Positions 1-64,000 of a stretch of DNA of 64,000 nt are shown one piece after another. A model generated the notes under the pieces. It worked only from the letters and a program-made list of their open reading frames with translations, was not told where the DNA came from and ran no database searches. Position numbers and translations under genes: made by a program. Origin of the DNA: Ectothiorhodospiraceae bacterium (GTDB lineage Bacteria > Pseudomonadota > Gammaproteobacteria > Nitrococcales > Halorhodospiraceae); NCBI GenBank assembly GCA_003552625.1, contig PUNM01000139.1, positions 1 to 64,000 on the forward strand. The letters run 5' to 3'. How positions within the stretch are numbered: the stretch's first letter is position 1; each line of letters opens with the position of its first letter.

Positions 1-2
1 AC

Positions 3-1133
3 AGCACTCCCGCCTCCAACACCCCGCCGCAGCTTGACATCCTCAGCCTGGGCGATATCGACACCCGGATCACTACGGGGATCAGCCATTTCGGAGACGG
101 CCAGGGCAATACCCTGGACACTCTCCCCGCCGCCCGCTTTGGTCTTCCGGGCCCCATCGATATCGCTTTTACCGCCCCGTATCGCTACGATACAGAGGCG
201 GATCGAAGCGCGATGCGCGCGGAGCTTGAAGTGGAAGTCGCCTACGGGTGGCGCGAGACCGAGCAACAGCAAGGGACCATTCGTGCCTACAGCACGTTAG
301 GACCAACGAGTGACGGCCGCGACGTCGGTAGCGGGTCGCACAATCTCGGAATCCGCGCCGATCTGCGTGCCAATGACTGGGCGGAGGCAGGCGCCGTCTA
401 CCTTCGCGGTGCTCTCGAACGGATCGATCATCGAGATGATCCCGATCGTCCCACATACCGCCTGGCGAATCGCCTGATGCTTGAGAGCGGCATTGGCCTC
501 GATCTCGAAGCCGATGCCGAGCCCTACTTCGGTATACGCGGCACCCAGGGCTTCGGGCCGGGACGCAGCAGTGATCAGCAGAGCGTAGCCTTCCGCCCCG
601 GTTTTCGCTACGGCATCAGCCCGGAGCAAGACCTTCACGTCTACGCCCACTTTGATGCCCTGCAAAGGGATGCGGAACCAGAGCGCGCCCTTTTCGCCAC
701 TTGGACGTACCGCTTCCGTCAGCCCGCTACGGATACACAAGGCCTCCAGCGTCGAATCGAACGCCTGGAGGAAGATGTCACCAGCCTCAACCAGCGCATG
801 GCGGCTGTCGAACAACGCACCCTTGCGCGCGACCCGCCTAGAACGACGGAAGAAGCCGCCGACCAGATCCTGATTCTCAATCACTCCGGCATCAGCGAGC
901 TGACACCGCTCGTGATCGATGCAGTTGAGGCCCTCGACCTCTCGGTAAGCGATGCCAGGGAGGAAGCAGACGTCCCCCGACGGGATCGCACGGTGATTCG
1001 CTACCAGGAAAATGAGGCCGAGACCGCCCGGCGGATCGCCCGGGCCCTGCCCGGGAATCAGCTGATCGAGCAACGGGACGATCTTCCGGATGGAGCGCGA
1101 ATCGTCGTGCTTATCGGCTTCGATCTGGAGTGA
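3..1133 (+). CDS. Partial protein: barrel-like region, coiled coil and LytR_C-like C-terminal domain (5' end outside window)
   Basis: The frame is open from the first complete codon at position 3 to a TGA at 1131-1133, so the start lies upstream; 376 residues are visible. The first ~235 residues are rich in Gly, Asp and aromatic residues with alternating polar/hydrophobic pattern, as in outer-membrane beta-barrel or autotransporter-type sequence. A short heptad stretch follows (about residues 245-270, QRRIERLEEDVTSLNQRMAA). The last ~85 residues begin ILNHSG and end VVLIGFDLE, and the layout (strand, helix, an RYQENE segment, helix, final strand) resembles the LytR_C / CpsA_C domain. I do not recognise the whole protein. 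It ends 4 nt before the convergent reductase gene. The domain reading is by eye; barrel assignment is inference. Confidence 0.6.
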   Translation, partial: STPASNTPPQLDILSLGDIDTRITTGISHFGDGQGNTLDTLPAARFGLPGPIDIAFTAPYRYDTEADRSAMRAELEVEVAYGWRETEQQQGTIRAYSTLGPTSDGRDVGSGSHNLGIRADLRANDWAEAGAVYLRGALERIDHRDDPDRPTYRLANRLMLESGIGLDLEADAEPYFGIRGTQGFGPGRSSDQQSVAFRPGFRYGISPEQDLHVYAHFDALQRDAEPERALFATWTYRFRQPATDTQGLQRRIERLEEDVTSLNQRMAAVEQRTLARDPPRTTEEAADQILILNHSGISELTPLVIDAVEALDLSVSDAREEADVPRRDRTVIRYQENEAETARRIARALPGNQLIEQRDDLPDGARIVVLIGFDLE

Positions 1134-1137
1134 AAGC

Positions 1138-1983
1138 TCAGGACTTTCCGGATGCTATCGCCGCGCTGTCGAGGCGCAAAAAGTGCTGACCGCCCGCTGG
1201 ATCCAGGTAGAGCCACTGCAACGTAAACTCTGCTGGCGGCATTAGCGGATCCCCCTCTGTGATGGTCTCGTATGTCCCCGGGTTGCCGCCAATCGCCCGG
1301 TATCGCTGCGTCAGAAACAGCGTATCAAGACTGCCGTCAGCCATCAGTGTATGGGCGATCTGCGGCCCCGCGACCGAGTAAGCCCGGCGGTAGCCCGCCC
1401 CGGCTAGCGCCTGACGGAGCCGTGCGCCCGTCACCCGTTGTCCGGGATAGCGATCCAGAACCTTTGCCCCCTCTCGGCAGTGCACTTCAAGGGACGCCTC
1501 GTTCACCACCTGCGGCACCATCAGATAGACACGACGTCTCTGCGCAGTTAGATCCGGGGGCAGCGTATAGTCCACACCGCCTGAGACCACGACGACGTCT
1601 GGCTGCGGCGGCAATCCTTGAGAAATCCGCCAAGCGCGCAGATCGTCGAATTCGTGACCGAGGGGCAGGACGTCCTGGGCACTGCCCGTTTGCAAGTCCC
1701 GCAAATAGCGCCCACTGGTAATAAGACAGTCAGCACGTGCCGCCAATTCCTGGAATAACCGCCAATCCCGCGCATTAGCAATACCTTCGGGTACGCGACA
1801 CCCACCTCCTTGATCCAGCGCAATCCGGCCATCAAGACTGGTCACGAAATTCGCAGCAATCCAGGGCGAATTGCCGCGGTTAGCCGGCAATTCCGCACTA
1901 AGATAAAGACCTTTCAGATCAGAGGGTTGCGATACCGTTCCGGGGTATAGAGGCTGAACAGACGGCGGATCGAGATTGGCCAT
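1138..1983 (-). CDS. RibD C-terminal-domain (DHFR-fold) reductase family protein
   Basis: 281 residues. The core has the RibD_C pattern: a first strand ending NFVTSLDGRIA near residue 50, then RDWRLFQELAARADCLITSG (about 93-112), the place where RibD-type reductases bind NADPH, and a late AGPQIAHTLMADGSLDTLFL-type segment where the family has its glycine-rich nucleotide loop. No zinc deaminase domain is present, so this is not a full RibD. Stand-alone members of the family include reductases for riboflavin or other pteridine/pyrimidine substrates; the substrate here cannot be told. ATG start at 1983, divergent from the GacA-type regulator with 88 nt between, convergent with the first gene. 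Family confident, function open. Confidence 0.75.
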   Translation of the reverse strand: MANLDPPSVQPLYPGTVSQPSDLKGLYLSAELPANRGNSPWIAANFVTSLDGRIALDQGGGCRVPEGIANARDWRLFQELAARADCLITSGRYLRDLQTGSAQDVLPLGHEFDDLRAWRISQGLPPQPDVVVVSGGVDYTLPPDLTAQRRRVYLMVPQVVNEASLEVHCREGAKVLDRYPGQRVTGARLRQALAGAGYRRAYSVAGPQIAHTLMADGSLDTLFLTQRYRAIGGNPGTYETITEGDPLMPPAEFTLQWLYLDPAGGQHFLRLDSAAIASGKS

Positions 1984-2071
1984 AAGAAGACTCAGGCTTC
2001 ATGTTGGGTTGTCGGAATGCAACGATCCTCCTAGAGTAACTAAAGATCACCGCGGGCATCGAGGTAGATGC

Positions 2072-2719
2072 ATGATTCGCATGGTTCTGGTGGACGACCA
2101 CCGTCTGGTCTGTCAGGCCATGGAGGGTATCCTAAGAGAGACACCGGATATTCAGGTGGAAGCCAAAGTCCACAGCGGGGAGGCAGCCATCGAGGCCGTC
2201 CGCGAACTCTGCCCGGATGTGGTTACCGTCGATCTCCACATGCCCGGTATGGGGGGCATTGAAGCCATACGACGGATTCGCCACCTGAATATAGGCACGA
2301 CCGTCGTCGCGGTCAGTGTGTACGACTCGGGCCCCTACCCCAGTCACGCCCTCCGTGCCGGCGCCCAGGGGTATGTTCACAAGGGCTGCGACAAGGACGA
2401 ACTTATCGAGGCAATCCGTACTGTCCACCTCGGAAGATCGTACGTCTGCAATGACGTCGCCCAGACGATGGCTCTTGACCGGGTCGGCGGCGCTCCGGAA
2501 AACCCCTTCGAGGAACTGACCCAGCGCGAGTTGGAAATTCTCATGCGTGTGCTCGACGGCCAGCGCGGTCGCGCCATCGCCGATGAGCTGTGTCTCAGCC
2601 CCAAGACGGTCAGTACCCACCGGACCCGGCTCTTTGAGCGTCTCGGCGTGCGCAACGACGCGGAGCTGACCCGGATTGCCATCGACTACGGCCTGATCGG
2701 TCCTGAGCGGCGCACCTGA
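2072..2719 (+). CDS. uvrY: GacA/UvrY-family two-component response regulator
   Basis: 215 residues. An N-terminal receiver domain starts MIRMVLVDDHRLV (acidic pair at 8-9), with the phospho-acceptor Asp near residue 54 in VVTVDLHMPG and the conserved Lys in YVHKG near 105. A C-terminal LuxR-type HTH (about 147-205) begins LTQRELEIL and contains LSPKTVSTHRTRLFERLGV. In gammaproteobacteria this protein is the output of the BarA/GacS kinase and controls CsrA-sequestering RNAs. The direct link to uvrC and pgsA is the classic arrangement and supports the assignment. The start at 2072 is chosen over 1976 because GAGGT at 2061-2065 gives a ribosome site with about 6 nt spacing and the protein begins where the family does. 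Confidence 0.93.
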   Translation: MIRMVLVDDHRLVCQAMEGILRETPDIQVEAKVHSGEAAIEAVRELCPDVVTVDLHMPGMGGIEAIRRIRHLNIGTTVVAVSVYDSGPYPSHALRAGAQGYVHKGCDKDELIEAIRTVHLGRSYVCNDVAQTMALDRVGGAPENPFEELTQRELEILMRVLDGQRGRAIADELCLSPKTVSTHRTRLFERLGVRNDAELTRIAIDYGLIGPERRT

Positions 2720-2783
2720 CCCGCCGCGCGCTTCACCCAGTGCGTTATGATGAGTCGCCGCGCGCGTAAAGCGGAATCGCGTA

Positions 2784-4625
2784 ATGCATGAGCCCGTGGA
2801 CAACCCCTCCTGCAATGAACACCCCCTGCGTGAGAAGGTAAGACGCTTGCCCGAGCGTCCCGGCGTCTACCGGATGCTCAGTGGCGACGGCACCATCATC
2901 TATGTAGGGAAAGCCCGTAACCTGCGGCGACGGGTGGCGAGTTATTTCACCCGCTCGCGGAAGACGCCGAAGACAGAGCGCCTCGTGCAGCAGATTGCCG
3001 ACCTCCAGGTGACGGTCACCCACACGGAGGCCGAGGCGCTGATCCTTGAGAATACACTCATCAAGGAGCACCGACCCCGTTACAATGTGCTGCTGCGGGA
3101 CGACAAGTCCTATCCCTACATCTATCTATCGAGCCACCAACACTTCCCGAGGCTTGCCTTTCACCGAGGCGCGCGCTCTGGTCCAGGGCGGTTTTTTGGA
3201 CCCTTCCCGAACTCTACCGCAGTCCGGGAGACGCTTGCTTACCTGCAGAAGGTCTTTCCCATTCGCCAATGCCGGGATAGCTTTTACCGCAACCGCTCCA
3301 GACCGTGCCTTCAATACCAGATTCGCCGCTGCACAGCGCCTTGCGTTGGCTATATTAGCGAAGCTGAATACGCCGCTGAAGTACGCCGCGCCGAACTCTT
3401 CCTGGAGGGGCGCTCGGCCGAGGTCATCGATGAGCTGGTCGGACAAATGGAGAAAGCCGCCGAAGGCCTCGAATTCGAGGCTGCTGCTCGCTTGCGCGAC
3501 CGGATCGCGACACTTCGCCAGATCCAGCAGCGCCAATACGTCAGTCAGGATCGGGACGACGATATGGACGTCGTGGCGTGCGTTGCCGAGGGGGATACAG
3601 CCTGTATCCAGGTCTTCTTCATCCGCGCGGGCAACAGCCTCGGAAACCAGTCCTATTTTCCAAGCGTTCCGTCCGGCAGCCGCCCGAGCGATATTCTTTC
3701 AAGCTTCCTGTCTCAGTACTATCTGGGTCGAACGGCACCACCGGAAGTGGTCATCAATCAGCCGATCCGCGAGCAGGCACTTCTTGCGCAAGCCCTGAGC
3801 ACACCCTCCGGCGGTCGTGTCGCCATCCGCCACCGCGTTCGTAGCGACCGGCGACGCTGGGTCGAGATGGCCGAAGAGAACGCCCGTCACTCCCTTGCAG
3901 CCCGTAGCGCCTCCACAGCCAGCCAACGCCGCCGCTACGAGGCTTTGGCCGAACTCCTCGACAGCGACACTCCGCCGCAGCGCATCGAGTGCTTCGATAT
4001 CAGCCACACCAGCGGAGAAGCAACAGTCGCCTCCTGCGTCGTGTTCAACGCAGATGGCCCCCTGAAAAGCGATTATCGCCGCTTTAACATTCGCGACGTC
4101 CCTGCCGGCGATGACTACGGGGCGATGCACCAAGTCTTGACCAGGCGGTATCGAAAGGTCCGCGACGGCGAGGCGGCCGTCCCCGACCTCTTGCTAATCG
4201 ACGGCGGAAAGGGGCAAGTTTCCCAGGCTCGGGATGTGCTCGATGAGCTTGGCATCGAAGGGGTCGCCTTGATGGGCATCGCGAAGGGCCCCGAACGACG
4301 GCCTGGCGAGGAGACTCTGATCCTCGACGATGGCGACCGGGAACTGGAGCTGCCCGCGGACTCGCCGGCCCTCCACCTCCTTCAGCAGGTGCGCGATGAA
4401 GCACACCGGTTTGCAGTCAGCGGACACCGCCAGCAACGCAGCAAGAAGCGGCGCGAGTCCGTACTCGAGGAGATCCCTGGCCTCGGTCCGAAGCGACGCC
4501 AAAGCCTGCTGAAGCACTTCGGTGGTCTTCAGGGTATCCGCCAAGCGGGCACGGAGGACCTAGCCAGGGTTCCCGGTATCAGCCGCCCACTAGCGCAACG
4601 GATTTACGATACGTTCCACGGTTAG
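2784..4625 (+). CDS. uvrC: UvrABC system protein C (excinuclease subunit)
   Basis: 613 residues, full family length. UvrC makes the dual incisions in nucleotide excision repair after UvrA/UvrB damage recognition. The GIY-YIG nuclease domain is at about 22-100 (PGVYRM, then IIYVGKARNLRRRV). A UVR motif that binds UvrB lies at about 212-247, including the LEFEAAARLRDRI signature. The RNase H-like C-terminal nuclease has ECFDISHTSGE near residue 400 and LLIDGGKGQ near 470. Tandem helix-hairpin-helix motifs close the protein (IPGLGPKRRQSLLKHFGG, then RVPGISRPLAQRIY). It follows uvrY by 64 nt and precedes pgsA by 11 nt, probably one transcript. ATG start. Confidence 0.97.
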   Translation: MHEPVDNPSCNEHPLREKVRRLPERPGVYRMLSGDGTIIYVGKARNLRRRVASYFTRSRKTPKTERLVQQIADLQVTVTHTEAEALILENTLIKEHRPRYNVLLRDDKSYPYIYLSSHQHFPRLAFHRGARSGPGRFFGPFPNSTAVRETLAYLQKVFPIRQCRDSFYRNRSRPCLQYQIRRCTAPCVGYISEAEYAAEVRRAELFLEGRSAEVIDELVGQMEKAAEGLEFEAAARLRDRIATLRQIQQRQYVSQDRDDDMDVVACVAEGDTACIQVFFIRAGNSLGNQSYFPSVPSGSRPSDILSSFLSQYYLGRTAPPEVVINQPIREQALLAQALSTPSGGRVAIRHRVRSDRRRWVEMAEENARHSLAARSASTASQRRRYEALAELLDSDTPPQRIECFDISHTSGEATVASCVVFNADGPLKSDYRRFNIRDVPAGDDYGAMHQVLTRRYRKVRDGEAAVPDLLLIDGGKGQVSQARDVLDELGIEGVALMGIAKGPERRPGEETLILDDGDRELELPADSPALHLLQQVRDEAHRFAVSGHRQQRSKKRRESVLEEIPGLGPKRRQSLLKHFGGLQGIRQAGTEDLARVPGISRPLAQRIYDTFHG

Positions 4626-4636
4626 GACACTTGGTT

Positions 4637-5188
4637 ATGGTTGTGACACTGCCCACTGCACTCACGCTTCTGCGCATCGCGCTCATCCCGGTCTTCGGGC
4701 TCTGCTTCCTCTTGCCACCGCCGTGGACGAACTGGCTTACTGTGGCGGTCTTTGCGCTTGCAGCGATCACTGACTGGCTGGATGGCTACCTCGCACGGCG
4801 CCTCGGGCAGTCGTCGGACTTTGGTGCCTTCCTGGACCCGGTGGCCGACAAGCTCATGGTTGCCGTGGCCCTCGTTGCCCTCGTCTCGGTCTATCCCGGG
4901 TTATGGATGGCGATTCCGGCAGCAGTGATTATCGGCCGTGAGATCGCCGTTTCCGCCCTGCGCGAGTGGATGGCGGAAATTGGTAAGCGGGCGAGCGTGG
5001 CCGTCAACCAAGTCGGCAAGCTCAAGACCGTCGCACAGATGGCAGCGATCATCATGCTGCTCTACCGAGAGCCGCTGCTCGGCGTTCCCGTACCGGAGAT
5101 TGGCGTTGCTCTGCTCTGGTTCTCGGCGCTTTTAACCCTGTACTCCGCCTATATCTACCTGCGCGCCGCACTGCGGGTGCTCGACTAA
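4637..5188 (+). CDS. pgsA: CDP-diacylglycerol--glycerol-3-phosphate 3-phosphatidyltransferase
   Basis: 183 residues, several membrane helices. Makes phosphatidylglycerophosphate from CDP-diacylglycerol and glycerol-3-phosphate, the committed step to phosphatidylglycerol and cardiolipin, in the inner membrane. The CDP-alcohol phosphotransferase signature is complete: D-G-x2-A-R-x8-G-x3-D-x3-D, starting at DGYLARR and ending in DPVADK (about residues 51-75). The N-terminus (LPTALTLLRIALIPVF) is typical of PgsA. I use the ATG at 4637; an in-frame TTG at 4631 would add two residues. The gene sits right after uvrC as in enterics. Only 4 nt separate its stop from the convergent cyclase gene. Confidence 0.95.
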   Translation: MVVTLPTALTLLRIALIPVFGLCFLLPPPWTNWLTVAVFALAAITDWLDGYLARRLGQSSDFGAFLDPVADKLMVAVALVALVSVYPGLWMAIPAAVIIGREIAVSALREWMAEIGKRASVAVNQVGKLKTVAQMAAIIMLLYREPLLGVPVPEIGVALLWFSALLTLYSAYIYLRAALRVLD

Positions 5189-5192
5189 CCCA

Positions 5193-6158
5193 CTAGCCAA
5201 GCACCGCCCCCGCGATCTGACTGTAGCGCCGGACGCAGTTGCGTCCGGCCCCTTTCGCGGCGTACAGGGCTTGGTCAGCACGGTACTGAAGGTCACGCAG
5301 GCTCACCCCGGGCTCCACCCCGGCCACACCGAGGCTCACGGTCACCGTGCCCACCTCCTCGAAAGGACGATCCGCCGCCGCTCTGCGCACGCGTTCGGCG
5401 ATACCCCCGGCCGCAGGCTCATCGGCGTGTGCGGCGACGATCAGAAACTCCTCACCTCCCCAGCGTCCTATATGGTCTTCGTCGCGCAATGCGCCACGAA
5501 TCCGCCGGGCGAGCTCCCAAAGCACGGCGTCACCCGCATTGTGCCCCCACCGGTCATTAATCTGCTTGAACAGATCGACATCGAACAGCACCACCGAAAA
5601 GGGGACGCCGTGCCGCTCCCAGGCTGCCTCGGCGGCACGCTGCAACTGATGAATCTTGGCGCGATTGAACAGGTTCGTAAGTGGGTCCTGGCATGCCCGT
5701 CGCTCCAGCTCTTGCTGGAGCCGCCGATACTCCGTGACGTCTTCGTTGATACCGATCGCCCGGGTCAACCTGCCCTGTTCATCGTCAGTGTATTGGCCCA
5801 CCGCACGAATGTAGCGTGTCGCTCCGGTGTCCAAGCGTTGGATCCGGAATTCCACCTCAAAGCGTTCATTTCGGGCAAACGCCTCGCGAAAGGCACTCTC
5901 CACACCGGGAAGGTCCTCCGGGTGCACCAATGCCCGCCACCGCCGGTAGCTCCAGTCACCCGCATGATCCGTGATCCCGTATAAGGCGCGGACACGCTCA
6001 TCGAAGTAGAACCGGTCGCGACTCAGGTCCCGCTCCCAGATCCCGATGCCGGCCGCCTCAGTCGCCAGCTTCAGCCGTTCCTCGCTCCGTCTCAGGGCGT
6101 GTTCAGTAGCGCTTGCCCCCGGGCCCCTCCCCGCCTCATGCCCATCGGCAGGAGCCAT
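5193..6158 (-). CDS. PAS-GGDEF diguanylate cyclase
   Basis: 321 residues from the chosen ATG. A heptad-rich start leads into a PAS_3-type domain (about 25-145; begins RLKLATEAAGIGIWERDL, ends IGINEDVTEYRRL). The GGDEF domain follows, with DPLTNLFNRA, DVDLFKQIND and the active-site loop GGEEF near residue 234. RDED five residues before GGEEF matches the inhibitory I-site RxxD, so product inhibition is likely. Cytosolic, no membrane segment. An in-frame GTG at 6248 would add 30 residues, but AAGGA about 10 nt upstream of 6158 and the domain border favour the shorter form. It lies, reversed, between pgsA and the tRNA genes, a position not expected from the conserved neighbourhood. Confidence 0.9.
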   Translation of the reverse strand: MAPADGHEAGRGPGASATEHALRRSEERLKLATEAAGIGIWERDLSRDRFYFDERVRALYGITDHAGDWSYRRWRALVHPEDLPGVESAFREAFARNERFEVEFRIQRLDTGATRYIRAVGQYTDDEQGRLTRAIGINEDVTEYRRLQQELERRACQDPLTNLFNRAKIHQLQRAAEAAWERHGVPFSVVLFDVDLFKQINDRWGHNAGDAVLWELARRIRGALRDEDHIGRWGGEEFLIVAAHADEPAAGGIAERVRRAAADRPFEEVGTVTVSLGVAGVEPGVSLRDLQYRADQALYAAKGAGRNCVRRYSQIAGAVLG

Positions 6159-6525
6159 GCTCGATTCATCCTTGGACGAATTGGACGGTCGGTTGTTCAC
6201 AAGCGCCTCACCAAAAAACGCTCCATGAATACGGGATCTCACCACCACGAGCGGCCGACTTCAAGCCGGACCTATGGCGACCGCTGAGGAATTATTGGGC
6301 CTCTCGCAGAAGGTTTCGGCGTGCATATCGTCAACATGCCACACTGATGCATTCAGTCGCACGCTATTGAGAATAACCCTTCGGAAGAGGCAGGATTGCT
6401 CGTGCCAGCGCCGGATCCCCCGCCGGCCTGCGCACTGAAATCGATGGTGACATGGACAGTGATTCGCCCAGTGAACGGGCTTTCGTCGCCATCGCAAGGA
6501 GCCACTTTGAAGCGGAGATTCTTCA
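6159..6525. other. Non-coding stretch between divergent cyclase and AlpA-like genes
   Basis: 367 bases with no gene I can support. It must carry the promoters of two divergent genes, unless the cyclase starts at 6248. The only structure I see is a short hairpin near 6467-6481 (GCCC, 7-nt loop, GGGC). Open frames here run antisense through the AlpA-like gene and encode Arg/Ser-rich sequence typical of high-GC shadows. No relic of a tRNA-Gly gene, often found here in relatives, was visible. Confidence 0.5.
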
Positions 6526-6759
6526 ATGACTGATTCCATTCCGTCGCAATACGATGGGAGTGCTCGCCCCGACCGCATTCTGCGCCGCCCCGAGGTGGAG
6601 ACCCTCGTCGGACTCCGGCGTTCCGCCATCTACAAGGCGATTCGAGATGGCCGCTTTCCACCACCGGTGCGCATCAGTAGCCAGGCTGTCGGCTGGTTCG
6701 AAAGCGACATTACCGCTTGGATCAAGTCGCGGCGACGGCGTGGAAAGAAGGGGGGCTGA
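6526..6759 (+). CDS. AlpA-family helix-turn-helix regulator
   Basis: 77 residues. The layout is that of AlpA / phage-Cox-like regulators: ILRRPEVETLVGLRRSAIYK forms the winged-helix HTH (about 19-38), followed by IRDGRFPPPVRI and GWFESDITAWIKSR, the conserved C-terminal wing of the family. Such proteins usually regulate excision or genes of integrated elements, but no integrase, phage gene or attachment-site repeat lies nearby, so this is an orphan. A GGAG (6509-6512) sits 13 nt before the ATG, a weak site. The stop codon lies in the loop of a perfect hairpin (6748-6770), and tRNA-Cys begins 51 nt further on. Possible remnant of an island that used the tRNA locus; that is inference. Confidence 0.85.
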   Translation: MTDSIPSQYDGSARPDRILRRPEVETLVGLRRSAIYKAIRDGRFPPPVRISSQAVGWFESDITAWIKSRRRRGKKGG

Positions 6760-6770
6760 ACGCCCCCCTT
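6748..6770 (+). terminator. Hairpin at the 3' end of the AlpA-like gene, terminator-like
   Basis: A 9-bp perfect stem, AAGGGGGGC against GCCCCCCTT, with a 5-nt loop (TGAAC) that contains the TGA stop of the AlpA-like gene. There is no clear U-tract after it, so efficient intrinsic termination is uncertain. The last two bases overlap the proposed -35 box of the tRNA promoter. Confidence 0.55.
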
Positions 6771-6797
6771 GCTGCCTTAAACGACGACCATTATCAT
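6769..6797 (+). promoter_or_regulatory. Probable sigma-70 promoter of the tRNA-Cys/tRNA-Leu unit
   Basis: TTGCTG (6769-6774) and TATCAT (6792-6797) are separated by exactly 17 nt, and tRNA-Cys begins at 6810, about 12 nt after the -10 box. Both boxes are near consensus and lie in the only intergenic space before the tRNAs. The -35 box overlaps the 3' arm of the preceding hairpin. No experiment; pattern match only. Confidence 0.55.
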
Positions 6798-6809
6798 AAG
6801 CGCCACGCT

Positions 6810-6883
6810 GGCTAGGTGGCAGAGTGGTGATGCAGCGGCCTGCAAAGCCGTGTACGTGGGTTCGATTCCCGCCCTAGCCTCCA
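6810..6883 (+). tRNA. tRNA-Cys (anticodon GCA)
   Basis: Full cloverleaf with encoded CCA. The acceptor stem GGCTAGG (6810-6816) pairs with CCTAGCC (6873-6879), then discriminator T and CCA at 6881-6883. The anticodon stem GCGGC/GCCGT encloses the loop CTGCAAA, giving anticodon GCA at 6842-6844. The T-loop is TTCGATT. It belongs to the pgsA-linked tRNA cluster known in enterics. Confidence 0.97.
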
Positions 6884-6940
6884 GATTCCTTCGTTTGACT
6901 CCTCCGATGCTCAGCGTCGTAGCACGCGCGCCACCACCCC

Positions 6941-7026
6941 GCCCGGGTGGCGGAATTGGTAGACGCAGACGACTTAAAATCGTCAGGCCTTGTGCCGTGC
7001 CGGTTCGACTCCGGCCCCGGGCACCA
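6941..7026 (+). tRNA. tRNA-Leu (anticodon TAA)
   Basis: 86-nt class II tRNA with encoded CCA. The acceptor stem GCCCGGG (6941-6947) pairs with CCCGGGC (7016-7022), followed by A and CCA. The anticodon stem GACGA/TCGTC encloses the loop CTTAAAA, giving anticodon TAA at 6975-6977. The long variable arm typical of tRNA-Leu follows. It lies 57 nt after tRNA-Cys, the same order as cysT-leuZ in E. coli. Confidence 0.97.
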
Positions 7027-7168
7027 TGGAAGGTCCGCTACTTGCGCAGCCCCCGCCGTGCCCCGTGCCTGCGGTAACGCACCGCTTCGACGGCGAGCGC
7101 ATTCCGGTCCGGCGGACAGAGGGGCGATAACATGCCGGTCAATGAACAACTAGTCGACAGACCTTGCC

Positions 7169-7684
7169 ATGCCCCGCCAGCGAACCAACATCGTTTTGAT
7201 CGGGATGCCCGGCTCCGGGAAGAGTACCGTCGGAGCCCTGCTCGCCAAGCGGTCCGGCAAGGGGTTCGTCGATACCGACCTGTTAATCCAACGGGATACC
7301 GGCCAAACCCTGCAGCAGATCATCGACGCCGCTGGCCACCGGGAACTGCGCCGCGCGGAGGCCACCGTACTGGCCAACCTCGATGTCCAGGACCATGTCA
7401 TCGCGACCGGGGGTAGCGCCGTCTATAGTGCTTCAGGCATGGAGCACCTGCGGACAGATAGCCTGGTAGTCTTTCTAGATGCCTCCCTCGGGACCGTGCG
7501 TGCGCGTCTCGGCGATTTCAGCCTGCGCGGCATCGCCAAACGCCCGGAGCAGACCCTGGAGGAACTCTTCCGCGAGCGCTACGCGCTCTATGAGCGTTAC
7601 GCCGATCAGACCATCCACTGTGAAGGGCTGAGCCAGGAGGCCGTGTGCGAGCGTATCCTGCACATTACACAGCCCCTTTCCTGA
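7169..7684 (+). CDS. Shikimate kinase family protein (AroK-like)
   Basis: 171 residues, the usual size for the family. The P-loop is GMPGSGKST (residues 12-20). FVDTDLLI carries the Asp pair that binds Mg and shikimate, GHRELRRAE has the family Arg, and ATGGSAVYS replaces the usual TGGG loop. The lid region reads LRGIAKRPEQTLEELFRERY, with KRP where shikimate kinases have RP. All core elements are present, so 3-phosphorylation of shikimate is plausible. However, the gene is not beside aroB, the usual place of the main aroK, and the third substrate-loop Gly is Ser. It could be a second shikimate kinase or a kinase for another small alcohol. ATG start, 142 nt after tRNA-Leu. Confidence 0.8.
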   Translation: MPRQRTNIVLIGMPGSGKSTVGALLAKRSGKGFVDTDLLIQRDTGQTLQQIIDAAGHRELRRAEATVLANLDVQDHVIATGGSAVYSASGMEHLRTDSLVVFLDASLGTVRARLGDFSLRGIAKRPEQTLEELFRERYALYERYADQTIHCEGLSQEAVCERILHITQPLS

Positions 7685-7714
7685 AGAACACCAAGAACGA
7701 GGGATCGACTCACC

Positions 7715-8317
7715 ATGGCCAGCGTATTCTCGCGTCTCGTTGTCAAGAACCCCACCGGCGTCGTGATGGAGACGCTCATCTTCCTCCTCGCCGTGACAGG
7801 GGTGCTTGTGATGATCGTCGGATCGATCGTCAGCGCCTTGCTCTCTGCGGCAACCTGGAACAGCCTCATAGGCGGCTTCCCGGGCGGGATCGCGCAGATG
7901 GGGCACGATGCCGACGGTTGGTTCCGGTTGTTCTTCACAATCGTCGGGGGTCTGTCCCTGGTGGTCTTCTCCGGAGTGCTTAGCGCTCTCTACAACCTGT
8001 TTCTGACCCCGGTGCTTCGGAGCCGTAATGTCGCCCGGCTTGAAAAACGCGGTTTCCAGGCGGATCCAATCTTCTGCGGCCAGTGGGAGTGGTCGGTACT
8101 CGACCCGCAACAGCGCTACGCGTTCTTCCTAACCGCCGCCCGGGCTCTCCAGATCCACGCCGATGAGATCAAGAAGGTAGCAGTGCGTTCTATGCCGCTC
8201 GGACGCAAGCATCTGCTCCGGGTCGAGCTGACGGATCCACAGACGCCTTATCACGAGGTCTATTTCAAATCCAAAGACGAGGCGAATGCACTCCACAAGG
8301 CGCTGCGCGAGCTTTGA
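7715..8317 (+). CDS. Unknown inner-membrane protein with two membrane segments and a soluble tail
   Basis: 200 residues. I do not recognise the family. Two hydrophobic stretches are clear: about 19-46 and about 72-98 (rich in Gly, Leu, Val). A positively charged soluble C-terminal part of ~100 residues follows, so that part probably faces the cytoplasm; it has an aromatic GQWEWSVLD segment and ends in a mixed alpha/beta pattern. GAGG at 7700-7703 is a possible ribosome site for the ATG at 7715. The stop overlaps a possible TTG start of the next gene, and the REC-GGDEF gene begins 32 nt later, so the two are probably co-transcribed and may work together in signalling. That link is inference from position only. 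Confidence 0.7.
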   Translation: MASVFSRLVVKNPTGVVMETLIFLLAVTGVLVMIVGSIVSALLSAATWNSLIGGFPGGIAQMGHDADGWFRLFFTIVGGLSLVVFSGVLSALYNLFLTPVLRSRNVARLEKRGFQADPIFCGQWEWSVLDPQQRYAFFLTAARALQIHADEIKKVAVRSMPLGRKHLLRVELTDPQTPYHEVYFKSKDEANALHKALREL

Positions 8318-8349
8318 GCGACCTTCGCGAAGGAACAGGAGACACCGCC

Positions 8350-9273
8350 GTGCCTGTGCACGAAGCGGAGCAGCCGACCCTGCTCATCGTCGATGACGAG
8401 CCGACCAACATCCAGGCCCTGGCCCATCTGCTCAAGGCGGACCACCGGATACGCGTCGCCAATGACGGCACCAAGGCACTGGAGGTCGCTGCCAGCGATC
8501 CCCAGCCGGATCTGATCCTGCTCGACGTCGTCATGCCGGATCCGGACGGTTACGAGGTCTGTCGGCAACTGAAGAATGACCCGAGAACCCATGACATACC
8601 AGTCATTTTTGTAACGGGCCGCAACAGTGACGCCGACGAGGAACGAGGACTCGAACTCGGTGCGGTGGACTACATCACCAAACCCTTCTCCCCGCGGATA
8701 ACCCGCACCCGTGTCCGCAATCATGTAGACCTGAAACGCAAGTCGGATGCCCTCGAGCGTCTCTCCCAGCGGGACGCGCTTACGGACCTGCCCAATCGAA
8801 GGGTGCTCGACCAGCGATTCCCGGAGGAATGGATCCGAGCGCAACGCGGGGTCACCCCGCTATCGGTCATCATGATCGATATCGATCATTTCAAGGCCTA
8901 CAACGACCACTACGGCCACGGCGCGGGCGACGACTGCCTGCGCCGGGTAGCCCGCGCCCTCGCCGATGTGCCTGGTCGGGCAACCGACTTGGTAGCACGC
9001 TACGGTGGCGAGGAGTTCGTCGTTCTATTGCCCTACACCGATGTCACCAGTGCTGAAGAGATGGCCGAACGCTTCCGCACTACCGTCGCCGACATGGCCA
9101 TACCGCATCGCCATGCACCGAGCACGGAGATCGTCACCGTGAGCCTGGGGGTGGCCACACATACCCCGGGCGACGGAGTCACCTCGTTCGATCAACTCCA
9201 GAGCGCGGCAGATCAGGCACTCTACGCAGCCAAACGAGCCGGTCGTAACCGTGTATGCCGTGGACCCCGTTGA
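8350..9273 (+). CDS. Response regulator with GGDEF output (REC-GGDEF, PleD/WspR-like)
   Basis: 307 residues from the chosen GTG. The receiver domain begins TLLIVDDEPTN, has the phospho-acceptor Asp in LILLDVVMPDPDG near 56, and the conserved Lys in YITKPF. The GGDEF domain starts at RDALTDLPNRR, has DIDHFKAYND and the active loop GGEEF near 220; RATD five residues before it matches the I-site. Phosphorylation by a partner kinase should activate c-di-GMP synthesis; the hybrid kinase directly downstream is an obvious candidate. GTG at 8350 is preferred because AGGAG (8337-8341) lies 8 nt upstream; the TTG at 8314, overlapping the previous stop, is the alternative. No DNA-binding domain. Confidence 0.92.
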   Translation: MPVHEAEQPTLLIVDDEPTNIQALAHLLKADHRIRVANDGTKALEVAASDPQPDLILLDVVMPDPDGYEVCRQLKNDPRTHDIPVIFVTGRNSDADEERGLELGAVDYITKPFSPRITRTRVRNHVDLKRKSDALERLSQRDALTDLPNRRVLDQRFPEEWIRAQRGVTPLSVIMIDIDHFKAYNDHYGHGAGDDCLRRVARALADVPGRATDLVARYGGEEFVVLLPYTDVTSAEEMAERFRTTVADMAIPHRHAPSTEIVTVSLGVATHTPGDGVTSFDQLQSAADQALYAAKRAGRNRVCRGPR

Positions 9274-9401
9274 ACTGATACCGCGCGGTAACCGGCACCC
9301 TCGCTCCGGTTCTTGGCTTGCCGCACGCAGGCCTGTGATATTCTGGGCGAAACCCCATAACCTGCAGGGACTCCCAGGCGCTGGCGCGGGGCTTCAGAGA
9401 T

Positions 9402-13163
<3,762 letters not shown>

Positions 13164-13287
13164 TCCGGTGGGCGGATGACGGTCATCCCTCTGTCATCGA
13201 GCGGGCATCGCCGCGTAACAGCAGAGTGTCAACGTGCCGTCTACTCTGAAAAGATCGAAGCGATCCAGCGGCACTAGGAGGTTTCAC

Positions 13288-13506
13288 ATGGCCCGCAAAA
13301 GCCCGACGGAGCTGTATTACACCGCCCTGCGCATGTACCGGCATGGCATCACCATTGAGCAGATCGCCGACGAACTGGCGATTCACCCGGAGTCCGTGCG
13401 GACCTGGCTGGCGACCCCGGTCTACCCGGCCGCGGGGCGGAAGAATCCGAGCCATCGCCGCACCGGCATTTCCGGGCACAGCGGCTCGAAGCAGGCTGCT
13501 GTCTGA
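13288..13506 (+). CDS. Small HTH (homeodomain-like) protein
   Basis: 72 residues. The middle reads LYYTALRMYRHGITIEQIAD followed by ELAIHPESVRTWL, a helix-turn-helix of the kind at the N-terminus of transposases and sigma-like regulators. The tail after it is basic and rich in Gly/Ser. No transposase catalytic part follows and no inverted repeats flank it, so I do not call it an element. AGGAGG (13276-13281) is an almost perfect ribosome site 6 nt before the ATG, so the gene is very likely real and well translated; an in-frame ATG at 13234 lacks such a site. It sits alone between two hybrid-kinase genes, 124 nt after the first and 136 nt before the second. Function unknown, DNA binding inferred. 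Confidence 0.75.
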   Translation: MARKSPTELYYTALRMYRHGITIEQIADELAIHPESVRTWLATPVYPAAGRKNPSHRRTGISGHSGSKQAAV

Positions 13507-13642
13507 TCCGGGCGATTGCTCTTGATGATCGATACTCACCACGTCCATGCCGCGCCAGCGCTCTTTACGAGCAAGGGGTTGATCTCTACTTGCGTACCAA
13601 CTACACCTAGCGGAGACAACGCGCCGCACAGGGAGATCATAC

Positions 13643-15556
13643 ATGGACGTCGATCGCGAAACGCTACTCCAAGTGGCGCAGGCCACTGCGCCGGTCGGCA
13701 GTTGGATGCTCAATGGCTCGACCGGAGCCGTTCACGTCTCTTCCGAGGTGCGCGAACTGCTCGACCTATCCCCTGCCCCCCAACTGAGTCTTCGCCGGGC
13801 ACTCCACCTTTTCCCTCCGGCAGAGCGCCGCTCCGTGGCCCACGCCGTGCGCGCAGCCCTTAAGCGAGGCCAACCGTTCCGGCTGGAGGCCAACGTCCGC
13901 AACGCCGGGCGGGAGCGAACCCTGCAAGTCTGCAAAGCGGGTAAGCCGATGACCGATGATCACGGCCGGATTGTCGGCGTGCGCGGCTGTCTGCAGGACA
14001 TCACCCAGATCCGGGAGACCGAGGCGCAGGCCCAAAAGCTTGCGCGGCGGCTGGAGTCTACCCTCGAGGGAATGTCCGACGCCTTCTTTCTGGTTGATCG
14101 CTCGTGGCGTTTTCAGTTTCTCAATCACGGAGCCGAAAGACTCCTGCAGTGCAACCGTGAGGAGCTCCTCGGCTCAGTCGCCTGGGATGCATTCCCGGAC
14201 GCCCTCGGCACCGACTTCGAGGCTCACTACCGCCAGGCCCTCTCCGACGATCAACCGGCCTACTTCGAAGCCTACTACCCACCGATCGACACATGGTTCG
14301 AAGTGCGGGCTTTCCCGACGGATCAAGGGCTGGCGGTCTATTTCCGCAACATCACCGAGCGCAAGGAACGGGAGGCCGAGCGACGCGAACTGACCGAAGC
14401 ACTGCGCGAGGCCCGGGACCGCGCCGAAAGCGCGAACCAGGCCAAGTCAAAGTTCCTCTCGGCAATGAGCCATGAGTTGCGCACCCCTCTGAACGCGGTC
14501 ATCGGCTTTGCTCAGCTGCTTCTGGAACAACCGTCACCAGCCGCGCACATTCAGCAACGCTATACGCGGCACATCCTGGACGGCGGCTGGCACCTGCGCG
14601 AGCTCGTTGACAAGGTCCTGCACTTCGCGCAACTGGATGCTGGCCACCTTGAGGTCCACAACGAGCCGCTCGCTGTCACTAACCTCATCCGTGGTTCGCT
14701 GAAACACCTGGAGGCCGAAGCCGAGCGCCGGCAGGTTCACCTCCTCGATTGGTCGCCTGAGCACTCCAGCCTCTGGGTGAACGCCGATCCGCTCCGCGCT
14801 CGTCAGGCATTGACCCACCTGCTCGAAAACGCCATTCGCTACAACCGACCCGGAGGTCAGGTGCGCGTTGGGTGGGATGCTTTCGGCGGACAGGTCCACA
14901 TCGATGTCAGTGACACCGGCACCGGGATCACGGCTGCGCAGTGTGAACATCTCTTCAATCCCTTCGAGCGCCTGGGTCGGGAGACGAGCACCGAGATGGG
15001 GTCCGGGCTGGGGTTAACGCTTGCGCGACAGTTGGCGCGCAGGATGGGTGGCGACGTACGCCTCATCCGCAGCGTGCCGGAGCGCGGCGCGACATTCCGG
15101 ATGAGCCTGCCCGCCCCCCAGTTCGCCAGTTCAGGCCACGCGCTGCCAGGCAACTCCCTGCAGCGAGGCCGGCCCGGCCAGCGCAGCCGCCGGATGGAGA
15201 TCCTCTATATCGAAGACAACGAGTTGAACATGATGGTGGTCCACGGCCTTCTGACGGCAAGCGCCGATATCCACCTGCACGAGGCCTGGACCGGTGCGCA
15301 GGGGCTCGAGGCGGCGCGTCACTGCCGCCCCGACCTGATCCTGCTCGATCTGCACCTGCCCGATATGCATGGCCGCGAGGTCCTCGCGGGCCTGCAGAAA
15401 GAGCCCGAGCTGCGCGGGACCCCAGTGGTCGTGATTAGTGCAGACGCCTCGACGGACGCCTCCGACGAGCTTCTCCACCAGATCGATAGCTACCTGGTCA
15501 AACCCTTCCGGATAAGCGATCTGGAGACGCTGATCGAGCGCTTCGCCCCGTTGTAG
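13643..15556 (+). CDS. Hybrid sensor histidine kinase: two PAS, HK, C-terminal REC
   Basis: 637 residues, soluble. PAS 1 is at about 5-130 and PAS 2 at about 135-245, the second ending YFRNITERKERE. A coiled coil leads to the H-box SHELRTPLNAVIGFAQLL, His near 277. The ATPase domain has NAIRYNRPGG in the N-box, DTGTGI in G1 and GSGLGLTLARQLARRMGG in G2. A receiver domain closes the protein (about 515-637), with YIEDNELN, Asp in LLDLHLPDMHG and Lys in YLVKPF. There is no Hpt or output domain, so the signal must pass to a separate protein. GGGAG upstream of the ATG at 13643 is a fair ribosome site. It ends 11 nt before the convergent fumC stop. Confidence 0.94.
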   Translation: MDVDRETLLQVAQATAPVGSWMLNGSTGAVHVSSEVRELLDLSPAPQLSLRRALHLFPPAERRSVAHAVRAALKRGQPFRLEANVRNAGRERTLQVCKAGKPMTDDHGRIVGVRGCLQDITQIRETEAQAQKLARRLESTLEGMSDAFFLVDRSWRFQFLNHGAERLLQCNREELLGSVAWDAFPDALGTDFEAHYRQALSDDQPAYFEAYYPPIDTWFEVRAFPTDQGLAVYFRNITERKEREAERRELTEALREARDRAESANQAKSKFLSAMSHELRTPLNAVIGFAQLLLEQPSPAAHIQQRYTRHILDGGWHLRELVDKVLHFAQLDAGHLEVHNEPLAVTNLIRGSLKHLEAEAERRQVHLLDWSPEHSSLWVNADPLRARQALTHLLENAIRYNRPGGQVRVGWDAFGGQVHIDVSDTGTGITAAQCEHLFNPFERLGRETSTEMGSGLGLTLARQLARRMGGDVRLIRSVPERGATFRMSLPAPQFASSGHALPGNSLQRGRPGQRSRRMEILYIEDNELNMMVVHGLLTASADIHLHEAWTGAQGLEAARHCRPDLILLDLHLPDMHGREVLAGLQKEPELRGTPVVVISADASTDASDELLHQIDSYLVKPFRISDLETLIERFAPL

Positions 15557-15567
15557 CAGGAATAGGC

Positions 15568-18422
<2,855 letters not shown>

Positions 18423-18444
18423 GCGTTCCCGTCGCGCCCCGGGA

Positions 18445-18462
18445 CGCCCGCTTCGGCGGGCG
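18445..18462. terminator. UUCG-loop hairpin between convergent purB and Nudix genes
   Basis: CGCCCGC, loop TTCG, GCGGGCG: a 7-bp GC-only stem with the extra-stable UUCG tetraloop. It lies 23 nt after the purB stop and just before the stop of the convergent Nudix gene, so it could serve both directions. No U-tract on either side, so strength is uncertain. Confidence 0.55.
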
Positions 18463-18463
18463 C

Positions 18464-19108
18464 CTAGTCGTCCTCGGCCGGATCCGACCAGAGGTGCTCG
18501 CTCCAGCGCCCCTCGCTCCATTCCTCCCGCAGACGGCGGCGATTAAGCGCCAGCCACTGCAGGGCAATGACAGGCATTGCGGCCCGGTAATGGCCACCGG
18601 CGACCTGATCGATGGCTTCGTCGGCGGGCAGTACATGGGCCCAGATGTCTTCGTGCTCGCTGTCGAGGCCGTGTACTCCACCGACCTCGCGAGTATCACA
18701 GCGCGCGCAGTAGAGTAGGACCCGCTCGCTGGTGCAGCCGGGGCTCGGCAGGTAGTCGCAGATCAGGCGCAAGTCGTCGATCGCCACCTGCGCTTCCTCC
18801 CAGGCCTCCCGCACCGCTACGCTCCGGGGGTCTTCGCCGGGCTCCGCCATCCCGGCAATGGTCTCCGTAATCCAGGCGCCGCGATCGTCATCCATCGCCC
18901 CGACACGGAATTGCTCGACCATCACCACTGTATCTTCCTCCGGGTCGTACGGGAGGACACCCACCGCCATTCCACGCACCAGGCACTCCCGGGTGACCTC
19001 TTCAGACATGCCCCCTTCAAACAGGGCGTGGCGCAGTCGGAAGCGATCCAGGCGCAAATAACCCTGGTGACAGTGCTCACGGGCGAGGATCTCGTAGCGG
19101 TGGGCCAT
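18464..19108 (-). CDS. nudF: Nudix hydrolase, ADP-ribose pyrophosphatase type
   Basis: 214 residues. Resembles NudF (ADP-ribose to AMP plus ribose-5-phosphate). The N-terminal strand domain (about 1-55, including RFRLRHALFEGG) precedes the Nudix fold; VVMVEQFRVGA and AWITETIAGMAEPGE are typical of the family. The Nudix box runs from GMAEPGE (about 86) through REAWEEAQV; catalytic Glu residues of REx2EE are kept. The Gly that normally ends the box (EExGU) is Gln here, an unusual change. The downstream YPSPG-like segment (YLPSPGCTSERV) matches ADP-ribose-specific members. In many relatives this gene lies near tolC or parE; here it sits with rlmD, 23 nt downstream of it. Confidence 0.88.
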   Translation of the reverse strand: MAHRYEILAREHCHQGYLRLDRFRLRHALFEGGMSEEVTRECLVRGMAVGVLPYDPEEDTVVMVEQFRVGAMDDDRGAWITETIAGMAEPGEDPRSVAVREAWEEAQVAIDDLRLICDYLPSPGCTSERVLLYCARCDTREVGGVHGLDSEHEDIWAHVLPADEAIDQVAGGHYRAAMPVIALQWLALNRRRLREEWSEGRWSEHLWSDPAEDD

Positions 19109-19131
19109 GGCGCGGAAACCTCCTTGATCGT

Positions 19132-20454
19132 CTACTCGCGGTCAAACACCGCGAAACTCTCCACATGAGCCGTGTGCGGGAACATGTCCATGACCCCGGC
19201 CGCGGTCAGCCGGAAGCCGTGACGACGAACGAGTTCCCCGGCGTCGCGCGCCAGGGTCGCGGGGCCACAGGAGCAATAAACCACCCGGCGCGCACCGGTC
19301 GCGCTGACGGCCGGCAAAACCTCCAATGCACCGGAGCGCGGCGGATCGAGCAGAACCGCGTCGAAGCCGCCCCGGACCCGAGCAATGCCGGCTTCCTCGG
19401 TCAAGTCCGCGGCCTGAAAGCTGACCGATACGCCGTTTCGCTGAGCGTTAGCAGCAGCTCGCTCGACGAGAGCGGCATCCCCCTCAATGCCATTGACCGA
19501 ACCCCCCTCGGCCGCCAGCGGGAGCGAGAAGTTCCCGAGGCCGCAGAAAAGGTCGAGAATGCGCTTGCCCGGCTCCGGAGCCAGCCAATCCACCGTCCGC
19601 TGAACCATCGCTGTATTCATGGCAGCGTTCACTTGGGTGAAGTCTGTCGCCGAAAAACCGAGTTCAAGATCCCATGGTTCGAGCCGGTAGTGGAGATCCG
19701 GGCCTGCCACGGGCGAAAGGGGCGTGATCGTCGTTTCGTCGCCGGGCTGTTCCAACACCGCGAGGCCGGTATCCTCGGCGAACTGTACCATGCGGGAGCG
19801 GTCGGTCTCGTTCGGCGCCTCCAGCGTGCGAAAGACCAGCGCCACATCCGTGTCCGCACAGGCCACTTCGATCTGCGGAATCCGGTTCCTGATCGACAGC
19901 TCACCAACCAGTTCGGCGAGGGCCTCTATCCGGCAGCCGACACGGGGGTCGAGCACCGGGCAGAACTGTACCGGAGCCACCAGAGGGCTGTGCTTCTCAC
20001 GAAATCCGACCAGCACGCCACCCTTGCGCGGAACGTCCTTGACCGCAAGGCGGGCCTTGCGGCGATACCCCCACACCGGGCCAGTCAACGCCGGCAGTCG
20101 CTGCTCGGGCTCCACACCCCCCATCCGCGCAAGCTGCTCGAAGAGTACCCGCTCCTTGTGAGCGATCTGGGCCTCTGGCGGCAAGTGCTGGAGCGCACAG
20201 CCACCACAGTTCCCGAAGTGGGCACACTCCGGCGCGATTCGCTCGGCCGCCGGCTCGAGGATCTCCACTGCAGTCGCCTCCGCCCGGGAGCGCCGCAGCT
20301 TGGTATACCGCATGCGGATACGCTCACCAGGCAGAGCGAAGTCCACAAAGACCGGTCGGCCCTGTTCGTCGTGGGTAATTCCTCGCCCCTCATGGGCCAT
20401 ACCCTCCACCGAAGCCGTCACCGGCTCTTTGGGAATGCGGCGCTTACGTCCCAC
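19132..20454 (-). CDS. rlmD: 23S rRNA (uracil(1939)-C(5))-methyltransferase
   Basis: 440 residues. SAM-dependent methylation of U1939 in 23S rRNA. An N-terminal TRAM-like domain (about 10-65) contains GRPVFVDFALPGERI. The [4Fe-4S] ligands are seen as CAHFGNCGGC near residue 77 plus a later Cys in VQFCPV, the RumA pattern. The SAM domain has ILDLFCGLGNFSLPLA. The catalytic Cys is in VVYCSCGPATLARD and the last motif is MDMFPHTAHVE. I chose the GTG at 20454: GGAGG lies 6 nt upstream, and a longer form to 20523 would overlap the next gene by 80 nt without homology. It overlaps the exonuclease gene by 11 nt. Confidence 0.95.
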   Translation of the reverse strand: MGRKRRIPKEPVTASVEGMAHEGRGITHDEQGRPVFVDFALPGERIRMRYTKLRRSRAEATAVEILEPAAERIAPECAHFGNCGGCALQHLPPEAQIAHKERVLFEQLARMGGVEPEQRLPALTGPVWGYRRKARLAVKDVPRKGGVLVGFREKHSPLVAPVQFCPVLDPRVGCRIEALAELVGELSIRNRIPQIEVACADTDVALVFRTLEAPNETDRSRMVQFAEDTGLAVLEQPGDETTITPLSPVAGPDLHYRLEPWDLELGFSATDFTQVNAAMNTAMVQRTVDWLAPEPGKRILDLFCGLGNFSLPLAAEGGSVNGIEGDAALVERAAANAQRNGVSVSFQAADLTEEAGIARVRGGFDAVLLDPPRSGALEVLPAVSATGARRVVYCSCGPATLARDAGELVRRHGFRLTAAGVMDMFPHTAHVESFAVFDRE

Positions 20455-21217
20455 GCCACGCCTCCAGAAAACCAAGCAGGTGCGGCCGATCACTGGCGGC
20501 CAGGGCTTCGGCAACTCGGTCACACTCCCGACTGTAGTCAGTCTCGTCGAGTGCTCCGCGGAAATGCTGGAAGCGCAGGTAAAGCAGGTAGGTGTTCAGC
20601 ACGTCTGTTTCACAGTAGTTGCGAACCGCCTCGAGTTCTCCATTGGCCACGGCATCGGCAACGGCACTGCCGCTCATTCCCATCTTGCCGGGCAACCCAC
20701 AGAGTGTCGCCATCTCGTCAAGCGGCGCAGCGCCCCGCATCTGGAACGAGGCGAGGACATCCATCAGGTCCGTGTGCCGCTCGTGGTAGCGGTTGAGGTA
20801 GTTGTTAAAGCGAAAGCTGCGATCATTATCGCCGGTCTCCCAGTAGCGCGGCGCCGTCAGACCGTGGATGAGGGCCCGGTGATGGAGAACGGGGATGTCG
20901 AACCCATTGCCGTTCCAGGAAACCAGATCCGGAACATAGCGATCGAGACCGTCAAAGAAGCGCTGCAGCAGCTGTGGCTCCTGATCGTCCAGTTCCCCCA
21001 GCGACCAGACGCGGAAACGCCCGTTGACGATCCCGGCTAGGGAGACGGCGACGACGCGATGCAGGTGCAGCCGTGGAAACTCGCTTCCCGTCTCCTGGCG
21101 CCGGCGTGCGGCCATGGCGCGGGACACATCGGCATCCTCCAGCCCATCGAGGCCGTAGACGCGCCGCCCTCCTGTCAGATCGGGTACGGTCTCGAGGTCA
21201 AAGGCGAGCACGTTCAT
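20444..21217 (-). CDS. Predicted 3'-5' exonuclease, PolB-like DEDD family
   Basis: 257 residues. All three exonuclease motifs of the DEDD superfamily are present: FDLET (ExoI, residues 6-10), SWNGNGFDIPVL (ExoII, about 100-111) and YCETDVLNTY (ExoIII, about 202-211). Spacing and overall length match the family described as related to the exonuclease domain of DNA polymerase B; there is no polymerase domain. Substrate unknown, probably single-stranded DNA or RNA. The ATG overlaps the acpS stop as ATGA and the 3' end overlaps rlmD by 11 nt, so it is translated as part of the long minus-strand run. Confidence 0.88.
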   Translation of the reverse strand: MNVLAFDLETVPDLTGGRRVYGLDGLEDADVSRAMAARRRQETGSEFPRLHLHRVVAVSLAGIVNGRFRVWSLGELDDQEPQLLQRFFDGLDRYVPDLVSWNGNGFDIPVLHHRALIHGLTAPRYWETGDNDRSFRFNNYLNRYHERHTDLMDVLASFQMRGAAPLDEMATLCGLPGKMGMSGSAVADAVANGELEAVRNYCETDVLNTYLLYLRFQHFRGALDETDYSRECDRVAEALAASDRPHLLGFLEAWRGT

Positions 21218-21615
21218 TTCACTCCTCCCTGGGTTGCATCGCCAACGAGCACAACGAAGGCAACCGCATACTCCCGTTCATCGGTGATACTCAGCTCAGC
21301 GCGGATCACCCCCAGCGCCGTTGCACGCTCAGCCGCCGCACGATGGAAACGGAGGCCGGGCTTGCCCCAGGCGTCATGAACCACTTCCAGATCGCGCAAC
21401 GTCACACCCTGACTGAAACCTGTACCCAGTGCCTTGGAGGCGGCCTCCTTGGCCGCAAAGCGCCTCGCCAAGAAGGCAACCCGTGAGCCCGTCTGCTCAA
21501 AGGCCCGCAATTCCGGTGTAGCCAGTACCCGGCGCGCCAAACGCTCCCCGTGGCGTTCCAGCGCCCTCTCAAGCCGCGCCACTGCGACGATATCGGTCCC
21601 GACCCCAGCGATCAC
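21214..21615 (-). CDS. acpS: Holo-[acyl-carrier-protein] synthase
   Basis: 133 residues. Transfers 4'-phosphopantetheine from CoA to the Ser of apo-ACP. Motif 1 [13 protein letters not shown] is at residues 4-16 (Mg-binding Asp at 8), motif 2 [14 protein letters not shown] at about 53-66 (Glu at 57). GTG start at 21615 overlaps the pdxJ stop as GTGA, and its own stop overlaps the exonuclease start as ATGA, so translational coupling is likely on both sides. pdxJ-acpS is the usual gammaproteobacterial pair. Confidence 0.96.
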
Positions 21616-22346
21616 ACCGCCGCCCGCATAATCCGCTTCATGGCCGCCACCGCGGGGGCGAGCCCCTCGAATAGGGCGCGGGCAACGATGGCGTGACCGA
21701 TATTGAGCTCCGCCATACCCGGGAGCGCAGCCACCGGCTCCACATTGTGATAGTGCAGTCCATGGCCAGCGTTGACCTGAAGATTTCGCGCGTGCGCCTC
21801 TTCCGCAGCCTGCCGGATACGGAGCAGTTCGCTCTCCCGCGTAGCCTCATCGGGGGCATCCGCGTAAGCCCCGGTATGCAATTCAATCACCGGCGCACCC
21901 GCGGTCGCGGCTGCCGCCACCTGCTCCGGGTCCGGATCGATGAACAGCGACACCCGGATACCGGCACTGCCCAGCTCCCCGCAGGCCTGTTCAATGCGCT
22001 GAGTGTCCCCCGCAACGTCGAGTCCGCCTTCGGTAGTCAGCTCTTCCCGCCTCTCCGGCACGAGGCAGCAATCGGTCGGGCGCAGCCGCGTCGCTATGCC
22101 CACCATCTCCCTGGTAACGGCCATCTCCAGATTCACCCGCGTCTGCACGTGGCGCTGCAGCGCTTCCACATCGTAGTCCTGGATATGGCGACGATCCTCG
22201 CGCAGGTGCACAGTAACGGCGTCCGCACCACCTCGCTCCGCTTCTGCGGCGGCGTGAAGGATGTCCGGATAACGCGTCCCCCGCGCCTGACGCAGGGTCG
22301 CTACATGGTCGATATTAACGCCTAGCTGGATGGACCCGCTCTTCAT
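21612..22346 (-). CDS. pdxJ: Pyridoxine 5'-phosphate synthase
   Basis: 244 residues. Condenses 3-amino-1-hydroxyacetone phosphate with 1-deoxyxylulose-5-phosphate in the last step of de novo vitamin B6 synthesis. A TIM barrel with the family signatures [20 protein letters not shown] at the start, [11 protein letters not shown] (catalytic region), ELHTGAYAD, and [11 protein letters not shown] near the end. The ATG at 22346 is chosen: GAGGAG lies just upstream, and the protein begins at the same point as known PdxJ. Gap to recO only 7 nt. Confidence 0.97.
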
Positions 22347-22353
22347 GCTCTCC

Positions 22354-23064
22354 TCACTGGATTCCGCGCAGGGATCGAAACATTTCGCGGCTTCGTAAGC
22401 GCCGCCCGCCCAGGTGGTGATGGAGTACGGCCCGCATGAGTTGGCGTGCCTCGCTGCGAACCGGCTCGACCAGGAGCGCCCCCTCATCGGCCGCCCCCAG
22501 CGCTTGAAGGGTCGCGCCGCAGACTTCCACGCCGCCCTCACCGGTGCCGGCCAGCTCCGCCCCGCGGTCGGGAACATAGCGGTAACGCTGCCCTGGCTGC
22601 ATCGTTTCGCCGCGGCGATCTGCTTCTAGCTGCAGACCGTATCCGCTCTCCTCGAGTAATGCCACCTCGAAACACCGCAGCGCTGGCTCCTCGTATGCAC
22701 CGCCCAGGCAATCGACGGCAACGGCGTAACGTTCCCAGGTCCGCGGGTGAGGATCCTCGCGGCGCGTCAGGAAGAACAGCAGCTCTGCCATATAGAATCC
22801 ACAGGCCACGGAGCGCCCGCGCAGCCCATAGCCGCGGCCGGCCTGATCGACACCCATGAGCGTCTTGAGATCACCACGGCCCTGCCAAGAGGCCTGCAAC
22901 GGAATAAATGGCTCAAGCAGGCCGCTCCAGCCGCGTCGCCGCGCGCCACGGGCCACCGCTCCAACCCGGCCGTGCTCACGGGTAAACAACTCCACGAGTA
23001 CGCTGGTCTCCCGAAAGGGGCGACGATGGAGAACCCATGCCGGCTGCCCCTCAACGCGGCTCAA
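22354..23064 (-). CDS. recO: DNA repair protein RecO
   Basis: 236 residues. RecO works with RecR to load RecA onto SSB-coated DNA in gap repair. The N-terminal OB fold reads [20 protein letters not shown], then [13 protein letters not shown], both standard for the family; the C-terminal helical part includes [15 protein letters not shown]. The zinc-binding cysteines of some RecO proteins are not present, as in E. coli. The only start that fits is TTG at 23064, overlapping the era stop as TTGA. The order rnc-era-recO-pdxJ-acpS is the E. coli order and makes the identity secure. Confidence 0.95.
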
Positions 23065-23993
23065 TCCGTATACCCGAGCTCTCGCAGGGCGCGCTGATCG
23101 TCAGTCCAGCGCGGCTTGACCCGGGCCCACAGCTCCAGGTGAACGCGACCTCCGAGCTGTGCCTCCATCGACTTGCGCGCCGCGGTGCCGATTCGTTTGA
23201 GCCGCTCCCCGCCGCGACCAATGACGATCGGCTTCTGACCCTCGGTCTCTACCCAGATCACCGCGCCGATCCGGGTCACGCCCTCTTCCTGCTCCAGCGC
23301 TTCTACCTGGACGTGCGTGGTGTACGGCAACTCCTCGCCCAGGTGGAGCATTAACTGCTCACGGACCAATTCCCCAAGCCGAAACCCCAGATCGCGGTCC
23401 GTAATCTGATCGGCCGGGAACAGCGGTGGCCCTTCGGGCATGCGCTGAACAACCTCCTGCTCCAGCGCCTCCAGGTTCTCGTGGCGGTGGGCCGAGACCG
23501 GAACCACCGCATCGAAGTTCCGCAATCGTGTGATTCGATCCAGATGCGGCAGGAGCTGGCGTTTATCACGAATCCGGTCAACCTGGTTGACCGCCAGGAT
23601 GACCGGCGCGGTCACACCGTCGAGGCGCTCCAGAACCCGCTGATCCTCATCCTTCCACTCGGTCCCCCGAGTCACCAGGACCACCACGTCGATGTCCTCC
23701 AGTGCCCCCAGCGCCGCCCGGTTGAGCTGACGATTGAGCGCCCGCTTACCCCCTTCATGCAGGCCCGGGGTGTCCACTAGAACCACCTGCGCTGCCGGAC
23801 GATTAAGCACCCCGAGAATACGGTGCCGGGTGGTCTGCGGCTTCCGCGTGACAATGCTGACCTTCTGCCCGAGCAGAGCGTTCAGCAGAGTCGACTTCCC
23901 GACATTAGGACGGCCGACGAGCGCGCACAGCCCACTTCGCCGAGCGTCGTCCGGCGTCGCCTCGTAGTATTGGTCGTATTGATCGCCCGACAT
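23061..23993 (-). CDS. era: GTPase Era
   Basis: 310 residues. Essential GTPase that binds the 3' end of 16S rRNA and helps mature the 30S subunit. G1 is GRPNVGKST (about 28-36), the switch region has KPQTTRHRI, G3 is DTPG, G4 is NQVD, and a KH domain follows with PIVIGRGGERLKRIG (about 256-270). A ten-residue longer N-terminus than E. coli Era is the only difference I see. It begins 6 nt after the rnc stop and overlaps the recO start. Confidence 0.97.
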   Translation of the reverse strand: MSGDQYDQYYEATPDDARRSGLCALVGRPNVGKSTLLNALLGQKVSIVTRKPQTTRHRILGVLNRPAAQVVLVDTPGLHEGGKRALNRQLNRAALGALEDIDVVVLVTRGTEWKDEDQRVLERLDGVTAPVILAVNQVDRIRDKRQLLPHLDRITRLRNFDAVVPVSAHRHENLEALEQEVVQRMPEGPPLFPADQITDRDLGFRLGELVREQLMLHLGEELPYTTHVQVEALEQEEGVTRIGAVIWVETEGQKPIVIGRGGERLKRIGTAARKSMEAQLGGRVHLELWARVKPRWTDDQRALRELGYTD

Positions 23994-23999
23994 TACGGA

Positions 24000-24698
24000 T
24001 TATTCCCCCTCACCGGTCTCAGCACCGATTTCCACGAGCATCGCCTCCGCGGCGCGCTGCTCCGCTTGACGACGACTCCCCGCTTCCCCGACGGTGGCAT
24101 TTTCGGTGTCGGCCAATCGGCACTCGACGCGAAAGCGTTGATGGTGGGCCCTTCCGCGCACGTCCAGCACCTGATAACCGGGCAGCGGCCGTCGTGTCGA
24201 CTGAAGCGCTTCCTGCAACCGCGTCTTCGGGTCCTTGAGCACCGCCTGCTGCGGGAGCGTCTCAAGCCTTTCACGGTAGAGCCCGATGATGGTGCGCGCG
24301 GTAGTCGTGAAATCGCTATCCAGGTAGACAGCGCCGAAGACCGCCTCTAGTGCGTCGGCCAGAATCGAGTCCCGGCGGTGGCCACCGCTTTTCAGCTCAC
24401 CCCCACCAAGCCGCAGATGGTCGCCGAGTTCGAGCTCCCGGGCGATTGCCGCCAGGGTGGTGCGATTGACCAGACCGGCGCGAAGCCGCGAGAGATTGCC
24501 CTCGCTGTCTTCCGGTCGGCGCTCGAAGACCTCGTAGGCGATGACAAAATTAAGGATCGAGTCGCCAAGAAACTCCAGCCGTTCATTGTGCGGACTGCCG
24601 GCACTGCGGTGGGTTAGCGACTCACGCAGTCGGGCCACTTCGTTGAAGCGGTAGCCCAGCCTCTTCTGCAAACCATCCAGCTCCGCGCTACCTGCCAT
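24000..24698 (-). CDS. rnc: Ribonuclease III
   Basis: 232 residues. Cleaves double-stranded RNA in rRNA processing and mRNA decay. The catalytic domain carries the signature NERLEFLGDSIL (about residues 38-49) and a second acidic cluster DALEAVFGAVYLD. The double-stranded-RNA binding domain fills the last ~75 residues, starting near DPKTRLQEALQ and ending with a RRQAEQRAAEAML helix. Located between lepB (3-nt gap) and era (6-nt gap) as in other gammaproteobacteria, probably one transcript that RNase III can itself cleave in relatives. Confidence 0.97.
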   Translation of the reverse strand: MAGSAELDGLQKRLGYRFNEVARLRESLTHRSAGSPHNERLEFLGDSILNFVIAYEVFERRPEDSEGNLSRLRAGLVNRTTLAAIARELELGDHLRLGGGELKSGGHRRDSILADALEAVFGAVYLDSDFTTTARTIIGLYRERLETLPQQAVLKDPKTRLQEALQSTRRPLPGYQVLDVRGRAHHQRFRVECRLADTENATVGEAGSRRQAEQRAAEAMLVEIGAETGEGE

Positions 24699-24701
24699 TG
24701 C

Positions 24702-25457
24702 TCATTCGATCCGCTGTCCGATGCGATCCCAAGCAATACCACCCTCCTCGTGATCCCAACTCATCCAGATCAGAAAGGCGCGCCCGGCCAGATAGTCGTC
24801 GGAGACGGGGCCCCAGACCCGGCTATCGGCACTGCGATCGCGATTGTCGCCGACCGTGAAGTACTCCCCTTCGGGTACCGTGTAGGTGAAGTTCCCGGAG
24901 GGCGACTCAGGGTGATGAAGAATCCGGTAACTCCGATCGTTCACCCGCTCGGTGCGAATCACCGCCGGGCCGTCGGTATCGGTACGCGCGTACCGCTCCT
25001 CACCCTCCTGATCGAACCGCTCACCGTTGACGTAGAAGACGCGATCCTCGTAGCGGATTTCGTCGCCGGGGAGCCCGATCACCCGCTTGATGTAATCCTG
25101 ACTCGGATCCACCGGGTAACGAAAAACCGCGATTTCACCGCGCTCCGGCTCGCCGCTGCCGATTAGCCGATCACGCAGCACCGGAAGCCGGACGCCGTAA
25201 GCGACCTTGTTGACCAGGATGAAGTCACCGGCCTGCAGGGTCGGAAGCATGGAGCCGGACGGTATGCGAAACGGCTCGGCCACAAAGGAGCGCACCACCA
25301 GCACGATCAGGATGATCGGAAAGAGCGACCGCGGCAGATCCACATACCAGGGATCGCGATCGCGGTCGATGCCCTCGCGCCGGCGCAGCCATCGGTCCCA
25401 CGCCCAGATCGTTCCGGTGAGCAGAGTGAGAACGACAAGAAGGAGTTCGAAGTCCAT
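24702..25457 (-). CDS. lepB: Signal peptidase I
   Basis: 251 residues. Removes signal peptides from exported proteins on the periplasmic face of the inner membrane. Two N-terminal membrane segments (about 3-22 and 44-62). The catalytic Ser is in PSGSMLPTL (about 67-75) and the catalytic Lys in YIKRVIGLPGDEI (about 130-142). The later GDNRDRSADSR box (about 203-213) is the family motif. E. coli LepB is longer (324) owing to insertions in the periplasmic part; this length is common elsewhere. It follows lepA by 9 nt. Confidence 0.96.
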   Translation of the reverse strand: MDFELLLVVLTLLTGTIWAWDRWLRRREGIDRDRDPWYVDLPRSLFPIILIVLVVRSFVAEPFRIPSGSMLPTLQAGDFILVNKVAYGVRLPVLRDRLIGSGEPERGEIAVFRYPVDPSQDYIKRVIGLPGDEIRYEDRVFYVNGERFDQEGEERYARTDTDGPAVIRTERVNDRSYRILHHPESPSGNFTYTVPEGEYFTVGDNRDRSADSRVWGPVSDDYLAGRAFLIWMSWDHEEGGIAWDRIGQRIE

Positions 25458-25466
25458 GGGTTCCGT

Positions 25467-27266
25467 CTAGTCCTTGGAGTCGTCGACGCGGAGAACGGCC
25501 AGGAAGGCATCCTGGGGGATCTCCACCTTGCCGACCTGCTTCATGCGCTTCTTGCCCTCTTTCTGCTTTTCGAGGAGCTTGCGCTTGCGGGTCGCATCAC
25601 CGCCGTAGCACTTGGCCGTCACGTTCTTGCGCATCGCCTTTACTGTACTACGGGCGATGATCTGGTTACCGATTGCGGCCTGGATCGCGACCTCGAACAT
25701 CTGCCGCGGGATGATCTCCTTGAGCCGTTCCACCAGGGCACGGCCACGGTGATAGGAGTGATCCCTGTGGACAATGTTGGACAAGGCATCCACGCGATCG
25801 CCATTAATCAGCACATCGAGCTTGACCAGGTCGTCGGCCTGGAAACGCTTGAGTTCGTAGTCGAACGACGCAAAGCCCCGCGTGGCCGATTTCAGCCGAT
25901 CGAAGAAATCAAGCACTACCTCGCTCAGCGGCATCTCGTAGACCAGCGAGATCTGCTGGCCGACGTACTGCATCTCCTTCTGCACACCGCGCTTCTCTTC
26001 ACAGAGCGCGAGCACGTTCCCCACGAACTCCTGCGGGACGAGGATGCTCGCCTCGATGATCGGTTCGCGGATCTCCTCGATCTCGGCGTTTGGCGGGAGG
26101 TTGGCGGGGTTGTCGACCTCCAGCTCCTCGCCATCGCGAGTGACGACGTGGTGTACGACAGTCGGCGCCGTGGTGACGAGATCGAGGTCGTACTCGCGCT
26201 CCAGACGCTCCTGGACGATCTCCATGTGCAGCATGCCGAGGAAACCGACCCGAAACCCGAACCCCAGGGCGTGGGAACTCTCCGGCTCGTAGTTTAGCGC
26301 AGCATCATTGAGTCGCAGTTTGCCCAAGGCAGTGCGCAGCGCCTCGAAGTCGTCGGAACTGCTCGGAAAAAGGCCGGCAAAGACCCGGGGCTGAACGTGC
26401 TTGAAACCAGGCACCGGCTTGTCCGCCGGGGCGCTCGCCCGAGTGAGCGTCGCCCCCACCGGCGCCCCGTCGATATCCTTGATCCCGGCGACGACGTACC
26501 CCACCTGACCGACCCCCAAGCGATCCTTCGGGGTCCGCTTCGGCGTGAAGATGCCGAGTTCATCGACCTGGAACTCCCGGCCGGTCGCCATGACCTGGAT
26601 TCGATCCCCCTTGCGCAGTTCGCCGTCGAAGATCCGGGCCAGGCAGACCACACCGAGGTAATTGTCGAACCAGGAGTCCATGATGAGGGCCTTGAGCGCG
26701 CCATCCGGATTGCCCCGGGGGGCCGGCACACGCTGGACCAGTGCTTCCAGAAGGTCCTCGACCCCCTCACCGGTCTTGGCGCTGACCATCAGCGCCTCGG
26801 CGCCGTCCAGGCCAATGATCTCCTCGATCTGTTCAAGCACACGATCTGGCTCCGCCGACGGCAGATCGATCTTGTTGAGAACCGGGATGATCTCCAGATC
26901 CTGCTCCAGCGCCGTGTAGCAATTAGCCACGCTCTGCGCCTCCACCCCCTGGGAGGCGTCCACGACGAGCAACGCACCCTCGCATGCGGCCAACGAGCGG
27001 GAGACTTCGTAAGAAAAGTCAACGTGGCCAGGGGTGTCGATGAAGTTCAACTCGTAGGTCTGCCCATCCCGGGCGTGGTACTGCAGCGACACGCTCTGCG
27101 CCTTGATCGTGATCCCACGCTCGCGCTCGAGATCCATGGAGTCGAGCACCTGCTCCCGGCTCTCGCGCTCACTGAGCGTGCCCGCCACCTGGATGAAACG
27201 ATCCGAAAGGGTGGACTTGCCGTGGTCGATATGGGCAATGATCGAGAAGTTGCGGATATTCTCCAT
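25467..27266 (-). CDS. lepA: Translation elongation factor 4 (LepA)
   Basis: 599 residues, exactly family length. Ribosome-binding GTPase. G1 [14 protein letters not shown] (about 11-24), G3 [12 protein letters not shown]4 NKIDLPSA; the C-terminal LepA-specific domain ends with the conserved basic stretch [20 protein letters not shown]. Upstream on the same strand lies degP with a strong intrinsic terminator between, so lepA-lepB-rnc-era probably has its own promoter in the 27267-27317 gap. Confidence 0.98.
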
Positions 27267-27317
27267 GCGGGTCGCTCAGTCCTGCCGCTCACCGGTGAAA
27301 GTTTGATGCTCTCAATG

Positions 27318-27347
27318 AAAAAAGCGCCCCCCTTAACGGGCGGGCGC
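27318..27347 (-). terminator. Rho-independent terminator of the degP transcript
   Basis: Read on the minus strand: GCGCCC stem (27347-27342), a 12-nt C/G-rich loop that may pair further, GGGCGC (27329-27324), then six T (27323-27318). It begins 25 nt after the degP stop. GC stem followed directly by a U-run is a textbook intrinsic terminator and separates rpoE-rseAB-degP from lepA. Confidence 0.85.
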
Positions 27348-27371
27348 CGCTATTCTACGCGTTTGCAGCCG

Positions 27372-28898
27372 TTAAGGCATTTGCAGGGCGAGAAAGCTTG
27401 GGTGCCCGTCACGAATGACCAGGACGGGAACAGTGCTCCCCGGCTCCGCGTCGGACACCCGCTCGGCCAGTTCCTCGGGCGTTGCGATGGGCTCGCGATC
27501 GAAACTGACGAGCACGTCACCCACCCGCACTCCAGCATCGGCGGCCGGTCCATCATCAACACGGGTAACGATGACGCCGCCCTCTTCTTCCTCGAGTTCG
27601 AGTTCCCGGCGCTCGGCATCGCCGACCGGCTCAACACCGAGCCCCAGATCACCCTCGAGTTCGTGGTCTCCGCCGGGTCTCCCGGGCTCGGGAGATGGCG
27701 CGGCCAGCTCTTCCTCGCTCGGCAATGCCGCCACCTCCACCTCAACGGTTTTCTCCTCGCCGTCGCGGAGGATGAGCACGCGGACCTTCTCCCCGATGGC
27801 GCTGCGACCGACAATCGGCGGGAGTGCTGCCGAACTCTCGACCACTTCACCATCGAACTCGAGGATGACGTCGCCACTCTCAATTCCCGCGTCGGCAGCC
27901 GGGCTGTCTTCGAGCAACTCCGACACCAGAGCCCCGCGCGGCCGATCAAGCCCGAAGCCCTCGGCCAGATCCCTGGTCACGTCCTGGATCATCACCCCGA
28001 GCCACCCCCGTTCGACCTCTCCGGTCTCGATCAGCTGGCCAGCGACATCCATGGCCAATTCGATCGGAATAGCGAAGGACAGTCCCATGAAGCCGCCGGT
28101 GCGGCTGTAGATCTGGGAGTTGATCCCGACCACATCGCCGTGGAGGTTGAACAGGGGGCCGCCGGAGTTGCCCGGATTAATCGCGACATCGGTCTGAATA
28201 TACGGGACGTAGTTGCCGTGGGGCAGCGAGCGCCCCTTCGCTGAGACGATCCCCGCGGTGACCGAGTGTTCAAAGCCGAAAGGGGAGCCGATGGCAAGCA
28301 CCCACTCGCCAACCTCCAGCCCATCCGAACTTCCGATGGAAACGGTGGGCAGTTCATCCTCGGTGTCGATCTCCAATACCGCCAGATCCGTGCGCTCATC
28401 CGAGCCGACCAGATCCGCGTCGTGCTCACGCCCGTCGGCGAGACGGACGATCACCTCTTCTGCCTGCGCCACGACGTGATGGTTGGTCAGGATGGTTCCG
28501 TCATCGCTGATCAGAAACCCGGAACCGAGGGATTGGCCCTCGTCTCCGAACGGATCCTCCGGTTGGGGACCGGGCTCTCGCCCCGGCGCACCGCCCCCTT
28601 CCGGGTCGCCGAAGAACTCTTCGAAAAAGGCCGGCGATGCCCCGTCCACCGCAACGCTGTGGGGGCGCGGCGCAGGATTTCCCGAGGGAGCGCGCTGGGG
28701 CTCCACACCCGGCGGCAGGGCCTCGGGGGCTTCGCCGGGGAGCTCTTTGCGTGTGCTGATATTAACCACCGCTGCGCTATTGTCGCGGACGAGTTCGGCA
28801 AAATCCGGGAGCTCAATGGCTGCCAAAGGGGCAGCGACACCCAGGCCCAGCCCGAGTCCGGTCAGGGCGCGTAGTGGCCGCAATCTTTTGGTGGACAT
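27372..28898 (-). CDS. degP: Periplasmic serine endoprotease DegP/MucD type
   Basis: 508 residues. A signal peptide (about 1-27, Arg-rich start then GLGLGVAAPLAA). The trypsin-like domain has His in TNHHVV (about 139-144), Asp in DERTDLAVLEI, and Ser in INPGNSGGPLFN (about 245-256). Two PDZ domains follow (about 288-385 and 425-508). Between the mature N-terminus and the protease is a long acidic, Pro/Gly-rich segment (about 52-120), and another acidic linker joins the PDZ domains; this charge bias suits a high-salt periplasm. Placed after rpoE-rseA-rseB as mucD in Pseudomonas, so sigma-E control is likely. GGGAG lies 7 nt before the ATG. Confidence 0.96.
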   Translation of the reverse strand: MSTKRLRPLRALTGLGLGLGVAAPLAAIELPDFAELVRDNSAAVVNISTRKELPGEAPEALPPGVEPQRAPSGNPAPRPHSVAVDGASPAFFEEFFGDPEGGGAPGREPGPQPEDPFGDEGQSLGSGFLISDDGTILTNHHVVAQAEEVIVRLADGREHDADLVGSDERTDLAVLEIDTEDELPTVSIGSSDGLEVGEWVLAIGSPFGFEHSVTAGIVSAKGRSLPHGNYVPYIQTDVAINPGNSGGPLFNLHGDVVGINSQIYSRTGGFMGLSFAIPIELAMDVAGQLIETGEVERGWLGVMIQDVTRDLAEGFGLDRPRGALVSELLEDSPAADAGIESGDVILEFDGEVVESSAALPPIVGRSAIGEKVRVLILRDGEEKTVEVEVAALPSEEELAAPSPEPGRPGGDHELEGDLGLGVEPVGDAERRELELEEEEGGVIVTRVDDGPAADAGVRVGDVLVSFDREPIATPEELAERVSDAEPGSTVPVLVIRDGHPSFLALQMP

Positions 28899-28942
28899 CT
28901 CCTCGCTCCCTCGTTACCGCCCAGACGCGCGACAACCGCACA

Positions 28943-29935
28943 TCAACGCGGGCGAACCCCGGTGGCGAAACGTTCCACGGTGCGCGCCGGCACATCGCCA
29001 ATGGCCGTCACATGGTGATCGTCAATCGGCTCCTCGAAGGCGTGGAGCGCGCCCGCCCGCGCACGTCCGCGCTCCCCTCCGCCGCCAGCCTCAATATAAA
29101 TGGACACCGTCGCCAAACCGTCGCTAAAAAGTAGATGCTCGATCCGTTGCTCCCGCTCTTCAGCGCCTGCCAGCACACTCCGCCCGACAAGCTTGAAGCC
29201 TGACGGCGGTTCCGGTACGTGCCAACGTGCCTGCTCCTCCTCGATCCGCTCGCGCGCGACAGACTCCAGGTCGCGGGCCACCTCAAGGCGCGGTTCGAGT
29301 TCCTGCTCGCCGATCTCATCGCGAAGCTCAAGCGCGGTAAAGAGCAGCCGCTCGATCACCCGGCTACCCTCAAGCAGCTGGGCCTGCAGAGGCAGGCCGC
29401 TCTCGCGGTCGATCCAGAGCCGATGTCCATAGCGTAATTGATCCAGCGGCTCAATCAGCACCACCTCGGCGGCCCGCCCGGCCACCCGGCCGTCGCCGGC
29501 AAGACGGATCCGGTAGAGCGACTCGTCAATCTCGTCTGCCCGGGGCCAGGCGTCGCCGAGCGCCCCGCCGATGCCCTGGCGATGAACGTTGCGCGCGTGC
29601 CCGACGCCCGCAACACGCACCCCATCGGCTGTCCGCACGATCTCTCGCTCCGGACCGGTAAGGATCTCCAGACGCTGACGGAACCGACCTTCTTCGCCCG
29701 CCCGGTGGACCACCCGCACCGTCTCAACGATTCCGGCCCGCGCATAGACAAACGTACCGCTGTACGATTGCTCGTCGAGCGCTTGAACCAGGCGATTGAG
29801 CGCCTCCCTTCCCTGTTCCACCCCCACGGGGTCTTCATTCCCGGAGCCCGCCGCCGCACTGGTCGCTGGCGACAGCAGCACGATCATCAATGCGGCAAGG
29901 ATGCGCAAGCGCACCAGCCTCTCAGGGCTCCTCAT
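28943..29935 (-). CDS. rseB: Sigma-E regulatory protein RseB (MucB)
   Basis: 330 residues. A periplasmic protein that protects the anti-sigma factor RseA from cleavage and senses lipid or LPS intermediates. A signal peptide covers about 1-27 (RILAALMIVLLSPATSAAA). The large MucB/RseB N-terminal domain starts with LNRLVQALDEQSYSGTFVYA, characteristic of the family; the smaller C-terminal domain follows WHVPEPPSGFKLVGRS. I use the ATG at 29935, which gives a clean signal peptide and a 14-nt overlap with rseA; an in-frame start at 30004 would add 23 residues before the signal. Confidence 0.94.
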   Translation of the reverse strand: MRSPERLVRLRILAALMIVLLSPATSAAAGSGNEDPVGVEQGREALNRLVQALDEQSYSGTFVYARAGIVETVRVVHRAGEEGRFRQRLEILTGPEREIVRTADGVRVAGVGHARNVHRQGIGGALGDAWPRADEIDESLYRIRLAGDGRVAGRAAEVVLIEPLDQLRYGHRLWIDRESGLPLQAQLLEGSRVIERLLFTALELRDEIGEQELEPRLEVARDLESVARERIEEEQARWHVPEPPSGFKLVGRSVLAGAEEREQRIEHLLFSDGLATVSIYIEAGGGGERGRARAGALHAFEEPIDDHHVTAIGDVPARTVERFATGVRPR

Positions 29936-30623
29936 GCTCCGGGACCCGCACGTGTTGCAGCATGCTGCCGGGATAGTCGGATTCGGCCTGCTCAGCGTGA
30001 TCAATCATGAATCGATGCAGACGTTCCGGCATGGGCTCGTTGCGCGCCTGCTGCGTATCCCCAACGGTCTGCAGAGCCGGCAGGGAGTAGGTCGAGGTCG
30101 TCCACGGGAAAGCCGCTCCCTCGCCAAAGGTTACCGCCTGCGCGGGAGCACCCGCCTGGGCCCGCGCTTCGGTCGCACCGGCATCGGCCTGCTGACGGGG
30201 TTCGGCCTCCTGCTCCGTACTCGACTCGACTACCTCGCCCACGGCGGTTGGCTCGTTGACGCCACCCATGGGCACCCCGCCCTGCCACCAGAGCACGGTC
30301 ACTGCCGCGACCGTCGCCGCGATCGCCCCCCCTAGTGCCGGTCTACGCCAGCCCCGCGGTTGCGGAACTGACTCCTGCGTATGCGGCGGATCCTCCGCGA
30401 GACCGGCTCGGACACGCTCGACCAGATCAGTGCGCGGCTGTTCGGGGAGCGAGCGCTGCAGCGCATCGCGCATCAAATGGTAACGGGCCAGGCGCGCCCG
30501 CGCTTGGCCGTCGTGGTCCAGACGCCGGAGCAGGAAAGCCCGCTCCTCCCGACTGAGTTCGTCGTCAACGAGCGCGGAGAGCTGCTCGCCGAGCTCGTCA
30601 CTGTATTGTTCGTCTCTCGCCAT
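29922..30623 (-). CDS. rseA: Anti-sigma-E factor RseA (MucA)
   Basis: 233 residues. An N-terminal cytoplasmic anti-sigma domain, starting EQLSALVDDELSREERAFLL, then one membrane segment at about 97-113 (GGAIAATVAAVTVLWW), then a periplasmic part rich in Ala/Glu/Gln that ends with RLHRFMIDHAEQAE, the region expected to bind RseB. It lies 20 nt after rpoE and overlaps rseB. In the family, DegS and RseP cut this protein in sequence to free RpoE. Sequence outside the anti-sigma domain is weakly conserved; identity rests on both domain and position. Confidence 0.94.
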   Translation of the reverse strand: MARDEQYSDELGEQLSALVDDELSREERAFLLRRLDHDGQARARLARYHLMRDALQRSLPEQPRTDLVERVRAGLAEDPPHTQESVPQPRGWRRPALGGAIAATVAAVTVLWWQGGVPMGGVNEPTAVGEVVESSTEQEAEPRQQADAGATEARAQAGAPAQAVTFGEGAAFPWTTSTYSLPALQTVGDTQQARNEPMPERLHRFMIDHAEQAESDYPGSMLQHVRVPEHEEP

Positions 30624-30643
30624 ACCCTTTCCCCCGATGCCGC

Positions 30644-31225
30644 CTACTCTGGATCGGTCAGAGGCCGCAGACGCTTGTCAATGGCCTCCCGCGCCCGAAA
30701 GATTCGTGAGCGCACGGTGCCAACCGGGCAGTCCATGACCTCAGCGATCTCCTGATAGCTCATGCCCTCTAGCTCACGGAGCGTTACCGCGGTCCGCAAC
30801 TCTTCCGGCAATGCGGCGATCGCTTCCACCACCGTTCGCTCGACCTCATCCCGGTAGGCCTCGGCCTCCGGCGTATCCTGCTCCCGGAGCATCGTGTCGA
30901 TGTCGAACCGCTCAGCATCCTGGGCATCGACATCGGAATCCGGCGGACGCCTCCCCTGTGCAACGAGGTGGTTCTTCGCCGTATTGACCCCGATCCGATA
31001 AAGCCAGGTGTAGAAGCTGCTCTCACCGCGGAAGCTGGGGATCGCCCGATAGGCCTTGATGAAGGCCTCCTGGGCAACGTCCATCGCTTCCTGCGGGTCG
31101 CGGACATACCGCGTGATCAGCTTCACCAGCTTCTGCTGGTAGCGCACGACGAGCACGTCGAAGGCCTGCTTTTCACCGGCCTGGACGCGCTCGACGAGCT
31201 CACGGTCCGACTCCCCGGAACTCAT
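30644..31225 (-). CDS. rpoE: RNA polymerase sigma factor RpoE (AlgU/sigma-E)
   Basis: 193 residues, family length. An ECF sigma factor for envelope stress. Region 2 reads FDVLVVRYQQKLVKLITRYV and DVAQEAFIKAYRAIPSFRG; region 4 has RTAVTLRELEGMSYQEIAEV followed by CPVGTVRSRIFRAREAI. This is the AlgU/RpoE sequence with few changes. Divergent from nadB, as in E. coli, and preceded by a sequence that matches its own promoter class (31270-31296), so autoregulation is likely. Confidence 0.98.
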   Translation of the reverse strand: MSSGESDRELVERVQAGEKQAFDVLVVRYQQKLVKLITRYVRDPQEAMDVAQEAFIKAYRAIPSFRGESSFYTWLYRIGVNTAKNHLVAQGRRPPDSDVDAQDAERFDIDTMLREQDTPEAEAYRDEVERTVVEAIAALPEELRTAVTLRELEGMSYQEIAEVMDCPVGTVRSRIFRAREAIDKRLRPLTDPE

Positions 31226-31269
31226 CGCAGCCGGCGCCCCCCTGCGGTCGAGCGCCGGTCTCTGCTGCA

Positions 31270-31296
31270 GTAGACACTACCCTTGGGCGTGAGTTC
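31270..31296 (-). promoter_or_regulatory. Putative sigma-E (AlgU)-type promoter of rpoE
   Basis: On the minus strand GAACTC (31296-31291) and TCTAC (31274-31270) are 16 nt apart. The AlgU/RpoE class in Pseudomonas and enterics is GAACTT, 16-17 nt, TCTGA/TCTAA, so the match is one base off in each box. It lies 44 nt before the rpoE ATG, which fits a short leader. Confidence 0.65.
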
Positions 31297-31378
31297 GCGC
31301 ACGGCTTCGGAATCGGGCACTTTTGGGTGGGTGATTTGCCGCGGATCGCGCGGCGTGCGAAGCTTGGCAGGTTATCCG

Positions 31379-33046
31379 ATGGCACGGCACAAGCGCAAGC
31401 AAATGGCGGAGCATAGAACGGGTTACGATGTCCTGGTAATCGGCAGCGGCCTGGCGGGGCTGACCGTGGCCCTGCAGCTGCCGGAACACCTCCATGTGGC
31501 GGTCCTGTCCAAGGGAACGCTCACCGAAGGCGCGACGCCCTACGCGCAGGGCGGCGTCTCCGCCGCCCTTGACGCCGCCGATTCGGTGGAAGCCCACGTC
31601 CGTGACACGCTGGAGGCCGGTGCGGGGCTCAATGACGAGCCGATCACACGCTTCGTTGCTGAGCGTGCCCGGGAGGCGATCGAGTGGCTCGTCGACCAGG
31701 AGGTACCCTTCTCCCGAATCGCCCCCGGAGAAGGAACGGAAGGCCTCCATTTACACCAGGAAGGGGGACACAGCCATCGACGTGTGGTCCACGCCGAGGA
31801 TGCCACCGGTGCGGCCATCTCACGCAGCCTCTCCAGCCTTGTCGCTGAACGCGGGAACATCGACCTGCTCGAAAGCCGTTACGCCGTCGATGTGATTACC
31901 GGCGCGCGGCTCGGTCGCGGAGAGAACCGCTGCTACGGCGCCTACGTGCTTAACGACTCGACGGGGCGGGTCGAGCTTCTGCGGGCCCCCCATGTAGTCC
32001 TGGCATGCGGCGGCGCGAGCAAGGTCTACCTCTACTCGACGAGCCCCTACGCGGCTACCGGCGATGGCATCGCCATGGCGTGGCGCGCTGGCTGCCGGGT
32101 GGCAAACATGGAATTTAACCAGTTCCATCCCACCTGCCTGTACCACCCGGAGGAACGCTCCTTCCTGATCAGTGAGGCGGTGCGCGGCGAAGGCGGCAAG
32201 CTTTTGCTGCCGGACGGCACCCCCTTCATGTACCGCTTCGACGAGCGCGAGGAGTTGGCGCCTCGGGATGTTGTCGCCCGTGCGATCGACCACGAAATGA
32301 AACGTCTCGGCGCGGAGTGCCTCTATCTGGATATCAGTCACCGGCCCGCTGAGCTCATTGAAGAGCGTTTCCCGACCATCCTCCGCCGATGCCTGGAACT
32401 CGGCATCGACATGCGTAAAGAACCGCTACCGGTAGTTCCCGCCGCGCACTACACGTGCGGCGGAGTCATCGCCGATCGCGCCGGCCGCACCGACGTTCCC
32501 GGCCTTTACGCGGTGGGAGAGACCGCTTGCTCCGGACTCCACGGCGCCAACCGCCTGGCCAGTAACTCGCTGCTGGAGTGTCTCGTCTTCGGTGCCGAGA
32601 CTGCCCGCGATATCAGCGCAGCCGCAGCGGAATCGATCCCCATCCCCACCCTGCCCCCCTGGGATGAGAGCCGGGTCACCGACTCCGACGAGCAGGTCGT
32701 CGTCAGCCACAACTGGTCGGAACTGCGAAGGGCGATGTGGAACTACGTCGGCATCGTGCGCACCGACCGACGCCTCGAGCGTGCCGCTCGCAGGATCGAT
32801 CTCCTGTCACGGGAGATCCACGAGTACTACAGTAACTTCCGCATCAGCGGCGATCTCGTGGAACTGCGCAATCTGATCCGGGTGGCCGACCTCACCGTTC
32901 GCTGCGCCAGCCTTCGCCGTGAGAGTCGCGGCCTCCACTACACCCTCGACTTTCCCGAGCGGGACGCGCGTCAGGCCCGCTGGACCATCCTCGTCCCCGC
33001 CAAGCCCCGGCCCTTCGGCCAATTGCGCGCGCGCAGCGACGGCTAA
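31379..33046 (+). CDS. nadB: L-aspartate oxidase
   Basis: 555 residues. Oxidises L-aspartate to iminoaspartate with FAD, the first step of quinolinate/NAD synthesis, using oxygen or fumarate. The FAD-binding N-terminus is DVLVIGSGLAGLTVAL (about 16-31), followed by [12 protein letters not shown]. Substrate and catalytic region: FNQFHPTCLYHP (about 245). The second FAD motif is GLHGANRLASNSLLE (about 382-396). It is related to SdhA but lacks the quinone-coupled context. ATG at 31379 is preferred over 31283 and 31403, though none has a strong ribosome site. Divergent from rpoE; its 3' end is overlapped by the antiparallel ygfX frame for 155 nt. Confidence 0.95.
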   Translation: MARHKRKQMAEHRTGYDVLVIGSGLAGLTVALQLPEHLHVAVLSKGTLTEGATPYAQGGVSAALDAADSVEAHVRDTLEAGAGLNDEPITRFVAERAREAIEWLVDQEVPFSRIAPGEGTEGLHLHQEGGHSHRRVVHAEDATGAAISRSLSSLVAERGNIDLLESRYAVDVITGARLGRGENRCYGAYVLNDSTGRVELLRAPHVVLACGGASKVYLYSTSPYAATGDGIAMAWRAGCRVANMEFNQFHPTCLYHPEERSFLISEAVRGEGGKLLLPDGTPFMYRFDEREELAPRDVVARAIDHEMKRLGAECLYLDISHRPAELIEERFPTILRRCLELGIDMRKEPLPVVPAAHYTCGGVIADRAGRTDVPGLYAVGETACSGLHGANRLASNSLLECLVFGAETARDISAAAAESIPIPTLPPWDESRVTDSDEQVVVSHNWSELRRAMWNYVGIVRTDRRLERAARRIDLLSREIHEYYSNFRISGDLVELRNLIRVADLTVRCASLRRESRGLHYTLDFPERDARQARWTILVPAKPRPFGQLRARSDG

Positions 33047-33482
33047 ACGGCTCTGGCTGCCAGCGATGGGCCATCGCCCAGCAGCGGACACGACGGTGAA
33101 TGTTTCCCGGAACGGCCCCGCGGAGCACGGGGACGTCGTAGCAGGCACCATCACGGAAGCGCAGCCTCAGGATCACGAGGAGCGGACTGACGAAGCGGCT
33201 CCCCGCGGCGGCCACCGGCTCAACCGGCCCCTCTCCGCGGCGGGCGAAACAGCGGCCCGCGGCTTGCAACTCGCAACGGGTGATTCTCCTCTGCCGCCGC
33301 CACAACCAAAGGCTGTGCACCACCGGGCCCGAGAGCGCCACTCCCCACACGGTCGCAGCGACGGTGCCGCAGGAACGGCTCCAGGCGACAAGCAAAGCCA
33401 GCCCGGCAACCACCACAACCGGGGCGAGCAAAACCCCGCTACCGCCGGGGCGAAAGATCAGTGGTTCGGATGGTCTCGACAA
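32892..33482 (-). CDS. ygfX: YgfX/CptA-like inner-membrane protein with long 3' overlap onto nadB
   Basis: 196 residues if read to the first stop. The start PSEPLIFRPGGSGVLLA, two hydrophobic segments (about 18-35 and 41-57), the basic LWRRQRRITRCELQ turn and the LLVILRLRFRDG strand match YgfX, the partner of SdhE in many gammaproteobacteria. Family members are about 130-140 residues. Here no stop comes at that point, and ~55 residues of Arg/Gly-rich tail run antisense into the end of nadB (155-nt overlap). The start is TTG at 33482, overlapping the sdhE end by 44 nt in another frame. Identity is good; whether the whole tail is made is uncertain. Confidence 0.75.
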   Translation of the reverse strand: MSRPSEPLIFRPGGSGVLLAPVVVVAGLALLVAWSRSCGTVAATVWGVALSGPVVHSLWLWRRQRRITRCELQAAGRCFARRGEGPVEPVAAAGSRFVSPLLVILRLRFRDGACYDVPVLRGAVPGNIHRRVRCWAMAHRWQPEPFSRRCARAIGRRAGAWRGRGWSSGPDARPARESRGCSGGRDSHGEGWRSER

Positions 33483-33714
33483 TGCGGCGCAACGCCCCTT
33501 CCGTGGGTTTCTCGCCGGTAATCAGCCACGCCTGCAGGTCATGATCCTCCTGGGCCAGCAGGTGCTCGAAGGCTTCCTGGCCGGCGGCATCCAGCTGCTG
33601 GAAGCCACTGTCCAGGAAACCTTCGAGGAGCAGATCCAGTTCCTTGGTACCGCGCCGACAACGCCAGCGCAAACGCCGCAGGGTCGCGCTCTCTCGGCCT
33701 CGCTGACCGGTCAC
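33439..33714 (-). CDS. sdhE: Succinate dehydrogenase assembly factor SdhE
   Basis: 91 residues. Promotes covalent FAD attachment to SdhA. The family RGxxE motif is in WRCRRGTKELDLLLEGF (about 19-35), and the helix bundle continues AFEHLLAQEDHDLQAWL, the conserved second motif. GTG start at 33714, 7 nt after the sdhB stop, so it is the last but one gene of the sdhCDAB-sdhE-ygfX run. An assembly factor directly behind its target is the expected arrangement in this group of bacteria, although in E. coli it is unlinked from sdh. Confidence 0.93.
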   Translation of the reverse strand: MTGQRGRESATLRRLRWRCRRGTKELDLLLEGFLDSGFQQLDAAGQEAFEHLLAQEDHDLQAWLITGEKPTEGALRRIVETIRTTDLSPRR

Positions 33715-33721
33715 GACCTGC

Positions 33722-34510
33722 TCAGACCTCCCGCTCGGCGATCAGCCGCTTGATCTCGCCGATGGCCTTGCCTGGATTGAGGCCCTTCGGGCAAGTGGCC
33801 GTGCAGTTCATGATGGTATGGCAGCGGTAGAGCTTGTACGAGTCGTTGAGCTCATCCAGCCGTTCGCCGGTCGCCTCGTCGCGACTGTCGGCGATCCAGC
33901 GGTACGCCTGCAGCAACGCTGCTGGCCCCAGGTAGCGATCCCCGTTCCACCAGTAACTGGGGCAGGAGGTGGAGCAGCACGCACAAAGAATACACTCGTA
34001 AAGACCGTCGAGTCGCTCCCGCTCCTCCTTCGACTGCAGTCGCTCGTGGTCCGGCGGCGTCGGCGTCTGCGTCTTGATCCACGGCTCTATAGAGGCGTAC
34101 TGCGCGTAGAAGTGATTGAGATCCGGCACGAGGTCCTTGATCACATCCATATGCGGCAGAGGGGACACGTTGATATCCCCCTTCACCTCATCGAGCCCCT
34201 TCGTGCACGCCAGCGTATTGGTGCCGTCGATATTCATGGCGCAGGAACCACAGATCCCCTCACGGCAAGAGCGCCGAAAGGTCAATGTCGGATCGATCTG
34301 ATCCTTGATCGCGATCAGTGCGTCGAGAATCATCGGCCCCGCCTGATCGGCATCGATCTCGAACGTGTCCATGCGCGGGTTGGCCCCGCCCTCCGGATCG
34401 TAGCGATAGACGCGGATGCGCCGCAGGTTGTTGCTGCTCTCCGCGCCGGGGGCGCGGTGTGTGTTCCCCTCCCGGATTCGGGAGTTGGCAGGAAGCCTGA
34501 ACTCAGCCAT
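33722..34510 (-). CDS. sdhB: Succinate dehydrogenase iron-sulfur subunit
   Basis: 262 residues. Carries electrons from SdhA-bound FAD to quinone in complex II. The [2Fe-2S] ligands are in [13 protein letters not shown] plus a later Cys in TLACTKG (about 80-105). The [4Fe-4S] ligands are in [12 protein letters not shown] and the [3Fe-4S] ligands in [17 protein letters not shown]. The N-terminal ~25 residues before [10 protein letters not shown] exceed E. coli SdhB. Minus strand, 19 nt after sdhA. Confidence 0.97.
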
Positions 34511-34529
34511 TACGATCTCCCTGAAATCG

Positions 34530-36320
34530 TCAGTACACCCGGGCCTTCGGAGGGATCGCCTCCACGTCGTCGGTCAGCGTCTCGAGATGGACGGGGCGGT
34601 AGTCGATGCTCACGACCCCGTTGGAATCCATGCTCGAAAGCGTGTGCTTAAGCCACTGGTCGTCATCGCGCTCGGCGTAGTCTTCCCGCGCATGGGCACC
34701 GCGGCTCTCCAGGCGGTTGCGGGCCGAGTGGATAGTGGTCACCGCGCTGCCAAGCAGATTCTCCAGTTCCAGCGTCTCGATGAGATCCGAGTTCCAGATC
34801 AGCGAGCGATCAGTAACCTTCACATCGGCGAACGACCGAAGGACATCGTCCATGCGACGACACCCTTCCTCCAACACATCACCGGTGCGGAAGACCGCAG
34901 CAAAATTCTGCATGTTCCACTGCATGTCGTGGCGGATCTGCGCCGTCGGCTTGCTGCCGTTGGCCGTGCGGATTCGCTCCAGCCGGTTGAGCGCCGGGTC
35001 CGCCGCTCCCTCCGGCAGGCGCGGATGGGGTTTGCCGCGGCCGCCGATGACCTCGGCCGCGCGGTGCGCCGCGGCACGACCGAAGACGACGAGATCGAGC
35101 AGCGAGTTCGAGCCGAGCCGGTTGGCGCCATGCACGGAGATGCAGGCCGCCTCCCCGATCGCCATCAGCCCGGGCACGACGGCATCCGGGTCCCCGTCCT
35201 TGAGGTGGACCACCTCACCCTTGTAGTTGGTCGGGATGCCACCCATGTTGTAGTGAACGGTCGGCAGGACGGGGATCGGCTCCTTCGTTACATCCACGCC
35301 GGCAAAGATCCGTGCAGTCTCCGAGATGCCCGGCAGACGCTCCTCAATCACCTCCGGCCCCAGATGCTCCAGGTGCAGGTTAATGTGATCGCCGTGCTCG
35401 CCGACGCCGCGCCCCTCCCGGATCTCGATGGTCATCGAGCGAGAGACCACGTCCCGGGAGGCCAGATCCTTGGCGTTGGGCGCATAGCGTTCCATGAAAC
35501 GCTCGCCCTGGGTATTGGTCAGGTAGCCGCCCTCGCCCCGGACCCCCTCGGTAATCAGGCAGCCGGCGCCGTAGATCCCCGTCGGGTGGAACTGAACGAA
35601 CTCCATATCCTGCAGCGGCAGTCCGGCCCGGAGGACCATGCCGTTGCCGTCCCCGGTGCACGTGTGGGCGGCGGTGCAGGAGAAGTACGCCCGGCCGTAA
35701 CCACCTGTCGCCAGGACCACCGTATGCGCCCGGAAGATATGAACCGTGCCGCTGTCGAGATCGAGGGTTACCACACCGCGACAGACGCCATCGTCCATGA
35801 TCAGGTCAATGGCGAAGTGCTCGATGAAGAACTCCGCTTCGTGCTTGAGCGCTTGCTGATAGAGGGTATGCAGAATCGCGTGGCCGGTCCGGTCCGCGGC
35901 CGCGCAGGTTCGCTGCGCCGTCCCCTGACCGTAGTGGGTCGTCATGCCGCCGAAGGGGCGCTGGTAGATGCGCCCCTCCTCCGTGCGGGAAAACGGCACA
36001 CCGTAGTGCTCCAGCTCCACGATCGCCGGAACCGCCTCCCGGCACATGTACTCGATGGCGTCTTGGTCGCCGAGCCAGTCCGACCCTTTGATGGTGTCGT
36101 ACATGTGCCAGCGCCAGTCGTCGTCGCCCATGTTCCCGAGCGCCGCAGAAACGCCACCCTGCGCTGCGACCGTGTGACTACGCGTGGGAAAGACCTTGGT
36201 CACGCAGGCGGTGTTCAGGCCCTGCTGGGCCATGCCGAAGGTCGCCCGCAGGCCAGCCCCGCCGGCGCCGACGACCACGACGTCGTATTGATGCTCGACC
36301 GTCTTGATCGGTTCTGACAT
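34530..36320 (-). CDS. sdhA: Succinate dehydrogenase flavoprotein subunit
   Basis: 596 residues. Oxidises succinate to fumarate with covalently bound FAD. FAD binding [17 protein letters not shown] (about 12-28); the FAD-linking His is in [17 protein letters not shown] (about 45-61). Substrate residues are in [12 protein letters not shown] and [28 protein letters not shown] is near 400-416. I take the ATG at 36320: the following [13 protein letters not shown] is the normal N-terminus, GGGGAG precedes it, and a longer frame would run into sdhD. 7 nt after sdhD. Confidence 0.98.
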
Positions 36321-36327
36321 GTGCGCT

Positions 36328-36711
36328 TCAGCTCCCCAGTGCGATGCGGATGACCGCCAGGATCCCGGCGACGGCCACAAGGAAACAGGCGAAATGGACC
36401 AGCAGGATACCGGCAGCCTTGAGCCCTTCGGTGTGCACGTAGTCCTCAATGACCACCTGCACGCCGATCGCCCCGTGGTAGAAAAGGATGATGATCGACG
36501 TGACCAGCAAAGTCGCGTTGACCGGGTGGGCGACCCAGGCCCGGGCCGACTCCAGGTCAGCGCCCGCTTGAAGAGCGATCCCGAACCCCAGCCAAAGCAT
36601 CAGGGGCACAAGTACGACCGCGGTGATCCGCTGCTGCCACCAGTGATGAAAGCCGTTCTTTGCCGAACCGAGCCCCTTGGCGCGGGATAGCGGCGTCTCA
36701 AAGGCGCGCAT
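36328..36711 (-). CDS. sdhD: Succinate dehydrogenase membrane anchor subunit D
   Basis: 127 residues with three membrane segments (about 28-50, 65-86, 98-122). With SdhC it holds haem b and the quinone site. [18 protein letters not shown] at the start and [18 protein letters not shown] in the second segment are family features, the latter with the candidate haem-ligand His. Between sdhC (3-nt gap) and sdhA. Confidence 0.94.
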
Positions 36712-36714
36712 GGC

Positions 36715-37107
36715 TCAGAACCTCCCTGCGTAGGCGACCACCCAAACCAGGATGGTCAGAAGAATGCTCACGGCCACCACGATATAGCCACCCCGGTAGA
36801 CCGCGCTCAATTCGAAGCCGCGCCCGGTATCCCAGACCAAGTGCCGGATGCCATTGCAAAGGTGGTAAGCCACGCTGAAGGTCACGCCGAGCAGCACCAG
36901 CTGACCAAACCAGTGGCCGGCAATGGCGTTGAACGTGGCGTAAGCCTCCGCACCCGCGGCCATCGCCATCAGCCAGCCGACAAGCAGCAAAGCCGCAATC
37001 GTGATAAACACGCCGGTGCCCCGGTGCACTACCGACAGCAACGAGGTCAGCTGATGCATACGGTATACGGTCAGATGCGGCGAAAGCGGACGGTTCGGAT
37101 TTCGCAT
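36715..37107 (-). CDS. sdhC: Succinate dehydrogenase cytochrome b556 subunit C
   Basis: 130 residues, three membrane segments. RPLSPHLTVYRMHQLTSLLS and the following VVHRGTG are the SdhC signature; haem-ligand His is expected in SVAYHLCNGIRHLVWDTG (about 82-99). First gene of the four structural genes, 118 nt after the SdhAF4-like gene. In that gap a weak -35/-10 pair may exist (TTGCAA, 17 nt, TAGCTT), but the -10 is poor and I do not call it. Confidence 0.95.
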   Translation of the reverse strand: MRNPNRPLSPHLTVYRMHQLTSLLSVVHRGTGVFITIAALLLVGWLMAMAAGAEAYATFNAIAGHWFGQLVLLGVTFSVAYHLCNGIRHLVWDTGRGFELSAVYRGGYIVVAVSILLTILVWVVAYAGRF

Positions 37108-37225
37108 GGCAGTTTCACTCCGCTGGCCGGGAAGGCTGTCGAGCCGTGCTCGGCAGCAATAAGGCGTTGGAAATGGCGCAATAAGCTAAGGCCTCGACCC
37201 GGGGATTGCAAGGCGCCGGAAGCGC

Positions 37226-37444
37226 TCAGAAATCGCTGCAACGACCGGCGCGCTCCCAGTCCCCGTAGCGAGTAGGCTCCGGCCCCTGCGGGCCGCCGAT
37301 CTCGGGCGGCAATTGCTCTGCGTTGCCCCCGTGAGGCGGATTCCCCGGCCCCGACTGCGCCGACCCCTCGCCGGCTGCCGTGTTAGCGTGCGTACCAGTC
37401 GCGTGTTCGGCGTTGCGCTGATCCTGATTCTGCTTGTCCGACAT
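37226..37444 (-). CDS. DUF1674 / SdhAF4-like protein
   Basis: 72 residues. The first ~45 are polar and low-complexity (Gln, Asn, Gly, His). The end, EIGGPQGPEPTRYGDWER followed by AGRCSDF, is the DUF1674 signature shared with mitochondrial succinate dehydrogenase assembly factor 4, which binds FAD-loaded SdhA and aids its joining to SdhB. The gene is on the same strand directly upstream of sdhC, so the context supports a role in complex II. ATG at 37444 has GGAGG just upstream; a start at 37465 would add seven residues. Confidence 0.88.
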   Translation of the reverse strand: MSDKQNQDQRNAEHATGTHANTAAGEGSAQSGPGNPPHGGNAEQLPPEIGGPQGPEPTRYGDWERAGRCSDF

Positions 37445-37547
37445 CGGGCCTCCGCACCAGGACAAAGGGCAAGGATGAACGGTCAGTCACGGCAAATTGT
37501 CGCATAAACTGAAAGGCTCGGCACCTATCTGCGCACAGGAGTTCACT

Positions 37548-38510
37548 ATGGCAGCGACGGCACCGGATTCCTTCCCCGCCCTGTCAATCGGCCCGCTGCT
37601 CGTCCCCGGAGACAGCCTGGCCGTGATCCAGGCCCACGGCGACGAGGCGCACGACTTCCTCCAGCGAATGCTGACCGCGGACGTACCTCGGCCCGGCTCC
37701 GGCAGCAGCGTCCTGGCGGGACTTTGCACGCCGAAAGGCCGACTTCTCGCACTCGCGCGGGTCATCCCGCAGAGTGATTCACTCTGCCTGGTTCTGCCGC
37801 AGTCGATCGCCGCCGACACGGTGCAGCGTCTGCGTATGTACGTGCTGCGCTCAAAGGTCACCCTAACACCCCGCGAAGGGGAATGGCGGCTGCTTCAGGC
37901 GAGTGGCGCCGAAGCCCAGCGTGGGCTCGCGGCACAGGGGCTACCCAGCCCCGAAACCCCGGATACCGTCCTTGGCACCGCGGAGGGGATCCTCGTGGTC
38001 CGGCTCGCGGGCTCCGGACCGCGCTACTGGATCCTCGGCTCTGCGCCAACCGTTTCGGCAATCGAGGAAAAGCTCAGCGACCACCTCCCCACAGGCAGCG
38101 AAGAGCAGTGGCGACTCGGGGAGATCGCTGCTGGAATCCCGCAGATCGAAGCAACGAGCCGCGAGCTTTTCATCCCGCAAATGATCAACCTGGACCACCT
38201 CGGCGGCGTGAGCTTTAGCAAGGGCTGCTTCCCGGGCCAGGAGGTCGTCGCGCGCACGCACTACCGCGGCCAGGTGAAGCAGCGTATGCACCGTGCGACT
38301 GGAAGCGGACCACCGCCGCTGCCTGGAAGCGAGATCCGGGACCCGGAAGGCGGCCTTGCCGGGCATACGGTGTCGGCCGTGGCCACCGACGGCGAACGCT
38401 ATTCCGCGCTGGTCTCCGTGCGCGAGCGCGCACTGAACGAGGCCATCCTCACCCTAGAAGGCGCACCGATACAAATCGAACACGCACCCGCGACGGAGGC
38501 ATCGGCGTAA
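37548..38510 (+). CDS. ygfZ: YgfZ/GcvT-family folate-binding protein (Fe-S related, tRNA modifying)
   Basis: 320 residues. Tetrahydrofolate-binding protein needed for activity of some Fe-S enzymes, among them MiaB. The family signature is KGCFPGQEVVARTHYRGQVK (about 225-244) with its strictly conserved Cys. N-terminal GcvT-like part: GDEAHDFLQRMLTADVPR. In many gammaproteobacteria ygfZ is next to sdhE/ygfX; here it is divergent from the SdhAF4-like gene at the other end of the sdh run, and complex II is itself an Fe-S enzyme. AGGAG lies 6 nt before the ATG at 37548. Confidence 0.93.
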   Translation: MAATAPDSFPALSIGPLLVPGDSLAVIQAHGDEAHDFLQRMLTADVPRPGSGSSVLAGLCTPKGRLLALARVIPQSDSLCLVLPQSIAADTVQRLRMYVLRSKVTLTPREGEWRLLQASGAEAQRGLAAQGLPSPETPDTVLGTAEGILVVRLAGSGPRYWILGSAPTVSAIEEKLSDHLPTGSEEQWRLGEIAAGIPQIEATSRELFIPQMINLDHLGGVSFSKGCFPGQEVVARTHYRGQVKQRMHRATGSGPPPLPGSEIRDPEGGLAGHTVSAVATDGERYSALVSVRERALNEAILTLEGAPIQIEHAPATEASA

Positions 38511-38570
38511 AGCGCCGGCTGCCTCTTCTGCCCCCAACCAGCCCCGCCCCTGCGCGCCACGCGGCCTTAC

Positions 38571-39833
38571 CTACGGGCGGTCGAGGATTTCCTCGGAGCG
38601 CCACGCCTCAAGGAATCGCTGCTGGCTCTCGGTTAGGGCATCGATACCGACGCCCAGCGTCTCGAGCTTGAGGGCCGCCACCTCCTCATCCACCGCGTCC
38701 GGGACCGGATGGACGCCGGCAGCGAGTTGCTCACGGCGTACTAGCAGATCCCGCGCGGCCATGAACTGCATGGCGAAAGTCTGATCCATGACCTCGGCCG
38801 GGTGGCCCATCGCCGTCGGCGCCGCCAGATTCACCAGGCGACCCTCGCAGACGAGGTGAATCTCCCGGCCATCGGCCGTGCAGAATGCCTCGATACCCGG
38901 CCGAGCCTGACGGCGCTCGACGGCCAGCCCTGCCAGGCCGTCTCTATCGATCTCCACGTTGAAGTGCCCAGCGTTGGCCAGTATGGCGCCATCCCGCATC
39001 CGCTCGAAGTGCTCCACCCGAAGCACATCGCGGTTGCCCGTTGCGGTGATGAAGATCTCCCCTTGAGCGGCCGCTTCGACCATAGGCATAACGGCAAAAC
39101 CGTTCATGTGGGCACGCAGGGCTCGGCGCGGCTCGACTTCGGTGACGGTCACCTGCGCACCCCACGCGCGCGCCTTGTGCGCAATACCGACGCCGCAGTC
39201 GCCGTAACCGGCGACAACGACCTGTTTGCCGGCGAGCAAGAGATTGGTGGTCAACATCAGATTGGTCAGAGCCGATTCGCCGGTGCCGTGGATATTGTCG
39301 AACTCGTGTTTCATGGGCGTGTGATTGACGGCATACGCCGGGAACCGGAGCACACCCTCGGCAACCATGGCTCGAATCCGCTGGACGCCCGTGGTGGTCT
39401 GCTCACAAACCCCTTGAAGATCATCGAGCAAGTCCGGACGCTGATGGGCAAGCCGCGCGGTAAGTTCGGCAGCATCATCCAGAATCAGGTTCGGTCCGTG
39501 TTCCAGCGCCTGGCCATGCAACCCCGCAAGACGCTCCTCGCTGACCCCCCGCTGGGCATACCCCGTGATCCCCGGTTGCTGGTTGAGAGCCGCAACCACA
39601 TCGTCCTGGCTGGACCCCGGCTCGCTGCCAGTGAATACGACGTCGGCTCCGGCCGCGGCGAGCGTCTCCAGAAAGACACCGGTCTTGGCCTCAATGTGCG
39701 AGCAGACGGCGATCCGTACCCCCGAAAACGGCGCCTGCTCCGCGAAGCGTTGGCGCAGCGCGGCGTGAACCGGCATGTGGGCTCGGGCCCAGTCGAGCTT
39801 CTGATGTCCCAGCTCGGCGTTTTTGTCGGTCAT
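38571..39833 (-). CDS. ahcY: Adenosylhomocysteinase, short form
   Basis: 420 residues. Splits S-adenosylhomocysteine to adenosine and homocysteine, clearing the product of SAM methylation. NAD motif GYGDCGVGIAHKARAWGA (about 213-230), preceded by LMLTTNLLLAGKQVVV. Substrate region: NHTPMKHEFDNIHGTGES; a later RDGAILANAGHFNVEID is the second family signature. The protein lacks the ~40-residue insertion and the C-terminal Tyr-Arg-Tyr tail of most bacterial and eukaryotic enzymes, so it is the compact type found in archaea and some bacteria. ATG at 39833. Its 154-nt upstream region is shared with prfB and holds a strong hairpin. Confidence 0.93.
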   Translation of the reverse strand: MTDKNAELGHQKLDWARAHMPVHAALRQRFAEQAPFSGVRIAVCSHIEAKTGVFLETLAAAGADVVFTGSEPGSSQDDVVAALNQQPGITGYAQRGVSEERLAGLHGQALEHGPNLILDDAAELTARLAHQRPDLLDDLQGVCEQTTTGVQRIRAMVAEGVLRFPAYAVNHTPMKHEFDNIHGTGESALTNLMLTTNLLLAGKQVVVAGYGDCGVGIAHKARAWGAQVTVTEVEPRRALRAHMNGFAVMPMVEAAAQGEIFITATGNRDVLRVEHFERMRDGAILANAGHFNVEIDRDGLAGLAVERRQARPGIEAFCTADGREIHLVCEGRLVNLAAPTAMGHPAEVMDQTFAMQFMAARDLLVRREQLAAGVHPVPDAVDEEVAALKLETLGVGIDALTESQQRFLEAWRSEEILDRP

Positions 39834-39854
39834 TGGGTACCTCAATGCGATCTG

Positions 39855-39893
39855 GGTGCGGTCCCAGCCACTCGAAGGCTGCCGAGCCGCACC
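39855..39893 (-). other. Two-tier hairpin in the ahcY leader (shared with prfB upstream region)
   Basis: On the minus strand GGTGCGG (39893-39887) pairs with CCGCACC (39861-39855), and inside it CAGCC (39881-39877) pairs with GGCTG (39869-39865), leaving an asymmetric internal loop and a 7-nt terminal loop. 12 GC-rich pairs 22 nt before the ahcY ATG suggest a regulatory leader. It does not show the conserved bases of the SAH riboswitch as I know them. Confidence 0.4.
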
Positions 39894-39987
39894 GGGATGT
39901 AGTAGGATTCGCGCCTCGCCGCGGCCCGCTCGCATTGATCGAATGCGTCGCCGGCGCGAAAGCCCCATTCAGTATCCGGAGGGAGCG

Positions 39988-41083
39988 ATGGAGATCAACC
40001 CGCTTCTTGAGCAAATCGAAGACCTGCAAGGGCGTTTTGAGGCCCTGAGGGGGTATCTTTGACGAAGCCGGCAAGCGTGAGCGTCTTGAAGAGGTCTTGC
40101 GCGAGCTAGAGGATCCCGCCGTCTGGAGCAACCCGGAGCAGGCACAGGCCTTGAGCCGCGAGCGTTCGCAGCTCCAGGGAACAGTGGGCACACTGGACAC
40201 CATCGGCGCGGTGCTCGACGATGCCGCCGAACTGGTTGAGATGGCGCGCGACGAAGGCGACACGGAAACGCTGGAATCGGTTTCCAGCGACGTCCAGCGT
40301 GCCGCCGAACAGGTGGCAGAACTGGAATTCCGGCGGATGTTTTCCGGGGAGATGGACACCGCGAACGCCTTTCTGGACATCCAGGCCGGCTCCGGCGGCA
40401 CCGAGGCCCAGGACTGGGCCGAGATGCTGTTGCGCATGTACCTGCGCTGGGCCGAGGGCAAAGGCTTTGAAGCCGAAGTACTGGAGGCGACCGAGGGGCA
40501 GGAGGCAGGCCTGAAGAGCGCAACGGTTCGTGTCTCCGGCGAGTACGCCTTCGGCTGGCTGCGCACGGAGACCGGCGTCCACCGCCTGGTCCGCAAATCG
40601 CCTTTCGACTCCGGCAACCGGCGGCACACCTCCTTCGCCTCCGTCTTTGTCTCGCCAGAGATCGACGACGACGTGGACCTGGAGATCGACCCGTCGGATC
40701 TGCGCATCGACGTCTTCCGCGCCTCGGGGGCCGGCGGCCAGCACGTCAACACCACCGAATCGGCTGTGCGCATCACGCACCAGCCGACAGGAATCGTGGT
40801 GCAGTCGCAGAACGACCGCTCGCAACACAAGAATCGCGCCACGGCCATGAACCAGCTGCGCGCCAAACTCTACGAGCTGGAGATGCAGCGCCGGCGCGCC
40901 GAGGCCGAGGCGCAGGAGGACACCAAGTCCGACATCGGCTGGGGGAGCCAGATCCGCTCCTACGTGCTCGATCAATCCCGCATCAAGGACCTGCGCACGG
41001 GCGTCGAGATCGGGAATACACAGGCGGTGCTCGACGGCCAGCTCGACCCGTTCATCCGGGCGAGCCTCAAGGCCGGGGTTTAG
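39988..41083 (+). CDS. prfB: Peptide chain release factor 2, made by programmed +1 frameshift
   Basis: Two frames join to 364 residues: 39988-40059, then 40061-41083. At the junction AGGGGG lies before TATCTT-TGA-C, the same as the E. coli RF2 site: an internal Shine-Dalgarno, the CTT slip codon and an in-frame UGA (40060-40062). RF2 reads UGA, so low RF2 favours the shift and restores it. The domain carrying SPF ([10 protein letters not shown]) that reads UGA/UAA and the GGQ loop ([17 protein letters not shown], about residue 250) that triggers peptide release are both present. GGAGGG precedes the ATG at 39988. lysS follows by 74 nt, as in E. coli. Confidence 0.98.
40042..40063 (+). promoter_or_regulatory. 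RF2 programmed +1 frameshift site
   Basis: The Shine-Dalgarno-like AGGGGG (40048-40053), then TAT CTT TGA C (40054-40063). Spacing from the internal Shine-Dalgarno to the CTT slip codon is 3 nt, as in E. coli prfB. UGA is at 40060-40062. Confidence 0.95.
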
Positions 41084-41157
41084 GCGCACGCCTGACCACC
41101 GGGCAGCCGATTCCGCTATGCGGAACCACTAACAAGCCTTAACTCCGGAGCCAACGG

Positions 41158-42642
<1,485 letters not shown>

Positions 42643-42757
42643 ACGGGCCGCGGGCCTTCCCCGGGGGCGGCAGACCCCGGATGCACGACGTCCCGCGGAG
42701 CCGTGCGAAAGGACAGCACTTGTCGAACGACGCTTCGCGCACTAGGGTATAAGCGCT

Positions 42758-43255
42758 ATGGCACAGTACAAACGTGACGATAATCCCGACCGCCATGAAG
42801 GGCCGGACCGTACCTCCCCGTATCCGGTAAGCCGGCTCTCGGCGCCGATCGACTTGGTCGATACCGCGCGCGAGATCCAGGAGGCGGACCAGGCCATCGG
42901 CAACCGCACCAGCGCCAAGCTGACGGTCATCGCCGACCAGATCCGGGCCCTTCAGGAGCAGGCCCGCGAGGTGCTCGAGGAGAGCCAGCGGGACATGGAC
43001 TTACACCGGGCGAAGTGCAACTTCCAACGCCGCCCGGGGAGTGTCTATCACCTCTATGAACGCTCCGATGGCGAGCTTTATTTCTCCATGCTCGCACCGG
43101 AGGACTGGCGGGACGGGCCACCCCACGCCTACCAGGGGTCGTATCGACTGGAGGCGGATTTCTCCTGGACGCCGCTGGAGCAAGTCGACCAGCCCGACGA
43201 AACAAGGGACATGGTCCAGCGCCTGATCGCCGACTACCGAGGCGACGGTTCCTGA
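42758..43255 (+). CDS. DUF2452 family protein
   Basis: 165 residues, soluble. Matches the DUF2452 pattern: YPVSRLSAPIDLVDTAREIQ (about 22-41), AKLTVIADQIRALQEQA (about 53-69, helical), then DMDLHRAKCNFQRRPGSVYH (about 79-98) and a final YQGSYRLEADFSW. The conserved His-x-x-x-Cys and tyrosines could bind a metal or ligand, but no function is known to me. It is 115 nt after lysS on the same strand, with no terminator recognised between. Convergent with the acyl-ligase gene. Confidence 0.82.
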   Translation: MAQYKRDDNPDRHEGPDRTSPYPVSRLSAPIDLVDTAREIQEADQAIGNRTSAKLTVIADQIRALQEQAREVLEESQRDMDLHRAKCNFQRRPGSVYHLYERSDGELYFSMLAPEDWRDGPPHAYQGSYRLEADFSWTPLEQVDQPDETRDMVQRLIADYRGDGS

Positions 43256-43366
43256 CCCCATCACCGTCTGCGAAGTAGCCAGGCCGCAGGCCTCTGCCCT
43301 CCCCAAGATCCGCCCCGGAGGCTGGCGGCGTTGAGCAGCGTGCCGTGCCTCCGGGGGACGCCACCC

Positions 43367-46060
43367 CTAACGGGTTTCGGCGCCGAGCGCCTTCACCCGC
43401 TCGCGTAGCGCACTGACAACCCGCTGCTCCGGCGTATCACCGCTACCCTCCTGCTCCAACGTCTGCGGGTCCACCGGCTCGCCGATCCGAATACGGATCC
43501 GACACGGGCGCGGGAAGCGTCGACCGATGGGCATCGCCTCCTCTGTCCCCGAGATCCAAACCGGCAGCGCGGGTACGGGTTGAGCCTGGAGGATCAGCCC
43601 CAGCCCGGGCTGGAAGCTTTGCAGCTCGCCATCGGCGGAGCGCCGTCCTTCGGGGAACCAGACCAGAGCGTAGCCATCGTGGAGCGCCTTTGCGCCCAGC
43701 GCGAGGCTGCCGCGCGGCCCCGTGTGGGGGTCGATGGGCAGGACGAGACAGGCACGACTGATGCGCCTTACCCAGCGGTTGGCAAAGAGCAGGCCGGTCC
43801 ACCCTCCCCAGCGCAGGCGGGTCATTCGGGCATACGGAAGCGTCGAGCCAAGGGCCGGCGGGTCCAGAGCGGACAGATGGTTCGGAACAAGGACCACGGA
43901 CTGATCGATGGGGACGTTCTCAACCCCTTCGACATCGACCCGGCAGTACCAGCGGCAGAGAGCCCGATCGATGGCGAAGAGCGCACGCCCCAAGGCCTGT
44001 TCGCCGCGGGTGCGTGGTTCCATCCACCGCAACTGCTCGCTCGATAGCAGCTCGTCCGGGGCGCGCAACTGGCTGACCAGGTCGCGTTGGGAATCCTCCC
44101 CATCGGCTTCGACCTCGGCGGCGTCAGCTGCTTCGCGCAGCAAGTCCCGAACTGTTTCGATGCGGCCGATGACGTCCTCATCCAAAGCAACTCCGGCGCG
44201 GTCCCGCAGCTCCAGGCTCAAATCGACCCAGCCGAGCGAGTCGATCCCCAGATCCAGGCGCAGGCTGCTATCCGGTGTCAGCCGCACACGCTGGAACCGC
44301 TCCGAAAGGCGCTCCCACACCCGACGCGCGGTAGGGATCTGCAGCAACTGCTGATCCTCGACCGCCATGCGCTCCTCCGGCATGGGGCCCACATCGGTCT
44401 GCGCAGCCCCGCTATCGAGGGCTTCGAAGACTTCGCGCAGCTTATGCCGCCGCATTTTCCCCAACCGGGTCCGGGGCAGTGGATCCGGCGTCACCCGATA
44501 GGTGTTGATCTGATGGTGGCTCGGCAACTCTGAGCCCGCCTGCGCAAGGGCCTCGTTCAGGCGCTTGCGCACCTGTTCCTCGTCCAGGTCGCGCACCGCC
44601 TCCGGATCCGGGAAGAGCACCGCAGCCAGACGCCCTTCATGTTCGAGGACGCCGGCATCCCGCACTGCGGAACCTTCTGTCAGGGCACGCTCTACCCGTT
44701 CCGGATCGATGTTCTCGCCGCCGCCGAGGACAATCATCTCCGAGGCCCGTCCCTCCAGGCGGAGGTAGCCGTCAGCATCGAACCAGCCGAGATCGCCGGT
44801 GCGGTAGTATCCCGCCTCCGTGAAAGCGGCCGCGCTCTTCTCCGGCAGCTTCCAGTAGCCGCTGAAGACGTTCGGCCCGCGAGCAAGGACTTCACCGCGC
44901 CCATCCGTCCGTCCGGCATCATCGATGGCGACCTCTACCCCGGGAAGCACCTCGCCCGCCGCTTCGAGGCGAACCGCCTCCGGCCGGTTATAGGTCAGGA
45001 TCGGGGAGGTCTCGGTCAGGCCGTACCCGGTGGCGACCTCCCAACCCAACGCCTGAAGGCGCTCGCCGATTTCCGGACGCAGCGGTGCGCCCCCGGCGAC
45101 CACCATCCGGACCGAGGGCGCCATCCGCTGGTGGAGGCTGCGAAACAGGCGGGGCCCGAGGCGCCAGCCGAAGCGCCGGCGCGCTGCCCGGGAGGCAGCG
45201 ATCATCGTCTCGAACAACCGCTCGGCACGCCGGCCACGCTCCGCGACACGGCCGCGAATGGCGGCGTCAAGAGCTTCATAAAGCCGCGGCACGCCGAGGA
45301 TGATGGTCGCATCGCCCTCGCGCAGCGCGCGGACGATCTGCGGGCCGAGCACCGAGTACGGAAGCACGATCGCCGCTCCGAGCGCCAGCGGCGTGATCAA
45401 CCCCAGCGTGAAGGGATAGACGTGGTGGTACGGCAGCGGGACAAAGACCCGGTCATCCGGGTGGGCCAGTTCCTGAGCGATCAGTGCGTTCAGGTTGGCG
45501 CTAATGTTCCCGTGTGTCAGCGGAACACCTTTCGGCATGCCGGTCGTACCGGAGGTATAGAACAGGGCTGCGCCGTCGGACTCGGTGACTTCGGGCCCGC
45601 TCGCCCCGTCACTGCGCTGCCACTCCACCCAGCTACCCGCCTCTCCGGTACCCCGGTCGAGGTGGATCCAGACCGGCGGGCGCTCCAGCGCCAGCCCCTC
45701 CAGCCGCCGGGCCGCCTCCCCCGCAGTAAAGACCCGACGCACATCACTGTCGGTGATCGCGTGGGCCAGCTCCGCGCGCGGCATCTGCGTATCAAACGGG
45801 GTAACGACCCCGCCGGCCTCGAGAATGGCCAGACAGGCAATGACCCAGCCGCTACTGTTCGGCGCGCAGACCCCTACCGGCTCCCCCCGCTCCAGTCCAT
45901 CGGCGACCAGGCCGCGGGCCAGGCGCCGGGCCTGCTCCGCCAGATCCGCGTGGCTCCAGCGCACCATATCGTCGCGACCGAGGGCCCGGACGGCATCCCG
46001 ATCACCGTGGCGGTCCATATCGCGCACTAGCGCTTGCAACGTCTGCAGCTTCGTCGTCAC
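43367..46060 (-). CDS. Trifunctional acyl ligase / acyl-carrier / lysophosphatidate acyltransferase-like protein
   Basis: 897 residues in three parts. Part 1 (about 1-545) is an AMP-forming acyl-activating enzyme, with the P-loop-like [19 protein letters not shown] (about 168-186) and GYGLTETSP later. Part 2 (about 575-655) is a carrier domain with DLGIDSLGW, whose Ser (about 607) would carry phosphopantetheine. Part 3 (about 680-890) is a PlsC acyltransferase with NHLSALD (HX4D, about 725) and WFPEGRRS. Logic: activate a fatty acid, hold it on the carrier, pass it to a glycerolipid. E. coli Aas joins the same two enzymes in the opposite order and lacks the carrier. GTG start with GGGGAG upstream. 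Probably membrane-associated; substrates unknown. Confidence 0.9.
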
Positions 46061-46143
46061 GGCTCCCCCTTTCTTTTCCGTTCGAGTCCCGGGGCCGACC
46101 CTGTTACCATAAGCCGCTTCGATGGCAACCCTGTACCTACAGC

Positions 46144-49100
46144 ATGGACGTCGATACTCAAGAGCCCACGCGCATCCGCGAAATCCCCTACAACTACACT
46201 TCCTTCTCCGACCGTGAGATCGTCGCCCGTTTTCTCGGCGATGAGACCTGGGAACTTCTCAACGAGCTCCGCGGAGAACGCCGCACGGGGATCTCCGCGC
46301 GCATGCTCTTCGAGGTTCTCGGTGACCTCTGGGTCGTTGCCCGCAACCCCTACATCCAAGACGATCTGATCAATAACAGGAAGCGTCTGCAAGCGCTGGC
46401 CAGCGCGATGCACCACCGAGTGGACCAGATCGTCGCTCGCGCCGACGGTAACGAGAAAGCCCTCGACCTGGCCAGCCGCGCCCGCAGCGCCGTCGAGGCC
46501 TTCGATCGCCACTACCGTGCCCAACGCGACCGCCGCGCCCGGATCCGGCGCCGGCTCGCCCGTCATACCCGTTCCGACAACATCTGCTTCGATGGGTTAT
46601 CCCGTGTCTCCCATGCCACGGACGCCACCGACTGGCGCGTGGAGTTGCCGTTCGTCGTCCTGACACCGGACACGGAAGCCGAGATCGCGCCATTGACCGC
46701 CGCCTGCATCGACGAAGGGCTGACCGTTATCCCCCGCGGCGGCGGCACCGGCTACACGGGCGGCGCCGTGCCGCTCGACGGCGACTCGGCGGTAATGAAC
46801 ACCGAGAAACTCGACCAGATCTCGGGCGTCGAGGAAGTCGAGCTGCCCGGGGTCGATACCCCGGTGCCTACCATTCACGTTGGCGCTGGCGCCGTGACCC
46901 GGCGCGTGAGTGAGCGGGCCGAGGCCTTTGGCCGGGTCTTCGCCGTCGATCCCACCTCGCAGGATGCCTCGACCATCGGCGGCAACATCGCGATGAATGC
47001 GGGCGGCAAGAAGGCCGTGCTCTGGGGGACCACGCTGGACAATGTGGTCTCTTACCGGATGATTACCGCGGAGGCCAAATGGATCGAGGTCGAGCGGCTA
47101 GACCACAATCTCGGCAAGCTCGACGACCTGGATGCTGTCCGTTTCCGAGTCACGCGTTACGCACGCGATGGCGTCACCCAAGAGGGCGAGCCGGAGATTC
47201 TCAGCTTCTCGGGCACCGCTTTTCGCAAGACCGGCCTGGGCAAGGACGTCACCGACAAATTCCTGGGCGGTCTGCCAGGCGTTCAGAAGGAAGGGTGTGA
47301 CGGCCTGATCACCTCGGCACGCATGCTCGTCCACCGGATGCCCGAACACGAGCGCACCGTATGCCTCGAGTTCTACGGCCACGACCTTCATGAGGCCGTA
47401 CCCGCAATCCTCGAGATCCGCGACGACCTGCTCGCCGACGAATCCGTGGCCTTGGCCGGCCTTGAACATCTGGACGAGCGCTATATTCAGGCTGTGGATT
47501 ATTCGCCCAAGGCGAACCGCAGTGAAATCCCGAAGATGATCCTCCTCGCCGACCTGGCCAGCGACCAGGTGGAGGCCGTGGACGCTGCCGCACAGCGGAT
47601 CGTCGAGCTGGCCAAAGCCCGCAATGGCGAGGGGTTCATCGCCACGTCGGCCGAAGCCCGGCGGCGGTTCTGGGCTGAGCGCTCGCGCACGGCGGCGATT
47701 GCCTCCCACACCAACGCCTTCAAGATCAACGAGGACGTGGTCATCCCGCTGGAGCGGCTGGCCGAATACACCGAGGGCGTCGAGCGCATCAACGTCGAGC
47801 ACTCCATGCGCAACAAGCTCGCCATGGTCGACGAGATCCTCGCCTACCTCGAGGGCGACCTGCCGGAGGTCCGACAGGTCAAGGATTTCGAAGCCAGTGA
47901 CGAGGGCGACCAGATCCTCGCTGACAAGAAGGCGGCCGCCCGCGACCACCTGCTCGGCGTCCGCGCGCGCTGGCACGCGATCCTAGAAGCCTTCGATGCG
48001 CGTGCAGCCGATCGTGACGACCTGCTCGACGAGACGGCGCGGGCTGATATGCGCCCCGGTGACCGGATCATCGACCTGATTCTGCGCCGCAGCCTGCGGA
48101 TCTCCTTCCGCCGCGAGGCAGAACGCCCCATCGACGAGATCTTCAAAGGCCGGGACCTGCAGCCGGTGCGCGCCCGGTTCGCCGAGATCCACGACCGCAT
48201 CCTGCGCAGCCGGCTCTTCGTTGGCCTCCACATGCACGCCGGGGATGGCAACGTTCACACCAACATCCCGGTCAACTCCGGCGACTACGGGATGATGCGC
48301 GCGGCCGAGGCGATCGTCGATCGCATCATGGATCTGGCAGTCTCCCTTGGCGGCGTCATCACCGGAGAACACGGCGTCGGACTGACCAAGATGCAGTACC
48401 TGGATCCGGAGCAGGTGGAGCGTTTCGCCGAGTACAACGCCCGGGTGGATCCGGAAGGGCGCTTTAACCGGGGCAAGCTGCTGCCCGGGTCCGGCTTGGT
48501 CGATGCCTACACGCCGTCTCTGCAGCTGGTGGCCCAAGAGGCGATCATCCTCGAGGAGAGCGAACTCGGCGAGCTCAACCGGGATATCAAGGACTGCCTG
48601 CGCTGCGGCAAGTGCAAGCCGGTCTGCACGACCCACGTGCCACGGGCCAACCTGCTCTACTCGCCGCGCAACAAGATCCTCGCCACCGGACTGATGATCG
48701 AGGCATTCCTCTACGAGGAACAGACCCGGCGCGGCCTGTCGCTGCGCCATTTCGATGTCATGAATGACGTGGCGGACCACTGCACGATCTGCCACCGCTG
48801 CCTCAATCCTTGTCCGGTAAACATCGATTTCGGTGACGTCACCATCCGCATGCGGCATATCCTGGAGACCCGGGGCCAGCGCCAGTCGCGCCTGCCTTCG
48901 AAGCTCTCGATGGCGTTCCTGAACGTCACCGACCCGCGGCTGGTCAACGTCATGCGCAAGGGCATGGCCTATTACGGCTTCAATGTCCAGCGCATGGTCT
49001 CCGAAGGCCTGCGTGCCGCCGGGGTCTTTCCCTTCAAGCGGCGGCCGGCCAGTACCACGGAGCGCTCCAGCATTCCGGCGCAGGCGGTGCACTTTCTCGA

Positions 49101-50004
49101 AAAACCCATGCCCTCGAACGTGCCGAAGCAGAGCATGCGTGCGGTCCTCGGTGCCGAGGAGTCCGATCACGTCCCGATCGTCCGCGACCCCGAGCGCGCG
49201 GACGATGAGGCGGAGGCGGTCTTCTACTTCCCCGGCTGTGGGTCCGAGCGCCTGTTCAGCCAGGTTGGACTCGCCACGCTGGCAATGCTCAACGAGGCCG
49301 GCGCGCAGACGGTCCTGCCTCCCGGCTACCTGTGCTGCGGCTATCCGCAGCACGCTGGCGGCCAGATCGAACGGGCCGAGCAGATCACCACGGCCAACCG
49401 GGTGCTGTTCCACCGCGTGGCGAATACCCTGAACTACCTCGACATCCAGACCGTCGTCGTCTCCTGCGGCACGTGCATGGACCAGCTGATGCTCTATGAA
49501 TTCCAGCGGATCTTTCCGGGGTGCCGGCTGCTCGATATCCACGAGTACCTCTTGGAGAAGGGCTACGCCCTCGATGGCGTCGACGGGGTCGAGTACCTCT
49601 ACCACGATCCCTGCCACACGCCGATGAAGACGCACAATCCCACGCAGGCGGCGAGTACACTGATGGGCCAGCCGGTCCAGCTTTCCGATCGCTGCTGTGG
49701 CGAGTCCGGTACCTTCGCCGTGGCGCGCCCGGACATCTCCAGTCAGGTCCGGCAGCGCAAGCAGGAAGAGATCCAGCGCGGCGTGCACTCGCTGACTGGC
49801 TCAGCCCACGCCGAAAATGGCAACGTGCGCATGCTCACCACCTGTCCCTCCTGCCTCCAGGGCCTGTCGCGCTACCGCGCGGACACCGGGGTGGACGCGG
49901 AGTACATTGTCGTCGAGATGGCGCGCCATTTGCTGGGTGACGATTGGGAGGAGCGTTTCGTCGAGCGGGCCCGCAACGGCGGGGTGGAAAAGGTGCTGCT
50001 CTAG
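46144..50004 (+). CDS. Giant FAD-linked dehydrogenase with Fe-S / CCG reductase half (DUF3683 type)
   Basis: 1286 residues. An N-terminal DUF3683 region of ~140 residues begins [21 protein letters not shown] GlcD-type FAD domain follows with [19 protein letters not shown] (about 197-215) and [20 protein letters not shown]; its C-terminal part has [18 protein letters not shown] (about 697-714) and [11 protein letters not shown] (about 740). The Fe-S half has [11 protein letters not shown] (about 819) and [12 protein letters not shown] (about 880), then two CCG-type sites, [11 protein letters not shown] (about 1064) and CCGESGTFA (about 1184). This is the layout of D-2-hydroxyacid dehydrogenases (GlcDEF, YdiJ) in one chain. 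Likely substrate a D-2-hydroxy acid, acceptor quinone or another carrier; not proven. Followed by two membrane-protein genes. Confidence 0.92.
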
Positions 50005-50019
50005 GTCTAGGGAGGTCGG

Positions 50020-50364
50020 ATGGACGCGCTCATCGGGGTCGTGGACGAGCTGCTATGGCGATCAGGCACTTGGGTCCACGGCCACATCGGGGAGATCGCC
50101 CTCGCCTTCGTAGCCACTCTGCTTGTGGTCTTCGGGGGAGCGATCAACCGAACCTTCGCCCGAACTGTACGACCTTACCCTTGGGTGGTCCGGATCACCG
50201 CTTTCGTGCTCATGTGCGCATTCGGTTACGGGGCCGTCACGGTGATGCTGACACCGTTGCTTGCCGAGGTACTGCTCTTCGTTGAGACTCGATACCTGGG
50301 ACTCGTGGCCGTGGCTGCTTTTCTGGCCATCGGCGTGATTGCGGAGCGCAAGCACCAGATCTAA
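50020..50364 (+). CDS. DUF3392-type inner-membrane protein
   Basis: 114 residues. Three hydrophobic segments (about 24-43, 58-80, 88-107). The overall size and the GAINRTFARTVRPYPWVVRI loop fit DUF3392. No enzymatic motif. GGAGG lies a few nt before the ATG, and only 15 nt separate it from the FAD/Fe-S dehydrogenase gene, so co-expression is likely; it could be a membrane anchor for that soluble protein, which is inference. Confidence 0.78.
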   Translation: MDALIGVVDELLWRSGTWVHGHIGEIALAFVATLLVVFGGAINRTFARTVRPYPWVVRITAFVLMCAFGYGAVTVMLTPLLAEVLLFVETRYLGLVAVAAFLAIGVIAERKHQI

Positions 50365-50405
50365 GCGCACCCGCCCCGCATCCCTCGGGAGACAAGGAGC
50401 CAACC

Positions 50406-50984
50406 ATGATCGTCATGCTACTGGGTCTACTGCTTTTCCTGGGCGCTCACTCCGTGCGGATCGTTGCCGAAGACTGGCGTAACGCACAAATCGCCCGCCA
50501 TGGGGAGATTCCCTGGAAAATCGGCCACGCCGTCGTATCGCTTATCGGGCTGGCAGTTGCCATCTACGGGTATGGCTTGACCCGCATCGAAGGGAGCTGG
50601 ATCTGGATCCCGCCGGAGTGGACGGCCCACGCCATGGCCTTGGTGATGATTCCGGCCTTCATCTTCCTGGTCGCCGCCTACAGCCCGGCGAACCGACTAC
50701 GCAACGCTGTTGGCCATCCGATGCTCGTCGCCGTAGCCCTCTGGGCGCTCGCTCACCTCATGGCCAACGGACGGCTCGGCGACATCATCCTCTTCGCCGC
50801 CTTCGGGCTCTGGGCGGTTATAGCCTACCGTGCGGCACGGCAGCGGGATGCTGCGCAGGGCCGGGTTTTCCCGGAGCCGACACGCACCGGTGACGCGGTG
50901 GCCATCGGCGGCGGCCTTATCGGCTACGTGGTGTTCGCTCTCTTCCTGCACGTACCGATCACAGGCGTTCCTGCCCACGCCTAG
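50406..50984 (+). CDS. NnrU family membrane protein
   Basis: 192 residues, about five membrane segments. The N-terminus LLFLGAHSVRIVAEDWR and the later TAHAMALVMIPAFIFLVAA and HPMLVAVALWALAHLMANG are the NnrU pattern. NnrU was named in denitrifiers, but homologues are widespread and also resemble isomerases of 15-cis-zeta-carotene; no nitrate-respiration gene lies here. AAGGAG precedes the ATG. Its TAG stop shares the palindrome CTAG (50981-50984) with the convergent rsmF-like gene. Confidence 0.9.
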   Translation: MIVMLLGLLLFLGAHSVRIVAEDWRNAQIARHGEIPWKIGHAVVSLIGLAVAIYGYGLTRIEGSWIWIPPEWTAHAMALVMIPAFIFLVAAYSPANRLRNAVGHPMLVAVALWALAHLMANGRLGDIILFAAFGLWAVIAYRAARQRDAAQGRVFPEPTRTGDAVAIGGGLIGYVVFALFLHVPITGVPAHA

Positions 50985-52432
50985 CCGCCGGGCCCGTACG
51001 CGGCCTGGGTCCACGCCTTGGGGAAAAGGCTGACCACGGCCTCCCCGCGCTGGGCGCCAAGACCCAGGCAGTAGCCACGATGACGAACGAGCACTGGACC
51101 GTGCTCGACGGTCGGCCGCGGCTGCTCCGGGGTCAGTAACAGCGGTTGGCGCCGAAAAAACGCCTCCGCGCCGTCGCGATCAACGTCCAGAAACGGGCCG
51201 GCAGCATGCGGTCCGAGCGCCATGGCGCCCGCGGTTGCGGGCTTCGGATAACGCGTCTGCGCCCGAACCGCCGCCAGTCCGACCCGCTCGGCGCTGACAT
51301 CGCCGGCAGTTGTGTGATCGGCAGCGGCAATCTTGGCGTACTTCTGCCCTTCAAAAAAGGCCACCAGGCCGTCAAGGACTTCCCGCGGGACGCCAAGGGC
51401 ATCGTTGTAGACCTGCAGCAACTGCCGGGCCCGCGGCTCCTCCGCCAGCGGCTGCAGCGGTCCGCCGTCCTCACCACCATCGATGCGCTCGAGCACCGCC
51501 ACGAAGAACCCCCCGGTATCGTTGTGGTGCGGCCAAAGCCGGCCGCAGGCACTCAGCTCCGGTCCGTAACGCTCAGCCCCCCATCCCTCGAGTCCGGGAT
51601 CAAGGTGCAGACCCGGGATCCGGGCCGGTCGCAGCCGAAACTGACCCCGCATCCGTGCAAGCGCCGCTGCCACGACGGCCTCGTTCTCCTCGGGCGCGAA
51701 CGTGCACGTGGAGTAAACGACCCGCCCCCGGGGCCGGGTCAGGGCCATACCACGCAAAAGCAGGCGCAGTTGCTTGCGCGTCAGCCGCTCCCGGAATTCT
51801 TCCGGAGTCGGCTCAGCGGCAGTAGCCGTCTTGCGGAACGTCCCCTCGCAGCTGCATGGGGCATCCACAACGACCTTGTCGAAGCGGCCGGCAGCCCACG
51901 GCATACCCTGCCCGTCGCGCGCCGTTTGCGCGACGTTGAGAACACCGTGGCGCTTGACCGCCTGCCCCAGCGCCCCGAGCCGGCCACGGCTGGCGTCATT
52001 GGCAACCACCGTGCCCCGGTTCCCGAGGGCGTCGGCCAACTGGAGGGTCTTATTCCCCGGAGCTGCACAGAGATCGAGGACCCGCTCGCCCGGCTTCGGG
52101 TCCAGCAGCGCTACCGGGAGCAGCGAGGCGGCCTCCTGGATCTGGTAGAGACCGGCGATGGCTGCCCAGTGGCGACCGGGCCGCAGACCGTCCACGAGCA
52201 CCGCATCCGGATGCCAGGCCAGACGCCGCGGCCGATACCCCTCGGCTGCCAGCAGCGCCTCCAGTTCGTCCCCGGAAAGCCGCGCGGTGTTGGCACGCAG
52301 GCATGCTGGTAGCGGTCGCTGCAGCGTCGCACAGAACGCTGACCAATCATCCACCAAACCCTGGTATCGGGTGTAGGCACTCTCGCCCGTCTCCAGGTCC
52401 GCGGGGGGGGCATATCGATCACTCCGGGCCAC
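50981..52432 (-). CDS. rsmF: rRNA (cytosine-C5)-methyltransferase, RsmF-like
   Basis: 483 residues. SAM-dependent m5C methylase of the RsmB/RsmF type. SAM motif VLDLCAAPGNKTLQLA (about 115-130); the two conserved Cys are in DAPCSCEGTF and VYSTCTF, the first releasing and the second attacking the base. The C-terminal ~180 residues form the extra RNA-binding part seen in E. coli RsmF (YebU), for example FEGQKYAKIAA and LVRHRGYCLGLG. The GTG at 52432 is chosen because GAGGAGGAG lies 7 nt before it and the protein starts as RsmF does; longer readings run to 52663. Target base C1407 of 16S rRNA is assumed by homology. Confidence 0.88.
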   Translation of the reverse strand: MARSDRYAPPADLETGESAYTRYQGLVDDWSAFCATLQRPLPACLRANTARLSGDELEALLAAEGYRPRRLAWHPDAVLVDGLRPGRHWAAIAGLYQIQEAASLLPVALLDPKPGERVLDLCAAPGNKTLQLADALGNRGTVVANDASRGRLGALGQAVKRHGVLNVAQTARDGQGMPWAAGRFDKVVVDAPCSCEGTFRKTATAAEPTPEEFRERLTRKQLRLLLRGMALTRPRGRVVYSTCTFAPEENEAVVAAALARMRGQFRLRPARIPGLHLDPGLEGWGAERYGPELSACGRLWPHHNDTGGFFVAVLERIDGGEDGGPLQPLAEEPRARQLLQVYNDALGVPREVLDGLVAFFEGQKYAKIAAADHTTAGDVSAERVGLAAVRAQTRYPKPATAGAMALGPHAAGPFLDVDRDGAEAFFRRQPLLLTPEQPRPTVEHGPVLVRHRGYCLGLGAQRGEAVVSLFPKAWTQAAYGPGG

Positions 52433-52594
52433 GCCGTTGCTCCTCCTCACAGGGCGCTGCCTGCGCCCCGGGCCAAAGAAAAACGGGCCAGTGTAGGGAG
52501 TGCGCTCACCTTTGACCAGCACCGGCTCCCCTGCCCCGGCGTCTATTGTGGTACGGTTTGCAGGGAAAACACGCTCGAGGGGACCCACGACGGC

Positions 52595-55066
52595 ATGGCA
52601 AGCGGCTACAACGAGAACAGCCGCCCGGCTCGAATCACCCGCAAGGACAGCGGAACGGGCCACCTCGGAACACGCACCGGTGCCACGACCTGGCTAAGCG
52701 CGCTGGATGCGCTCCAGACCCCGATTTTCGTCCACGACGCAGATCACCGCATCCTGGAGGCAAATCGCGCCTACTGCGAGCGGGCTGGCCTACCTCCGCA
52801 CCGGATCGTCGGGCGTCCGTACTGGGAAGTATTCCCCCTGGGCGATGGCCCCTTACCCAGTTGTCGCGCCGGCGTGGAGCGGGCCCGGCATCCGGAGTCC
52901 GACGGCGTCGGGTCGGACACGGGCGAAGCCCTCGATACCGTCACCCTGGACAACGGGCAGACCTACCTATCCCGGGCCTTTGTCATCCCCGACGAACACG
53001 GCGAGTACGGCCACTCGGTCCATATTGTCGAGGAGATCACAGAGCGACTGCGCGCTGAACGTGCCCGCAGTGCCGGCGAGTGCGCCCTGCGCGAGCGTGA
53101 AGAGCAGCTGCAGCAGGTGTTCCTGAGCATGACCGAAGGGGTGCTGGTCGTCGACGACGCCGGCAGCGTGCAGTACGCCAACCCCGCAGTCGCCGAACTG
53201 TTCGCCCGGTCGGCGGAGGCTTTGCGCGGTGAGGCCCTTGGCCTGCCGATCGGGGGGCCTGATGCGCAGGAGATCGAGCTCCATCCGGCGCGGGGTCTAC
53301 CGCGTACCGTGGAGATGCGCGTCCGCCCCATTCATTGGGGAGGCAACCAAGCCCACCTGGTGAACCTGCGCGACATCACCGAGCGCAAGCGCGTCGAGTC
53401 GGAGTTGCGCCGCGCCGCCATCGTCTTCGAAGAGGCCCGTGAGGGGATTCTCGTCACTGACGCTGATCAGCGCATCGTGGCAGTCAACCCCGCCTTTACG
53501 GAGATGACCGGCTACCCGGAATCGGAGGTCCTCGACCGAACTCCGCGCATACTGCGCTCCGGGCTCCACGATGAGGCCTTCTACCAGTCCATGTGGCAAA
53601 GTCTCCACGAGCGTGGCTTCTGGACCGGCGAAGTGTGGAATCGTTGCCGGGACGGCACCACCTTCGCCAGCCTTGCCAACATCCGCGCCGTCGTTGATGG
53701 CGATGGCCGCATCACGCACTACCTCTCCGTGCTGGCCGACATCTCAAGAATCAAGGAGTACCAGAGCCAGCTTGAGCGCATTCTCCACTCGGATCCGCTC
53801 ACCGGGCTACCCAACCGCCTGCTCTTTCACGATCGGCTCGAGCAGGCCCTCCTCGCCACGGTGCAGCACACCGGCCTGCTTGCCGTCCTCTCGCTCGATC
53901 TCAACGATTTGAAGACGATCAACTTCAGTCTCGGCCACCACGTCGGCGACGCCATTCTGCAGCAGTTCGGCCAGCGCTTGAGCCGCACCCTGCGCCCGGA
54001 GGATACCGTGGCCCGGCTCGGCGGCGACGAGTTCGGCATCTTGATGCCCGGGGTCTCGGACGCCAACGAGGTCACCACGATCCTCGAGCAGCTGCGCCAT
54101 GAGTTCGATCAGCCGTTCCGCATCGGCGATCGCGGCATTCCGATGAGCGCCAGCATTGGCGTGAGCCTCTTCCCGCAACAGCAGGGCGAAGCCGGCGAAC
54201 TCTTCCAGCAGGCGAATGCCGCCATGCACGAGGCAAAGCGGGAGGGGGTCGCTTACCGCTTTTTCAGTGAGGAGCTGACGGCTCAGGCCCGGGAGCGGGT
54301 GCAGTTGGGCAGCGATCTGCGCGAGGCGCTCAAGGAGAACGCTCTTACCGTTCACTTCCAACCCCAGGTGGATTTGGAACGGAGGACATGGATTGGCTGT
54401 GAAGCCCTTATCCGCTGGCACCACCCGTGCCAGGGCTGGATCCCGCCCGACCGTTTCATTCCGGTGGCCGAGCGCATTGGCCTGATCATCCCGCTCGGGG
54501 ACTGGGTTCTGGAACAGGCCTGCCAACAGGGCCGGGCATGGCTGGACGCCGGCTACGAGATCGGTCGTATCGGCGTAAACTTTGCCGCCCCGGAAATCGC
54601 TGCCCCCGACCTGGAAGCGAAAATCCTCGCCATCCTGGCCCGGACCGGGCTCCCCGCGGAACGCCTGGAGGTGGAAATCACCGAGAGCCTGCTCGTCGAT
54701 CCCGACGCAGTGGTCGTCGAGCGGCTTCAGCGCTTGCGCCGACACGGGATCACCGTAGCTATCGATGACTTCGGCACCGGCTACTCGGCGCTGAGCTACC
54801 TGCGCGATCTGCCCGTGGACCGTCTCAAGATCGACCGCTCCTTCATTGATCCCCTACCCCTACCCGAGGACGAGCGGGTCCGCACGATCACCGGGGCCAT
54901 CGTTCACTTGGGAGCCAACCTAGGGTTCGACGTCATCGCCGAGGGCATCGAGACCGCAGCCCAGTCCCGGACGCTGAGGGCCATGGGGTGCCAGCAGGGC
55001 CAAGGCTACCACTACGCGCGTCCGGCGCCGGCGGACCGGCTCGCCCCGCCCCGCATCGGGCGGTAA
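52595..55066 (+). CDS. PAS-GGDEF-EAL dual-domain c-di-GMP protein
   Basis: 823 residues, cytosolic. Three PAS modules (about 35-150, 165-270, 272-390). The GGDEF domain has DPLTGLPNRLLF and GGDEF near 473, with RPED five residues before it as I-site. The EAL domain (about 555-815) has EALIRWHH, the paired Asp in IDDFGTGYSALSYL, and VIAEGIETAAQ. Both catalytic motifs look intact, so the protein could make and break c-di-GMP, with PAS input deciding the balance. ATG at 52595. An EAL gene stands convergent downstream, 65 nt away. Confidence 0.94.
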   Translation: MASGYNENSRPARITRKDSGTGHLGTRTGATTWLSALDALQTPIFVHDADHRILEANRAYCERAGLPPHRIVGRPYWEVFPLGDGPLPSCRAGVERARHPESDGVGSDTGEALDTVTLDNGQTYLSRAFVIPDEHGEYGHSVHIVEEITERLRAERARSAGECALREREEQLQQVFLSMTEGVLVVDDAGSVQYANPAVAELFARSAEALRGEALGLPIGGPDAQEIELHPARGLPRTVEMRVRPIHWGGNQAHLVNLRDITERKRVESELRRAAIVFEEAREGILVTDADQRIVAVNPAFTEMTGYPESEVLDRTPRILRSGLHDEAFYQSMWQSLHERGFWTGEVWNRCRDGTTFASLANIRAVVDGDGRITHYLSVLADISRIKEYQSQLERILHSDPLTGLPNRLLFHDRLEQALLATVQHTGLLAVLSLDLNDLKTINFSLGHHVGDAILQQFGQRLSRTLRPEDTVARLGGDEFGILMPGVSDANEVTTILEQLRHEFDQPFRIGDRGIPMSASIGVSLFPQQQGEAGELFQQANAAMHEAKREGVAYRFFSEELTAQARERVQLGSDLREALKENALTVHFQPQVDLERRTWIGCEALIRWHHPCQGWIPPDRFIPVAERIGLIIPLGDWVLEQACQQGRAWLDAGYEIGRIGVNFAAPEIAAPDLEAKILAILARTGLPAERLEVEITESLLVDPDAVVVERLQRLRRHGITVAIDDFGTGYSALSYLRDLPVDRLKIDRSFIDPLPLPEDERVRTITGAIVHLGANLGFDVIAEGIETAAQSRTLRAMGCQQGQGYHYARPAPADRLAPPRIGR

Positions 55067-55131
55067 TGGAGCATCCGCTGCCGCGGGGACAAAGCAAAAC
55101 TGCCCCTGGCGCTACTTCACGCCATAGGCGG

Positions 55132-56214
55132 TTAACGGCACTCCAACGCCGGAGGCGGGTGCGCAGGCCGAGCGAAGTAAAACCCCTGGAGAAGATCGGC
55201 GCCGGCTTCCCGCAGCCACTGGACCTCCTCGGCCTCTTCCACACCCTCGCCGATACTCGTAACGCCCAGATTTCGGGCCATGCTTAGAATGGCCTCCACA
55301 ATGGTCCCCTGGGCCGGATTATTGTGCACATTGCGGACCAGATCCCGGTCGAGCTTAATGAAGTCCGGCTCCAGATCCTTGAGCAGATTCAGCGAGCCGT
55401 ACCCTGCTCCGAGATCGTCCAAGGCGATGCGGAAGCCACCCTGCCGGTACTCATCGACGATGTGGCGCAGGTGTGCGTGGTCACTGATCGCCTCACTCTC
55501 CACCACCTCAAAAACGACCTGCTCCGGGTCGATGCCGAGCTTCTCCACCGCGCCCACCGTGGTGCGCAGGCAGAACTCCGGATCGTAAATCGCCGTGGGC
55601 CGGAAGTTGATAAACAGGTTCGCACGGACACCGAGCCGATGGCTCTCTCGAATCGCCGCGACGCGGGCCATTCGGTCCAGATGAAACTCCAGGTCGGCTA
55701 CCTCGGCCGTGCGGAACAACCGCCCTGGCGGGATCTGCGTCCCGTCGTCCGCGTAGCCGCGGAGCAGACACTCGTAGCCGTAGACCTGCTCGGACGCCTG
55801 AGCCTGGACGATCGGCTGGTAGTGGATCTGTACCTGCTCCCGCTCGATAACCCGGAGCAGCCAGTCGTGCTCAGCCCGGGCGGTCCAGACCGCCAGCGGC
55901 CGGGCGTCGAGCAACGTGCCGATATCCGGTACACCACCCCCCTCCAGAAACACCGCCGCTGCCGCGGCGAGTTCCGGCTCACTCATCAACGGCTCGAGCG
56001 CGCGCAGCAGAGGCCTCAGTTGAGCCGCTCCCACCGCCACGCCCATCACACCGTCGTGCGGAAAGGTAACGGACCAGCCCTGTTCACTGAGCCGGACGTA
56101 CACCCGATCCCGGGTGTGCCGCAGTGGTGGTGCTAGATAGAAGACCCCGGCCTTGTCACTAAGACCCGGTAGCTCCGGGCTGCCGGGGCAAATGGTTGGT
56201 ACTTCTTGGCTCAT
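55132..56214 (-). CDS. EAL-domain c-di-GMP phosphodiesterase
   Basis: 360 residues. N-terminal ~115 residues form an unrecognised domain with VFYLAPPLRHTRDRVYV and an Ala-rich helix. The EAL domain (about 125-355) reads YECLLRGY in place of EALLR, then NFRPTAIYDP, FEVVESEAISD, ALDDLGAGYGSLN, DFIKLDRDLV, SIGEGVEEAEE and LQGFYFARP. All metal- and base-contacting positions (E, N, E, DD, K, E, Q) seem kept although the first motif is ECL. Hydrolysis of c-di-GMP to pGpG is therefore likely. ATG at 56214; a longer reading to 56694 would run across the start of the divergent gene. No clear ribosome site. Confidence 0.9.
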   Translation of the reverse strand: MSQEVPTICPGSPELPGLSDKAGVFYLAPPLRHTRDRVYVRLSEQGWSVTFPHDGVMGVAVGAAQLRPLLRALEPLMSEPELAAAAAVFLEGGGVPDIGTLLDARPLAVWTARAEHDWLLRVIEREQVQIHYQPIVQAQASEQVYGYECLLRGYADDGTQIPPGRLFRTAEVADLEFHLDRMARVAAIRESHRLGVRANLFINFRPTAIYDPEFCLRTTVGAVEKLGIDPEQVVFEVVESEAISDHAHLRHIVDEYRQGGFRIALDDLGAGYGSLNLLKDLEPDFIKLDRDLVRNVHNNPAQGTIVEAILSMARNLGVTSIGEGVEEAEEVQWLREAGADLLQGFYFARPAHPPPALECR

Positions 56215-56400
56215 AACGATGGTGACCGCACTCCATGTATCCTGTCTGCGGGTAGCCGCATCCTGCGGCCTTCGTACGCACGGCGGGGACCCGAGATCTG
56301 AGTGCGTACCTTCGCGGAACTGCTCGGCAGCGCCCAGAATGGCGCAGTTTGACACACCCCAACCCGTTCCAACCACCTCCAATGGCAAAGGATGGATGCG

Positions 56401-59010
56401 ATGAGCCGACCTCCCGCTGTCTCGACCGGTATCGCGGGGCTCGACCGCGTGCTCGACGGACTGCGCCTCGGGGATAACGTGGTCTGGCGACTGGAGGAGC
56501 TGGACGACTACCGCGACCTCCTCCAGCCGTTCGTGGCCACCGCACAAGGCGAAGGGCGGCAGATCATCTATCTGCGCTATGGCCAGCATCCGCCTTTGCT
56601 CTCTGAAGCCGACGGAGTCCGCGTGGAGGTCCTCGATGCGCGCGGCGGCTTCGAGGCCTTCACCAGTCGGGTCTACCAGCTGATCAACGACCACGGCCGG
56701 GGCGCCTTCTACGTCTGCGACTGCCTGACCGATCTACTCCAGGCCTGGACCACCGACGCGATGGTCGGCAGCTTTTTCCGGGTGGTCTGCCCGCAACTCT
56801 ATGAACTGGACACAGTCGCCTACTTTGCCCTGCATCCGCACAGCCACGCCCATGCAACCCTTGCGCGGATCCGCGAAACGACCCAGGTTCTGCTCGATGT
56901 CCGCCGGGTGGATCGCGAAATGCATGTGCAGCCGGTGAAGGTCTGGCAGCGCCACTCGCCGACAATGTTCCTGCCGCACCGGGTTCGCGGCGAGCGCTTC
57001 TTACCGGTGGTGGACAGCAGCGACGCAACCCGCCTGCAGGACGAGCTAGAGCGCCGTCACCCGGAAGCGAGCCAGCGCCGTCTTCTCGACTACTGGGACC
57101 GTCTCTTTCTCACCGCCGCCGATTGCCGCCAGCACCCCGCTGACGATCCGGAACGCCAAGCTGTCCGAGCGGAGCTGCTCGAGGCCCTGATCGGCCGTGA
57201 TGACCGGATACTGGCCCTGGCCAAGCGCTATCTGGATCTGGACGACCTGCTCGCCATCGGTGCGCGCATGGTCGGTAGCGGCTTCATCGGCGGGAAGGCA
57301 GCCGGAATGCTCCTCGCCCGCGCGATCCTGCAGCAGGAGGACCCTGACACCTGGCAGGAAGCACTCGAGCCCCACGACTCCTACTACCTCGGCTCCGACG
57401 TCTTCTACGCTTTTATCGTGCATAACGGCTGGTGGCCACTGCTCATGCGCCAACGCACCGAGGCCGGCTACTTCTCGGCCGGCCAGGCGCTGCGCGAGGC
57501 CATACCGGATGGGGCGATGCCGCCGGAGGTCCGGCCGGAGCTGGAGCGCATGCTCGACCACTTCGGCCAGTATCCGATACTCGTTCGCTCCAGCAGCCTC
57601 CTGGAAGACGGCTTCGGCAACGCTTTCGCCGGTAAGTACGACAGTGTCTTCTGCACCAACCAGGGCAACCCGGAGGCGCGGCTTGACGCGCTCGAGGACG
57701 CGATCCGCCAGGTCTTCGCCTCCACCTTCAGCGAAGACGCTCTGGTCTATCGCCGCCAGCGCGGTATCGACCGACTGGAAGAGCCAATGGCCCTCCTCCT
57801 CCAGCGCGTCAACGGCCGGTATCACGGCCCGCTCTACATGCCCGATGCCGCTGGCGTGGGCGTTTCGGTCAATCCGTTCGTCTGGGACGCAAGCCTCGAC
57901 CCGGGCGCCGGCATGTTGCGACTGGTGATGGGCCTCGGGACCCGGGCTGTGGATCGGATCGGTACGGATCACGCCTGTGTTGCAGCGCTTGATCAGCCCC
58001 TCCGCCGCCCTTTCCAGGACCGGGACGCGCTCTACCGCTACTCCCAGCACCACGTCGATTGTCTGGACCTCGAGGCCGGCTGCCTGACCGCCTATGCGCT
58101 CCGCGAACTTACCGCCCGCGCGGACGATCTGGCTCTGGAGGCGCTGGGCGAGCTGGATCGCGCGGCCACCGCGCGATCCCGCGAACTTGGCGATCCGACG
58201 CCGATTTGGCGGCTCACCTTCGAGCCCCTGCTGCGCAACCCCGCACTTATTGATCGTGCCCACCGCTTGCTCAAGACCCTGGAGAGGGCCTACGGCCACC
58301 CGGTGGATGTGGAGTTCACCCTCCACCGTGCCAACGAGCCGACCCCCACGCTCAACCTGGTCCAGTGCCGGCCCCTTCCGGCCCGGGGTGACGGCTCCGG
58401 CGCACCACTACCCGCATCCATCGAGGACGGCGCGCTGCTGCTCGAGTGCGGGGGGCACTTCATGGGCGGCAACCTCGATCTGCGTATCGCCCACGTGGTT
58501 TGGGTCGATCCTCAGGCCTACGCCGCCCTGCCGCGTAGGGCGAAGCAGGAAGTCGCCACGCTGGTAGGGCGGATCACCCGGGCACTGGCCGAGGAAGAGC
58601 CGGGCCGAATTCTCCTGCTCGGCCCCGGGCGCTGGGGAACCAGCACCCCGGAGCTGGGCGTGCCGGTTCGCTTCGCTGACATCAGTCGCGTCTCTGTACT
58701 GGGCGAGATTGCCAGCCTCGGCGACGGGATTGCCCCCGACCTCTCCTTCGGATCCCACTTTTTCCAGGACCTGATCGAGACCGGCATCGCTTATGTCGCC
58801 GTACTCCCGGACCACCCGGGCACCCGCTACCGGCCGGAGTGGCTCCAGAGCGGAGCCCGCACAGACAGCGACTGGCCCCAGCGGCTGAGCGAGGACCCGG
58901 GGCTCGCGGCGGTGGTCCACCACCTGCGGCTCGGCCCCGAGGAGCTGCGCCTGGCCAGCGACATCCAGGCTCAGCGCCTGGTCGCCTACACCCCTTGCGC
59001 CACGTCGTGA
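56401..59010 (+). CDS. Degenerate KaiC-like domain fused to PEP-synthase/PPDK-type ATP-grasp domain, function unknown
   Basis: 869 residues. The first ~230 resemble KaiC/RadA ATPases: STGIAGLDRVLDGLRLGDNV at the start and FYVCDCLTDLLQAW where Walker B belongs, but no P-loop (GxxGxGK[ST]) is present, so ATP binding is probably lost. The middle (about 285-655) matches the ATP-grasp half of pyruvate,phosphate dikinase / PEP synthase: GGKAAGMLLA, PILVRSSSLLEDGFGNAFAG, and VEFTLHRANEP then LVQCRPLP. The swivelling His domain and the PEP barrel are absent. A last domain (about 655-800) has LLLGPGRWGTSTPELGVPV and SFGSHFFQDLIETGIAY. Reaction unknown. AAGGA 8 nt upstream supports the ATG at 56401 rather than 56392. 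Confidence 0.85.
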   Translation: MSRPPAVSTGIAGLDRVLDGLRLGDNVVWRLEELDDYRDLLQPFVATAQGEGRQIIYLRYGQHPPLLSEADGVRVEVLDARGGFEAFTSRVYQLINDHGRGAFYVCDCLTDLLQAWTTDAMVGSFFRVVCPQLYELDTVAYFALHPHSHAHATLARIRETTQVLLDVRRVDREMHVQPVKVWQRHSPTMFLPHRVRGERFLPVVDSSDATRLQDELERRHPEASQRRLLDYWDRLFLTAADCRQHPADDPERQAVRAELLEALIGRDDRILALAKRYLDLDDLLAIGARMVGSGFIGGKAAGMLLARAILQQEDPDTWQEALEPHDSYYLGSDVFYAFIVHNGWWPLLMRQRTEAGYFSAGQALREAIPDGAMPPEVRPELERMLDHFGQYPILVRSSSLLEDGFGNAFAGKYDSVFCTNQGNPEARLDALEDAIRQVFASTFSEDALVYRRQRGIDRLEEPMALLLQRVNGRYHGPLYMPDAAGVGVSVNPFVWDASLDPGAGMLRLVMGLGTRAVDRIGTDHACVAALDQPLRRPFQDRDALYRYSQHHVDCLDLEAGCLTAYALRELTARADDLALEALGELDRAATARSRELGDPTPIWRLTFEPLLRNPALIDRAHRLLKTLERAYGHPVDVEFTLHRANEPTPTLNLVQCRPLPARGDGSGAPLPASIEDGALLLECGGHFMGGNLDLRIAHVVWVDPQAYAALPRRAKQEVATLVGRITRALAEEEPGRILLLGPGRWGTSTPELGVPVRFADISRVSVLGEIASLGDGIAPDLSFGSHFFQDLIETGIAYVAVLPDHPGTRYRPEWLQSGARTDSDWPQRLSEDPGLAAVVHHLRLGPEELRLASDIQAQRLVAYTPCATS

Positions 59011-59037
59011 GCGCGGCCCGCTCAGGACGGGAAAAGG

Positions 59038-60580
<1,543 letters not shown>

Positions 60581-60739
60581 TCACGGCGGAGCCTCGCGCA
60601 CGGCCCCCGCCATGCGTTCGATGCCATCGAGGGTGAGCAGGATCAGCCCCACCATGAGCAAGCCGCCAACGACCCAGGTCACGACACGCCCCCAGAAGGT
60701 TTGCTCAAAGATCTCGCGCAGCCGGCGAATGGATAGCAT
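60581..60739 (-). CDS. Small single-pass membrane protein of the rnf cluster
   Basis: 52 residues. One hydrophobic segment (about 19-37: VVTWVVGGLLMVGLILLTL), with a basic N-terminal helix (IRRLREIFEQTFWGR) that should face the cytoplasm and a short C-terminal tail. I do not recognise it. AGGAAAG immediately upstream of the ATG at 60739 supports translation; a longer frame to 60805 has no such site. Last gene before the strong hairpin, 106 nt after the Cys-rich gene. Real gene likely, function unknown. Confidence 0.6.
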   Translation of the reverse strand: MLSIRRLREIFEQTFWGRVVTWVVGGLLMVGLILLTLDGIERMAGAVREAPP

Positions 60740-60845
60740 GAGACTTTCCTCTTGCCGAACGAATTCCCTGCGAGAATTGTGCTCCCGGCATCGCAGGCCG
60801 ACCACGGTCGTGCGACATCAAGCCCCGAGGCGGAATGACCGCTAC

Positions 60846-61040
60846 TCAGCGCCCGCGGGCGCAAAGCTCAGCGATGGCGCACCCGCCACATCCGCCGTGA
60901 CCACAACCGCCCCCCTCCTCTTTCGCCGGCCCCAACTCGGGATGCCGGTCGGCGAAGCGCCGGGCAGCCGCCTGCACGGCTACCCAGCCGACGATCAGTG
61001 TAAAGATCACCGCGGCAGCGATCAGGTAATCCAGCCACAT
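60846..61040 (-). CDS. Small membrane protein with Cys/Gly/His-rich tail, downstream of rnfA
   Basis: 64 residues. One membrane segment (about 5-25), a charged middle (RRFADRHPELGPAKEE), then GGGCGHGGCGGCAIAELC, four Cys and a His in 18 residues. This layout (one helix plus Cys cluster) recalls NqrM, the small protein needed to mature the related Na-NQR complex, and also FeoB-associated Cys-rich proteins; sequence similarity is limited. Starting 5 nt after rnfA, it could insert a metal or Fe-S centre into Rnf. GGAGG lies 9-10 nt before the ATG at 61040. Function is inference. Confidence 0.7.
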   Translation of the reverse strand: MWLDYLIAAAVIFTLIVGWVAVQAAARRFADRHPELGPAKEEGGGCGHGGCGGCAIAELCARGR

Positions 61041-61045
61041 CAAGG

Positions 61046-61627
61046 CTACCCTCCGAGCCCCGCGAATCCCATGAAGGCGAGCGACAGGACACCGGCGAGC
61101 ATCAGGCTCATGGCAGCACCGCGCGCCACGGAGGGGACATCAGCCAGATCCACCTGCTCACGCAGGCCGGCCATAAGAACGATCGCCAGGATGAATCCAG
61201 CACCAGCGCCCAGGCTGTACGTCAGCGACTGCAGGAAATCGTACTCGTAGCTGGTCTGGAACAGCGCCACGCCCAGAATGGCGCAGTTGGTCGTGATCAG
61301 CGGCAGGAAGATGCCCAGCGCCCGATAGAGCGGCGGGCTGAACTTCTTCACGACCATCTCCACCAATTGCACCGCCGAGGCGATGACCGCGATGTAGGCG
61401 ATCAGGCTCAGGAATTCGAGTTCGAAGTAGCCGAGCACGATGTTGATGCCGTAGGCTGCCAACGAGGCGATCAGCATGACGAAGGCGCTGGCCACGCCCA
61501 TCGGGAAGGCCGTGCCCAGCTTGCCCGATACCCCGAGGATCGGACAGATGCCGAGGAACAGAGCGAGCACGAAGTTGTTGATGATCGCCGCGTTGAGAAA
61601 GATGTAGCTCAGGGAATCAGCGTCCAT
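61046..61627 (-). CDS. rnfA: Electron transport complex subunit RnfA
   Basis: 193 residues, identical in length to E. coli RsxA. Six membrane segments. RnfA and RnfE form the membrane core of the Rnf complex that moves electrons between ferredoxin and NAD with ion transport. FVLALFLGICPILGVSGKLG (about 20-39) holds the Cys and LITTNCAILGVALF (about 109-122) the second one; in the related NqrE/NqrD pair these Cys bind an Fe-S centre between the subunits. ATG at 61627 overlaps rnfE by 11 nt. Confidence 0.96.
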   Translation of the reverse strand: MDADSLSYIFLNAAIINNFVLALFLGICPILGVSGKLGTAFPMGVASAFVMLIASLAAYGINIVLGYFELEFLSLIAYIAVIASAVQLVEMVVKKFSPPLYRALGIFLPLITTNCAILGVALFQTSYEYDFLQSLTYSLGAGAGFILAIVLMAGLREQVDLADVPSVARGAAMSLMLAGVLSLAFMGFAGLGG

Positions 61628-62276
61628 CGGCGGTCGCCTCCTTAGCGGCAGCGGCGCGCTGGTTCTGTCGCTCCTTGAGCCAGGCGAAGAGCAGCAGCCA
61701 GCCGGCAAGCACGAAGAATCCGCCCGGCGGCAGCAGCATAATCACCCACGGCTCGAAACCGTCAGGGAACACCTGGACACCCAGGATCTCCCCGGCCCCG
61801 AGCAGCTCCCGCACGGTCCCGAGGCAGAGCAACGCCAGCGTGAAGCCGGCGCCGACCCCCAGCGCATCGACCAGCGTCTTGCCCAGCGGCTGGCGCGACG
61901 CAAACGCCTCGGCTCGGCCGAGGATCATGCAGTTGGCCACGATCAGCTGGATGAACGCACCCAGGGCGTTGTAGATCTCGAGGCTGATCGCCTGAATGGC
62001 GTAATCGACCACCGTCACGAAAGTGGCGATGATCACGATGTAGGAGGCGATACGCACCTCCTTGGGGATGAAATCGCGCAGGATGGAGACCAGGCCCGTG
62101 GAGCAGACCAACACGAAGGTCGTAGCCAGCCCCATGGCCAGCGCGTTCTCGGTGGTGTTGGTCACCGCCAGCACCGGGCACATCCCCAGCAACATCACGA
62201 AGACGGGGTTCTCCCGCCACAGGCCACTGAGGAAGGTATCCATGGTGATCGGTTCTTGCTCACGCTTGGCAGCCAT
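61617..62276 (-). CDS. rnfE: Electron transport complex subunit RnfE
   Basis: 219 residues, six membrane segments, paralogue of RnfA in reversed topology. FVMLLGMCPVLAVTNTTENA (about 26-45) and LIVANCMILGRAEAFAS (about 111-127) carry the paired Cys. The C-terminal helix ends with a basic cytoplasmic tail. ATG at 62276 shares one base with the rnfG stop (TGATG); a GTG at 62279 is an equal possibility. Confidence 0.95.
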   Translation of the reverse strand: MAAKREQEPITMDTFLSGLWRENPVFVMLLGMCPVLAVTNTTENALAMGLATTFVLVCSTGLVSILRDFIPKEVRIASYIVIIATFVTVVDYAIQAISLEIYNALGAFIQLIVANCMILGRAEAFASRQPLGKTLVDALGVGAGFTLALLCLGTVRELLGAGEILGVQVFPDGFEPWVIMLLPPGGFFVLAGWLLLFAWLKERQNQRAAAAKEATADGR

Positions 62277-62968
62277 CACTCATTCCTTTCCAGCTCGGAC
62301 CAGTGCCCCTGGAGCTGCGGCAGTTGCTTGTTCGCGCTTCGGTGGAGCATGTCGCCGATCGCCTCGGCCGACACGGTGGCCCCGGTGATCCCGTCAATAT
62401 CCCCGGGCTCCTCACGCTCTCCGGGGTCCACGGTGCGGATGCCGTGCTTGAGCTCCGTGCCGTCCTCGGTGAGCGAGGCATCCAGTCCCTCGATGCTGCC
62501 CAGAAAGTCCGGGTCGGTCTCGATCCGGTCGCCCAATCCGGGCGTTTCCTGGCTCTCGAGCACCGACATGCCCACAATGCACTCGCAAGCCGGATCGTAG
62601 CCGTAGAGGATGCGGATTACGTCGGCGTAGCCCCGTCCCGAAGCCTCCAGCGCGATTCCGGCCAGGGCACCATCCTCGGTGTAGCCGGCATGGATGACCT
62701 CCCCCCGGGCGTCAGTCTCCTCCTTCGGTACCAGACCCTGCTCGGTCAGCACGAAGTCCCGGCGCTCCACTGCCCCGGGGATGACGTCAAAGACCGCCTG
62801 CTGCAGGGCCCGTTCGTGATTGTCGGCGATGATCGGCCGCGTCCACTCGACCACGCTGACCACCAGCAATCCCGAGCACAGGGCGATCAGGCCGAGCGTG
62901 AAGACCAGCCGCAGGCTCGAGGTCGGCGACGGCGCCTGCGGCGCCTGGGTAGAGTCTGCTGCGCTCAT
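62276..62968 (-). CDS. rnfG: Electron transport complex subunit RnfG (covalent FMN)
   Basis: 230 residues. One N-terminal membrane helix (about 20-42) and a periplasmic FMN domain. The flavinylation motif is DGITGATVSAEAIGD (about 192-206), the Thr of TGAT(V)S being the usual site for ApbE-linked FMN. GYADVIRILYGYDP and QETPGLGDRI are family segments. A Cys pair (ACEC near 127) lies in the periplasmic part and is not something I know from other RnfG. Overlaps rnfD stop as ATGA. Confidence 0.94.
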   Translation of the reverse strand: MSAADSTQAPQAPSPTSSLRLVFTLGLIALCSGLLVVSVVEWTRPIIADNHERALQQAVFDVIPGAVERRDFVLTEQGLVPKEETDARGEVIHAGYTEDGALAGIALEASGRGYADVIRILYGYDPACECIVGMSVLESQETPGLGDRIETDPDFLGSIEGLDASLTEDGTELKHGIRTVDPGEREEPGDIDGITGATVSAEAIGDMLHRSANKQLPQLQGHWSELERNE

Positions 62969-63984
62969 CCACTCCTCCCGCGACGAAGCCCGTACAGGCG
63001 GGGCTGGGCGATACGCTCAATCAGGGGTACGGCCGCATTCCCAAGCAGAATGGCGTACATGATCCCCTCAGGGAGACCGCCGAAGAAGCGGATAATCACG
63101 GCCAGAAAACCGATCAGTGCCCCGTAGATCCAGATCCCCGCTGGGGTTACCGGGGAAGAGGACATGTCACTGGCCATGAAGAACGCACCGAGCATCAACC
63201 CCCCGGAGAAGAGCACGAACAGCGGCGACGGGAAGTGCCCGGGATCGAGCAGGTAGAACCCGCCGGCGGTCAGCGCAGCGCTGCCAAGCACGGCCACCGG
63301 CACCCGCCAGTTCATCGCGTTGCGAGCAATCAGGAAGAGTCCGCAGACCAGGATCAGCAGCGCTGATGTCTCCCCCGCGGATCCCGGTGTCATCCCGGTG
63401 AACAGAGCCCACGTGTCGGTGGCGATCCCCCCCTCGAACTTCCATTCAGCCAACGGCGTCGCCGTGGTGTAGGCGTCCACCGATTCCGGCCGCATGAAAG
63501 GCATGGCAAGCGTGGACGGCAGCAACTCGCTGAAACGCTCCGGCAGCCCGGCCTGCGTCCAGGTGGAAGCCGCCTCCGGGAAGGCTGCCGCGGCGAAGGC
63601 CCGACCGAGCAGTGCCGGATTGAAGGGGTTGTAGCCGAGTCCACCGAACAGCGCCTTACCCAAAGCGATCGCCACAAAAGCCGAAACGGCGGCCATCCAC
63701 AGCGGGAAGGCCGGGGGGAGCGTCAGGGCCAGCAACAGCCCGGTGATGACCGCGCTGAAGTCGCCGATCGTACTCGGTCGACCAGAAAGGCGATTGAACA
63801 GCTGCTCGGTAAGCACGCAGGTCAACGTGGTGGTGGCCATCAAGGCCAGTGCGCTGAGCCCGAACTGATAAACGGAGAAGGCACAGACCGGCAACAGCGC
63901 GAGCACCACCGTGCGCATGATCCGCTCGACACTGTCGGCCTGCTTGATATGCGGCGACGTCTTGAGTTCGATACGCGGGGCCAT
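62965..63984 (-). CDS. rnfD: Electron transport complex subunit RnfD
   Basis: 339 residues, about nine membrane segments. Family features: SPHIKQADSVERIM at the start, GLGYNPFNPALLGRAFA (about 115-131), and SDMSSSPVTPAGIWIYG (about 275-291). The flavin-carrying motif would be DAYTTATPL near residue 170, with Thr where FMN attaches but Thr replacing the Gly common before it. The ATG at 63984 shares its first base with a TAA in the upstream frame, so the preceding gene, presumably rnfC, ends here. Confidence 0.95.
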   Translation of the reverse strand: MAPRIELKTSPHIKQADSVERIMRTVVLALLPVCAFSVYQFGLSALALMATTTLTCVLTEQLFNRLSGRPSTIGDFSAVITGLLLALTLPPAFPLWMAAVSAFVAIALGKALFGGLGYNPFNPALLGRAFAAAAFPEAASTWTQAGLPERFSELLPSTLAMPFMRPESVDAYTTATPLAEWKFEGGIATDTWALFTGMTPGSAGETSALLILVCGLFLIARNAMNWRVPVAVLGSAALTAGGFYLLDPGHFPSPLFVLFSGGLMLGAFFMASDMSSSPVTPAGIWIYGALIGFLAVIIRFFGGLPEGIMYAILLGNAAVPLIERIAQPRLYGLRRGRSG

Positions 63985-64000
63985 TACGAGGCTCGCTCCC
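63984..64000 (-). CDS. 3' end of an upstream gene, probably rnfC (partial)
   Basis: Only 17 bases. On the minus strand GAG-CGA-GCC-TCG-TAA closes a frame in TAATG overlap with rnfD. In Rnf operons rnfC usually precedes rnfD, so this is probably its tail; four codons cannot prove it. Confidence 0.3.

Follow-up and report, generated by a model that had tools for sequence, protein, structure and literature searches.

PPDK_N domains are phosphoryl-transfer domains, and several systems that contain them can be compared with the locus analyzed here. The closest is VadK of Mycobacterium tuberculosis (Rv1127c), a truncated PPDK that lacks the PEP barrel and acts as a histidine kinase autophosphorylated on a histidine; its gene lies beside prpC and prpD, and VadK binds their products and restrains flux (PMC13400623). 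PPDK-derived regulatory phosphotransferases are already known, and what would be new in the family described below is the C-terminal domain and the partner enzyme.

The window, that is, the whole analyzed stretch of 64,000 nucleotides, encodes a protein that resembles VadK in several respects. In both proteins a domain containing a key histidine comes after the ATP-grasp domain, the PEP/pyruvate barrel is absent, and the gene is adjacent to that of a metabolic enzyme. VadK binds and regulates the enzymes encoded next to it, whereas for the window family the relationship is known from gene position (61 of 95 loci). The differences are as follows: (i) VadK retains a recognizable PPDK swivel, in which the autophosphorylated histidine resides, whereas the C-terminal domain of the window protein is unrelated to it at the profile level, and the key histidine, H789, belongs to a domain of an unrecognized type; (ii) VadK targets the methylcitrate cycle, and the candidate target here is glutamate dehydrogenase (GDH); and (iii) no KaiC-like or receiver-like input module has been described for VadK.

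The gene occupies positions 56392..59010 (+) and encodes a protein of 872 amino acids that combines a P-loop-less KaiC-like domain, a PPDK_N ATP-grasp domain, and a novel C-terminal domain, as delineated by the reading frame, Pfam, and AlphaFold. The start at 56401 given in the initial annotation is an in-frame ATG, but the frame extends to an earlier ATG at 56392, making 56401 the second; both are possible starts. The only Pfam match of the protein is PPDK_N (E 5.9e-45). In NCBIfam, it produces matches to PEP synthase that are all below threshold, no equivalog names any of five further family members scanned, and an annotated member from Parabacteroides is called merely 'PEP/pyruvate-binding domain-containing protein'. 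The AlphaFold model of the whole protein, based on a 71-row alignment, has a mean pLDDT of 89 and a pTM of 0.90. Its best Foldseek matches in the PDB are rifampin phosphotransferase (RPH; 5hv1-5hv3, E 5e-13) and HpeI (9goj, 1e-8), both through the ATP-grasp domain. RPH differs from the window protein by its substrate domain and recognizable His swivel, and HpeI by its use of a partner subunit.

The N-terminal domain (residues ~8-205; 56413..57006, +) has the RecA/KaiC fold, as indicated by Foldseek matches to KaiC (1e-8), RecA (5e-8), and FlaH (2.5e-7, TMt 0.65). Similarity to these proteins comprises the fold and a Walker-B-like strand, YVxD, which is retained in the 29 KaiC-type rows of the alignment. 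The difference lies in the Walker A motif: it was found in none of the 29 rows, which carry an invariant GDNVV instead (residues 27-31 in the window protein). The pattern GxxxxGK[ST] was also not found within the N-terminal 280 residues of approximately 70 sampled members.

The PPDK_N ATP-grasp domain spans residues 298-667 (57283..58392, +), and its match to PF01326 is close to full length (profile positions 3-314 of 328). Residues K302, R399, E405, D639, E641, Q658, and R660 all coincide with those of the PEP synthase from the same genome, so that all ATP/Mg residues align, and they are invariant or nearly so among 71 relatives. The domain is intact, with each catalytic residue that was checked against PEP synthase retained, and it looks active. 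The PEP synthase used for comparison is a separate, canonical, and intact enzyme (L135, contig C155); hence, the window protein is not the PEP synthase of the cell. It differs from PEP synthase and PPDK by the lack of both the PEP-utilizers swivel profile and the barrel, and by the extra N-terminal and novel C-terminal domains.

The C-terminal domain (residues ~680-866; 58429..58989, +), modelled alone, yields a small alpha/beta domain with a pLDDT of 90, within the ~200 residues that follow the ATP-grasp domain. It has no Pfam family across 70 scanned members, no significant sequence match in the PDB, and no significant Foldseek match in the PDB either. The top Foldseek matches, to CD38, have E 0.07 and TM 0.25 and are not significant, and a CD38-like fold was rejected. 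The domain contains the motif GPGRWG (residues 744-749; 58621..58638, +), in which G746 and R747 are invariant, the invariant E772 (58705..58707, +), and the motif SFGSHFFQ (residues 785-792; 58744..58767, +) with the invariant H789 (58756-58758), a candidate phospho-acceptor. Residues R747, E772, S785, G787, and H789 are present in all 71 aligned relatives, including paralogs with only ~22-25% identity.

In the succession of its strands and helices, and in having the histidine where a helix begins, this domain is reminiscent of the PPDK swivel domain. Moreover, SFGSHFFQDLIETGI resembles the PEP-utilizer motif GGxTSHAAIVARELGI, with the His, the Glu at +7, and the Ile at +10 in register and with the same strand/helix order. 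A disguised His swivel was considered on these grounds and rejected. The phospho-His swivel PF00391 had no Pfam match in 70 members; hhalign of the C-terminal domain against the PEP-synthase swivels, in both local and global modes, gave 0.5%, with a swivel profile that is shallow (Neff ~2); and no PEP-utilizer fold was present among the best 50 Foldseek matches in the PDB. That the C-terminal domain is homologous to the His swivel is an unproven idea, which these comparisons do not support. Judged by its sequence, the domain is new and, at the profile level, unrelated to the known swivel. The PEP/pyruvate TIM barrel likewise has no Pfam match, and only ~200 residues are available after the ATP-grasp domain.

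These observations agree with the domain reading proposed in the initial annotation: a KaiC/RadA-type start without Walker A, a full PPDK/PEP-synthase nucleotide domain, and a C-terminal domain with the GPGRWG and SFGSHFFQ motifs. Its statement that the swivel and the PEP/pyruvate barrel are missing holds at the level of profiles, and with neither profile present the canonical PEP-synthase reaction cannot run, as had been claimed. Searches for an intact Walker A or a His swivel, either of which would have contradicted that reading, detected neither.

In terms of sequence, the core formed by the ATP-grasp and C-terminal domains constitutes a widespread uncharacterized family and not a lone oddity. 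Relatives were found in Gammaproteobacteria, Desulfobacterota, Omnitrophota, Planctomycetota, Deferribacterales, Firmicutes, Chloroflexota, Myxococcota, Spirochaetes, Bacteroidota, and other lineages. Systematic genome draws revealed the family in 62 of 247 genomes from the phylum around a Desulfobacteraceae member, 10/46 from the Bdellovibrio-type phylum, 17/201 from Chloroflexota, 10/247 from the class around a Bacteroidales member, and 5/274 from the class of the window. The core is constant, and the N-terminal module varies: it can be P-loop-less KaiC-like, receiver-like (PF00072), another short module, or absent. Some members additionally possess a C-terminal nucleotidyltransferase-like domain. 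A constant catalytic core with interchangeable inputs is the usual appearance of a signalling enzyme, which suggests such a role here. In three loci (L270:7022-10096, L272:5306-9601, and L180:6197-9124), the region ahead of the ATP-grasp domain holds a weak match to DUF5752 together with a single receiver-like domain or a pair of them.

The first clustering of gene neighbourhoods produced one dominant cluster of neighbours, consisting of homologs of the window gene 59038..60405 (-). This gene encodes an NADP-specific GDH (NF006929, 767 bits) and is the convergent neighbour of the family gene across a gap of ~30 bp. To avoid selection bias, 95 loci were then taken from the systematic genome draws, and their surroundings were compared. 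In 61 of the 95 loci, no more than 2 kb separate the family gene from a GDH gene, whereas position alone predicts ~0.5 such loci. By group, such proximity is observed in 10/12 loci of gamma relatives, 2/4 of other gamma, 6/10 of the Bdellovibrio type, 32/41 of Desulfobacterota, 7/10 of Bacteroidia, and 4/18 of Chloroflexota. As a control, no GDH gene was found near PEP synthase genes in 30 loci. In the two gamma relatives without adjacent GDH (G012 and G031), it is encoded on the same contig ~8-12 kb away. Association is also seen at the level of gene content: among the 40 nearest genomes, a full-length GDH is present in 13/13 with the family versus 12/27 without it (Fisher 4e-4).

Each of the four possible orientations is represented among the pairs; on the family tree, loci that keep an adjacent GDH have been rearranged at least 15 times, and the reading frames of some pairs overlap (-6, -16, and -21 bp). 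The partner itself belongs to either of two diverged GDH subfamilies, the window type or one ~30% identical to it. Given the many arrangements and the two subfamilies, ancient synteny alone cannot explain the pairing, and selection has presumably kept or remade it. Examples from Bacteroidota include Parabacteroides distasonis, where the annotated gdhA is divergent from the family gene at 196 bp, and Phocaeicola massiliensis, where the distance is ~220 bp. Where GDH is absent or more distant, glutamate synthase (or its parts) and the nitrogen regulator NrpR recur as neighbours, and NtrC-like neighbours are also present near family genes. Overall, the family is strongly linked to GDH and very probably shares a process with it, namely ammonia assimilation, although adjacency gives no direction.

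GDH as a partner was absent from the initial annotation. That annotation would have been refuted by neighbourhoods lacking any recurring partner, but GDH recurs very strongly. The two candidate partners that it had named do not. A conserved stand-alone His-domain protein does not recur, as neighbourhood clustering contained no recurrent small neighbour, and an EAL gene is present within 3 kb in just 7 loci out of 95, mostly close relatives of the window. One further recurring cluster of reading frames is the antisense frame of GDH, an artefact of the simple gene caller used. A role in anti-phage defence was dismissed, as PADLOC gave no match. No paper in the literature searched links the family with GDH.

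Taken together, the intact ATP-grasp domain, the domain with its invariant histidine, the interchangeable inputs, and the metabolic enzyme encoded next door point to an ATP-dependent regulator of GDH. Our preferred reading, to which we assign a probability of about 0.52, is that the window protein is a signal-responsive, VadK-like regulator of this kind; the regulation, its chemistry, the acceptor role of H789, and action on GDH itself are all inferred from the above features. The constant core would be an ATP-dependent phosphoryl-transfer engine, composed of the PPDK-type ATP-grasp domain and the C-terminal domain with R747, E772, and H789. The signal input would come from the exchangeable N-terminal module, which is P-loop-less KaiC-like in the window protein and receiver-like or other elsewhere. 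ATP, the signal, or both would cause a phosphate to be loaded, with H789 as the most likely site, and the loaded protein would bind or phosphorylate the neighbouring GDH and so adjust its activity, in the manner of VadK acting on enzymes of the methylcitrate cycle. Separate steps of this scheme differ in strength. That the protein is a regulator rather than a pathway enzyme can be proposed with moderate confidence; a phospho-H789 intermediate and direct phosphorylation of GDH are weakly indicated. An external protein is a plausible phosphoryl acceptor, as the initial annotation had suggested, and the family also has an invariant histidine of its own. The family as a whole probably consists of dedicated regulators of GDH and, more broadly, of ammonia assimilation. 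A similar arrangement is provided by AceK, the isocitrate dehydrogenase kinase/phosphatase, whose gene lies close to that of the dehydrogenase it specifically regulates; the fold and chemistry of AceK are unrelated.

The alternative that retains the most weight, while still unlikely, is that the protein catalyzes a pathway step, with the core phosphorylating or pyrophosphorylating a low-molecular-weight compound in the GDH/GOGAT pathway such as glutamate, 2-oxoglutarate, or a nucleotide. Retention of all ATP-grasp catalytic residues is consistent with this, the invariant R/W/E/S/H set of the C-terminal domain could form an active site, and most characterized PPDK_N enzymes act on small molecules, including PEP synthase, rifampin phosphotransferase (PMC4844700), and HpeHI (PMC12167813). 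However, exchangeable sensor-like N-terminal modules, in particular receiver-like ones, suit a regulator better, and such a step would not be obligatory, as 12 of the 27 relatives that lack the family still carry GDH.

Less probable again is a factor for GDH activation or assembly, which would bind GDH and promote formation of the active hexamer, using ATP for a conformational change and not for covalent modification. The tight pairing of the two genes would be natural for such a factor. In Bacteroides, according to the title of a 1996 paper, genes downstream of gdhA reportedly affect GDH activity in trans, which also suits this explanation. On the other hand, phosphoryl transfer is the general function of PPDK_N domains, and many bacteria without the family gene fold GDH unaided.

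A pure nucleotide or metabolite sensor seems improbable; the protein would then be a catalytically dead scaffold whose target is GDH or GOGAT/NrpR regulation. This is compatible with the P-loop-less RecA-like domain, already a non-catalytic relic, and with the occurrence of NrpR and NtrC-like neighbours, but the active site of the ATP-grasp domain is invariant and not decayed. Finally, the c-di-GMP component partnered with an EAL gene that the divergent EAL protein of the window (55132-56214, -; likely start ATG 56214) and the nearby PAS-GGDEF-EAL protein (52595-55066, +) might suggest is largely refuted by the 7/95 count and highly improbable. Both genes are ordinary c-di-GMP genes local to the neighbourhood of this lineage. 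Of the signalling role with a c-di-GMP link proposed initially, the regulatory part is likely and the c-di-GMP part is lost.

GDH is one of the central points at which ammonia enters carbon metabolism. If several phyla, including gut Bacteroidota such as Parabacteroides distasonis and Phocaeicola massiliensis, do encode a dedicated ATP-dependent regulator beside this enzyme, it would add a previously unrecognized layer of nitrogen control. It would also extend the precedent of VadK, implying that PPDK-derived modules have been repeatedly recruited to regulate metabolic enzymes; in this case, the C-terminal domain is new and the inputs can be exchanged. A stronger version, which we regard as tentative and rather doubtful, is that the family represents a new class of kinases in which a PPDK-derived ATP-grasp domain is combined with a non-swivel phospho-acceptor domain and swappable sensors and is dedicated to GDH. 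If true, this class would allow ammonia assimilation to be switched post-translationally across many phyla, gut Bacteroidota among them.

Reversible inactivation of the GDH of Bacteroides fragilis in vivo was reported in the 1980s. The unexplained gene or genes that act in trans from downstream of gdhA in Bacteroides thetaiotaomicron could belong to the family; this lead comes from other Bacteroidia, as in two sampled genomes (L308 and L311) the family gene is located directly 3' of a GDH gene. In the same two loci (L308:5359-14941 and L311:5580-13766), the family gene lies between two GDH paralogs that are ~68% identical.

Several other arrangements were observed. In four loci from Bacteroidota, Spirochaetes, and Phycisphaerae (L082, L089, L091, and L092), family paralogs are arranged in tandem right behind GDH. 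The second paralog has ~1060 amino acids in several cases and ends with a nucleotidyltransferase-like domain (PF01909/PF18765), which brings to mind nitrogen control of the adenylylation type. Two loci from Dehalococcoidia (L039:8634-12781 and L041:8631-12779) contain, in the same direction, the family gene, a gene for a glutamate-synthase-domain protein, an NrpR-type regulator, and GDH.

Most members from Chloroflexota adjoin not GDH but DnaN and a deoxynucleoside kinase, which counts against the preferred reading. The DnaN-like neighbour was found in 18 loci in the clustering, with the family gene directly following the sliding-clamp gene (L048, L049, L054, L059, L069, L070, L072, L087, and L275-L284); a deoxynucleoside kinase gene often follows, and an adjacent GDH is usually absent. 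These loci may mark a second role of the family. One Chloroflexota locus (L283:7038-11730) contains the family gene in two overlapping tandem copies.
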